From Bacteroidia bacterium (lineage in GTDB: Bacteria > Bacteroidota > Bacteroidia > Bacteroidales > Prolixibacteraceae), in the NCBI GenBank assembly GCA_026391655.1, contig JAPLDR010000134.1:1-40739 (forward strand): a stretch of DNA of 40,739 nucleotides, given 5' to 3'. Positions within the stretch are counted from its first letter, which is position 1, and every line of letters starts with the position of its first letter. Made by a program: the position numbers and the translations under genes. Below, piece by piece: positions 1 through 40,739 of the stretch. The notes beneath the pieces are model-generated. The model saw nothing but the letters and a program-made list of their open reading frames with translations, was not told where the DNA came from and searched no databases.

Positions 1-218
1 AAAGCTTGTAATCAATTCCGCTTTAGTAAACAAGCTTCCTACGCTTCATTGATTTCAATCTCTCTCAATAAGCCCGGCTTATTGCTCTTCAATTGCTATA
101 CCTCATATTTGTGCACTGACTTCTACAATTGCTTACAACGTGTATATAACCTTACCAAAAGGCTGCTTAGCCATCCAAATTTGGTGTATAACCGCACCTT
201 TAGTGATCTTTTAGGTAT
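1..218. other. Gene-free palindromic segment downstream of the PIN/antitoxin pair
   Basis: No convincing gene is visible. The stretch holds a near-perfect 19-bp palindrome at 66-84 (CAATAAGCC, one base, GGCTTATTG). An inverted pair AAGCTTGT / ACAAGCTT lies at about 3-36. Two related segments, GTGTATATAACC near 140 and GGTGTATAACCGC near 183, sit on either side of an AGCC/GGCT-type inverted repeat. A 74-codon reading frame at 49-273 has no recognisable family and overlaps the small minus-strand ORF, so I do not call it. The segment could be a recombination or cassette boundary related to the nearby recombinase, but that is inference. Confidence 0.4.
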
Positions 219-368
219 TTATGAATGCGTTTTTAATTTCGTCTTTTCAAAATATTCCGAAAGTTGTTCATAGGTTAAACCTTTGATTTCTTTTGATATT
301 TTATCTTTAATTTTTCGAAATGTTTTGACTGTGTCAAAATCCTTTTCTGTTTTAATTTTCGTCTTCAT
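219..368 (-). CDS. Small basic/acidic protein, candidate antitoxin of the PIN toxin (49 aa)
   Basis: This 49-codon frame starts with an ATG inside the last codons of the PIN gene (17-bp overlap) and ends at TAA. The protein is highly charged and predicted helical; its N-terminal part reads DTVKTFRKIKDKISKEI. Small charged proteins encoded next to PIN-domain nucleases are commonly their antitoxins, and the overlap implies translational coupling. I do not recognise the family with certainty. The order is toxin first and antitoxin second, which is less common than the reverse. The call rests on size, overlap and composition; it could instead be a fortuitous ORF. Confidence 0.55.
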   Translation of the reverse strand: MKTKIKTEKDFDTVKTFRKIKDKISKEIKGLTYEQLSEYFEKTKLKTHS

Positions 369-819
369 AACCTACAATTTCTTTTGGTGAATGAATATTT
401 AATGTTGAGTATCCTAATTTCAAATTTACAGAATTATAACCTCTTATTCTATATACGTTTACAATGTGCTTGAAATTCCAACTTACCAATAGATCAACTT
501 TGTGAATTGTTGCTGTCGCAATATGAACACAATCGTCAAAACTTGTTTCGCCAACAACTTTTTCTTTTATATAAGTTTCTGCAAGTATAAGTGCATCAGG
601 TGTAACTCTTATTTTTTCCTTTTGTTCTTCCAATAGGTTTTCAAATATATTTCTCACTTTCTCAGGCGCGTTTGACAACTCACTTTCAGTTAAGTCAGAA
701 TACACACAAATTACTTGTCCGATTGTTATCTTTTCAAACAATAATATTGTTTCTTCTTCAAACTCTTTGTCAAAGAGTCCGCCAAAGACAGATGTATCAA
801 AGTAAAATCGTTGTTTCAT
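352..819 (-). CDS. PIN-domain protein, VapC-like toxin candidate (155 aa)
   Basis: The N-terminus has the PIN opening FYFDTSVFGG with the first acidic metal ligand (Asp8). The middle has the TESELSNAP segment with conserved acids, and the last third has SFDDCVHIATA, the usual DD/D motif of PIN nucleases, followed by LLVSWNFKHI. The PIN fold is a Mg-dependent RNase; in VapBC systems it cleaves tRNA or rRNA and is held inactive by its partner. The length of about 155 aa fits a stand-alone PIN protein. Its stop overlaps the start of a 49-aa candidate antitoxin. A tyrosine recombinase lies 98 bp upstream on the same strand, consistent with a mobile location. The exact target is unknown. Confidence 0.8.
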   Translation of the reverse strand: MKQRFYFDTSVFGGLFDKEFEEETILLFEKITIGQVICVYSDLTESELSNAPEKVRNIFENLLEEQKEKIRVTPDALILAETYIKEKVVGETSFDDCVHIATATIHKVDLLVSWNFKHIVNVYRIRGYNSVNLKLGYSTLNIHSPKEIVGYEDEN

Positions 820-917
820 TTTACAAATTTACTAAATATTCAAACTCAATGATTTTATATTTTAATATGCTTGGCATTAAGCTGGCCTCCCCGTTAATTA
901 ACTGTCAATGAAAATTT

Positions 918-2318
918 CTACAAGCTATCAAATGGACTCGATATCCTTTGAAGGCTCTTTTCACTTACATGGGTGTATATTTCTGTTGTTTTCGAACTCT
1001 TATGCCCCAATAGTTCCTGAATATAACGTAAATCAGTGCCAGCCTCTAACAAATGTGTTGCATAGCTGTGCCTTAGCCAATGAATAGTTACAGGCTTAGT
1101 GATTTTTACTTTTGCGCAAGCGTTTTTTAAAACTTTTGCTAAACTTGTCTCAGAATACTGTTCTCCTGCCATCTGCCCTTCGAATAACCAGGTCTTTGGT
1201 TTGTAAAAATTGTAATATTCCCGAAGCATCGATATTACCTTATCCGAAATGGGAACCACCCGGTCTTTCTTTCCTTTGGCGTTCAGAATAATCAATAGAT
1301 GCCGTTTCGAATCAATATTTTCAGGTCTCAGATTGAGCAGTTCACCTCTTCGCAATCCACAGGCATAAATCAAACTCAGCATAGTTCGGTGCTTCTGATT
1401 CGGAAGCGCGTGCAATATTGCTGCAACCTCCTCTTTACTAAGCACATTTGGCAACTTGTGTTCGCGGCGTGGACGCTCCAACTGTTCGGTGATGAGTATT
1501 GAACCCCGAATGGTTTTAAAAAATAGTTTCGCCGCGTTGACAGCTTGATTTTGATACGAAAAACTCAACTTACGTGGAATCATATATTGGTATACAAAAC
1601 GCCGCATATCTTCAGTAGTGGCTTCAGCACTTGTCTTGGGTCTGATAAACCGCAGAAAAACAGTGATCGCCATCACGTATGTCTTCACCGACGATTCGCT
1701 GTACCGCTTTTGCTCCATCCATTGTTTAAACCGTTCGATCTCTCGCAAACTTTCTGAATCTATTTTTGGCAGATCGATAATAATTTGTGTCGGATCAAAA
1801 CCTGGAATCGCCTTTGGTGGCTCTATAAGCCTGGTTTCTATTCGGGTAATCCTTGTATTGAAATAATTCTTTATTCGCTCCAGGGTATTGCCATAATTGG
1901 GTATTACCCACCTGAAATGAGCATCATCCCACCTCACATAATTAAAACTGCGAATAAATTGGATATCCGTTTCATTTTTAGGCATCTTCAGCGTAATGCT
2001 TTTTTCCCGGACCTCAATAATAACTTCGTTTCTGTCAATAGGCGATTGTTTCTCTGGTTGACATTTTACCTCTTTTGCAATTTCAGACTTGGGCGAACTG
2101 GAAAACAGGATCATTTCATTGCCGATTATTTCAATATCCGGAAATAATTTAATGAGTTGACCGTAAGCATCTTTATTATATGGTATATGCCATGAACCGT
2201 GGGTTTTGCTCCACCGGGTATCGGCGATTTGCCTGATCTTAGTGATTATTTCCTGATTATACGGAAACTCAATCTTAATCCGCTCTTCGTTATTATGAAC
2301 AATTCTACTTGCTTTCAT
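918..2318 (-). CDS. Tyrosine recombinase/integrase with duplicated N-terminal module (466 aa)
   Basis: The C-terminal half is a tyrosine recombinase. The catalytic set is visible as Arg323 in CGLRRGELL, the lysine region at 348-351 (AKGKKDR), HWLRH (His413, Arg416), LLGH (His439) and the nucleophile Tyr448 in TTEIYTHV. A SAM-like core-binding domain precedes it at about residues 190-280 and resembles XerC/D or IntI-type enzymes. The first ~160 residues are an extension absent from XerC/D. It contains two related copies (about 13-63 and 107-156), each with RW, about 7-8 residues, W, one residue, IP. The enzyme cuts and joins DNA at specific sites. The neighbouring toxin pair and palindromes are compatible with cassette or island integration, but no target site was proved. 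Confidence 0.88.
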   Translation of the reverse strand: MKASRIVHNNEERIKIEFPYNQEIITKIRQIADTRWSKTHGSWHIPYNKDAYGQLIKLFPDIEIIGNEMILFSSSPKSEIAKEVKCQPEKQSPIDRNEVIIEVREKSITLKMPKNETDIQFIRSFNYVRWDDAHFRWVIPNYGNTLERIKNYFNTRITRIETRLIEPPKAIPGFDPTQIIIDLPKIDSESLREIERFKQWMEQKRYSESSVKTYVMAITVFLRFIRPKTSAEATTEDMRRFVYQYMIPRKLSFSYQNQAVNAAKLFFKTIRGSILITEQLERPRREHKLPNVLSKEEVAAILHALPNQKHRTMLSLIYACGLRRGELLNLRPENIDSKRHLLIILNAKGKKDRVVPISDKVISMLREYYNFYKPKTWLFEGQMAGEQYSETSLAKVLKNACAKVKITKPVTIHWLRHSYATHLLEAGTDLRYIQELLGHKSSKTTEIYTHVSEKSLQRISSPFDSL

Positions 2319-2422
2319 AATCGTTCAGTTTGAATGCCAATATATTTTATATCAAGACTAAACAACTTTTTTTGTACACCTGAACCTGTAAACGGAAGAA
2401 ATCTGTACTCGTTTAGATTTCA

Positions 2423-2466
2423 AACGAGGCCACTAAGCCACGAAGACTCAAAGATACACTAAGTTT
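2423..2466. repeat. Intergenic repeat copy 1 (GCCACGAAG family)
   Basis: The segment AACGAGGCCACTAAGCCACG and the following 24 bases recur almost unchanged at 2799-2861. A related form is present at 13846-13937. The internal words CCACNAAG, CTCAAAG and CACTAAG are shared by all three. Confidence 0.6.
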
Positions 2467-2798
2467 GGTATTACAAACGTACTCAGCTTCGCCACGTGAG
2501 TCACAGGCTGTTTTTGGCCACACCAAGGCCATAGTCAGTGACTGATATTTATGATTCGCTTGTTACAATAGGTGAGTCCTTTTTCATAGAGATCATTCGG
2601 CTATTTCCAAAGCGATTCCGGTCATTCCTTCTGTTATGCCCTGGGACAACGTAAATTCCATGTGCGTTTAGATTCAAGTATTGTAATTAAGTCAGGTAAA
2701 AGTAATTAAAATAGCAACTCCAACAGGTTTGTCATAAATTTTTTAAGCATAATTTTTCTCCAATGTTCCTTAGTGAAGGCTTCACCCAACGCTGGTAA

Positions 2799-2861
2799 AA
2801 ACGAGGCCACTAAGCCACGAAGACGCTAAGATACACTAAGTTCAAATAATTTCTTTGTGTC
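2799..2861. repeat. Intergenic repeat copy 2 (GCCACGAAG family)
   Basis: This is a second copy of the element at 2423-2466, with GACGCTAAG in place of GACTCAAAG. It continues into CTTTGTGTCC, which looks like part of the opposite arm of a once larger inverted repeat. Confidence 0.6.
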
Positions 2862-3151
2862 CGTAAGTCGACGGATTGTGTTTTTATAAATATTTTGTTT
2901 CGGATTCTCACAATTACAAATTCAATTGGATTATGCCATTGTTGTAAAATCCGTACCCCCGGTTCCGTCAGGGACTTGATATTTATAGAAAACCCATCAA
3001 CGCGCAGCCCCCAAGAGGCTGTATCAAAATATTATTCAAATTGAAGAATCAGCTGGTGCGGATTTAGCTTCGTTGATTTTAACTTTGTTGATTTTCAATC
3101 AAAAATTAAACTAATTTTTTTGCGGTTATGCGGCATATATTAAAAAATTCG

Positions 3152-3248
3152 ACCACAGATTTAGCTTCGCTGATCTTCGATTCTCGGATGAACACAGATT
3201 AAAAATGTACTTTGCTGATAATCTGTGCAAATTTGTGTAATCTGTGGT
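3152..3248. repeat. Inverted intergenic repeat (ACCACAGAT ... ATCTGTGGT)
   Basis: The outer arms ACCACAGAT (3152-3160) and ATCTGTGGT (3240-3248) are exact reverse complements. A second inner pair, ACACAGATT (about 3192-3200) with AATCTGTG (about 3220-3227), extends the symmetry. Elements of this wording are common between genes in many environmental bacteria. No function is evident. Confidence 0.6.
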
Positions 3249-3363
3249 ATAACAAATATTGCACTCAGCTTGTCGTATGTGGAAGGTTAACAAATTGCAT
3301 TACTCTGGAATACGAAATTTTAGTGTTCTTTTTACTTACTTAAGATTATTCCCGAATGAAATT

Positions 3364-5979
3364 TCAGATCAATTTTCTGGCATTCAATAGCAACAACGGA
3401 ATTCCGGCAGGCTCTTTCCCTCCTGCCGTAGCATAAAACGGTTGTCCACCGCCGCCGCCATTAACCGCTTTGGCCAGTTCACGAATAATTGAACTCGCAT
3501 TCAAACCACGTTCTTTGACCAGGTTTTCGGAAATCATCACCTGCACATTAGCCTTGCCATCAATTTCAGCGGCAAGTACTAAAAACAGGTTCTCCACCTC
3601 ACCTTTTAGCTGGAAAGCAATATCCTTGATGATGGCCGCATTGTCAACCTTCAATTGTTGCGCGAGGAAATTGATGCCATTGACCTGCTCAACCTGGAGC
3701 AAAAGTTCTTTCTTCACTTTACCGGCCGTCTCCTTTTCGAAGGCTTCAACCTGCCTGACAAGTGTTGCATATTTGGCAAATAACTCTTCGACAGCGCCTT
3801 TAAGATCAGCAGGATTATTGAATAAAGAGGCAACCTCTTTTAAAGTTTTTAAATGATCATTGATATACTCCTCCGCTTTATCGGCAGTGATCGCCTCGAT
3901 ACGACGAACTCCGGCCGAAATCGATCCTTCTGATAGAATTATAAACTGTCCGATGGTTCCCGTTGACTCCACATGGCAACCACCACACAATTCGACAGAC
4001 TCGCCAAATTTGATCACGCGAACACGATCGCCATATTTCTCACCGAAAAGCGCAATTGCTCCCATCGCTTCAGCTTCGGCAATCGGCATTTCGCGACGCT
4101 CATCACGTTTTTCGTTGGCACGAATCAGCTCATTGACACGTAACTGGATTCTGGCAATTTCATCGTCGGTCACCTTCTGAAAATGGTTAAAGTCGAAACG
4201 CAATGATTCGGGCGAAACGAGCGACCCTTTTTGTTCGATATGAGTCCCGAGTACTTCACGCAAAGCGTGATCAAGCAAGTGCGTTGCGGTATGGTTATTC
4301 TCTGTAAGTCTGCGGTTCTTCTGATTAACAACAGCCGTAAAGATTGCTTTCGGATTGGAAGGGAGCTGCTTCGCGAGGTGAACAGTAAGAGTGTTTTCCT
4401 TAACCGTATCAAAGATTTCAACCTTTTTTCCGTTGGCTTCAATGGTTCCCGAGTCGCCAACCTGTCCGCCCGATTCGGCATAAAAAGGGGTGGTATTGAA
4501 TACCAATTGGTAAAACTCCCCTTTCTTTCCTTTAACTTTCCGGTAACGGTTAATTTTTACTTTCGCCTCAAGTGTATCATAGCCAACAAAACCATCACCT
4601 TCGGCTTGTTGCAATTCGATCCAGTCGCCTGTTTCAAGTTGGGTAGCGCTCCGTGAACGATTTTTCTGCTCCTCCATGGCCATTTCAAACCCGGCACGAT
4701 TTACGGTAAGCCCCTGCTCACGCAGAATCAGTTCGGTAAGATCAATTGGGAATCCAAATGTATCATATAGTTCGAAAGCAACATTACCGTTCACCTCCGT
4801 ACCGTTTTTCTTTTTGGTATCGTCGATAATGGTATCGAGCATTTTGATACCTGTTTCGAGGGTACGTAAGAATGAATCTTCTTCCTCCCGGATCACATTA
4901 ACTACGAGTTCCTGTTGTTTAATTAATTCGGGGAATGCGCCACCCATATTATCAGCCAGAACTTTAACGAGCTGATGGATAAACGGTTTTCTGAAACCCA
5001 GGAAGGTATAACCGTAACGAACCGCACGGCGAAGAATACGCCGGATGACGTAACCGGCCTTGTTATTCGAAGGCAACTGTCCGTCGGTAATCGCAAATGA
5101 GATGGCCCGCACGTGATCGGCAATCACACGCATGGCGATGTCCGATTTTTCGTCAGTTCCATATTTTTTACCGGCCAGATAGCCGATTTCAGTAATTACA
5201 GTTTGAAACACATCCGTGTCGTAATTCGATTGTTTTCCCTGAATCACCATGCACAAACGCTCGAAACCCATTCCCGTATCGACATGTTTAGCCGGGAGTT
5301 CTTCGAGCTGTCCGTTAGCTTTTCGATTAAACTGAATAAAAACAAGGTTCCAGATTTCGATAACCTGCGGATGTCCTTCGTTGACAAGGTCACGACCTGG
5401 AATCTTTGCCCTTTCGTCATCATTACGAATATCAACATGAATTTCGGAACACGGACCACATGGACCGGAATCGCCCATCTCCCAGAAATTATCTTTTTTA
5501 TTCCCTTTCAGGATTCGATCTTCGGGAAGGTACTTGAACCATAAATCGTACGCCTCGGTATCCATGGGAACACCATCTTTTCCATCTCCTTCGAAAACAG
5601 TCACATACAACTTATCTACAGGAATTTTATAGGTGTGAACCAACAATTCCCACGCCCAGTCGATTGCCTCTTTCTTGAAATAATTACCAAACGACCAGTT
5701 TCCGAGCATCTCAAACATCGTGTGGTGATATGTGTCGTGACCTACCTCTTCAAGGTCGTTATGCTTGCCCGAAACCCTAAGACATTTTTGTGTATCAGCA
5801 ACCCTGGGACTATTTGCAGGTGAATTTCCAAGGAAGATATCCTTAAACTGGTTCATTCCGGCGTTTGTAAACATCAGGGTCGGGTCATTTTTAACAACCA
5901 TAGGTGCCGATGGAACAATTGTATGCCCTTTGGAAACAAAAAAGTCGAGAAATGTTTGACGTATCTGTTTTGAATTCAT
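3364..5979 (-). CDS. alaS: Alanyl-tRNA synthetase (871 aa)
   Basis: This enzyme charges tRNA-Ala with alanine and edits mischarged serine or glycine. The class II catalytic domain occupies about residues 1-450 and begins [20 protein letters not shown]. Typical motifs include [15 protein letters not shown] and [14 protein letters not shown]. The editing domain shows the zinc-binding HTATHLL and CGGCH motifs. The C-terminal DHHA1-type domain ends with a glycine-rich segment (GGGGGQP). Length and domain order are those of a complete bacterial AlaS. The start is clear because the N-terminus aligns with the family start. The gene is transcribed away from the M23 peptidase gene. A TAATTTTG hexamer-like -7 element on the minus strand (6107-6100) may be its promoter, but I see no good -33 partner. 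Confidence 0.98.
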
Positions 5980-6096
5980 AAAATTGATGTGTTAAAAAAC
6001 CTTTAAAATCATCTTTTCAACTGGAAATGGAGTCGCAAAAATGGATTATTTTTATAGATTTGCGATCCGGTCATGCAAGATTGATTTTTTTGAACG

Positions 6097-6126
6097 TTGC
6101 AAAATTAGATTATTTCGCTAATTTTG
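6097..6126 (+). promoter_or_regulatory. Bacteroidota-type promoter of the M23 peptidase gene
   Basis: TTG at 6097-6099 is followed after 19 bases by TAATTTTG at 6119-6126, matching the TTTG / TAnnTTTG consensus of the Bacteroidota primary sigma factor. The start codon lies 31 bases further. The mirror image of the -7 element (CAAAATTA, 6100-6107) sits 11 bases upstream and would serve the divergent alaS direction. Confidence 0.65.
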
Positions 6127-6157
6127 GCCATACTGAAACGAAATAAAAGAGATATAG

Positions 6158-7126
6158 ATGGGTAAAACCAATTACAGATTCAATCCCGACACCCTAAGCT
6201 TTGACAAAATCGAACGAAACATCAAAACACTGGTGCGGCGTGTGCTTGGATATTTGTCAACTGGTCTGGTCTCAGGAGTGATCTTTTTCTTTATTTTCCT
6301 CCAGTTTTTTGATCCGCCGCAAACTAAAAAACTCAAGCGTCAAAACGAACAGTTACTTTCGCAATACAACCTCATGAATAAGGACTTCGATAAAATCTCG
6401 AAGGTGCTTGAAGATATTCAGAATCGTGATGACAATATTTACAGGGTTATTTTTGAAGCAGAACCGATCCCTTCATCTGTGAGGATGGCCGGCTTCGGCG
6501 GCACTAACCGATATTCGAAGCTCGAGGAAATGGATAATTCTGAGCTGATAATTAATACCACCCGAAAACTTGATATCCTATCGAAACAGGTTTTTGTTCA
6601 GGCAAAATCCTATGACGAAGTTGCCAAAATGGCTTTAAATAAAGAGAAGATGATTGCCTGCATGCCATCAATTATGCCCGTTTCAAATAAGGATCTTAAA
6701 CGCACGGCATCAGGATGGGGAATGCGCATGCATCCGATTTATAAAATTCTGCGTTTTCATTATGGCATGGATTTTACAGCTGTAACAGGAACTGACGTTT
6801 TTGCCACAGGAATTGGCATAGTCAAATCGGCAGAACGCGAAACAGGTTATGGTAACACCGTTGTCATCGATCACGGTTTTGGCTACGAGACCTTTTACGC
6901 CCATTTAAGCAGGCTAAATGTTCAGGTCGGGCAGAAAGTTAACCGTGGTGATGTGATTGGCTTCGTCGGTAGTACAGGAACTTCAACTGCTCCTCACCTC
7001 CATTACGAAGTAAGCAAAAATGGCGTGAAAGTTAATCCGCAAAACTATTATTTCCAGGATCTTACACCTGTTGAGTACGAGAAGATGATTGCAATTTCAT
7101 CAAATATGGGACAAAGTTTCGACTAA
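6158..7126 (+). CDS. M23-family (LytM-like) membrane-anchored metallopeptidase (322 aa)
   Basis: A short cytoplasmic N-terminus is followed by one membrane segment (about residues 29-50, LSTGLVSGVIFFFIFLQFF). A coiled-coil linker at about 55-90 comes next, then a C-terminal peptidase M23 domain (about 180-300). The zinc ligands are visible in FHYGMDFTA (HxxxD) and in PHLHYEV (HxH). Such proteins cut peptidoglycan peptide bridges or, when degenerate, activate amidases during division. The complete ligand set argues for an active enzyme. The gene has its own promoter and is followed 12 bases later by a MerR-type gene, probably in one transcript. Confidence 0.92.
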   Translation: MGKTNYRFNPDTLSFDKIERNIKTLVRRVLGYLSTGLVSGVIFFFIFLQFFDPPQTKKLKRQNEQLLSQYNLMNKDFDKISKVLEDIQNRDDNIYRVIFEAEPIPSSVRMAGFGGTNRYSKLEEMDNSELIINTTRKLDILSKQVFVQAKSYDEVAKMALNKEKMIACMPSIMPVSNKDLKRTASGWGMRMHPIYKILRFHYGMDFTAVTGTDVFATGIGIVKSAERETGYGNTVVIDHGFGYETFYAHLSRLNVQVGQKVNRGDVIGFVGSTGTSTAPHLHYEVSKNGVKVNPQNYYFQDLTPVEYEKMIAISSNMGQSFD

Positions 7127-7138
7127 AAACTAAATACT

Positions 7139-7474
7139 GTGGCATTCAAGGAACCGAAATCAGAGAAGCATTACTACTCCATCGGCGAGGTCGCCGGGAA
7201 GTTTGGGCTTGCCCCGTCAACACTACGTTTCTGGGAGAAAGAGTTTGACACAATAAAACCTTTTAAGAATAAAAAGGGAGACCGGTTTTATACTCAGGAA
7301 GACATTGATCATCTGTCGCTTATAAATCATTTGGTTAAGGAACGCGGTATGACGCTCAAAGGGGCAAAAACAAAAATTAAAGAGAACAAGACGGAGACAG
7401 AAAACACCTTCGAAATTGTTCAAAAACTACAGCTGATAAGAGGCTACCTGCTCGAGATTAAGGAAGTATTGTAA
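7139..7474 (+). CDS. MerR-family HTH regulator (111 aa, GTG start)
   Basis: The sequence YSIGEVAGKFGLAPSTLRFW followed by EKEF is the MerR winged-helix motif (residues ~13-45). RFYTQEDIDHLSLINHLVKERGMTL matches the second half of the DNA-binding domain. Only a short helical tail follows, so there is no effector-binding domain. Small MerR-like proteins of this type are common next to the M23 gene in Bacteroidota. The start is GTG at 7139; no upstream ATG is available in frame close by. Its targets are unknown. Confidence 0.88.
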   Translation: MAFKEPKSEKHYYSIGEVAGKFGLAPSTLRFWEKEFDTIKPFKNKKGDRFYTQEDIDHLSLINHLVKERGMTLKGAKTKIKENKTETENTFEIVQKLQLIRGYLLEIKEVL

Positions 7475-7524
7475 GAATATGAGATTTCGCGATTAACATG
7501 GTTTACATTACCCAAATAAGCACC

Positions 7525-7553
7525 TTGCTTATCGACAAAATTGCTTAAATTTG
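7525..7553 (+). promoter_or_regulatory. Bacteroidota-type promoter before the DUF433 gene
   Basis: TTG at 7525-7527, 18 bases of spacer and TAAATTTG at 7546-7553 match the consensus. Transcription would begin about 7560, leaving a leader of roughly 13 bases before the ATG at 7573. Confidence 0.6.
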
Positions 7554-7572
7554 GGAATATAAATTTTACCAC

Positions 7573-7794
7573 ATGGACAGACGAGTAATAAATATTGATC
7601 CCGATATTTTAGGCGGTACGCCTGTTTTCTTTGGAACAAGAGTACCAATTAAAAATCTTTTTGATTATTTGGAAACAGGTGATTCAATCGAGATCTTTCT
7701 GGAAGATTTTGAAGGCGTAAGCAAAGATCAGGTTGTAAAAGTTCTTGAAATGTCTCAAAAATTAATTGAAACTTCAACAAACATATTACAATAA
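7573..7794 (+). CDS. DUF433-family protein (73 aa)
   Basis: The motif INIDPDILGGTPVFFGTRVP followed by I is diagnostic of DUF433, a small helix-turn-helix-like family that often acts as the antitoxin of a PIN-like (DUF5615) toxin. The rest, LFDYLETGDSIEIFLEDFEG, fits the family's helical body. The length of 73 aa is normal. No DUF5615 partner follows; the next gene, 12 bases downstream, encodes a Nif3-family protein. The protein is therefore either an orphan antitoxin or one with another role. Confidence 0.88.
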   Translation: MDRRVINIDPDILGGTPVFFGTRVPIKNLFDYLETGDSIEIFLEDFEGVSKDQVVKVLEMSQKLIETSTNILQ

Positions 7795-7805
7795 CTTAAT
7801 TCACC

Positions 7806-8909
7806 ATGACCATCAGCGAGATCATCAGTTATCTTGAGTCTGTTGCCCCTCCTGCTTTTCAGGAATCGTACGACAATGCCGGACTCATCATCGGCGATCC
7901 GGAAACAACAATCACTTCAGCGCTTATTACACTTGATGTCACAGAATCTGTTATCGATGAAGCAATTGAAACAGGATGTGAGCTCATTATAGCACACCAT
8001 CCTATCCTTTTCAAAGGGTTAAAAAGGCTCAGCGGCAATTCGTTTGTCGAACGGTGTGTGATTAAAGCCATCAAAAACGACATTGCAATTTATGCCGCCC
8101 ACACCAATCTCGACAGCGTCATGGGAGGTGTTAATTCGAAGATCTGCGAAAAAATCGGGTTAACCAACACAAGAATTCTCAACGCTGCAAAAGAACAACT
8201 CCTTAAACTGGTCACGTTTATTCCGGAAGATCATCTCGATGAAGTTCGGGAAGCGGTTTTCGCAGCCGGAGCAGGAGAGATCGGGAAATACGACAAATGC
8301 AGTTTCAGCACCGACGGATCAGGAACATTCAGAGGAGGTGAGGAAGCCAATCCGTATGTTGGGGATAAAGGGGAATTCCACTTTGAAAAGGAAGTCAGGT
8401 TTGAAACAATTCTATGCAGGCATTCTAAAAACAAAGTAATTAACGCTTTACTAAAGACCCACCCATACGAGGAAGTGGCCTACGACCTTTATCCACTCGA
8501 AAATACCTTACCCGAAGTTGGAGCTGGCATGATTGGTGAACTCCCCGGAGCCGAAAACGAAATCGAGTTTTTGTCGCGATTGCTCGAAATCTTCGGATGT
8601 AAAACGATTCGCCACACTTATTTACTCGGGAAACCGGTGAAAAAAGTGGCCGTATGTGGCGGTTCAGGAGGTTTCCTCCTTTCATCTGCTATTGCCGCAG
8701 GAGCCGACATCTTCGTTACCGCCGACATGAAATACCACGATTTTTTTGACGCCGAAGAAAAAATCATAATAGCCGATATTGGACACTACGAAAGTGAGCA
8801 GTTTACGAAGGAGCTTTTTTATGAAATACTTATAAAAAAATTCCCTAACTTTGCACTCCGTTTATCGGAAGTAAAAACGAATCCGGTATTGTATCTTTGT
8901 CAGCGATAA
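7806..8909 (+). CDS. Nif3-like dinuclear metal-centre protein (367 aa)
   Basis: The Nif3/YbgI-type fold is recognised from LIIAHHPILFKGLKRL (metal-binding histidines), AAHTNLDSVMGGVN, and near the end FVTADMKYHDFFD and IADIGHYESEQ. The length of 367 aa, with a central segment at about 125-230 containing THPYEEVAYDLYPL, matches the longer Bacillus YqfO-type form, which has a PII-like insert. Members are hexameric proteins with two metal ions; GTP cyclohydrolase-like activity has been proposed but the role is not settled. The gene is followed 21 bases later by the zinc-ribbon gene, a pairing often seen in Bacteroidota. Confidence 0.93.
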   Translation: MTISEIISYLESVAPPAFQESYDNAGLIIGDPETTITSALITLDVTESVIDEAIETGCELIIAHHPILFKGLKRLSGNSFVERCVIKAIKNDIAIYAAHTNLDSVMGGVNSKICEKIGLTNTRILNAAKEQLLKLVTFIPEDHLDEVREAVFAAGAGEIGKYDKCSFSTDGSGTFRGGEEANPYVGDKGEFHFEKEVRFETILCRHSKNKVINALLKTHPYEEVAYDLYPLENTLPEVGAGMIGELPGAENEIEFLSRLLEIFGCKTIRHTYLLGKPVKKVAVCGGSGGFLLSSAIAAGADIFVTADMKYHDFFDAEEKIIIADIGHYESEQFTKELFYEILIKKFPNFALRLSEVKTNPVLYLCQR

Positions 8910-8930
8910 CAAAATTGTAAATTTCAGTAT

Positions 8931-9719
8931 ATGCCCGTAAATAATATCAAAACAACCGAAGGAAAAGAGGTTTCTGTCCAGGAGAAACTCAAAATGCTCT
9001 ATGAGCTTCAAACCGTTGCATCAGAGATAGATAAAATCAACACGCTACGTGGTGAACTCCCGTTGGAGGTTCAGGATCTGGAAGACGAAATTGTCGGATT
9101 AAAGACCCGTCTTTCCAATTACAGCGACGAAATTAAAAGCCTGAACATCGCCATTGCGAATAAAAAAACTGAGATAAAAGAGTCGAAGGTCAAAATCGAG
9201 AAATACAAAGAGCAACAGGAAAACGTCCGTAATAACCGCGAATTCGACTCTCTTTCGAAAGAAGTAGAGTTTCAGACGCTCGAAATTGAGCTTTCTGAGA
9301 AAAAAATCCGCGAGTTTACTATTGAAATCAAGACGAAAACAGAAGCTGCTGAGTCTTCAGAGAAACTTCACAAAGAGCGTGAGGAAGATCTGATCAGAAA
9401 GAAGAAAGAGTTGCAGGAAATCACCGCCGAAACTGCTGTTGAGGAGGAGAAATTGAAAAGCAAAGTGACCAAAATTGAGAGTCTGATCGAAGATCGTCTG
9501 GTTATGGCTTTTAACCGTATTCGAAAAAATGCGCGTAACGGTCTGTCAGTGGTCACTGTACAACGTGATGCCTGCGGTGGTTGTTTCAATAAAATTCCGC
9601 CACAACGTCAACTGGATATCGCTTCAAGAAAGAAAATTATTGTCTGCGAGTATTGCGGTAGAATTCTGGTCGATAAAGACATCGCTACTCCGATTGATGA
9701 GGCTGAAATTCCGGTTTAA
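8931..9719 (+). CDS. C4-type zinc-ribbon coiled-coil protein (262 aa)
   Basis: A long charged coiled coil covers about residues 15-190. The C-terminus has CGGC and, about 20 residues later, CEYCGR, which form a four-cysteine zinc ribbon (DUF164 / zf-RING_7 family). Family members are thought to bind nucleic acids, and the function remains unclear. The gene follows the Nif3-like gene closely and is followed by an intrinsic terminator, so it is probably the last gene of this transcript. Confidence 0.9.
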   Translation: MPVNNIKTTEGKEVSVQEKLKMLYELQTVASEIDKINTLRGELPLEVQDLEDEIVGLKTRLSNYSDEIKSLNIAIANKKTEIKESKVKIEKYKEQQENVRNNREFDSLSKEVEFQTLEIELSEKKIREFTIEIKTKTEAAESSEKLHKEREEDLIRKKKELQEITAETAVEEEKLKSKVTKIESLIEDRLVMAFNRIRKNARNGLSVVTVQRDACGGCFNKIPPQRQLDIASRKKIIVCEYCGRILVDKDIATPIDEAEIPV

Positions 9720-9748
9720 ATATAAAATAAAACCCCCTCAAAAATATT

Positions 9749-9777
9749 AAAACCCACTGAATTTCAGCGGGTTTTTC
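9749..9777 (+). terminator. Intrinsic terminator after the zinc-ribbon gene
   Basis: AACCCACTGAA pairs with TTTCAGCGGGTT (one A/C mismatch) and is followed by a run of five T. It ends the M23/DUF433-Nif3-zinc-ribbon region on the + strand. Confidence 0.8.
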
Positions 9778-9859
9778 TTTAAATATAAACGGATTTTGTC
9801 ATAGAGAAATCATTTTATTGTCCAATTGACAAATTGTCGAATTGTCGAATTAAACTTTC

Positions 9860-10240
9860 TCAGTTTTTCGGAGCCGCCAGATCTCCGTTCAGATCACGTC
9901 GTACAAGAATCACTTTATTGTTTTCCAGTTCGCTGCAACCCTGATCATAGCAAAAATAATAGATCCGGTTACTACGCGTGGTGTAGGTACAAGTAAAATA
10001 ATCAAAACGATACCCTTTTTTCTGCAAATCGCTCTTTAGTGCAGTGGTTTTTCCCTCGGGATTAAGCGCAGTAAGGATAAAATAGTTCTTTTTAAGAATC
10101 CTGTTGATCGTTCTGATCACATTATTCGACTCCACGAACTGCCGGTTATTGTAGGCACTCCGGCATTGATCATTACAAAATTTCTGGTCAGCCCGCCCCC
10201 TCAGCGGCTCATTACATTCAAGGCATTTGCGATTATTCAT
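9860..10240 (-). CDS. Small zinc-finger protein of unknown function (126 aa)
   Basis: The N-terminus carries CLECNEPLRGRADQKFCNDQ and CRSAYNN, which supply the cysteines CxxC and CxxxC of a treble-clef-type zinc finger. This resembles the DUF2116-type fingers found in Bacteroidota proteins. The remaining ~90 residues are a small mixed alpha/beta region with no motif I can name. The gene lies convergent to the zinc-ribbon gene and divergent from ssb, separated from ssb by about 230 bases of promoter and operator-like DNA. A nucleic-acid-binding role is a guess. Confidence 0.7.
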   Translation of the reverse strand: MNNRKCLECNEPLRGRADQKFCNDQCRSAYNNRQFVESNNVIRTINRILKKNYFILTALNPEGKTTALKSDLQKKGYRFDYFTCTYTTRSNRIYYFCYDQGCSELENNKVILVRRDLNGDLAAPKN

Positions 10241-10355
10241 GACATATTATTTAGGAGGTTGTGAAAGGCAAAATCTTAAAAATGTCAGATATACAAAAAA
10301 CTTCAATTTTTATTCCACTAATATACAAAAATATATCCGGATTTATACGGTTATA

Positions 10356-10381
10356 TCCGATTATTTTCGATAATAATCGGA
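10356..10381. promoter_or_regulatory. Perfect inverted repeat upstream of ssb, operator candidate
   Basis: TCCGATTATT (10356-10365) and AATAATCGGA (10372-10381) are exact reverse complements around a 6-base spacer. Related words (ATCCGG, CGGTTAT, TTATCCG) lie on both sides between 10335 and 10400. The cluster sits between the divergent zinc-finger and ssb genes, about 40 bases upstream of the ssb -7 element. It could bind a regulator or form a hairpin. Confidence 0.5.
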
Positions 10382-10421
10382 AACATCCGGTTATTATCCG
10401 ACTGCGCCTGGGAGTCCAATT

Positions 10422-10429
10422 TAACTTTG
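10422..10429 (+). promoter_or_regulatory. -7 promoter element of ssb
   Basis: TAACTTTG matches TAnnTTTG exactly, 43 bases before the ssb start. No clear TTG lies at the expected -33 position, so an activator may be needed or the promoter may be weak. Confidence 0.5.
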
Positions 10430-10472
10430 TGCTGTAAATTTTTCGTATTTATTAATTTAAAAAACTAAAATC

Positions 10473-10817
10473 ATGAATGCATTAAGGAACAGTGTCAGGC
10501 TTATCGGCCATTTGGGTGACAATCCCAAAATGAGAAAGTTGGACAGCGAAAAATCTGTGGCCAATTTCTCCGTTGCAACAAATGAAAACTATCGCGATCA
10601 CGATGGGAACAAAAAGTCTGAAACCACATGGCATAAACTGGTGGCATGGGGAAAGCAGGCTGAAGTGGCCGAAAAATATTTGAAAAAAGGGACGGAGGTC
10701 GCAGTCGAGGGAAAACTGACCAACCGCTCATACGAAGACAAAAACGGAGAAACACACTTTGTCTCCGAAATTGTGGTAAACTCTATTTTGGTTCTCGATA
10801 AGAAAGCAGAGAATTAA
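10473..10817 (+). CDS. ssb: Single-stranded DNA-binding protein, short form (114 aa)
   Basis: The OB fold is clear from the start: MNALRNSVRLIGHLGDNPKM, then ATNENYRDHDGNKKSETTWH and KGTEVAVEGKLTNRSYEDKN. It coats single-stranded DNA during replication and repair. The protein ends at residue 114 with LDKKAEN and lacks the flexible linker and the acidic tip (DDDIPF-like) by which canonical SSB recruits partner proteins. It is therefore probably a secondary SSB or one restricted to DNA binding. It is a single-gene unit with its own upstream region and a strong terminator. Confidence 0.93.
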   Translation: MNALRNSVRLIGHLGDNPKMRKLDSEKSVANFSVATNENYRDHDGNKKSETTWHKLVAWGKQAEVAEKYLKKGTEVAVEGKLTNRSYEDKNGETHFVSEIVVNSILVLDKKAEN

Positions 10818-10849
10818 CCTGAGATTCGTTTTTCATAATGACTGAAAAA

Positions 10850-10890
10850 AGAAAGCTTTCATTAGTTATTTGTGAAAGCTTTCTTTTATT
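10850..10890 (+). terminator. Intrinsic terminator after ssb
   Basis: AGAAAGCTTTC and GAAAGCTTTCT are exact reverse complements (11 bp) with a 13-base loop, followed by TTTATTT. An A-run precedes the hairpin, so it may work in both directions. Confidence 0.85.
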
Positions 10891-11036
10891 TAATTAGGAA
10901 TTTTTTTAACTGTTTTATTCCATTTATCAAACACTTTAACAGCTTCTTTCCAAGGTATTTGTGTAGGATTCAGCACGCGCTGATCTGAAGGCAATGCCAA
11001 TTCAGTAAAAAAAATTTCTAAAAAAACCTTAGAATT
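10890..11036 (-). other. Possible gene remnant, open frame without start (48 codons)
   Basis: Directly behind the argE-like gene, in another frame, an open stretch ends with PTQIPWKEAVKVFDKWNKTV and a short tail before TAA. It has no usable start codon and overlaps the argE stop. The composition looks protein-like, but I do not recognise the family. It may be the tail of a gene whose front has been lost, or chance. Confidence 0.2.
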
Positions 11037-12093
11037 TCAGCCCTTCCAGAAGCTTAATGTAAGTAACAATCCCCTCCTTGATTTCAGAAATCAGGATATA
11101 TTCGTTGGCAGTATGCGAGCGGGCTGAATCGCCGGGACCCAGTTTAATGGAGGGGTAAGGGATCACTGCCTGGTCGGAAGTGGTTGGAGAACCGTATATC
11201 TGCAAACCCATTTCTATTCCGCGCAAAACCAACGGATGGTCGGCACTGATTCCTGAAGAGTTAAGTCTGAAAGAGCGTGGACGTACTTCAGATTGGATCA
11301 ATCCTGAGATAATCCGGAAAGCCTCTTCGTTTGAATAAAATTCATTTGTTCGGACATCTACCACAAAATGGCACAAATCGGGAACGACATTGTGTTGTTG
11401 TCCGGCCTCTATCTGTGTAACCGTTATTTTAACTGGTCCCAGAACAGCCGACTCAAGCGGAAACCGATACTTTTCAAGGATTTGAATATCTTTAATGGCC
11501 TTATAAATAGCATTTTCACCTTCATTACGGGCAGCATGACCCGCTCTCCCTTTTGCTTCACAATCGAGAACAACCAAACCTTTTTCAGCAATGGCAATCT
11601 GCATTTGTGTGGGTTCGCCCACAATGGCCAGATCAATTTTTCCCAAATGATCTAAAACTGAAGCCACACCGTTTTCACCTGAAACTTCCTCTTCGGCGCT
11701 TGCGCAAAAAATAAGGTTATAGGGTAAACAACCGGCCTCGTAATAATGGCGAAAAGCGCCAAGTAACGACACCACAGAAGCCCCTGCATCGTTGCTGCCA
11801 AGCCCTGTAATTCGCTCCTCTTCGACTGTAGCTTTAAATGGTTCATAGGTCCAGCCTCTGGCAGGACGAACGGTATCAATATGGGAGTTCAGCAATATAA
11901 CCGGCTTTCCTTCAGACCAATTTGCATTGCTCATCCAAAGATTGTTGCCATTTCGTTTCGGATGAAGACCCCATGACGTAAATTTCTTTTCCAAATAATC
12001 GGCCACATCGTTCTCTTCGCGACTCAAAGAAGGTATTTCGATTATTGCTTTTAATATCTCAACACTTTCGGATACGAGTTCGTCTGTTATCAT
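11029..12093 (-). CDS. argE: M20-family deacylase of arginine synthesis, probable N-succinyl/acetyl-ornithine (citrulline) deacylase (354 aa)
   Basis: M20 metallopeptidase signatures are present: LNSHIDTV (His and Asp ligands), GSNDAGA (bridging Asp), SAEEEVSG (catalytic Glu and ligand), GEPT and a late RSHTANEYI histidine. These enzymes remove the acyl group from ornithine, citrulline or lysine derivatives. Its ATG overlaps the stop of argB by 4 bases, and argF' comes just before. That ArgF is of the succinyl type, so this enzyme most likely removes succinate (or acetate) from N-acylcitrulline. Substrate preference cannot be read from the sequence. It is the last gene of the minus-strand cluster. 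Confidence 0.88.
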   Translation of the reverse strand: MITDELVSESVEILKAIIEIPSLSREENDVADYLEKKFTSWGLHPKRNGNNLWMSNANWSEGKPVILLNSHIDTVRPARGWTYEPFKATVEEERITGLGSNDAGASVVSLLGAFRHYYEAGCLPYNLIFCASAEEEVSGENGVASVLDHLGKIDLAIVGEPTQMQIAIAEKGLVVLDCEAKGRAGHAARNEGENAIYKAIKDIQILEKYRFPLESAVLGPVKITVTQIEAGQQHNVVPDLCHFVVDVRTNEFYSNEEAFRIISGLIQSEVRPRSFRLNSSGISADHPLVLRGIEMGLQIYGSPTTSDQAVIPYPSIKLGPGDSARSHTANEYILISEIKEGIVTYIKLLEGLKF

Positions 12094-12872
12094 ATGTGGA
12101 GTACTAGCCTTGTTCCTCTCAGACCGCCCGAAATACCCTGGGCATTCGTGATCACCACGGCACTAACACCCCGGCGGAGTGCATTAAATCCATTTTCGAG
12201 TTTGGGAATCATTCCGCCGGAGATTATACCTTTTGCTTTCAATTCTTCAAACATTACAGGATCAATTTCGGGGACGACCGATTTTTCGTCTGCTTCATTC
12301 ATAAGTACACCAGCTTTTTCGAAACAGAATATTAACCGCACTTCGTATCTCGAGCACAATGAAGTTGCTAATTCTGATGCTATTGTATCTGCATTTGTAT
12401 TCAGCAGCGATCCTTTGCCATCGTGAGTAATCGGAGCAATTACGGGAACAGCGCCGTTGACAAGCAGTTCAGACAAAGCCTGTGCATTGACCCAGTTAAT
12501 ATCTCCGACAAAACCATAATCGATTGCGCCGACCGGACGTTTGGCAGCCCGGATGATATCGAGATCTGCTCCTGTCAATCCGATGGCATTATTTCCAAAG
12601 GCCTGCAATCCCGCAACAACATTTTTATTCACCAAACCCGCATAAACCATTGTCGCCACTTTCAGTGTCTCGGCATCCGTAATCCGGCGTCCGTCCACAA
12701 TTTTGGTCTCAATACCGAGCTTTTCAGCTAATGTCGTAGCGCTTTTCCCACCACCATGGACGAGAATTTTACCACCTGCAATGCGCGAAAAGTCCTTTAA
12801 TAACGATCGGAGCGGAACCTCCTCCTCAACGATCTTGCCACCTACTTTAATGATTATCAAGTGATCTCTCAT
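12090..12872 (-). CDS. argB: N-acetyl(succinyl)glutamate kinase (260 aa)
   Basis: This amino-acid kinase family member phosphorylates the gamma-carboxyl of N-acylglutamate. KVGGKIVEEE and LVHGGGKSATTLAEKLG provide the phosphate-binding glycine loops. LTGADLDIIRAAKRP and LLNTNADTIASELA bind substrate and nucleotide, and GGMIPKLENGFNAL is the typical C-terminal motif. The length of ~260 aa is that of the E. coli-type enzyme without the N-terminal helix of arginine-inhibited forms, so feedback inhibition is not evident. It lies between argF' (one-base gap) and the argE-like gene (4-base overlap). Confidence 0.95.
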   Translation of the reverse strand: MRDHLIIIKVGGKIVEEEVPLRSLLKDFSRIAGGKILVHGGGKSATTLAEKLGIETKIVDGRRITDAETLKVATMVYAGLVNKNVVAGLQAFGNNAIGLTGADLDIIRAAKRPVGAIDYGFVGDINWVNAQALSELLVNGAVPVIAPITHDGKGSLLNTNADTIASELATSLCSRYEVRLIFCFEKAGVLMNEADEKSVVPEIDPVMFEELKAKGIISGGMIPKLENGFNALRRGVSAVVITNAQGISGGLRGTRLVLHI

Positions 12873-12873
12873 A

Positions 12874-13818
12874 CTACCCTTCCAATATCATTTTTAATAT
12901 TGCCTGTGCCGAATATACACGATTTTCTGCTTCGTCAATCACAATTGATAAAGGTCCATCGAGAACTTCATCCGTTACGATCATATTTCGTCGTACGGGA
13001 AGGCAATGCATAAACTTTGCATTGTTGGTCAGCGCCATTTTTTCGGATGTAACAGTCCAATTCCTATCCTTTGAGAGAATCTCGCCGTATTCGGTATACG
13101 ACGACCAGTTCTTGGCATAGATAAAGTCGGAGCCTTCAAATGCTTTGTCCTGATCGTACTCCACTTTAATATCTCCTATAAACTTGGGGTCAAGCTCATA
13201 ACCTTTTGGATGAGTCACTACCAAATCATAATCAGTCTGGCGCATCCATTCGACAAATGAGTTGGGGACCGCCTGCGGAAGGGCACGCGGATGAGGTGCC
13301 CAGCTCAGTACAACTTTAGGACGTGCTTTGGTTTTGTATTCTTCAATCGTCATGTGATCGGCAAAACTCTGCAGCGGGTGTCGTGTGGCAGCCTCCATAC
13401 TTACAACCGGCACACCAGCAAATTGTATAAACTGGTTCAGAATCTTTTCGTTGTAATCATCCTCTTTGCTTTCGAATCGGGCAAATGCCCGGACTCCGAT
13501 GATGTCGCAATACCTTCCGATCACAGGAATTGCTTCGCGCAAATGTTCCGGCTTGTCGCCATCCATTACCACACCTAATTCACTTTCAAGTCGCCATCCA
13601 TCCTGATTTACGTTCAGAACCATCGTGTTCATTCCCAGATTCATCGCTGCTTTTTGGGTGCTCAGCCGGGTCCGAAGGCTCGAATCAAAAAAGATCAACA
13701 CCATTGTTTTATTCTTGCCAAGATGTTGGTAACCATAAGGATTGCTCTTGATTTCGCGAGCTGATTTTATCGCTTCCGTCAGATTGGGAAGGTCGTAAAC
13801 TGAAGTAAAGTGTTGCAT
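12874..13818 (-). CDS. argF': N-succinylornithine carbamoyltransferase (ArgF', ~314 aa)
   Basis: The carbamoyl-phosphate motif SSLRTRLSTQKAA and the region MDGDKPEHLREAIPVIGRYC are clear. HCLPVRRNMIVTDEVLD is the C-terminal motif. From memory of the Bacteroides fragilis enzyme, the proline in DGDKPEHL corresponds to Pro90, the residue that distinguishes N-succinyl- from N-acetylornithine transcarbamylase (Glu in Xanthomonas). I therefore infer the succinyl substrate. I chose the internal ATG at 13818 (MQHFTSVYDL) because it aligns with the family start; an in-frame ATG at 13860 would add 14 unlikely residues. It forms a tight unit with argB and argE. Confidence 0.93.
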   Translation of the reverse strand: MQHFTSVYDLPNLTEAIKSAREIKSNPYGYQHLGKNKTMVLIFFDSSLRTRLSTQKAAMNLGMNTMVLNVNQDGWRLESELGVVMDGDKPEHLREAIPVIGRYCDIIGVRAFARFESKEDDYNEKILNQFIQFAGVPVVSMEAATRHPLQSFADHMTIEEYKTKARPKVVLSWAPHPRALPQAVPNSFVEWMRQTDYDLVVTHPKGYELDPKFIGDIKVEYDQDKAFEGSDFIYAKNWSSYTEYGEILSKDRNWTVTSEKMALTNNAKFMHCLPVRRNMIVTDEVLDGPLSIVIDEAENRVYSAQAILKMILEG

Positions 13819-13845
13819 ATTGTGTGAAAATAATTGTTTTTTTTT

Positions 13846-13937
13846 GCCACAAAGACTCAAAGGCTCAAAGTTTCACTAAGTTTAAATTTCAGATAATCAA
13901 CGCTTTGTGCAACTTAGTGTTTTAGTGCCTTGGTGGC
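13846..13937. repeat. Long inverted intergenic repeat upstream of argF'
   Basis: The left arm begins GCCACAAAGACTCAAAGGC and the right arm ends GTTTTAGTGCCTTGGTGGC. The arms are imperfect reverse complements around an AT-rich centre. The wording matches the repeats at 2423 and 2799. It lies in the leader of argF', between it and an inserted-looking gene. Confidence 0.7.
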
Positions 13938-13965
13938 ATTTATTCATCTTAAAAATAGTCATAAT

Positions 13966-14940
13966 TTATAAATCTCGACCACCTGTCCAAAGTATCTTGT
14001 CAACAAATCGATTAAGTCTTATTGTTTTTAAATTTTCAATTTCATTACTAAATGTTGCCTCGATTGTTGTTAAATACTGGTCAACAGAATTTAAATATCT
14101 ATTAATTTCTATTTCATTTCTCTTTGTAAACTCTTTTGCAAGAGGTAAATAAGGAGCATATAGATTACTTTTAAGTCCAAGTGATTGTTTTGTTCGGTTA
14201 TCAGTGGGAAGAATTTTCCAAGGGTTATTTAAAAACAAGATTTTTGACACTAATGAGGTCGCTTTGCCATGCGTTATGCCTTCTCTGTTTAATGTTTCCA
14301 CAAACCCATCCACATCGGTTGAATTATCTGCTGAAGTCCAGTCAATTGTCATTTGTAATCGAATATTTGTTTTGCACTTTACAAAACATCTTGCAACTCC
14401 AAATTCATTAACAAAACGCTGGAATGCACCACTGGATTTTTCCAGATATTCACTTATGTCCATTCCCCCATTTTTATATCTCTGAAATTCACGAATATAT
14501 ATTAAATCAGAATGATAGAAAGCTAATAAATTTCCTAACGCTTGAATATATTGTATGTCAAGTACGAATTCTTTTCCTTTTAAACTGTTGTTATTCTCTT
14601 TTTTAATTGTTCTTGTCATAGTCTTACCTTTCTTATTTTCTTTTAGAATCTTATCAGGATTAGGATTTTTTGAGAGAAAATTTAATCCTCTCTGCGTAAT
14701 TCGTGCGTAACCATGTCTTGTTGATTCTACAAACCCAGCATCCCGGATGAAGAAAGTTCTAGCACATCCCACACGATAATCAAAGATTTTTTGATTACTT
14801 GGAATCGTTTCTTGTCTTTCCTCATAGGAAACTTTAAATGTTTGTGCAAGAGTCTCAATTACTTCCTGAAACCCCCACTCTTTGCTATCAGCTAAAACCT
14901 TTAAGTAAGAGAGCTTTACTGAATCTAAATCAGGTATCAT
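13966..14940 (-). CDS. Mrr_N-type winged-helix protein with unknown C-terminal domain (324 aa)
   Basis: Residues ~1-95 resemble the N-terminal winged helix of Mrr-type restriction proteins: SYLKVLADSKEWGFQEVIET, DYRVGCARTFFIRDAGFVES and ARITQRGLNFLSKNP. No Mrr nuclease motif follows. The C-terminal ~180 residues include ASLVSKILFLNNPWKILPTD, which recalls helical domains in defence-related and glycosylase-like proteins; this is only a resemblance. The gene is visibly more AT-rich than its neighbours. It sits alone between argF' and proA, next to an inverted repeat. It is probably an acquired gene with a DNA-related, possibly defence, role. Confidence 0.6.
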   Translation of the reverse strand: MIPDLDSVKLSYLKVLADSKEWGFQEVIETLAQTFKVSYEERQETIPSNQKIFDYRVGCARTFFIRDAGFVESTRHGYARITQRGLNFLSKNPNPDKILKENKKGKTMTRTIKKENNNSLKGKEFVLDIQYIQALGNLLAFYHSDLIYIREFQRYKNGGMDISEYLEKSSGAFQRFVNEFGVARCFVKCKTNIRLQMTIDWTSADNSTDVDGFVETLNREGITHGKATSLVSKILFLNNPWKILPTDNRTKQSLGLKSNLYAPYLPLAKEFTKRNEIEINRYLNSVDQYLTTIEATFSNEIENLKTIRLNRFVDKILWTGGRDL

Positions 14941-14975
14941 GGTCGCATATATTTAATCTTACCTCCAACTTTCAC

Positions 14976-16223
14976 CTACGAACGTATCTGCCCGTCACCT
15001 TCGATCAGCCATTTATAGCTCGTCAGTTCTTCAAGCGCCATCGGACCGCGTGCATGCAATTTCTGGGTGCTGATTCCTATTTCAGCTCCTAAACCAAACT
15101 GTGCTCCGTCGGTAAACGCGGTACTTGCATTGACATAAACGGCAGCAGCATCAACAATTTTCAGGAACAAATCACAATTCGTTTTGTTCTCCGAAATTAT
15201 TGCCTCACTGTGCTTTGAACTATATTTTGCGATATGTGCAAGGGCTTCGCCGAATGAAGCGACCGTTTTTATGGCCATTTTATACGAAAGAAATTCTGTT
15301 CCAAATGATTCGTCCGTAGCTTGATGAAGTAAATGACCGGGATATTTCCGATCCAGTAAATTGAAAGATTGCCGGTCAGCATAAATTTCAACATTACTAT
15401 TGCTCAATAACTTAGCAATACCCTCAAGATCAGACAACCGTGATTTATGAATAATCAGACAATCGAGTGCGTTACACACACTTACACGGCGGGTTTTGGC
15501 ATTGTTCACGATCTGAATCCCTTTAACGAGATCACCAAATTCATCAAAATAGGTGTGACAGATGCCGGCTCCTGTTTCGATTACCGGGATAGTAGCATTC
15601 TGCCTGACGTAGTCGATCAATCCCTGACTACCGCGGGGAATCAACAAATCGACATACCCCCGGGCGTTCAGTAATTCAGTGGTCGCCTCTCGCCCTGATG
15701 GCAGAAGTGTCAGAATATTTGTATTTATCTTATTTGCAACCAGTATTTTATGAATCAAACTTACAATTGCCTGATTAGAATTAGATGCATCGCTTCCCCC
15801 TTTCAGGATGCAGGCATTTCCGGATTTGATGCAAAGCGAGAAGACATCAAATGTAACATTGGGTCGTGCTTCGAACACGATACCGATCACGCCAAATGGA
15901 ACTGTGACTTTGGTAATTTTTAATCCGTTAGGTCTGACTGTATCAGATAAAATCCTTCCAACCGGCGAAGGCAATGAGGCAACATTGCGAATGTCATCCG
16001 CAATAGCTATTATGCGTTCTGCCGTGAGTTTCAACCGATCGTATTTGGGATCGGAATTCTCCATGCGTGCGAGATCTTTCTGATTTTCACGAAGAATAAA
16101 ATCAGTGCTTTTCACTGCTGCATCAGCAATTTTGATCAGCACTTCATTGATCTGGCTTACGTTAAGCAGATTCAACTCGCGACTGGCGCTTAAGGTATTA
16201 ACGAATTGTTCGCGATAGTTCAT
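14976..16223 (-). CDS. proA: Gamma-glutamyl phosphate reductase (415 aa)
   Basis: The enzyme reduces glutamyl-5-phosphate to the semialdehyde with NADPH, the second step of proline synthesis. Recognisable segments are [45 protein letters not shown] and [15 protein letters not shown], which contains the catalytic cysteine. The C-terminus has [20 protein letters not shown], which is typical. It is full length. It lies 8 bases downstream of proB on the same strand, so the two are almost certainly co-transcribed. Confidence 0.97.
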
Positions 16224-16231
16224 CGTATAAG

Positions 16232-17317
16232 TTATAGCAGGTATAAATAATCGTAATGGATAAAGGGTTTCGATTTCTTGCCACCCATCTCTTTAAGTAA
16301 CTCATCCGAAGAATAGGAAGCTTTTCCAAGCCCTATCAATTCGCCATTTGAATCTTTAATACGGACAATATCACCGTCTTTAAAGAAACCTTCGATCCGG
16401 ACAATTCCAATTGGCAACAGGCTGATTGCTTTATCTGAGAGAAGCGCCTCACGGGCACCGTCATTGATAATCACTTCACCTTTGGCAAAATCGTCAGAAT
16501 GGGCAAGCCACTTTCTGACTCCAGTAGATTTCTTTTGAGCAGGTATAAAATGTGTATGAACAGCATCTTTGGTGGCATTCAATATATTAGAAAGCGTATT
16601 TATTTTTGTGCCATTCGCAATGTGAACTGAAATCCCTTGTCCTGCCAGCTTCGAAGCGATATGAAATTTAGTAAGCATCCCCCCTCTTCCAAAGTTTGAT
16701 TTTTTACCGGAAATAGCTTCAATATCAATCATTTCACCCAATTTAATTGATGAAATTAACTGGCTTTCGGGCTCATCGGGCGAACCTGAATAAACACCGT
16801 CAACATTCGTAAGAATAATCAGCGCGTCCATATCCATCATCGAGGCAATCAATCCCGAAAGTTCATCGTTGTCGGTGAACATCAATTCGGTTACTGAAAT
16901 CGTATCATTTTCGTTTACAACTGGAACAACTCCATTGTCGAGTAAAGTGTTCATGCAGTTGCGCATATTTAGGTAATGGAGCCTGTCACTAAAATTCTCT
17001 TTCGTCGTAAGCACCTGAGCACAAGTGATTCCATTTTCGTAGAAAAGATCAGCGTACCTGTTAATCAATTTCACCTGACCAACTGCTGACCACAGCTGGC
17101 GACTTGAAACAGGATCGAGTTTACGTTGCAGCTCAACTTCCGCGCGTCCGGCAGCAACTGCCCCGGAAGTAACAAGAATTACCTGTAACCCTGCTTTTCG
17201 GAGTGATGCGATCTGATCGACAATATGAGCCATACTTGTAACGTTGAGCATCCCGTCCTCACGGGTCAAAACATTACTACCAACTTTTACTACTATTTTA
17301 TTGTATAATAACGACAT
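16232..17317 (-). CDS. proB: Glutamate 5-kinase with PUA domain (361 aa)
   Basis: The amino-acid kinase domain (residues ~1-255) begins [18 protein letters not shown] and includes [11 protein letters not shown] and [10 protein letters not shown]-terminal PUA domain (~275-355) contains [20 protein letters not shown]. The enzyme makes glutamyl-5-phosphate, the first and normally proline-inhibited step of proline synthesis. Length and order match E. coli ProB. It is followed by proA. The 120 bases upstream show no clear promoter. Confidence 0.96.
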
Positions 17318-17440
17318 AACTTATAACTTCGGACTGGAAACCAATAATTTAATTTTACCATTCAATCAATATTCCTCACATGATGCTCAAATTCGGGCTC
17401 CCGGGATGGAGATGTAATACAAATCTGTTTTTTGCGAGTT

Positions 17441-17839
17441 TTATGGCTTGACACCTATTTTTGAAACCATCACCAACAAACCTCCCGTAATAAAGGCAAC
17501 CACCCACCAAATATAGGCATAACGCGAATATTTGTGAATAGCATCAGATACAATAGTACCGATTCCGTTTTTAATCCGTAATCGCCAGATCAGAATATTA
17601 TCAATCAACATTCCCAATAGCGAAGAGTACCCTATTATACCATGCAGCGTAAATAATCCTTTCGAAGAACCTGCAATCATAAAACCAGTTGCAGTTATAT
17701 CAAAAATGATTCCAAGCGTTAAAAATAATAAAACACGGGGAAGAACTTTTTTGTGCTTCTGCTCGGTAAAAATACCGATTGAATAAAACAACAACGCAAA
17801 GAACACGATCGAAGAACCGACCATCACCAACTTATTCAT
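17441..17839 (-). CDS. Small four-helix membrane protein, HsmA/TIGR03987-like (132 aa)
   Basis: Four membrane segments are visible: about residues 5-23, 36-56, 64-86 and 106-126. The region TEQKHKKVLPRVLLFLTLGI followed by IFDITATGFM resembles the HsmA/TIGR03987 family of small membrane proteins, whose function is unknown. The gene follows the acyl-CoA synthetase gene by 14 bases and probably shares its transcript. The family name is given from pattern memory and could be wrong; the membrane topology is clear. Confidence 0.65.
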   Translation of the reverse strand: MNKLVMVGSSIVFFALLFYSIGIFTEQKHKKVLPRVLLFLTLGIIFDITATGFMIAGSSKGLFTLHGIIGYSSLLGMLIDNILIWRLRIKNGIGTIVSDAIHKYSRYAYIWWVVAFITGGLLVMVSKIGVKP

Positions 17840-17853
17840 ATATAATTATTTAA

Positions 17854-19524
17854 TCAATTATTCATTTTACTGTTACTTCTTTCCCTGATTTCGACCCGAC
17901 GAATTTTACCACTGATCGTTTTAGGTAGTTCTGTTACAAATTCTATGATCCGGGGATATTTATAGGGCGCAGTTACCGTTTTCACATGCTCCTGTATCTC
18001 TTTCGCCAGATCTTCGTGCCCGGGTCGATATTCAGGAGCCAGAATGATTGTAGCTTTAACCACCTGACCACGGATTTCATCGGGCGCACCGGTTACAGCA
18101 CACTCAATCACAGCCGGATGGGTCATCAAAGCACTTTCAACTTCAAATGGACCAATACGGTAACCCGAGGATTTAATCACATCATCAACACGTCCGACAA
18201 ACCAGTAATAACCATCTTCGTCGCGCCAGGCAAGATCTCCTGTATAATAAAGGCCATCGTAATGACTCAATGCAGTTTTTTCTTCGTCGTGGTAATATCC
18301 TGAAAATAAGCCAACCGGAATCTTTTCGCCCGTGCGGATGACGATTTGTCCAACCTCACCATCTTCGCAAGCCTTGTTTTCTCCATCAATTAAATGAACA
18401 TCAAATTGCGGTGACGGAACACCCATTGATCCGGCCTTTGGTTCCATCCAGGGAAAGGTAGCTATCTGCAATGTTGTTTCAGTCTGACCAAATCCTTCCC
18501 TGAGTTTTAAACCGGTCTGTTTGTAAAATGTATCGTATACAACAGGATTCAGCGGTTCGCCGGCTACCGATGCCCATTTCAGTTTCGAAAGGTCATATTT
18601 TGAAAAATCTTCCCTGATCAGAAACCGGTAAATCGTAGGTGGTGCACAAAAACTTGTCACACCAAATTCACTGATTTTTGATAGCATATCATCAGGAGTA
18701 AACTTCTCGTAATCATATACAAACACAGCTGCTCCAGCCAGCCATTGTCCGTAGATCTTTCCCCAGACCGATTTCGCCCATCCTGTATCGGAAACAGTAA
18801 AGTGCAATCCGTTATTTTCAACATTCTGCCAAAATTTAGCCGTCACAATATGGCCTAACGGATAGGTAAAATCGTGTACCACCATTTTGGGATTTGCAGT
18901 GGTACCTGAAGTAAAATATAACAATGAAATATCAGTGTTCTTTGGAGCGGCTACTCCTTGCGGGGCAATAAATGGTTTTGCATTTCGCATGCCGTCGCGG
19001 AACGATATCCAGCCTTCCGGAGTAGTATCTCCCACTGTCACAAGCTTTTCAACTGTTGGGGAGTTGTGCATTGCTTCGTTGATGCTATGAACAATTTCAG
19101 GTTCAGAAACCGAAATTATCACTTTTATGCCGGCAGCATTATTCCTGTATATCAGATCTTTCGGAGTCAATAAATGGGTAGCAGGTACGCCAATGGCTCC
19201 GATTTTATGCAAAGCAAGAATTGAAAACCAAAACTCGTACCTTCTTTTCATGATCATCATCACCTTATCGCCACGACCAATTCCAAGCGACTGAAAAAAT
19301 GATGCCGTTTCGTCGCTTGCCTTTTTCAGATCAGCGAATGTGAAATCATGGGATTCTCCTTTGTCGTTAACCCAGCAGATAGCCTTTTTGGAGGGGACTG
19401 TCCGGGCATATTCATCTACAACATCGTATGCAAAATTAAACTGTTCAGGGACAATTATTTCGAAGTTTTTCTGAAAATCTTCGAGTGATTCAAATGATGA
19501 TTTTTTAAGATATTTTTTAAACAT
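17854..19524 (-). CDS. AMP-binding acyl-CoA synthetase, medium-chain/acetyl-CoA synthetase-like (556 aa)
   Basis: This ANL-superfamily enzyme activates a carboxylic acid to acyl-AMP and then acyl-CoA. The ATP-binding motif is [47 protein letters not shown] and the hinge [17 protein letters not shown] follow. The catalytic lysine sits in [14 protein letters not shown] near the C-terminus. The length and the gap-free motif set indicate an active enzyme. The sequence is closer to medium-chain (ACSM-type) synthetases than to Acs, but the substrate is not certain. An XRE-cupin regulator lies immediately upstream (12-base gap) and probably controls or is co-transcribed with it. Confidence 0.92.
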
Positions 19525-19536
19525 GAAGACCCAATT

Positions 19537-20088
19537 TTAAAGGATAATGGCTAAAAATTTGGCAGATTCATTTTCCAATGCGAGCATTCCGTGTGGTAAT
19601 CCCGAATCAAAATAGATGGAATCGCCCGGTTCGAGAATCATCTCCTTACTGCCAATGAAAATTTTCAGTTTCCCCTCAATCATAAAATTAAATTCCTGTC
19701 CGGGATGGGAATTAAAACTTACAGTTGTATCCACTTTGGGATCAACAACTACCACAAAAGGGTCAGCCTTCCGGTTTTGAAAATTGCCTGCAAGCGCCTG
19801 ATATTTATAATCTTTTCGGCGATCAACACCAATTCCTTTGTCTTTACGGGTCAAGGTATACGAATGCATATGAGGTTCTTCTCCTGTAAGAAGAGCAGTG
19901 ATATCGAAATTGTATTTTTGGGACATTCGGTGGAGAATACTTACCGGAATATCAACTTCACCACTTTCAAAATTAAGGTACTGCTCTTTCGTGATGGCAC
20001 AAGTTGCAGCGGCCGCATCGGGTGAAATTTCGAGCACTTCGCGCATTCCACATAAACGATCGGCTATTTGTTTAATCTGTTCATCCAT
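19537..20088 (-). CDS. XRE-family HTH regulator with C-terminal cupin domain (183 aa)
   Basis: The N-terminal ~70 residues form a helix-turn-helix of the Cro/C1 type (ATCAITKEQYLNFESGEVDI). The C-terminal ~75 residues form a cupin barrel, with FNSHPGQEFNFMIEGKLKIF and EPGDSIYFDSGLPHGMLALE. In this family the cupin senses a small molecule and the HTH binds DNA. Its position directly before an acyl-CoA synthetase gene suggests it regulates carboxylic-acid activation. Such pairs are common in Bacteroidota. The ligand is unknown. Confidence 0.93.
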   Translation of the reverse strand: MDEQIKQIADRLCGMREVLEISPDAAAATCAITKEQYLNFESGEVDIPVSILHRMSQKYNFDITALLTGEEPHMHSYTLTRKDKGIGVDRRKDYKYQALAGNFQNRKADPFVVVVDPKVDTTVSFNSHPGQEFNFMIEGKLKIFIGSKEMILEPGDSIYFDSGLPHGMLALENESAKFLAIIL

Positions 20089-20123
20089 GAATATAAAATT
20101 GAATATTAGCCTCTTATGTCACT

Positions 20124-20927
20124 TTATTTTGAACTGTTGATTTTATTGAACGAAACCAGCAGCCCCCGGATCAGCGCTGACGAAAAGCCCTGATGTTCCA
20201 TTTCATTCAATCCTGAAATTGTAATCCCCTTTGGTGTAGTAACCTTGTCAATTTCTTGCTCGGGATGATGACCAGTCTGTAGAATCAACTCTGTCGCTCC
20301 TTTAACGGTTTGTGCAACAATTTGTTGAGCTACATCTGCTCCAAAACCAATCTCTACGCCGCCCTGAATCGCGGCGCGAATAAAGCGAAGAGCAAAGGCA
20401 ATACCGCATGCCCCGAGAACAGTTGCAGCCGCCATGAGCTCTTCGTCGATAAAGATCACTTTACCGAGCGACTCGAATAGTTCTTTAACTAATTCACTTT
20501 GTTCTTCAGAACAATCCGGAGCAGCAATCAATGTCATTGATTCCCGAAGCGCAACTGCAGTATTCGGCATCACCCTCAACGGGATCACATCTGGTGGGAG
20601 CAGCTCTTTTAATTGTGTGATGCTGATACCGGTCATCATTGAGGCAACCAACTGGCCAGGTCGAAGTACGGGTCTAATTTCGTTTATCACCTCAACGGCC
20701 TGGTAGGGTTTTACGGCTATGATAATTATATCTGCCTTAGCTACAGCTATTTTATTATCTTTCTCAATACAAATGCCTTTTGCAGCAAGGTCCTCCAGTA
20801 ACTGCACACGCCGACGCGAAACAGTTAATTTTGAGGCAGAAATACCCGATTTCAAAAAACCGTCGGCAACCGATCGCCCCAGATTACCACCACCTAAGAT
20901 GGCAATTTTTAAATTTTTTATTTCCAT
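20124..20927 (-). CDS. proC: Pyrroline-5-carboxylate reductase (~267 aa)
   Basis: The Rossmann motif is IAILGGGNLGRSVADGFLKS, followed by IIIIAVKPYQA and MPNTAVALRESMTLIA. The C-terminal dimerisation domain has TVKGATELILQTGHHPEQEI and the signature KVTTPKGITISGLNEMEHQG. It performs the last step of proline synthesis. I prefer the ATG at 20927 (MEIKNLKIAI), close to the Rossmann strand; an in-frame ATG at 20945 would add six residues. The gene lies between argD and the XRE-cupin gene on the same strand. Confidence 0.96.
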   Translation of the reverse strand: MEIKNLKIAILGGGNLGRSVADGFLKSGISASKLTVSRRRVQLLEDLAAKGICIEKDNKIAVAKADIIIIAVKPYQAVEVINEIRPVLRPGQLVASMMTGISITQLKELLPPDVIPLRVMPNTAVALRESMTLIAAPDCSEEQSELVKELFESLGKVIFIDEELMAAATVLGACGIAFALRFIRAAIQGGVEIGFGADVAQQIVAQTVKGATELILQTGHHPEQEIDKVTTPKGITISGLNEMEHQGFSSALIRGLLVSFNKINSSK

Positions 20928-20962
20928 GAAATTAAAATTTTGCAATTTTAAAGAAACGCAAT

Positions 20963-22093
20963 TTACAATTTATTCAGTACCTTTACCAATGCATCAACAA
21001 AATGATCAACCTGAACTTTGGTAAGTGTTAACGGAGGGAGAATCCTGATAATGTTGGTTCCTGTAACTCCGGTAAATATTTTCTCCTCATATAGCAACTG
21101 CTTTCTGATCGTAGCAATCGGAAAATCAAACTCAACACCAATCATTAACCCTTTTCCGCGAAGCACTTTGATTTGAGGTATTTGCGCAAGCTTTGAAAAA
21201 AAATATTCCCCCACTTCAAGCGCATTGTCAACCAGTTTTTCAGCTTTCATAATGTCAAGCACTGCAATTCCGGCAGCACAGGCCAAATAATTTCCACCAA
21301 AAGTGGTTCCCAACATACCAAACCAAGGTTTCAGTTTTGGACTAATTAATATTCCACCTATCGGGAAACCATTACCCATTCCTTTGGCAACTGAAATAAT
21401 ATCAGGTTTTATATCAGCATATTGATGAGCAAAAAACTTTCCGCTACGCCCGTATCCGGATTGAATTTCATCAAGAATCAACACAGCACTATACTTTTCG
21501 CACAAATGCGATGCAGCTTTCAGAAAGTCTGGTTCCGGAACCCGGCATCCGCCAATTCCCTGAATTCCCTCAACGATTACAGCAGCTACATCACCCATTA
21601 GTAAAGCAGATTCAAGTTGCGCCACATCATTTAGCGGAAGTATCGTCCGTATCACAGTATCGTTGAGCGGTGAGATGATTTTCGGATTGTCGGTTACAGC
21701 AACTGCTGCTGATGTCCTTCCATGAAATGACTTTTCGAAAGCGATAATCCGCCCTTTGCCTGTATGAAAAGAGGCGAGTTTTAGAGCGTTCTCATTCGCC
21801 TCTGCGCCAGAGTTGCACAGAAAAAGAGAATAATCAGGATAACCTGAAAGTTCTCCAAGTTTTAATGCCAGCTCTTCTTGTAAAGGATTTTGAACCGAAT
21901 TGGAATAGAAACCAATCTTGTTGAGCTGTTCTGTCAATTTCTTCACATATTCGGGATGAGAATGACCAACAGAAATTACGGCATGCCCACCATACAAATC
22001 AAGGTATTCAACTCCTTTATCATCTGTAATATAACAACCCTTTGCCGCTACAGGAACAATATCAAAAAGGGGATAAACATCAAAAAGTTTCAT
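20963..22093 (-). CDS. argD: Acetylornithine/succinylornithine aminotransferase (376 aa)
   Basis: This class III PLP aminotransferase converts N-acylglutamate semialdehyde to N-acylornithine. Motifs include YLDLYGGHAVISVGHSHP, LCNSGAEANENALKLA, FEKSFHGRTSAA and LILDEIQSGYGRSGKFFAHQ. The PLP lysine lies in SVAKGMGNGFPIGG. The length is typical of ArgD. It lies between argC and proC. The same enzyme could also serve lysine synthesis, as ArgD does elsewhere. In this cluster the succinyl substrate is likely because of the ArgF' type. Confidence 0.95.
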   Translation of the reverse strand: MKLFDVYPLFDIVPVAAKGCYITDDKGVEYLDLYGGHAVISVGHSHPEYVKKLTEQLNKIGFYSNSVQNPLQEELALKLGELSGYPDYSLFLCNSGAEANENALKLASFHTGKGRIIAFEKSFHGRTSAAVAVTDNPKIISPLNDTVIRTILPLNDVAQLESALLMGDVAAVIVEGIQGIGGCRVPEPDFLKAASHLCEKYSAVLILDEIQSGYGRSGKFFAHQYADIKPDIISVAKGMGNGFPIGGILISPKLKPWFGMLGTTFGGNYLACAAGIAVLDIMKAEKLVDNALEVGEYFFSKLAQIPQIKVLRGKGLMIGVEFDFPIATIRKQLLYEEKIFTGVTGTNIIRILPPLTLTKVQVDHFVDALVKVLNKL

Positions 22094-22100
22094 ACTATAA

Positions 22101-22133
22101 AATTCCTAATTCGTAATTCATAATTCGTAATTC
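22101..22133. repeat. AATTC-based simple repeat between argC and argD
   Basis: AATTCCTAATTCGTAATTCA and the following 13 bases are repeats of TAATTCG/A with dyad symmetry. No function is evident. Confidence 0.5.
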
Positions 22134-22134
22134 T

Positions 22135-23109
22135 TCAGAATCCAATTGCCTTCAAATTTAAACCACAACGCTCATCAAGCCCAAACATAAGGTTCATATT
22201 TTGAACAGCCTGACCTGATGCGCCTTTTAGAAGGTTATCGATACAGGAAATAATCATCAGTTTATTGCCATGTTTTTCCAGAAAAAGCAGCCCTTTATTC
22301 GTGTTCACAACCTGTTTCATGTCGGGATTTTCGCGTGCTATATTCACAAATGGATGAGAAGCATAGAACTTCGTGTAGATGTCATTCGCTTCTTCGATCG
22401 TTCCAATAAATTTCGTGTAAGCTGTCACAAAAATTCCGCGTGTATAATTCCCCCTAACCGGGATAAAGTTTACATCCTTACTAAAACCGGGCTGTGCCTG
22501 ACAAAGACTTTGACAAATTTCGCCAAGATGCTGATGTTCAAATGCTTTATAAACCGATAGATTATTATCCCGCCAGCTGAAATGGGAAGTATCTGTTGGT
22601 GCCTGTCCTGCCCCGGTCGATCCGGTGATGGCATTGATATGCACCTCATCGGTCAACAACCCGTTAGCAGCAAGTGGAATCAGCGCCAATTGAATTGCCG
22701 TTGCAAAACATCCCGGATTGGCAATTTTAGTCGCAACCCTGATTTCCTCGCGGTTAAGTTCAGGCAAACCATACACGAAATCATTCCCTGCACGTTTCAG
22801 TCTGAAATCATGACTCATGTCAATGATTTTAACATGCTTTGGAATGACAGTATTATTCAGAAAGTCAATTGATTTACCATGACCGGAACATAAAAAAACC
22901 ACATCCGTATCTTCAAAATTGATATCTGTGAAAACCAGGTCTGTATCTCCGAGAAGATCAGAGTGAACTGATGAAACAGACAGTCCGTTGTTACTGCTGC
23001 TTTGAATATATTTTAATTCCACTGCCGGATGGTATAGCAAGATCCGGATCAACTCGCCGGCAGTATAACCAGCTCCACCAACTATTCCGACTCTGATTCT
23101 ATTAGGCAT
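22135..23109 (-). CDS. argC: N-acetyl(succinyl)-gamma-glutamyl-phosphate reductase (324 aa)
   Basis: The NAD(P)-binding start is VGIVGGAGYTAGELIRILLY. The catalytic cysteine lies in NPGCFATAIQLALIPL, and HQHLGEI and VRGNYTRGIF are family motifs. It reduces N-acylglutamyl phosphate to the semialdehyde. Its ATG overlaps the argG stop by one base (TAATG), so translation is coupled. The length is usual. Confidence 0.96.
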   Translation of the reverse strand: MPNRIRVGIVGGAGYTAGELIRILLYHPAVELKYIQSSSNNGLSVSSVHSDLLGDTDLVFTDINFEDTDVVFLCSGHGKSIDFLNNTVIPKHVKIIDMSHDFRLKRAGNDFVYGLPELNREEIRVATKIANPGCFATAIQLALIPLAANGLLTDEVHINAITGSTGAGQAPTDTSHFSWRDNNLSVYKAFEHQHLGEICQSLCQAQPGFSKDVNFIPVRGNYTRGIFVTAYTKFIGTIEEANDIYTKFYASHPFVNIARENPDMKQVVNTNKGLLFLEKHGNKLMIISCIDNLLKGASGQAVQNMNLMFGLDERCGLNLKAIGF

Positions 23110-24299
23110 TATTTCTTATTTACAGAATGATAGATTTTTAACTGATTGGCCAGAATTTTGGTGAATCCTTTTGCATCGTCAGCAGTCCAACCTTTGTTCA
23201 TTTCGCCATATTGGCCGAATTCCGAATTCATCAAATCGTGTTCCGATTCTATTCCAACTAACTGAAAATGATAAGGTCTTAAATTAATAATTACTTTCCC
23301 TGTAACATTCTCCTGACTGTTTTCGAGGAATTTTTCGATGTCGCGCATAACCGGTTCCAGGTACATGGCTTCGTGTAAAAACATTCCGTACCAGTTGCCA
23401 AGTTGCTCCTTCCAGTACTGCTGCCATTTTGTAAGCGTATGTTTTTCGAGCATTTGATGAGCCTTAATAATCAACATGGGTGCTGCAGCTTCAAATCCGA
23501 CGCGTCCTTTAATTCCAATAATCGTATCGCCGATATGCATATCGCGGCCGATGGCCCAGGCTGAACCAAGTCGTTCAACTTCAATAATGGAATCGACAGG
23601 ATTGCGTTGTGTTTTTCCGTTGACGCCTCTGAGCTGTCCCTTGAGAAACTCGAGCGTAATTGTTTCTTCTCCTTCTTTTTGAAGATGAGTCGGATAAGCC
23701 TCTTCCGGAAGCGTTTTTCCGCTCTGAAGTGTCTCTTTTCCGCCAATGCTTGTACCCCAAAGTCCTTTATTCACAGAATAGGCCATCTTTTCGAAATTAT
23801 CTACCACGCCATGTTCGCGCAAATATTTGACTTCGGCATCTCGCGACAATTCCAGATCACGCGTAGGTGTAATAATTTTAATTTCGGGAGCCAGTACTTC
23901 AAACGCGAGGTCAAACCGGATCTGATCATTCCCGGCTCCGGTGCTTCCATGCGCTACGTAAGTGGCGCCAATGCTTTTGGCATATTCGATCACAGCGAAC
24001 GCCTGAAAAATTCGTTCTGAACTTACAGAAATAGGATAGGTATTGTTTCTCAGCACATTACCATATACCATATACCTGATTCCCTTGTTGTAATAGTCAT
24101 TGGTGACATCAATTGTCTTGTGCGATTTAACCCCCAATGAGTAAGCTTTTTTCTCGATAACAGCAAGTTCCTCTTTCGAGAATCCACCTGTATTGGCAAT
24201 GGCAGTGTGAACTTCCATTCCTTTTTCAACTGACAGATAAATTGCACAAAACGAGGTATCTAACCCTCCGCTAAATGCTAAAACTACCTTTTCCTTCAT
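23109..24299 (-). CDS. argG: Argininosuccinate synthase (396 aa)
   Basis: The ATP pyrophosphatase loop is VLAFSGGLDTSFCAIYL. AHGSTGAGNDQIRFDLAFE binds citrulline and aspartate, and later segments (SVNKGLWGTSIGG, VERLGSAWAIGRDM) are family-typical. The enzyme joins citrulline and aspartate. It heads the core arg genes behind the GNAT gene. No argH is present downstream in the window, so the last enzyme must be encoded elsewhere. Confidence 0.96.
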   Translation of the reverse strand: MKEKVVLAFSGGLDTSFCAIYLSVEKGMEVHTAIANTGGFSKEELAVIEKKAYSLGVKSHKTIDVTNDYYNKGIRYMVYGNVLRNNTYPISVSSERIFQAFAVIEYAKSIGATYVAHGSTGAGNDQIRFDLAFEVLAPEIKIITPTRDLELSRDAEVKYLREHGVVDNFEKMAYSVNKGLWGTSIGGKETLQSGKTLPEEAYPTHLQKEGEETITLEFLKGQLRGVNGKTQRNPVDSIIEVERLGSAWAIGRDMHIGDTIIGIKGRVGFEAAAPMLIIKAHQMLEKHTLTKWQQYWKEQLGNWYGMFLHEAMYLEPVMRDIEKFLENSQENVTGKVIINLRPYHFQLVGIESEHDLMNSEFGQYGEMNKGWTADDAKGFTKILANQLKIYHSVNKK

Positions 24300-24345
24300 G
24301 AGTATATTATTTTAGAATTATTTCGTTGAGTAATGGTGAATATTA

Positions 24346-25071
24346 TTAGTGTCCTAAAATGATGATTTTTTTCCAGTCGATGGCCGAAAAATGCAGTTTT
24401 TCGTTTTTCCGTTTTTCCAGCCACTCTTTGTAAATCTTAAACGGCGTTTTTGGTTTCCGCTTTTTAGTTTCCCATGCCGGATCATACAACATCCCCGTAC
24501 AAAGACATTTTGTTTTATTCATACGGAGCAAAATATCGTAGTTAACACAGCTCTGGCAACCTTTCCAAAACTGCTCATCATCTGTCAGTTCCGAGAAGGT
24601 AACCGGACGATAACCCAGTTCAGAATTGATTTTCATCACAGCAAGCCCAGTGGTTAAACCAAAAAGTTTGGCATCGGGAAATTTCTTACGCGACAACTCG
24701 AAAGCCATCAGTTTAATACTCCGGGCAAGACCATGACCGCGGTAATCCCAATGAACAATCAATCCTGAATTAGCCACATATTTCCCATCATTCCAGGATT
24801 CGATGTAGCAAAATCCTGCAAACTTCTCACCCTCAACAGCAATGATCGCTTTACCCTCCGAGATTTTTGAAGCAATATATTCGTGAGTACGTCGGGCAAT
24901 CCCTGTGCCACGTTCCAATGATGCTTTTTCGATGGTGCCATTTATTTCGTCAACATAACAAAGATGTTGCTCCCCGGCCACCATTATCCGGATTTCAGGT
25001 TTTATCTTTATATCTTCTTTCTTTTTAAATATCATAGTTTTAAAATCAACTCTGTTAAATTTTACTTTCAA
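24346..25071 (-). CDS. GNAT-family acyltransferase, candidate for the first step of arginine synthesis (241 aa)
   Basis: The acyl-CoA-binding motif is visible in LIVHWDYRGHGLARSIKLMA (R-GxGxA type). LFGLTTGLAVMKINSELGYR follows, and then a cysteine-containing tail (GCQSC, KCLCTG). The gene sits between argR and argG. No other argA or argJ is seen in the cluster, so it probably acylates glutamate with acetyl- or succinyl-CoA; that is inference from context. The ATG at 25071 overlaps the argR end by 17 bases; an alternative ATG at 25035 (MIFKKKEDI) is possible. Confidence 0.8.
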   Translation of the reverse strand: MKVKFNRVDFKTMIFKKKEDIKIKPEIRIMVAGEQHLCYVDEINGTIEKASLERGTGIARRTHEYIASKISEGKAIIAVEGEKFAGFCYIESWNDGKYVANSGLIVHWDYRGHGLARSIKLMAFELSRKKFPDAKLFGLTTGLAVMKINSELGYRPVTFSELTDDEQFWKGCQSCVNYDILLRMNKTKCLCTGMLYDPAWETKKRKPKTPFKIYKEWLEKRKNEKLHFSAIDWKKIIILGH

Positions 25072-25540
25072 GTTTTGGCATTATTGTTTTTAATGCCAGA
25101 ATTAAATCATTACGCCCGACATCTTCGCGTATAATCAGCAAAATGGTATCATCGCCTGCCACTGTTCCCAGAATTTCAAATGGATTCGCATTGTCAATCA
25201 TAATGGCAACGCTATTGGCATATCCCGGCAGGGTTTTTATTACTCCCAGATTTGCGGAAAATTCAATTCCCACTACACCGTCTGCTAAAAAATCAAGCCG
25301 CGATGCTTCAGAATTACTTTGCTGATTTACAGGATTACTACCAGCAAGCCGATAAATATATCCACTCTTTACATCGCTCACTTTCATCACCTATAAAGAT
25401 TTCAGATCACGCGAAAGCGTGGCCTGTGTGACAACGCACCCCAGTTCCTGTAACCGGATTTGCAGGTCATCCTGACTACTGATTACCTGTTCCGAGATAA
25501 TCTTTTTAATTAATTGAATTCGTTGAGACCGATTTTTCAT
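25055..25540 (-). pseudogene. argR: Arginine repressor ArgR interrupted by an in-frame TAG
   Basis: Residues 1-49, from MKNRSQRIQLIKKIISEQVI to TLSRDLKSL, form the winged-helix DNA-binding domain with its recognition motif. The next codon is TAG (25393-25391). The same frame then continues with VMKVSDVKSGYIYRL and the C-terminal arginine-binding, oligomerisation domain (DNANPFEILGTVAGDDTILL) to the stop at 25055. The full frame would be about 160 residues, normal for ArgR. A single C-to-T change (CAG to TAG) would explain the break. Either the repressor is dead, the stop is read through, or the base is a sequence error. A GTG/ATG pair directly after the stop could let the C-terminal domain be made alone. 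Confidence 0.85.
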
Positions 25541-25552
25541 CTGAAATCTTTC

Positions 25553-25570
25553 AATGAATATTTATTCTAT
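25553..25570. promoter_or_regulatory. ARG-box-like operator just upstream of argR
   Basis: AATGAATATTTATTCTAT matches the ArgR consensus (TGAAT, four A/T, ATTCA) at all but one of the core positions. It lies 13 bases upstream of the argR start and just downstream of a possible minus-strand -7 element (TAAAATTG, 25587-25580). That fits autoregulation. Confidence 0.6.
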
Positions 25571-25611
25571 TAAAGGATGCAATTTTATACATTTATTTTG
25601 ATTTATCGCAC

Positions 25612-25632
25612 ATTTATGCATAAATATTTGAT
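25612..25632. promoter_or_regulatory. Second ARG-box-like palindrome between argR and carA
   Basis: ATTTATGCATAAAT (25612-25625) is a perfect palindrome. It overlaps TGCATAAATATTTG, which matches 11 of 14 core ARG-box positions. A third imperfect site, TGAAT-N9-ATTCA, lies at 25658-25676. Multiple sites would suit a hexameric ArgR. Confidence 0.45.
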
Positions 25633-25686
25633 TTTCCCACTAAATATTAAATTAATGTGAATATTTATAAAATTCAAAATAATGGC

Positions 25687-25718
25687 TTTGTGAATTTCAC
25701 AGATTTAAACTACTTTTG
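25687..25718 (+). promoter_or_regulatory. carAB promoter with internal palindrome
   Basis: TTTG (25687-25690), 20 bases, then TACTTTTG (25711-25718) fit the Bacteroidota promoter. Between the two elements lies TGTGAATTTCACA (25689-25701), a perfect palindrome around one base, well placed for a repressor or activator. The start of transcription should be near 25725, giving a leader of about 130 bases before carA. Confidence 0.65.
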
Positions 25719-25747
25719 CAGCTGTGCGACATCAACTAAGAATATCG

Positions 25748-25795
25748 ATGAAGAAGACGCCGGAAAATGCGTTTTTTCTACTGATAAAAAAGTAG
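25748..25795 (+). CDS. Possible leader peptide of carAB (15 aa)
   Basis: An ATG opens MKKTPENAFFLLIKK and stops at TAG. The frame lies inside the carAB leader. Its codons 6 to 15 run through the 5' arm and loop of the downstream terminator hairpin, so a translating ribosome would melt the hairpin. It contains no arginine codons, which argues against arginine-stalling control. Its U-rich stretch could instead slow RNA polymerase when UTP is low. No ribosome-binding site is evident, which is usual in this phylum. It may be fortuitous. Confidence 0.35.
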   Translation: MKKTPENAFFLLIKK

Positions 25796-25813
25796 TGAAA
25801 ACGCATTTTTTTT
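25764..25813 (+). terminator. Intrinsic terminator (attenuator) in the carAB leader
   Basis: AATGCGTTTT pairs with AAAACGCATT, and inside this stem CTACT pairs with AGTAG. The hairpin is followed by eight T. It lies between the promoter and carA on the + strand, so the carAB message must read through it. The minus-strand side lacks a matching U-run, so it is not an argR terminator. Confidence 0.75.
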
Positions 25814-25857
25814 GAGAAATAAGTTGAAAATAAGTTAACCAGAGAAAAACAAGTATA

Positions 25858-26937
25858 ATGCGAAAAGTAAAACTGATTCTTGAGGATGGAACAGTGTTGG
25901 AAGGAAAATCATTCGGCTATGAAAAGTCAGTTGCAGGAGAGGTGGTTTTCTATACCGCGATGACCGGATATCCCGAAAGTCTGACAGATCCGTCCTACAC
26001 GGGACAAATACTTGTTTCAACCTATCCGTTGATTGGAAATTATGGCGTACCTAAGGATCTGATGGAAAATGGAATACACAAACATTTTGAATCTAACAAA
26101 ATCCATATCACAGCGTTAGTCATTTCTGACTATTCGGTCGGCTTCAGTCATTGGAATGCAACGATGAGCCTGGGCGACTGGCTTAAATCACAGCATATTC
26201 CGGGCATCTACGATATCGACACGCGATTGCTCACCAAAATTCTCCGCGAAAAAGGTTCAATGCTCGGTAAAATTGAGTTCGAAGCTGAAGAGATCGAATT
26301 CTTTGATCCGAACCTTGTAAATCTTGTCGCGATTGCCAGCACTGACAATATTGAGACATACGGAGATGGTGAATACAAAATCGTATTGGTAGACTGTGGC
26401 GTAAAAAACAATATTATACGATGTCTCCTAAAAAGGAACACTACTGTAATCAGGGTTCCGTGGGATTATGATTTTACAGGACTCAAATATGACGGTCTCT
26501 TTCTGACCAACGGACCCGGTGACCCCGCCATGTGCGATATCACAGTCAAGTATATCCGTAAAGCAATAGAGCAGGAAAAACCTATTATGGGAATATGTCT
26601 TGGTAATCAGTTGCTTGGATTGGCTGCCGGTGCTGAAACCTACAAACTGAAATACGGTCATCGAAGTCATAATCAGCCGGTTTTGCTTCAAGGAACGAAC
26701 CGCTGTTTCATCACTTCGCAAAATCATGGTTTCGCTATTGCCGACGAAACGCTTCCCGAAGAATGGGAATCGTTGTTTATTAACGTGAATGACAATACCA
26801 ACGAAGGAATTCGCCACAAATCGAAACCGTTCTTCTCGACGCAATTCCATCCGGAAGCCTCTTCAGGCCCCGTAGATACCGAATTTCTGTTTGATGATTT
26901 TATAGAAAGTGTAAAAAATAATAAGTCAGATAAATGA
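25858..26937 (+). CDS. carA: Carbamoyl phosphate synthase, small (glutaminase) subunit (359 aa)
   Basis: The N-terminal CPSase domain (KLILEDGTVLEGKSFGYEKS, GYPESLTDPSYTGQI) is followed by a class I glutamine amidotransferase. The nucleophile cysteine is in GICLGNQLLGLAAG and the His/Glu pair in QFHPEASSGP. It releases ammonia from glutamine for CarB. The product, carbamoyl phosphate, feeds both arginine and pyrimidine synthesis. It overlaps carB by 4 bases (ATGA). Expression is probably set by the leader terminator and the argR-proximal operators. Confidence 0.97.
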   Translation: MRKVKLILEDGTVLEGKSFGYEKSVAGEVVFYTAMTGYPESLTDPSYTGQILVSTYPLIGNYGVPKDLMENGIHKHFESNKIHITALVISDYSVGFSHWNATMSLGDWLKSQHIPGIYDIDTRLLTKILREKGSMLGKIEFEAEEIEFFDPNLVNLVAIASTDNIETYGDGEYKIVLVDCGVKNNIIRCLLKRNTTVIRVPWDYDFTGLKYDGLFLTNGPGDPAMCDITVKYIRKAIEQEKPIMGICLGNQLLGLAAGAETYKLKYGHRSHNQPVLLQGTNRCFITSQNHGFAIADETLPEEWESLFINVNDNTNEGIRHKSKPFFSTQFHPEASSGPVDTEFLFDDFIESVKNNKSDK

Positions 26938-29900
26938 TCAATTCATCCATCAAAAAAGTAATCGTCCTCGGTTCGGGGGCATTAAAAATCGGTGAAGCAG
27001 GAGAATTTGATTATTCAGGTTCTCAGGCACTGAAAGCATTGAAAGAAGAGGGCGTCTATACGATCCTTATTAACCCGAATATAGCAACCATCCAGACTTC
27101 GGAAGAAATAGCTGATAAAATCTATTTCCTTCCGGTGACCGCCTATTTTGTTGAAAAAGTGATCGAAAAGGAAAACCCGGACGGGATTTTACTTGCATTT
27201 GGCGGACAAACTGCCCTCAACTGCGGAGTTGACCTTTTCAGACAAGGAATTTTGGAAAAACACAATATCAAAGTTGTTGGAACTCCGGTACAGTCCATCA
27301 TCAATACCGAAGACCGTCAGATTTTTTCGGATATTCTGCACGAAATCGATGTTCTTACCCCGAGAAGTGTGGCTTGTGATACAATCGAAAAAGCCAGAGT
27401 TGCTGCTCAGAAACTTGGTTTTCCATTGATTATCAGGGCCGCTTACACGCTTGGTGGATTAGGTTCAGGCTTTTGCGCGAACGAAGAAGAATTGAATAAA
27501 CTGGCTGCAAACGCTTTTAGTTATTCCCCTCAGATACTTGTCGAAGAATCGATTAAAGGATGGAAAGAAGTTGAATATGAAGTTGTTCGTGATATTTACG
27601 ACAATTGCATCACCGTTTGTAATATGGAGAACTTCGATCCGCTGGGAATTCATACAGGCGAGTCGATTGTTGTAGCACCATCACAAACCTTGTCGAACGA
27701 TGAATACCATAAATTACGCGCCCTTTCAATTAAAATTATTCGCAAAATCGGTGTGGTCGGAGAGTGTAATGTTCAGTTCGCACTTGATCCCAACTCCGAG
27801 GATTACCGCGTTATTGAAGTAAATGCACGTCTTTCAAGGTCTTCGGCTTTAGCCTCAAAAGCAACGGGTTACCCACTCGCCTTTGTTGCTGCAAAACTCG
27901 GCCTTGGATATGGTCTTCATGAACTTAAAAATTCTGTCACAAAAGTGACAACTGCTTGTTTCGAACCTGCCCTCGATTATGTGGTGGTTAAGATTCCAAG
28001 ATGGGATCTTAATAAATTCGTTGGTGTTTCGAAAACAATTGGTTCGAGCATGAAATCGGTTGGCGAAATTATGGCAATCGGACGATCCTTCGAAGAGGCT
28101 ATCCAAAAAGGAATTCGTATGGTTGGTGGCGGAATGCACGGCTTTGTGGGAAACCATGGCGAAATGGAGATTGACAATATAGATGAAGAGTTGAAAAATC
28201 CGACCGACCGTCGCATTTTTGCAATCGCTGAGGCAATGCACAAAGGTTATTCGGTCGACAAAATCTGGGAAATCACGCGAATTGACAAATGGTTTCTTCA
28301 GAAACTTCATAATATTTACGAGCTTCGCAATAAGCTGATTGGTTACAACACGCTCGAAGAATTACCCGTTGAATTACTGCAACTCGCTAAAAAACAAGGA
28401 TACTCAGATTTCCAGCTAGCCAGACTCGTTCTTAAAAGCAAAGATCGGTCAATAAACGGAGACAATCTGAAAGTCAGGGCATTTAGAAAAAATTTGGGAA
28501 TTGTTCCTTTTGTCAAACAGATCGATACGCTTGCCGGAGAGTATCCTGCAATGACCAACTACCTCTATATCACTTACAATGGTTCAGAGCATGACGTTGA
28601 ATTTCAACATGATAATAAATCAGTAATCGTTCTTGGTTCAGGCGCCTATCGTATCGGTTCTTCGGTCGAATTCGACTGGTGTTCGGTAAATGCGGTAAGC
28701 ACGATTCGCAAGGAGGGTTTCCGCTCCATCATGATCAACTACAATCCGGAAACCGTTTCGACCGACTACGACACTTGCGACAGGCTCTATTTTGATGAGT
28801 TGACACTTGAAAGGGTACTCGACATCTGCGATTTAGAACAACCATTAGGTACTGTACTTTCGATGGGAGGACAAATCCCCAACAATCTGGCCATGAGGCT
28901 TCATCAGCAAGGAGTTCCGATCTTGGGTACAACAGCTGAGAAAATTGACAACGCTGAAGACCGGAATAAATTTTCGGCAATGCTCGACCGTCTCGATGTA
29001 GATCAACCCCGCTGGAGCCAGCTCACCACTATCGAAGATATCAACCGGTTTGTTGATGAAGTAGGATTCCCTGTGTTGATCCGACCGTCTTATGTACTTT
29101 CGGGTGCTGCCATGAACGTGGTTTCGAACAAAGATCAGTTACACTATTTTCTGACGCTTGCGACCCGTGTTTCGAAAGAACATCCTGTTGTTGTTTCTGA
29201 ATTTATCGAAGATGCAAAAGAGATTGAGGTTGATGCAGTTGCAAAAGACGGTGAGATTGTTGCTTACGCGATCTCTGAACATGTCGAATTTGCCGGAGTA
29301 CATTCAGGAGATGCAACTATTGTTTTTCCACCTCAGAAACTTTATATCGAGACTATCCGACGGATTAAAAAAATATCACGAAAAATTGCCAAAGCACTCG
29401 AAATCACGGGGCCATTTAACATCCAGTATCTTGCCAAAGACAACGATATTAAAGTGATCGAATGTAACCTAAGGGCTTCACGCTCCTTCCCGTTTGTTTC
29501 CAAAGTTCTAAAAACAAATTTAATAGAAATAGCGACCAAAGCAATGCTGGACGTTCCTTTCCAAAAACCGGATAAGTCACTGTTCGAACTTGATTATGTA
29601 GGAGTTAAAGCACCGCAGTTTTCGTTTCACCGTCTTCTGAATGCCGATCCGGTAAGTGGTGTTGACATGGCTTCAACAGGCGAAGTAGCTTGTATTGGCG
29701 AAAATTTTTACGAAGCTTTGCTGAAATCTATGTTATCGGTCGGATACCGAATTCCGAAAAAGAATATTCTGATCTCTTCTGGACCAACTCGTGGGAAAGT
29801 CGAATTGCTCGAAAGTGCCCGGATGCTCAAAGAGCGAGGTTTTACGATCTATGCAACAGGCGGGACGCATAATTTCTTTCAGGAGAATGGTGTGGAAACC

Positions 29901-30161
29901 GAGCAGGTATTCTGGCCCGACGAAGACAAGCAGCCCAATACACTCGATCTGATCAAAAACCGAAAAGTGGAAATGGTTATCAATATCCCTAAAGATCATA
30001 CAACCAGGGAAATATCGAATGGATACAATATTCGGAGAAATGCAATCGATTTTAATATTCCATTGATTACCAATGCCAGAGTGGCCAGTGCATTTATTTA
30101 TGCCATCTGCAAACTCGAGATGGATGATATTTCGATTAAAGCATGGAATGAGTACAAGTAG
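26934..30161 (+). CDS. carB: Carbamoyl phosphate synthase, large subunit (1075 aa)
   Basis: Two homologous ATP-grasp synthetase halves are present; the first starts VIVLGSGALKIGEAGEFDYS and the second VIVLGSGAYRIGSSVEFDW at about residue 562. An oligomerisation region separates them. A C-terminal MGS-like allosteric domain (about 940-1075) contains LISSGPTRGKVELLESARML and ATGGTHNFF. It uses two ATP, bicarbonate and ammonia from CarA. The length is that of a complete bacterial CarB. The gene ends in a strong terminator, so carAB is a two-gene operon. Confidence 0.98.
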   Translation: MINSSIKKVIVLGSGALKIGEAGEFDYSGSQALKALKEEGVYTILINPNIATIQTSEEIADKIYFLPVTAYFVEKVIEKENPDGILLAFGGQTALNCGVDLFRQGILEKHNIKVVGTPVQSIINTEDRQIFSDILHEIDVLTPRSVACDTIEKARVAAQKLGFPLIIRAAYTLGGLGSGFCANEEELNKLAANAFSYSPQILVEESIKGWKEVEYEVVRDIYDNCITVCNMENFDPLGIHTGESIVVAPSQTLSNDEYHKLRALSIKIIRKIGVVGECNVQFALDPNSEDYRVIEVNARLSRSSALASKATGYPLAFVAAKLGLGYGLHELKNSVTKVTTACFEPALDYVVVKIPRWDLNKFVGVSKTIGSSMKSVGEIMAIGRSFEEAIQKGIRMVGGGMHGFVGNHGEMEIDNIDEELKNPTDRRIFAIAEAMHKGYSVDKIWEITRIDKWFLQKLHNIYELRNKLIGYNTLEELPVELLQLAKKQGYSDFQLARLVLKSKDRSINGDNLKVRAFRKNLGIVPFVKQIDTLAGEYPAMTNYLYITYNGSEHDVEFQHDNKSVIVLGSGAYRIGSSVEFDWCSVNAVSTIRKEGFRSIMINYNPETVSTDYDTCDRLYFDELTLERVLDICDLEQPLGTVLSMGGQIPNNLAMRLHQQGVPILGTTAEKIDNAEDRNKFSAMLDRLDVDQPRWSQLTTIEDINRFVDEVGFPVLIRPSYVLSGAAMNVVSNKDQLHYFLTLATRVSKEHPVVVSEFIEDAKEIEVDAVAKDGEIVAYAISEHVEFAGVHSGDATIVFPPQKLYIETIRRIKKISRKIAKALEITGPFNIQYLAKDNDIKVIECNLRASRSFPFVSKVLKTNLIEIATKAMLDVPFQKPDKSLFELDYVGVKAPQFSFHRLLNADPVSGVDMASTGEVACIGENFYEALLKSMLSVGYRIPKKNILISSGPTRGKVELLESARMLKERGFTIYATGGTHNFFQENGVETEQVFWPDEDKQPNTLDLIKNRKVEMVINIPKDHTTREISNGYNIRRNAIDFNIPLITNARVASAFIYAICKLEMDDISIKAWNEYK

Positions 30162-30219
30162 CTAATAACTACATTGGAAATAAAGGAAGCAATTTTTACA
30201 CCACCGGACTTTCAAAATC

Positions 30220-30257
30220 AAAAAAAGAGGATGTTGATGCTGACCTCCTCTTTTTTT
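30220..30257 (+). terminator. Intrinsic terminator after carAB
   Basis: AAAAAAAGAGGA and TCCTCTTTTTTT are exact reverse complements (12 bp) with a 14-base loop. The A and T runs make it probably bidirectional. Confidence 0.85.
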
Positions 30258-30318
30258 GTGGTAACAGTACTGCGTCGAACAAAAGGATTTTTTACATGTT
30301 ATATTCTAAAACTTTCAA

Positions 30319-31722
30319 ATGAAGATTCTGCTTACCGGAGCTACAGGATATATTGCGCAGCGACTTTTACCTATTTTGTTACAAAATGGTCACGTAGTAG
30401 TTTGTTGTGTCCGTGATAAATCGAGATTTAATTTCGAGAGATATTCCTGGCTCAACCTGACTGTGATTGAAACCAATTTCCTCGACGAACAAACCTTGAA
30501 TCAGATTCCCGAAGATATTGATGCTGCTTATTACCTGATCCATTCAATGTCAACCAGTATCGGTGATTTTGCCGAAATGGAAGATGTTTCAGCCCGGAAT
30601 TTCAGATCCCGGATCGAACAAACCCATGCAAGACAAGTTATCTACCTGAGCGGAATAACGAATGAAAAGAAACTATCTAAACACCTGAATTCCCGAAAGA
30701 ATGTCGAAGAGATTTTAAAATCAAACAAATACGCGCTCACGACACTTAAAGCCGGAATTATTATCGGCTCAGGAAGCGCCTCCTTTGAAATTATCCGTGA
30801 TCTGGTTGAGAAACTCCCGCTGATCATTGCTCCACGATGGCTTAATACACGCTCCCAGCCGATTGCTATCAGGAATGTGGTCGACTACCTGGTGGGGGTA
30901 CTCAACAACAAACCGACCTATAACAACAGCTATGATATCGGCGGTCCGGAAATTTTGACTTATAAAGAGATGCTGTTACGCTTTGCCAAAGTTAGGGGCT
31001 TGAAACGAAGGGTATGGGTAATACCGGTTATGACACCGCGGTTATCCTCCTATTGGCTATATTTCGTCACATCCACCTCCTATTCCCTGGCTATGCATCT
31101 CGTTAATAGTATGAAAGTGGAAATTATCTGTAATGAAAACCGGCTAATTGATCTGATCAGTGGAATTCATTTGATTGGATACGATAAAGCCATAAAACTC
31201 GCTTTCGGTAAAATCGAACAGAACCAGGTTGCGTCGAGCTGGAAGGATGCTCTTACGAGTATTACGCTTAACAAAGGAATATTGCACCACATACAAGTTC
31301 CAGTAAATGGCTGTTATACAGATATTAGAAAGATGAAAATCGAAAATATTGACCGTGTTTTGGGAAATATTTGGTCTATAGGCGGAACAAATGGATGGTT
31401 CTACGGTAATTGGTTCAAATTGTTCGGAGGTGTGGGATTACGTCGCGGCCGAAAAAATCCAACAGAATTATTCGCAGGCGATTCTCTTGACTTCTGGCGC
31501 GTTTTGCTGGCTTCCAAAGAGGAGAAAAGGTTGCTTCTTTACGCCGAAATGAAACTCCCGGGTGAAGCCTGGCTTGAATTTAAAATAACGAAAGACAATG
31601 AATTGATACAGACGGCAACGTTCAGACCTTTAGGTATTTGGGGCCGCAATTACTGGTATGCAGTTCTTCCATTTCATGGGTTTATTTTTAAAGGTATGAT
31701 CAACAGCATCGCTAAATCTTAA
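30319..31722 (+). CDS. SDR/NmrA-like NAD(P)-binding protein with C-terminal DUF2867 (467 aa)
   Basis: The N-terminus MKILLTGATGYIAQRLLPIL is a Rossmann nucleotide-binding motif of the atypical SDR kind. ALTTLKAGIIIGSGSASFEI and YDIGGPEILTYKEML complete that domain by about residue 290. The C-terminal ~150 residues, with WFYGNWFKLFGGVGLRRGR and LLYAEMKLPGEAWLEFKI, match DUF2867. The combination is common in Bacteroidota and Actinobacteria, but the substrate is unknown. The gene stands alone between the carAB terminator and the EEP gene. Confidence 0.88.
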   Translation: MKILLTGATGYIAQRLLPILLQNGHVVVCCVRDKSRFNFERYSWLNLTVIETNFLDEQTLNQIPEDIDAAYYLIHSMSTSIGDFAEMEDVSARNFRSRIEQTHARQVIYLSGITNEKKLSKHLNSRKNVEEILKSNKYALTTLKAGIIIGSGSASFEIIRDLVEKLPLIIAPRWLNTRSQPIAIRNVVDYLVGVLNNKPTYNNSYDIGGPEILTYKEMLLRFAKVRGLKRRVWVIPVMTPRLSSYWLYFVTSTSYSLAMHLVNSMKVEIICNENRLIDLISGIHLIGYDKAIKLAFGKIEQNQVASSWKDALTSITLNKGILHHIQVPVNGCYTDIRKMKIENIDRVLGNIWSIGGTNGWFYGNWFKLFGGVGLRRGRKNPTELFAGDSLDFWRVLLASKEEKRLLLYAEMKLPGEAWLEFKITKDNELIQTATFRPLGIWGRNYWYAVLPFHGFIFKGMINSIAKS

Positions 31723-31782
31723 GATTCTTAACTTTACGTTTTTAAAAAACAGTCATCCACTTTTTCAACCAAACAAATAAAA

Positions 31783-32589
31783 ATGAGACTTCTAAAGTGT
31801 ACGATCCTTCTTTTTATTGTATTTTCATTGGCACGTACAAAAAGCGCTGAAAGTCAAAATATTTATCCGTCCGCAATCTCTGATTATCATTACGCGAAAC
31901 CGAATGAAGGTAACTTTCGGATAATGACTTACAACGTTCGAAACTGTCTGGGAATGGACGAAAAAACTGATTACGATCGTGTTGCCACAGTTATCGAAGC
32001 TGTCAATCCTGATGTGGTTGCTTTACAGGAGCTCGATAGTGTCACAACACGCAGCAATCGAGTGGACGTATTGAAATTGTTGGCTGAAAAATGCGGGATG
32101 AAATATATCTATGGTGCTTCAATTCCTTATCGCGGAGGCAAATACGGTATTGGTATTCTATCAAAAGACAAGCCTATGAGTACCTCATTTTTCTCGCTGC
32201 CGGGAAGAGAAGAAAAAAGAGGCCTGCTGATGGCCGAATTCAAAAACTATATCTTTTTATGTTCCCATTTTTCACTGACTGAGGCCGACAGAGTTGCTTC
32301 GGTTCAGATAATCAACCAAAAAGGGACGGAATTTAACAAAAGAGTTTTCCTGGCAGGCGATCTGAATGCCGCTCCAAAATCAGAAGCAATTAACTCATTA
32401 TCTGAATATTGGATCAATATAAGTGGGGAACAACCCACTTTTCCATCATCCGGACCAAAAGAATGTATCGATTATATTTGGGGAATTAAATGCTGCAACT
32501 TTTCCTATAATATTATAAAACAAGTTGTTGTTCCCGAAAAGACAGCCTCTGATCATCGTCCTGTTTTCGTCGATATAAGTTTTGAATGA
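31783..32589 (+). CDS. Secreted endonuclease/exonuclease/phosphatase-family protein (268 aa)
   Basis: A signal peptide covers about residues 1-22 (LLKCTILLFIVFSLARTKSA). The EEP fold follows with RIMTYNVRNC, VVALQELDSV, the catalytic AGDLNAAPKS and the terminal SDHRPVFVD. Family members cleave phosphodiesters in DNA, lipids or sugar phosphates, and secreted small ones are often phospholipase- or sphingomyelinase-like. The catalytic residues are intact, so activity is expected in the periplasm or outside. The substrate cannot be told. Confidence 0.92.
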   Translation: MRLLKCTILLFIVFSLARTKSAESQNIYPSAISDYHYAKPNEGNFRIMTYNVRNCLGMDEKTDYDRVATVIEAVNPDVVALQELDSVTTRSNRVDVLKLLAEKCGMKYIYGASIPYRGGKYGIGILSKDKPMSTSFFSLPGREEKRGLLMAEFKNYIFLCSHFSLTEADRVASVQIINQKGTEFNKRVFLAGDLNAAPKSEAINSLSEYWINISGEQPTFPSSGPKECIDYIWGIKCCNFSYNIIKQVVVPEKTASDHRPVFVDISFE

Positions 32590-32710
32590 ATTACAAATTC
32601 CGAGGTCGGGTTTTGTCCTATTTCAATTTTTTTCATTTTTTTCTATTTTGCTATCATTCTATGTAATATTTTAACCAATTTCGTGACATATTTAATCAAA
32701 TTGACCCTGA

Positions 32711-33700
32711 ATGTTTTTAGAAAAGGTATATGAAGGTAAAAACGATATTGGACGGTGGATTGCTGTAATTGTAATCCTCCTGATTATTACACAATTCGTT
32801 GGCGGATTACCTCTTGGAATAATGATTTTTCTGAAAATGTCGGATAATCCTGATCTTGAGCCCGACCCCGAAAATCTGATGGATCTTTCGGCATACGATA
32901 TCTCACCGATCACGGGATTAGCATTGATGATCATTCCATTTGCATTAGGGCTTATTACATTGCTACTTCTGATGAAACCCATTCACGAAAGGCCAATGCT
33001 TTCGGTGATTACTGGGAATTCATCCTTCCGGTGGAAAAAGTTTTTCTGGGGTGCCGGTGTTTGGTTTCTTTTACTTTCTGCTTATACCTTTTTTGCCTCA
33101 GTTACCGGCATTCAGAAGATTGAACTTCAGTTTGATCCATCCACAATCTACGCGCTGGCCGTAGTCTCTGTGCTGCTTCTGCCGTTTCAGACCGGATTCG
33201 AAGAGGTACTTTTCAGGGGATATCTGATGCAAGGATTTGCCAAAATATTCAAATACAGGTGGATACCACTTATTATTTCAGCTCTTATTTTTGGATCACT
33301 CCATTTTTTCAATCCGGAAGTTAAGGAATACGGGGCATTGATCACTATGCCGCAATACATCTGGTTCGGAGTTTTCTTTGGAATTTGTACATTGATGGAG
33401 GAAGGCCTCGAATTAGCCTGGGGAGTTCATGCAATCAATAATATATTTTTATCAATATTTTTCACACAGGATTCAAGTGCCCTGCAAACACCTGCACTCT
33501 ACCGGATTACAGATTTTAATCCACTGTTCGATTTAATTGCGCTGGTCATCCTTTCGGTGATATTTATCTTTATTGCCCGTCAGAAGTTTAAATGGCCCAA
33601 ATGGCATTATTTACTGGCGACAATCGATAAGCCTGATCCCACGGAAGATGAACTTTCGGAATTTATTGAAGATGAATATGATGAATACAAAGAGAAATAA
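32711..33700 (+). CDS. CPBP-family intramembrane metalloprotease (329 aa)
   Basis: Eight or so membrane segments are visible. The ABI/CAAX-protease motifs are intact: FEEVLFRGYL (EExxxR), FGSLHFFNP (His) and WGVHAINNI (HxxxN). The C-terminal tail is acidic (DELSEFIEDEYDEYKE). Such enzymes cut within the membrane, with roles in bacteriocin immunity or peptide processing. The gene lies 20 bases before the ABC ATPase gene, so it may process or export together with that transporter. This link is inference. Confidence 0.92.
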   Translation: MFLEKVYEGKNDIGRWIAVIVILLIITQFVGGLPLGIMIFLKMSDNPDLEPDPENLMDLSAYDISPITGLALMIIPFALGLITLLLLMKPIHERPMLSVITGNSSFRWKKFFWGAGVWFLLLSAYTFFASVTGIQKIELQFDPSTIYALAVVSVLLLPFQTGFEEVLFRGYLMQGFAKIFKYRWIPLIISALIFGSLHFFNPEVKEYGALITMPQYIWFGVFFGICTLMEEGLELAWGVHAINNIFLSIFFTQDSSALQTPALYRITDFNPLFDLIALVILSVIFIFIARQKFKWPKWHYLLATIDKPDPTEDELSEFIEDEYDEYKEK

Positions 33701-33720
33701 TTATTAAACCTCTAGCAACA

Positions 33721-34638
33721 ATGGAATTATTTTCAGCAAAAGAAGTCTCAAAAACCTTTGCCAATCATCAGGCATTGACTAATGTTTCGATCTCGGTCGA
33801 GGAGGGAACCATTTTCGGGTTACTCGGACCAAACGGAGCTGGTAAAACTACACTTATCCGGATCATTAACCTGATTACCGGACCCGATAGCGGTTCGATA
33901 TGGTTAAATGGCCGACCCATGAAAGCTGAAGACACTGAACAGATCGGCTATCTTCCCGAAGAATGAGGTCTGTACAAAAAGATGAAAGTTGGTGAGCAGG
34001 CACTTTATCTTGGTCAACTGAAAGGATTGTCGCGACGCGATGCAATGAAGGAACTCAAAATTTGGTTCGAGAAGTTAGAGATTACTGCGTGGTGGGACAA
34101 AAAAGTGATGGAGTTATCGAAAGGGATGCAGCAAAAAGTTCAGTTTATTTGTACGGTACTTCACAAACCGCGGTTACTGATTTTCGACGAGCCTTTCAGC
34201 GGATTCGATCCGATTAATGCCGATATTATTACGCGTGAGATCCTCCAGATGAAAAAAGAGGGAACCACAATAATTTTCTCGACGCACAACATGGAATCGG
34301 TTGAGAAGCTCTGCGACCATATCGCCTTGATTGACAAGTCTAAAAAAATTCTTGACGGACCAACACAACAGATCAGGGAAAAATACAAATCGAACATTTA
34401 TAACATTGCTTATCGTGGAGAACTTGACGTTCAAGGCCATGTTCTTGCCGGAAAGTACAATATTCTAAGCAACGAGCAAAATGAAAATGGGAACACCCTG
34501 AGTATCCAGTACCTCGACGGCAGCAATTCAAGAGAACTCATCAAAGATCTTATAGACCATGTCGAGATTGTTTCGTTCAACGAAGTTATTCCAAGCATGA
34601 ACGAGGTATTTATTAAAGTTGTCAAACAAAACTCCTAA
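33721..34638 (+). pseudogene. ABC transporter ATPase interrupted by an in-frame TGA
   Basis: The first 81 codons carry Walker A (LLGPNGAGKTTLIR) and end YLPEE at TGA (33964-33966). The same frame goes on with GLYKKMKVGEQALYLGQLKG, then the signature LSKGMQQKVQF, Walker B LLIFDEPFSGFDP and the H-loop STHN, to a normal end at 305 residues. The usual family wording is PEERGLY, so one C-to-T change (CGA to TGA) explains the break. An ATG follows at 33982. As split proteins, neither piece would be a working ATPase. Genuine mutation, readthrough and sequence error are all open. It is a NatA-type partner of the permease that follows 11 bases later. Confidence 0.85.
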
Positions 34639-34649
34639 AAAACAAAACC

Positions 34650-35987
34650 ATGCATAAGATTGTACTCATTATCCGAAGAGAATATACGACGCGCGTTCAG
34701 AAAAAGTCGTTTATTATTTTGACTTTGCTCATGCCGATTCTGATGTCGGCCTTAATGATTCTTCCCAGTTATTTCATGTCAATGGACGACGAAAAGAGCC
34801 GGACTGTTGCCGTGTATGATGGCTCATCGGTCTTACTCGGCAGACTTGAAAGCACTGAATTCACAAAATTTAAGTTTATCCCCAAAGAGGAATACGTAAA
34901 GCTAAAGGACAGAATACAAAATTCTGATTATTACGCACTTTTAGTTATTGCCCCTAATTTTTTGACGACCAATACTGTTCAGGTATTATCAGGAAGCAAT
35001 ATCACGTGGGATCTGAAATCTCAGATTAAAGATAAAATCCAGTCAGTAATCGAAAAAGATAAGATGGCTGAAGTGGTCCGGCAGACTGGAATACCTGATC
35101 TTGAGAAAAGAATTAAAGCAACCCGAACCCAAATTAATATTGATACAATAAAATTAGGTGAAGGAGGTCAAGCCAAAAAAAGCTCTACTGAGATCGGAAT
35201 GATTCTCGGTTATGTGTTTGGATTTATGATTTATATGTTCATCTTGATTTATGGCACAATGGTGATGCATGGGGTGATGGAAGAGAAGCAAAGTCGTATT
35301 GTTGAGGTGATCATATCAAGTGTTAAGCCATTTCAGTTAATGATGGGAAAAATTGTTGGTATCGCTATGGTCGGACTGACGCAGTTGGCAATTTGGGTCA
35401 TTCTTGGAACAGCTATACTTTCAGTTTCGAAAAGCTTTTATCCCGGCAATGACAGGGCTCAGCAAATACAGAATGTGATGGCTCAGAATCAGGACGCAGC
35501 ACAACAGGTTGCTGCACCTCAAAAGGATAAGATGCAGGAAGTGTTTGCGATGATCGACACTATTAATTTTCCCAAGATCATCTGTTGTTTTATCTTCTTT
35601 TTTATCGGAGGATACCTGCTTTACAGCTCGATGTTTGCTTCTGTAGGCTCTGCCGTCGATGCACAGGAAGATGCGCAACAGTTTATGTTCCCGATTATGT
35701 TGCCGATTATCCTTGCTATTATGGTGATGATGAGTGCCATTAAAAACCCTGAAGGGCCAATCGCCTTTTGGTTTAGTATGATTCCGTTCACTTCGCCGGT
35801 TGTGATGATGGCCCGAATACCATTCGGAGTTCCGGACTGGCAATTAGCCCTTTCAATGTTCATATTAGTGGCATCTTTTGTCGGAATGGTTTGGGTAGCC
35901 GGGAAAATTTATAGAACCGGTATTCTCATGTACGGCAAAAAACCTTCGTGGAAAGAACTTGGGAAGTGGCTGATGTACAAATCGTAA
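34650..35987 (+). CDS. ABC-2-type transporter permease, NatB-like (445 aa)
   Basis: An N-terminal membrane helix (about residues 22-42, LTLLMPILMSALMILPSYF) is followed by a ~150-residue extracytoplasmic domain. Five further membrane segments lie between residues ~185 and ~430. MEEKQSRIVEVIISSVKPFQ is the characteristic ABC-2 motif. The protein should form an exporter with the ATPase encoded just upstream, possibly for sodium or a lipid-like substrate. The partner ATPase gene has a premature stop, so the exporter may be inactive in this strain. Confidence 0.9.
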   Translation: MHKIVLIIRREYTTRVQKKSFIILTLLMPILMSALMILPSYFMSMDDEKSRTVAVYDGSSVLLGRLESTEFTKFKFIPKEEYVKLKDRIQNSDYYALLVIAPNFLTTNTVQVLSGSNITWDLKSQIKDKIQSVIEKDKMAEVVRQTGIPDLEKRIKATRTQINIDTIKLGEGGQAKKSSTEIGMILGYVFGFMIYMFILIYGTMVMHGVMEEKQSRIVEVIISSVKPFQLMMGKIVGIAMVGLTQLAIWVILGTAILSVSKSFYPGNDRAQQIQNVMAQNQDAAQQVAAPQKDKMQEVFAMIDTINFPKIICCFIFFFIGGYLLYSSMFASVGSAVDAQEDAQQFMFPIMLPIILAIMVMMSAIKNPEGPIAFWFSMIPFTSPVVMMARIPFGVPDWQLALSMFILVASFVGMVWVAGKIYRTGILMYGKKPSWKELGKWLMYKS

Positions 35988-36035
35988 TATGAAAAGAAAT
36001 AAGTTGAAATACAAGGGAATAACTTGAAATAACGG

Positions 36036-36069
36036 AAGGCAGGGACTTTGAGAAGTTACCTGCCTTTTT
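36036..36069 (+). terminator. Intrinsic terminator after the ABC transporter genes
   Basis: AAGGCAGG pairs with CCTGCCTT around a 15-base loop and is followed by TTT. It separates the transporter operon from the Ppx/GppA gene. Confidence 0.8.
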
Positions 36070-36166
36070 AAAAATAAGTCAAATCTCTCTTTACAAAATC
36101 GAAAAATCAAATTAAAACCAATCACTTTCTTTCATACCTTACACCTAAAATCAAAATAATTCAGCC

Positions 36167-37093
36167 ATGAGCCGATATGCTGTGATTGATCTTGGAACAA
36201 ATACCTGCAATTTACTAATTGCCAATTCATTCCCTGACGGATCATTTATAACTATTTACGACCGGAAACTTCCGGTCAAACTGGGCCGCGGAGGAATTCA
36301 CAAAGATCTTTTGCTGCCGGAGGCGATTGAACGCGGAATTGCGGCACTAAAAAGTCACTCCGAAACCATCAGGGAATATAATGTCAGTAAAGTTAAAGTC
36401 GTTGGAACTTCGGCCCTGCGCGGAGCCGCCAACCGGGATGAATTTCTTGAAAAAATAAAGAGATTGCTCGGTTGGGAGATCGAAATCATTGACGGTGAAC
36501 TCGAAGCCGAATTGATTTTCAGAGGGGTGCGATTATCTCTGCCTGACGGAATCGGAAAATACCTGATTCTCGATATAGGCGGCGGGAGTATTGAATTTAT
36601 CCTGGCAGACGACAACGATATCATCTGGAAAAAAAGTTTTAATGTTGGGATTGCCCGTGCACTCGAAACAATGCAAATGTCCGATCCGGTTAAACCTTCC
36701 GAAATTATGGCCTTTGAACAGTGGTTCGATGAGCATCTTCAGGAGTTGTGGAGTACCTGTGAACAATTTCAGCCACAAACACTCGTCGGCTGCTCGGGCG
36801 CGTTCGATACATTTATGGATATTTACGAGAAAGCTACGCCCGATCAGAAAATCAGGGGGGTTTCGGAATTTCCCCTGGAGGCTTATTGGCAGATTCACGA
36901 CTGTCTGATTAGTTCGGATCATGAAACAAGAAGCAAAATGGAAGGTATGGACAAAATGCGTGTCGAGATGATTGTGATTGCCTCCGTTTTTACTAATTTC
37001 ATCCTCAAAAGATTGCCGATCCAAAAACTTCTTCACACGCACAACTCACTTAAAGAAGGAGTGTTGGATAGACTCATTTCTAAAGGATTATAG
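36167..37093 (+). CDS. Ppx/GppA phosphatase-family protein (308 aa)
   Basis: The actin-like ATPase fold is seen in AVIDLGTNTCNLLIA (phosphate 1), VVGTSALRGAANRDEFLEKI and LILDIGGGSIEFIL (phosphate 2). The protein hydrolyses polyphosphate or pppGpp. At 308 residues it is the short form with only the two catalytic subdomains, lacking the C-terminal helical domains of E. coli Ppx. The gene lies 9 bases before a response-regulator gene, so both are probably co-transcribed. This suggests a link with stress signalling, though that is inference. Confidence 0.93.
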   Translation: MSRYAVIDLGTNTCNLLIANSFPDGSFITIYDRKLPVKLGRGGIHKDLLLPEAIERGIAALKSHSETIREYNVSKVKVVGTSALRGAANRDEFLEKIKRLLGWEIEIIDGELEAELIFRGVRLSLPDGIGKYLILDIGGGSIEFILADDNDIIWKKSFNVGIARALETMQMSDPVKPSEIMAFEQWFDEHLQELWSTCEQFQPQTLVGCSGAFDTFMDIYEKATPDQKIRGVSEFPLEAYWQIHDCLISSDHETRSKMEGMDKMRVEMIVIASVFTNFILKRLPIQKLLHTHNSLKEGVLDRLISKGL

Positions 37094-37102
37094 TTTAAAA
37101 AT

Positions 37103-38275
37103 ATGGTAAAAATTTTAGTCATTGACGACGAGCGGAGCATCCGCAATACACTCAAAGACATTCTTGGCTTTGAAGGATACGCGGTTGAGGTGGCTGAAAA
37201 CGGCTTACTGGGTCTCGAAATGGTGAAAAGCACTGATTTTGACATCATTCTTTGCGATATCAAAATGCCCGAAATGGATGGAATCGAAGTGTTGGGAAAG
37301 ATCATGGAATTGAAACCTGAAACAACAGTTGTTATGATTTCGGGACACGGAAACATCGATACAGCAGTAGAGGCCATAAAAAAAGGAGCGTTCGACTTTA
37401 TCGTTAAACCTCTTGACTTAAATAGATTATTAATTACCATCCGAAATGCAGGTGATAAAACTGTTCTCGTAAAAGAGACCAAAGTTTTAAAGCAAAAGAT
37501 CAATAAACGATACGAAATTATCGGAGAATCACTACAAATTAAAAAAGTACTCGAAATGACCGACCGCGTGGCGCCTACAGAAGCCAGGGTCTTGATCACA
37601 GGAGCTAATGGCACTGGCAAAGAATTGATAGCCCGTCGTTTGCACGAATTATCACCGCGAGCTGAAGCGCCATTTGTGGAAGTTAATTGCGCGGCAATTC
37701 CGTCAGAGTTGATTGAAAGTGAATTGTTTGGACACGAAAAGGGGGCATTTACCTCTGCTATCAAACAACGAAAGGGGAAATTTGAACAGGCCGACGGAGG
37801 AACCCTGTTTCTCGATGAAATCGGCGATATGAGCCTTTCGGCACAATCGAAGGTTTTGCGTGCTTTGCAGGAGAACATCATCACAAGGGTGGGAAGCGAT
37901 AGCCCTATTAAAGTGAATGTAAGGGTAATTGCCGCAACAAACAAAGACCTGGCCGAAGAGATTAAAAATGGCAATTTCCGCGAAGATTTATACCATCGGT
38001 TAAGTGTTATTCTGATTAACGTTCCGTCGCTCGAAAGTCGGAAAGAAGATATTCCATTGTTGGCCGGCCACTTCATCGAACAGATCTGCAGCGAATACGG
38101 ACAACCACCCAAAGAGATCGATCATGAAGCCATCGTTGAGTTACAAAACCGCTCCTGGACAGGAAATATTCGCGAGTTCCGTAATGTGATCGAAAGACTC
38201 ATCATCCTGGGCAACAAAACGATCTCCATTGAAGATGTGAAACTATATGCTCCGGGAAATGATACATCAGATTAA
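37103..38275 (+). CDS. Sigma-54-type response regulator without DNA-binding domain (390 aa)
   Basis: A receiver domain spans residues 1-120; the phospho-acceptor is Asp52 in LCDIKMPEMDG and the switch lysine is in FIVKPLD. The AAA+ sigma-54 activation domain (about 140-370) has Walker A GANGTGKE, the sigma-54 contact loop as GAFTSA (usually GAFTGA), and Walker B GGTLFLDEIGDM. The protein stops right after the AAA+ lid (SWTGNIREFRNVIERLI), with no Fis-type helix-turn-helix. It could therefore activate RpoN promoters from solution. A similar form is known in other Bacteroidota. No sensor kinase lies in the window. Confidence 0.93.
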   Translation: MVKILVIDDERSIRNTLKDILGFEGYAVEVAENGLLGLEMVKSTDFDIILCDIKMPEMDGIEVLGKIMELKPETTVVMISGHGNIDTAVEAIKKGAFDFIVKPLDLNRLLITIRNAGDKTVLVKETKVLKQKINKRYEIIGESLQIKKVLEMTDRVAPTEARVLITGANGTGKELIARRLHELSPRAEAPFVEVNCAAIPSELIESELFGHEKGAFTSAIKQRKGKFEQADGGTLFLDEIGDMSLSAQSKVLRALQENIITRVGSDSPIKVNVRVIAATNKDLAEEIKNGNFREDLYHRLSVILINVPSLESRKEDIPLLAGHFIEQICSEYGQPPKEIDHEAIVELQNRSWTGNIREFRNVIERLIILGNKTISIEDVKLYAPGNDTSD

Positions 38276-38690
38276 TAGGCTCACTAACAGTTTGTATGGG
38301 CAATATGAATAATTAAGCTACCGGAGGTTTGTAAAAGGTTAAAGCCGCGAGTCTGAAGTAAAAAGATAATAATAAATGAAATCTATTCTTCTTGACTTCT
38401 TATTTCCAAATTGCCGAATTGTTTCATTTTCAAATATATTCATTGCTCAATCACCTCGTCTCACTCTCTCGCTTTCATCCCATTAACCATACATTTACAC
38501 TTCATTATAGCACTAATTAATCTTTTATTGACAGGCATGAATCAACATACGCGTTTCTGACTCGTTGATTAGAATAACAAAGTCAGTTTTAATCAGGAGA
38601 AAATGGACTATTCAGACATAAAAAGATAATATAGTAAAATATTTTTTTTTAATAAAACATCATATAATACTAATCATCAATGATATGATG
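38276..38690. other. Gene-free spacer before the RNA array
   Basis: No gene is seen. The stretch includes an AATTG-type simple repeat (about 38404-38422, also at 9818-9850) and an AT-rich end with a run of ten T near 38642. The conserved spacer block found between the RNA units is absent here, so the array starts near 38699. Confidence 0.5.
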
Positions 38691-38711
38691 TCAATAAAGT
38701 TATCAACAATT

Positions 38712-38741
38712 GTTAATAACTTAGGTTGATACATAGTTGAT
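38712..38741 (+). repeat. Phased GTTRAY repeats upstream of RNA copy 1
   Basis: GTTAAT at 38712, GTTGAT at 38725 and GTTGAT at 38736 are spaced 13 and 11 bases. A degenerate GTTATC at 38699 may be a fourth. One 11-base unit fewer than in the other copies is present. Confidence 0.6.
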
Positions 38742-38762
38742 ATAAATGGCTCTAAATATTTG

Positions 38763-39348
38763 CACGATGGTAGTAGACGGAGTATTTTTGAAATATCAGG
38801 TAAGCGATAAAAGGTTACTCTGAAGTAGTGGAAATGGAGAAAGACTCTTAGCTGAGTAAAGAACCGGATCATTCAGACCTTCGGGTTTGCACAACGGAAG
38901 AGTCAGAGGTTGGACGAAAAGAGTAATCTTACTCGTTCAGTCAACCCGAAAAAACGCCAGTCGTTCATTAGAAGGTTGAGTTAAAAAAAAAAAAAAAAAG
39001 GAGACGCAAGTCTCGTAGAATATTTTGGGGAGCAGGATAGCTGAAAAGTCTGAAATGTTCCATACAGCAGAAGTACTGATCGCAAGAGATGTTCCACACT
39101 GTAGTCTGTATAACACTCCGTCCGGGAAGGTCGACCGCAAGGAAAACCGAAGGGACAGCCGGAAGGTAATGCCGTAAAAGGCAGAACCCGAAAGCGGTGG
39201 GTTGAAAAATAAATCAATGGAATGCGCAAGCACGAAAAAGATGAAGGTACAGCCAGCCATGATAACCGTAGCCTGACACCACTGGTGAAGCAATTCATAA
39301 GTGATGAAATGGGAACAACTTGCAAGAGTCGTTCCCATTTGTGTTTTT
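38763..39348 (+). ncRNA. Large structured RNA, copy 1 (about 585 nt, family not recognised)
   Basis: No protein is encoded, but hairpins are dense. Examples are CAGACC-UUCG-GGUUUG (38874-38889), UUGGAC/GUUCAG (38910-38915 with 38935-38940), GAGAC-GCAA-GUCUC (39001-39014) and CC-GCAA-GG (39135-39142), closed outside by GUCC/GGAC. Others are GCC-6-GGC (39171-39182), AACCC-9-GGGUU (39185-39203), UGC-GCAA-GCA (39223-39232), GUGAA-GCAA-UUCAU (39285-39298) and a terminal hairpin. The GNRA and UUCG loops exist only on the + strand, which fixes the direction. Changes in copy 2 keep the pairs. The start just after ATATTTG is a guess; the end is the terminator. It has the style of large ornate RNAs such as ROOL or GOLLD, but I see no sequence match to either. 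Confidence 0.8.
39309..39348 (+). terminator. Terminator hairpin of RNA copy 1
   Basis: ATGGGAAC pairs with GTTCCCAT, with an inner ACT/AGT extension across one A/C mismatch and a six-base loop. TTGTGTTTTT follows. The same hairpin ends copy 2, where A/C has become A-U. Confidence 0.75.
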
Positions 39349-39646
39349 ATATCCCAGCCAAAAATCTGAAAATTTATCCGCCAACTGGCGGATGAAAATG
39401 TAACATTCTTCATCAGTTATACTTTCCCATAAATCCTTCCACTTTAAGATTTTTCTTCTCTCCATAGAAATTCAGATTAATCAACGCTTTTTCCTTCCAG
39501 ATTTCAGAAACAGTTTTACAGCATTTGTCCGGATTTATAAGTAAGAAATCAACAGTCTATACCCAGGGTACTTCACAGATGCAATCATTACATTATAAAA
39601 TTCTTAATATATCGCTATATATCAATTAAATAATCTTAATATAATT
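39349..39646. other. Spacer between RNA copies 1 and 2
   Basis: There is no gene. It holds an inverted repeat ATCCGCC/GGCGGAT near 39377-39393, absent from the next spacer. It also holds a conserved block at 39513-39575 (TTTTACAGCATTTGTCCGGA, then TTTATAAGTAAGAAATC and ACCCAGG) that recurs at 40412-40474. Confidence 0.6.
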
Positions 39647-39697
39647 GTTGACAATTGTTAATAATTCATGTTAATTCATAGTTGATTTAAGGTTGAT
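39647..39697 (+). repeat. Phased GTTRAY repeats upstream of RNA copy 2
   Basis: GTTGAC 39647, GTTAAT 39657, GTTAAT 39670, GTTGAT 39681 and GTTGAT 39692 are spaced 10, 13, 11 and 11 bases, so they lie on nearly the same face of the helix. Confidence 0.65.
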
Positions 39698-39718
39698 ATA
39701 ATTGGCTCAAAATATTTG

Positions 39719-40299
39719 CGCGATGGTAGCAGAGAGTGTATTTTTGAAATATCAGGTAAGCGATAAAAGGCTGCTCTGAAGTAGTGGATACGGGAAAGAC
39801 TCTTAGTTGAGTAAAGAACCGGATCATTCAAACCCTCGGGTTTGCGCAACTGAAGAGTCAGAGATTGAACTAAAAGAGTAATCTTAATCGTTCAAACAAC
39901 CCGAAAAACGCCAGTCGTTCATTAGAAGGTTGAGTTAAAGACCGGGAAAAAAGAGACGCAAGTTTCTTCAACTTTGCCGGGGAGCAGAGCAGCTGTAAAG
40001 TCTGTAATGTTCAAAGCAGCAGAGCTTCTGATCGCGAGAGATGAACTACGCTGTAGTCTGTATAACACTCCGTCCGGGAAGGTCGACCGAAAGGAAAACC
40101 GAAGGGACAGCTGGAGAATGAAGCTATAAAAAGCGGAATTCAAAAGCGATGGGTTGCAAAAAAAACAACGGAATGCGCAAGCACGACGAAAATGAAAATG
40201 CAACCAGCCATGATAACCGTAGCCTGACGCCACAAGTGAAGTAATTCACAAGCGACGAAATGGGAACAGCTTGAAAGAGTTGTTCCCATTTGTGCTTTT
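39719..40299 (+). ncRNA. Large structured RNA, copy 2 (about 580 nt)
   Basis: Copy 2 preserves the helices of copy 1 while the bases differ. CAAACC-CUCG-GGUUUG (39829-39844) and UUGAAC/GUUCAA (39865-39895) turn wobbles into Watson-Crick pairs. GAGAC-GCAA-GUUUC is at 39953-39966. CC-GAAA-GG replaces CC-GCAA-GG. GCU-6-AGC (40123-40134) replaces GCC-6-GGC, a double compensatory change. AAUUC-9-GGGUU (40137-40155) keeps pairing by wobble. GUGAA-GUAA-UUCAC is at 40236-40249. Long blocks such as GTCTGTATAACACTCCGTCC and GATAACCGTAGCCTGAC are identical between copies and may be tertiary or protein contacts. Confidence 0.8.
40260..40299 (+). terminator. Terminator hairpin of RNA copy 2
   Basis: TGGGAACAGCT pairs fully with AGTTGTTCCCA around a six-base loop. 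TTTGTGCTTTT follows. It is equivalent to the hairpin at 39309. Confidence 0.75.
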
Positions 40300-40544
40300 A
40301 AAACCCTGGCAGTAATTTGAAAATTCGAAATTATCCAATCGTTACCAAAAAAATCTCTTCCTCAGAAATTCAGATAAATCTATGCCCTTTCGCACTTGTT
40401 TTCAGAAAGGGTTTTACAGCATTTATACGGATTTATAAGTAAGAAATCACCAGGCTTTACCCAGGATACACCACTGAAAAAATCGTCACAAAAGGAAATA
40501 CTTTATATGGCACTATATATCAATCAAATAACCGCTTGTAAGTT
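40300..40544. other. Spacer between RNA copies 2 and 3
   Basis: There is no gene. The conserved block at 40412-40474 matches that of the previous spacer at the same distance from the flanking RNA copies; the rest is AT-rich and more divergent. Confidence 0.6.
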
Positions 40545-40595
40545 GTTGACAATTGTTGATAATTCAGGTTAATTCACTGTTGATTTAAGGTTGAT
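40545..40595 (+). repeat. Phased GTTRAY repeats upstream of RNA copy 3
   Basis: GTTGAC 40545, GTTGAT 40555, GTTAAT 40568, GTTGAT 40579 and GTTGAT 40590 show the same spacing of 10, 13, 11 and 11 bases as copy 2. Confidence 0.65.
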
Positions 40596-40616
40596 ATAAA
40601 TGACTCAAATTATTTG

Positions 40617-40739
40617 CACGAGTGTATTGGACCAGATATCTTTGAAATATCAGGTAAGCAAAAAAAGGTTACTCTGAAGTTGTGGAGACGGGGAGAGATT
40701 CTTAACTGAGTAAAGAACCGGATCATTCAAACCTTCGGG
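40617..40739 (+). ncRNA. Large structured RNA, copy 3 (5' part only)
   Basis: The first ~120 bases align with copies 1 and 2 up to ACCTTCGGG at the window end. The first hairpin is kept as AUUC-6-GAGU (40698-40711) against ACUC-6-GAGU in the others, a C-G to U-G change that preserves pairing. The rest lies outside the window. Confidence 0.7.

Follow-up and report, generated by a model that had tools for sequence, protein, structure and literature searches.

The DNA analysed here (the window, a whole contig of 40,739 nucleotides from a member of the Prolixibacteraceae) ends in a tandem array of units, each of which is, with near certainty, a gene for a noncoding structured RNA. We propose that these units belong to a new class of large RNA found across Bacteroidales, in which the closing core is constant and the interior varies by clade, and which is switched directly by an ordered DnaA array bound at its promoter, a proposal to which, taken as a whole, we give an even chance. 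A repeat search of the window confirmed the tandem arrangement reported in the initial annotation, with three copies at start-to-start spacings of 956 and 898; the two complete units occupy 38662-39369 and 39607-40320, and the third, truncated, runs from 40505 to the contig end. Each RNA is about 550 nt long, and units 1 and 2 share ~82% identity. In the same genome, one more copy is found at the end of contig C72 (C72:37598-38248, minus strand), together with the 3' part of another (C72:38484-38652). Because C72 also ends with copies, the array probably spans an assembly break, and we infer that the two contig ends join. The transcribed features in the window are as follows.

38795-39348, plus strand: unit 1 structured RNA, from homology, covariation and helix map; ends predicted (A38795 as start, 3' end within the T-tract that follows the terminator hairpin)
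38796-39276, plus strand: unit 1 conserved closing core, with 11 pairs between 38796-38809 and 39263-39276
38905-38909 / 39115-39119, plus strand: unit 1 long-range helix, with one covarying pair
39308-39339, plus strand: unit 1 terminator hairpin, from consensus structure and helix map
39751-40299, plus strand: unit 2 structured RNA, from homology, covariation and helix map; ends predicted
39752-40227, plus strand: unit 2 conserved closing core, formed by pairing of 39752-39765 and 40214-40227
40259-40290, plus strand: unit 2 terminator hairpin, from helix map
40649-40739, plus strand: unit 3 RNA, truncated to its 5' part at the contig end, from homology

Selection on RNA structure, as originally claimed, is upheld by the existence of homologues, by strong covariation among them and by indels that ignore the reading frame. 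In an alignment of 116 distinct full-length homologues, selected from 137 sequences, covariation reached E<0.05 for 36 of the 112 consensus pairs when judged by a rate-aware phylogenetic null. Controls in which the partners were moved by 1-3 columns gave 0-2 significant pairs; as the consensus structure was built from the same alignment, it is favoured over these slid versions on percentage paired. Canonical pairing in more than 80% of the sequences was observed for 22 of the 25 top covarying pairs, against 8.2% of 3000 random pairs, and two-sided changes were found at 17 of 20 pairs of the 5' domain (23 sequences). Most of the helices named from the copies of the window, namely GCC/GGC changing to GCU/AGC, UUGGAC/GUUCAG to UUGAAC/GUUCAA and CAGACC/GGUUUG to CAAACC/GGUUUG, are part of the consensus structure of the 116 homologues, as is the GAGAC hairpin with four pairs, but AACCC/GGGUU is not, since its bases pair elsewhere. 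The terminators noted earlier correspond to the hairpins at 39308-39339 and 40259-40290, with a T-tract after each. As the sequences show, the transcript region has a secondary structure under selection, a closed multibranched fold in which the 5' and 3' ends form the conserved core, and it carries its own terminator hairpin.

A protein gene was rejected, in agreement with the first reading, since gap runs between homologues (75-98% identical) are seldom in threes (71 of 3017, or 2.4%). The longest stop-to-stop frames are slightly longer than in shuffled sequences (median of 98 versus 78.5 aa) and lie on the minus strand in 85 of 116 cases. Covariation beyond phylogeny and an absent coding signal, by which a structured noncoding RNA is recognised, were both found.

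The RNA is present in 79 of the 100 Prolixibacteraceae genomes searched, with named matches in Draconibacterium, Mariniphaga, Sunxiuqinia and Prolixibacter, and is either dispensable in the family or was missed by the search in the 21 genomes that gave no match. Search model R1 found it in 9 of 247 genomes of the order and, over the phylum, in 1 of 395, the window's own genome only, figures that speak against a broad occurrence; a more sensitive model, R2, was applied to the family and order only. With R1, 103 of 111 matched stretches score at least 39 bits; the remaining eight (Calothrix, Rhodobacteraceae and others) score no more than 24.5 bits and were taken as chance. Matches to the pattern on viral contigs (L159, L315, L316-L326) were also rejected, the rest of the gene being missing. 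In other families diverged forms keep both RNA ends while the interior varies: among 19 weak-match loci, 17 have the RNA 3' end correctly placed and 11 have, at -97 to -100, the upstream dyad described below with no more than one mismatch, and neither element formed part of the search models behind these loci. The neighbouring genes change by clade: in one clade the RNA follows an enolase-type gene and precedes one of UbiD type, in the window's genus the gene for an NtrC-type regulator lies upstream of it, and relatives of Draconibacterium have an alpha-L-fucosidase-type gene. Judged from these sequences, the RNA gene stands alone, occupies different chromosomal places in different clades, is sometimes tandemly duplicated, and is kept in most of the Prolixibacteraceae searched and in some other families.

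The RNA is apparently undescribed so far. The Rfam search that its claimed novelty called for (Rfam 15, 4227 families) returned no match at gathering score in the window, and at E<=10 gave five sub-threshold matches only, which were taken as chance; likewise, 15 relative loci gave seven sub-threshold matches at E up to 1, none credible, and neither set included GOLLD, ROOL, OLE, HEARO or a group II intron, whose models are presumably present in the library. Six motif strings were absent from the literature searched in full text, which covered few subscription papers and preprints. Weinberg et al. (2010) obtained their noncoding RNA candidates of Bacteroidales, Bacteroidales-1 among them, by comparison, and list an Rfam accession for Bacteroidales-1 (PMC2864571), whereas the present RNA matches no Rfam family. 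Being large and widespread, as housekeeping RNAs are, it might be an ordinary known RNA that escaped recognition, be it tmRNA, RNase P RNA, a cis-regulatory leader or a group II intron, or else an artefact of coding or assembly, but we consider this hardly tenable: tmRNA and RNase P RNA have above-cut-off copies elsewhere in the genome (150.3 bits on contig C43 and 243.3 bits on C148, respectively), no Rfam family is credible, indels do not come in threes, and the gene is present in many named assemblies. A cis-regulatory leader or riboswitch was rejected in view of the RNA's own terminator and of a following gene that varies by clade or points the opposite way.

The closest likenesses are to other large RNAs. 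OLE is described as about 600 nt long, with an intricate conserved secondary structure and an open biochemical role (PMC9723947, PMC12286853). The present RNA resembles it in these respects and differs from it in occurring in Bacteroidales rather than in Gram-positive bacteria, in matching no Rfam model, in having a variable interior between constant ends, and in its conserved upstream box array. A constant partner-protein gene lies beside the OLE RNA; here no neighbouring gene is constant, and the largest cluster of neighbouring genes was found at 32 of 95 loci only. ROOL and GOLLD, likewise large and elaborate, are reported from phages and prophages, where tRNA islands often lie close by, GOLLD having a universally conserved part and a less conserved one (PMC12286853). 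The initial annotation had hinted at these two families, but membership is unsupported: no model matches, the window has no tRNA gene, and the plasmid and phage records hold no similar sequence, which also led us to reject a mobile element. Given the precedent of RNA-only oligomers for OLE, ROOL and GOLLD (PMC12286853), the RNA could self-assemble into a large cage or oligomer, which would be compatible with the explanation we prefer. Its size, its multibranched closed fold and the occurrence of several copies in some genomes (two or three matches in 25 of the 79 positive family genomes, one in 54) speak for such an assembly; we nevertheless hold it improbable, for besides the differences just given, the two-ended segment (n=144, at most three mismatches per end) ranges from 201 to 658 nt, a variation unsuited to one fixed cage.

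Upstream of most copies lies, at a fixed distance, a near-invariant dyad, TTATyAACA-AT-TGTTrATAA, with two or three GTKnAT boxes 11 bp apart. In the window these elements, and the TTTG and TATTTTTGA motifs that we take to be a Bacteroidetes-type promoter, are placed as follows.

38700-38743, plus strand: unit 1 upstream box array, from sequence and fixed-distance conservation in homologues; putative DnaA sites
38700-38708 (TTATCAACA) and 38711-38719 (TGTTAATAA), plus strand: unit 1 boxes 1 and 2, from sequence
38724-38732 (GGTTGATAC) and 38735-38743 (AGTTGATAT), plus strand: unit 1 boxes 3 and 4, from sequence
38759-38791, plus strand: unit 1 predicted promoter (TTTG 38759-38762, TATTTTTGA 38783-38791), from sequence and -7 conservation
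39645-39699, plus strand: unit 2 upstream array, including an additional 11-bp box, from sequence
39645-39653, 39656-39664, 39669-39677, 39680-39688 and 39691-39699, plus strand: unit 2 boxes, from sequence
39715-39747, plus strand: unit 2 predicted promoter (TTTG 39715-39718, TATTTTTGA 39739-39747)
40543-40597, plus strand: unit 3 upstream box array, five boxes, from sequence
40637-40645, plus strand: unit 3 -7 element TATCTTTGA, from sequence

The dyad is exact in 56 of 116 upstream regions and within one mismatch in 88, two being too short to contain it, and mononucleotide shuffles never reached it within two mismatches. Across 109 distinct regions, taken from the two-ended segments whose dyad, at -96 to -101, shows no more than three mismatches, the boxes read TGTTrATAA / GTKnATA with spacings of 2, 4 and 2 bp and the -7 promoter columns are conserved, a selection that biases the dyad columns, not the direct-repeat or promoter columns, and excludes units with an extra 11-bp box. 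Units in the window's genome differ by exactly one such box (four in unit 1, five in units 2 and 3). In that genome the exact triple repeat occurs at RNA copies only (3/3), and the dyad within one mismatch at RNA copies and a single other site, between priA and parA-parB; at up to three mismatches 25 dyad-like sites were counted, hardly more than the 21 of a reversed control, which speaks against DnaA. The array, which the initial annotation had passed over, is in our judgement more surprising than the RNA itself.

The array fits DnaA boxes, and on this reading of the sites DnaA likely controls transcription of the RNA. In the related complete genome G046, sampled in 40 stretches of 20 kb (about 780 kb; 20 spread over the chromosome and 20 near the skew minimum), the only cluster of at least three TTATNMACA boxes within 400 bp was found at 2,396,618-2,396,840, about 5 kb from the GC-skew minimum and near mnmG and ruvB, and it contains the left half of the dyad, TTATTAACAATTG. 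The near-match between priA and parA-parB in the window's genome also speaks for DnaA. Several findings count against it. Near the skew minimum of G054, a second complete genome, there are only two boxes, 91 bp apart, and 34 sampled stretches yielded no cluster of three; the region upstream of its homologue of the gene beside the G046 cluster, where we had expected the origin, looks coding and holds no exact box. The dnaA locus of the window's genome contains no TTATNMACA box within the 3.2 kb examined, and a TGTTRATAA box precedes parA in 11 of 16 genomes of the same genus but in only 3 of 14 others. Classical strong DnaA boxes have C, not A, at position six, and the A of the present boxes departs from this. 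As oriC itself the array was rejected in G046 and G054, where the RNA is remote from the skew minimum (in G046 at 3.79 Mb versus ~2.39 Mb).

OmpR/PhoB-type sites share this layout of GTKnAT direct repeats at 11-bp spacing. The same stand-alone RNA might accordingly belong to the response of a dedicated regulator, such as an OmpR-family response regulator, with the array as its operator, a possibility that we take seriously while rating it below an even chance. It would account for the same array, and the scarcity of sites in the window's genome, with the triple repeat confined to the RNA copies and the dyad found at one extra site, is expected of a regulator with few targets. However, the array is conserved across families far better than the RNA, which demands an equally conserved protein; no regulator gene accompanying the RNA in all clades was found, and the 9-mers are also clustered at the oriC candidate. 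The loci could instead be mainly DNA sites that titrate DnaA, like datA of E. coli, the tandem copies adding boxes and the transcript being a minor by-product. Four or five boxes per unit, several units in the present array and a free chromosomal position agree with titration, but the clearly selected transcript structure and the conserved -7 element and terminator make it very improbable.

Returning to direct control by DnaA, the array shares clustering and 2-bp gaps with E. coli oriC, for which clusters of four DnaA sites 2 bp apart are described (PMC6070618); unlike oriC, this array of candidate sites precedes an RNA promoter, has an inverted pair at its start and lies at a distance from the origin. 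CcnA of Caulobacter is a cell-cycle noncoding RNA with a link to a master regulator of the replication cycle; its short gene is reported to lie within the replication origin, with CtrA as the presumed activator (PMC8959179). The present RNA would share such a link, here putative, and differs in being large, far from the skew minimum and preceded by DnaA-like boxes.

We hypothesize, with the balance evenly poised, that DnaA gates the transcription of a structured RNA which acts in trans and which a stand-alone gene at this locus encodes. The replication initiator would bind the array, probably as a short cooperative filament, next to the predicted promoter between array and RNA, so that active DnaA would set whether the RNA is produced or repressed, in time with the initiation of replication. 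Beyond this, the RNA might act in trans as a ribonucleoprotein or scaffold, its constant core binding a widespread protein and its clade-variable interior forming peripheral domains. We know of no precedent for a replication-coupled large RNA. Clustering of TTATNAACA boxes at the skew minima of most lineages would favour control by DnaA, and their absence there would weaken it.

To our knowledge, large bacterial RNAs with unassigned role are few, and each has opened new biology. Named strains of Draconibacterium, Sunxiuqinia and Prolixibacter carry the present class and make it open to direct study, and its promoter poses a concrete first question, namely whether it is under DnaA control. If so, this would be, as far as we know, the first case of a large structured RNA coupled to the start of replication, and it would help to define DnaA boxes in a phylum whose origins are little studied.

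The 3' end of the window carries a structured RNA gene of about 550 nt in tandem, and a repeat search bore out the periods of 956 and 898 bases and the two complete units described in the initial annotation, these periods being the start-to-start spacings between three copies. Mapped on unit 1, the consensus gives a closed multibranched structure, with several hairpins and the terminator. In window coordinates, the units and the elements of unit 1 are:

38662-39369, unit 1 repeat, complete
39607-40320, unit 2 repeat, complete
from 40505, unit 3 repeat, cut by the contig end
38796-38809/39263-39276, paired RNA ends of unit 1
38817-38903, 5' domain of unit 1
38905-38909/39115-39119, long-range helix of unit 1

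At 38983-38999 unit 1 has a long A run, in place of which unit 2 shows a mixed sequence; the consensus leaves most of this stretch unpaired. Since the end of contig C72 of the same genome bears one further copy and the 3' part of another, the array most likely extends across an assembly gap. This further copy (L033/L002, G000:C72:37598-38248) is devoid of one domain of about 50 nt and, despite the loss, retains both ends, the promoter region and the terminator.

Selection on RNA structure, claimed from substitutions between the copies, was also found among homologues. The alignment comprised 116 distinct full-length sequences of 422-749 nt, with a mean pairwise identity of 58%, and was analyzed with our own version of R-scape, which uses a G-statistic with APC and a null where substitutions are reassigned over a FastTree tree while the rate of each column is preserved. 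Under this rate-aware null, 36 of 112 consensus pairs covaried at E<0.05, against 0 to 2 when partners were slid by 1 to 3 columns. Considering all column pairs, 8 exceeded the E=1 threshold of the rate-aware null, three of them lying above the null maximum and each of the eight being canonical in >70% of sequences, and 17 exceeded that of a uniform null. Pairs canonical in >80% of sequences made up 88% of the top 25 and 44% of the top 100, versus 8.2% of random pairs. A protein was not supported by the reading-frame check, as only 71 of 3017 gap runs between homologues are divisible by three. That the locus is an RNA and not a protein gene is, in our judgment, practically certain.

By nucleotide search, 40 of the 101 genomes, one of which is the window's own, gave a match; two of the weakest matches (G065 and G093) cover the promoter region only. 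A pattern scan of named species genomes gave 111 stretches, 103 of which match R1, the narrower of two search models, at 39 bits or more. The supported stretches belong to Draconibacterium, Mariniphaga, Maribellus, Sunxiuqinia, Prolixibacter, Mangrovibacterium, Gaoshiqia and Tangfeifania, to many Bacteroidales assemblies that name no genus and to a few labelled otherwise, e.g. Chlorobiota and Sphingobacteriia; these names suggest Bacteroidales as the order of the window. R2, the more sensitive model, was built from 46 sequences. Of 100 genomes searched in the window's family it found the 5' domain in 79 (among the 81 good genomes, in 68), and 25 of the 79 positive genomes gave two or three matches; in the order, 36 of 393 genomes were positive, own included. 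R1 matched 9 of 247 genomes of the order and, in the phylum, 1 of 395, the window's own. Genus g12 of the same family gave no R2 match in the four of its genomes searched (G028, G047, G058 and G703), two of them single-contig with 99% completeness, which reflects either loss or a diverged form of the RNA.

Because R1 and R2 span the 5' domain only, weak matches from other families (19 loci, L041-L043 and L225-L240) were checked for features outside the models. The RNA 3' end AATAACAGTARYCTGRC (at most 3 mismatches) lies on the same strand at 150-900 nt in 17 of them, and was not found at L041 and L236; an upstream dyad within one mismatch is present at -97 to -100 in 11, with no good dyad found at L042, L225, L226, L229, L231 and L240. 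On one contig of family f47, two units stand in tandem at a distance of 484 bp. Over all loci examined, 144 distinct two-ended segments of 201-658 nt were collected, 119 with the dyad within two mismatches; therefore, the promoter region and the two ends define the class more than the middle does.

Neighboring genes, with family names confirmed on one example each, vary by clade. Of 95 loci of at least 4 kb, 30 have an enolase-type gene on the upstream side and 32 a UbiD-type gene on the downstream side; a fucosidase-type gene lies closely upstream of the RNA in 13 and an NtrC-type regulator in 9. Accordingly, the RNA is neither the leader of one gene nor tied to one partner gene. It is likewise neither tmRNA nor RNase P RNA, both located elsewhere in the genome. 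No Rfam family matches it, and the motif strings were not found in the full-text literature searched. The resemblance to GOLLD and ROOL did not extend to membership, as the tests made placed the RNA in neither of these families, nor in OLE. It belongs to a known kind, the large orphan bacterial RNAs, from which it differs in combining a constant core with a variable interior and in the box array at its promoter.

Of 116 upstream regions, two of which are too short to hold it, 56 have the dyad TTATnAACAATTGTTnATAA without a mismatch and 88 have it with one mismatch at most; in mononucleotide shuffles it never appeared within two mismatches. Base frequencies in 109 regions give the array consensus G-TTATyAACA-AT-TGTTrATAA-C-nnn-TGTTnATA-nnn-GGTknATA, followed by TA(A/T)(A/T)TTTG, which ends five bases ahead of a 99% conserved A that itself sits two bases ahead of CAGG. 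With four boxes, unit 1 has one fewer than units 2 and 3, a difference of exactly 11 bp. In units 1 and 2, 15 bp separate the end of the array from the -33 element, a spacing that would suit an activator, with repression possible. Within the window's genome, no exact triple direct repeat was found away from the RNA copies, and the dyad within one mismatch occurs at these copies and at a single other site, between priA and parA-parB; dyad-like sites with up to 3 mismatches are hardly commoner than in a reversed control (25 vs 21). Of 16 same-genus genomes, 11 have a TGTTRATAA box upstream of parA, as do 3 of 14 others; in the window's genus, the priA-parAB intergenic region (L167 3051-3254; L171-L187) often has TGTTGATAA and TTATTAACA boxes and may be a site controlled by DnaA or related to the origin. 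The viral contig L315 carries an exact dyad TTATCAACAATTGTTAATAAC at 4248-4268 that no RNA follows; it may be a DnaA-like site of a phage or have arisen by chance.

The dyad half-site agrees with the DnaA box TTATNMACA. In E. coli oriC, the DnaA sites form clusters of four with 2 bp between them (PMC6070618). For the related complete genome G046, the position of the GC-skew minimum was taken from 20 samples and then 20 more stretches around it; the skew is below zero between 0.79 and 2.37 Mb and elsewhere mostly positive, with some local reversals. The only cluster of at least three boxes within 400 bp in these 40 stretches lies at 2,396,618-2,396,840, some 5 kb away from the cumulative skew minimum and flanked by ruvB and, on the other side at 4 kb, by mnmG (L261, G046:C1:2392001-2412000). 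It holds TTATCCACA, TTATTCACA and TTATTAACA twice, includes the 13-mer TTATTAACAATTG, the left part of the dyad, and has a chance of about 3e-8 per interval at the sampled density (four boxes in 223 bp); it is likely the chromosomal origin of this Prolixibacteraceae genome. G054, another complete genome, is weaker in this respect, with only two boxes, 91 bp apart, near its skew minimum; there, near G054:C1:4400106 (L301), a GCTTCACGTGGAACG stretch, which resembles a parS site, lies close to a TTATTAACA box. The inverted pair with a 2-bp gap was not found in the samples of either genome, nor were TTATNMACA boxes found in 3.2 kb around the dnaA gene of the window's genome, which encodes an ordinary DnaA (TIGR00362, 502.7 bits). 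From these motif matches, control of the RNA by DnaA is a reading that we slightly favor.

The locus is a structured RNA gene with its own terminator hairpin and a conserved upstream array, the promoter and RNA ends being predicted. We hypothesize that DnaA would bind this array and promote, or else repress, transcription of the RNA, and that the RNA would act in trans, its constant core binding a protein partner. Taken as a whole, a structured RNA that is controlled by DnaA and acts in trans in these bacteria is a proposal that may equally prove right or wrong.
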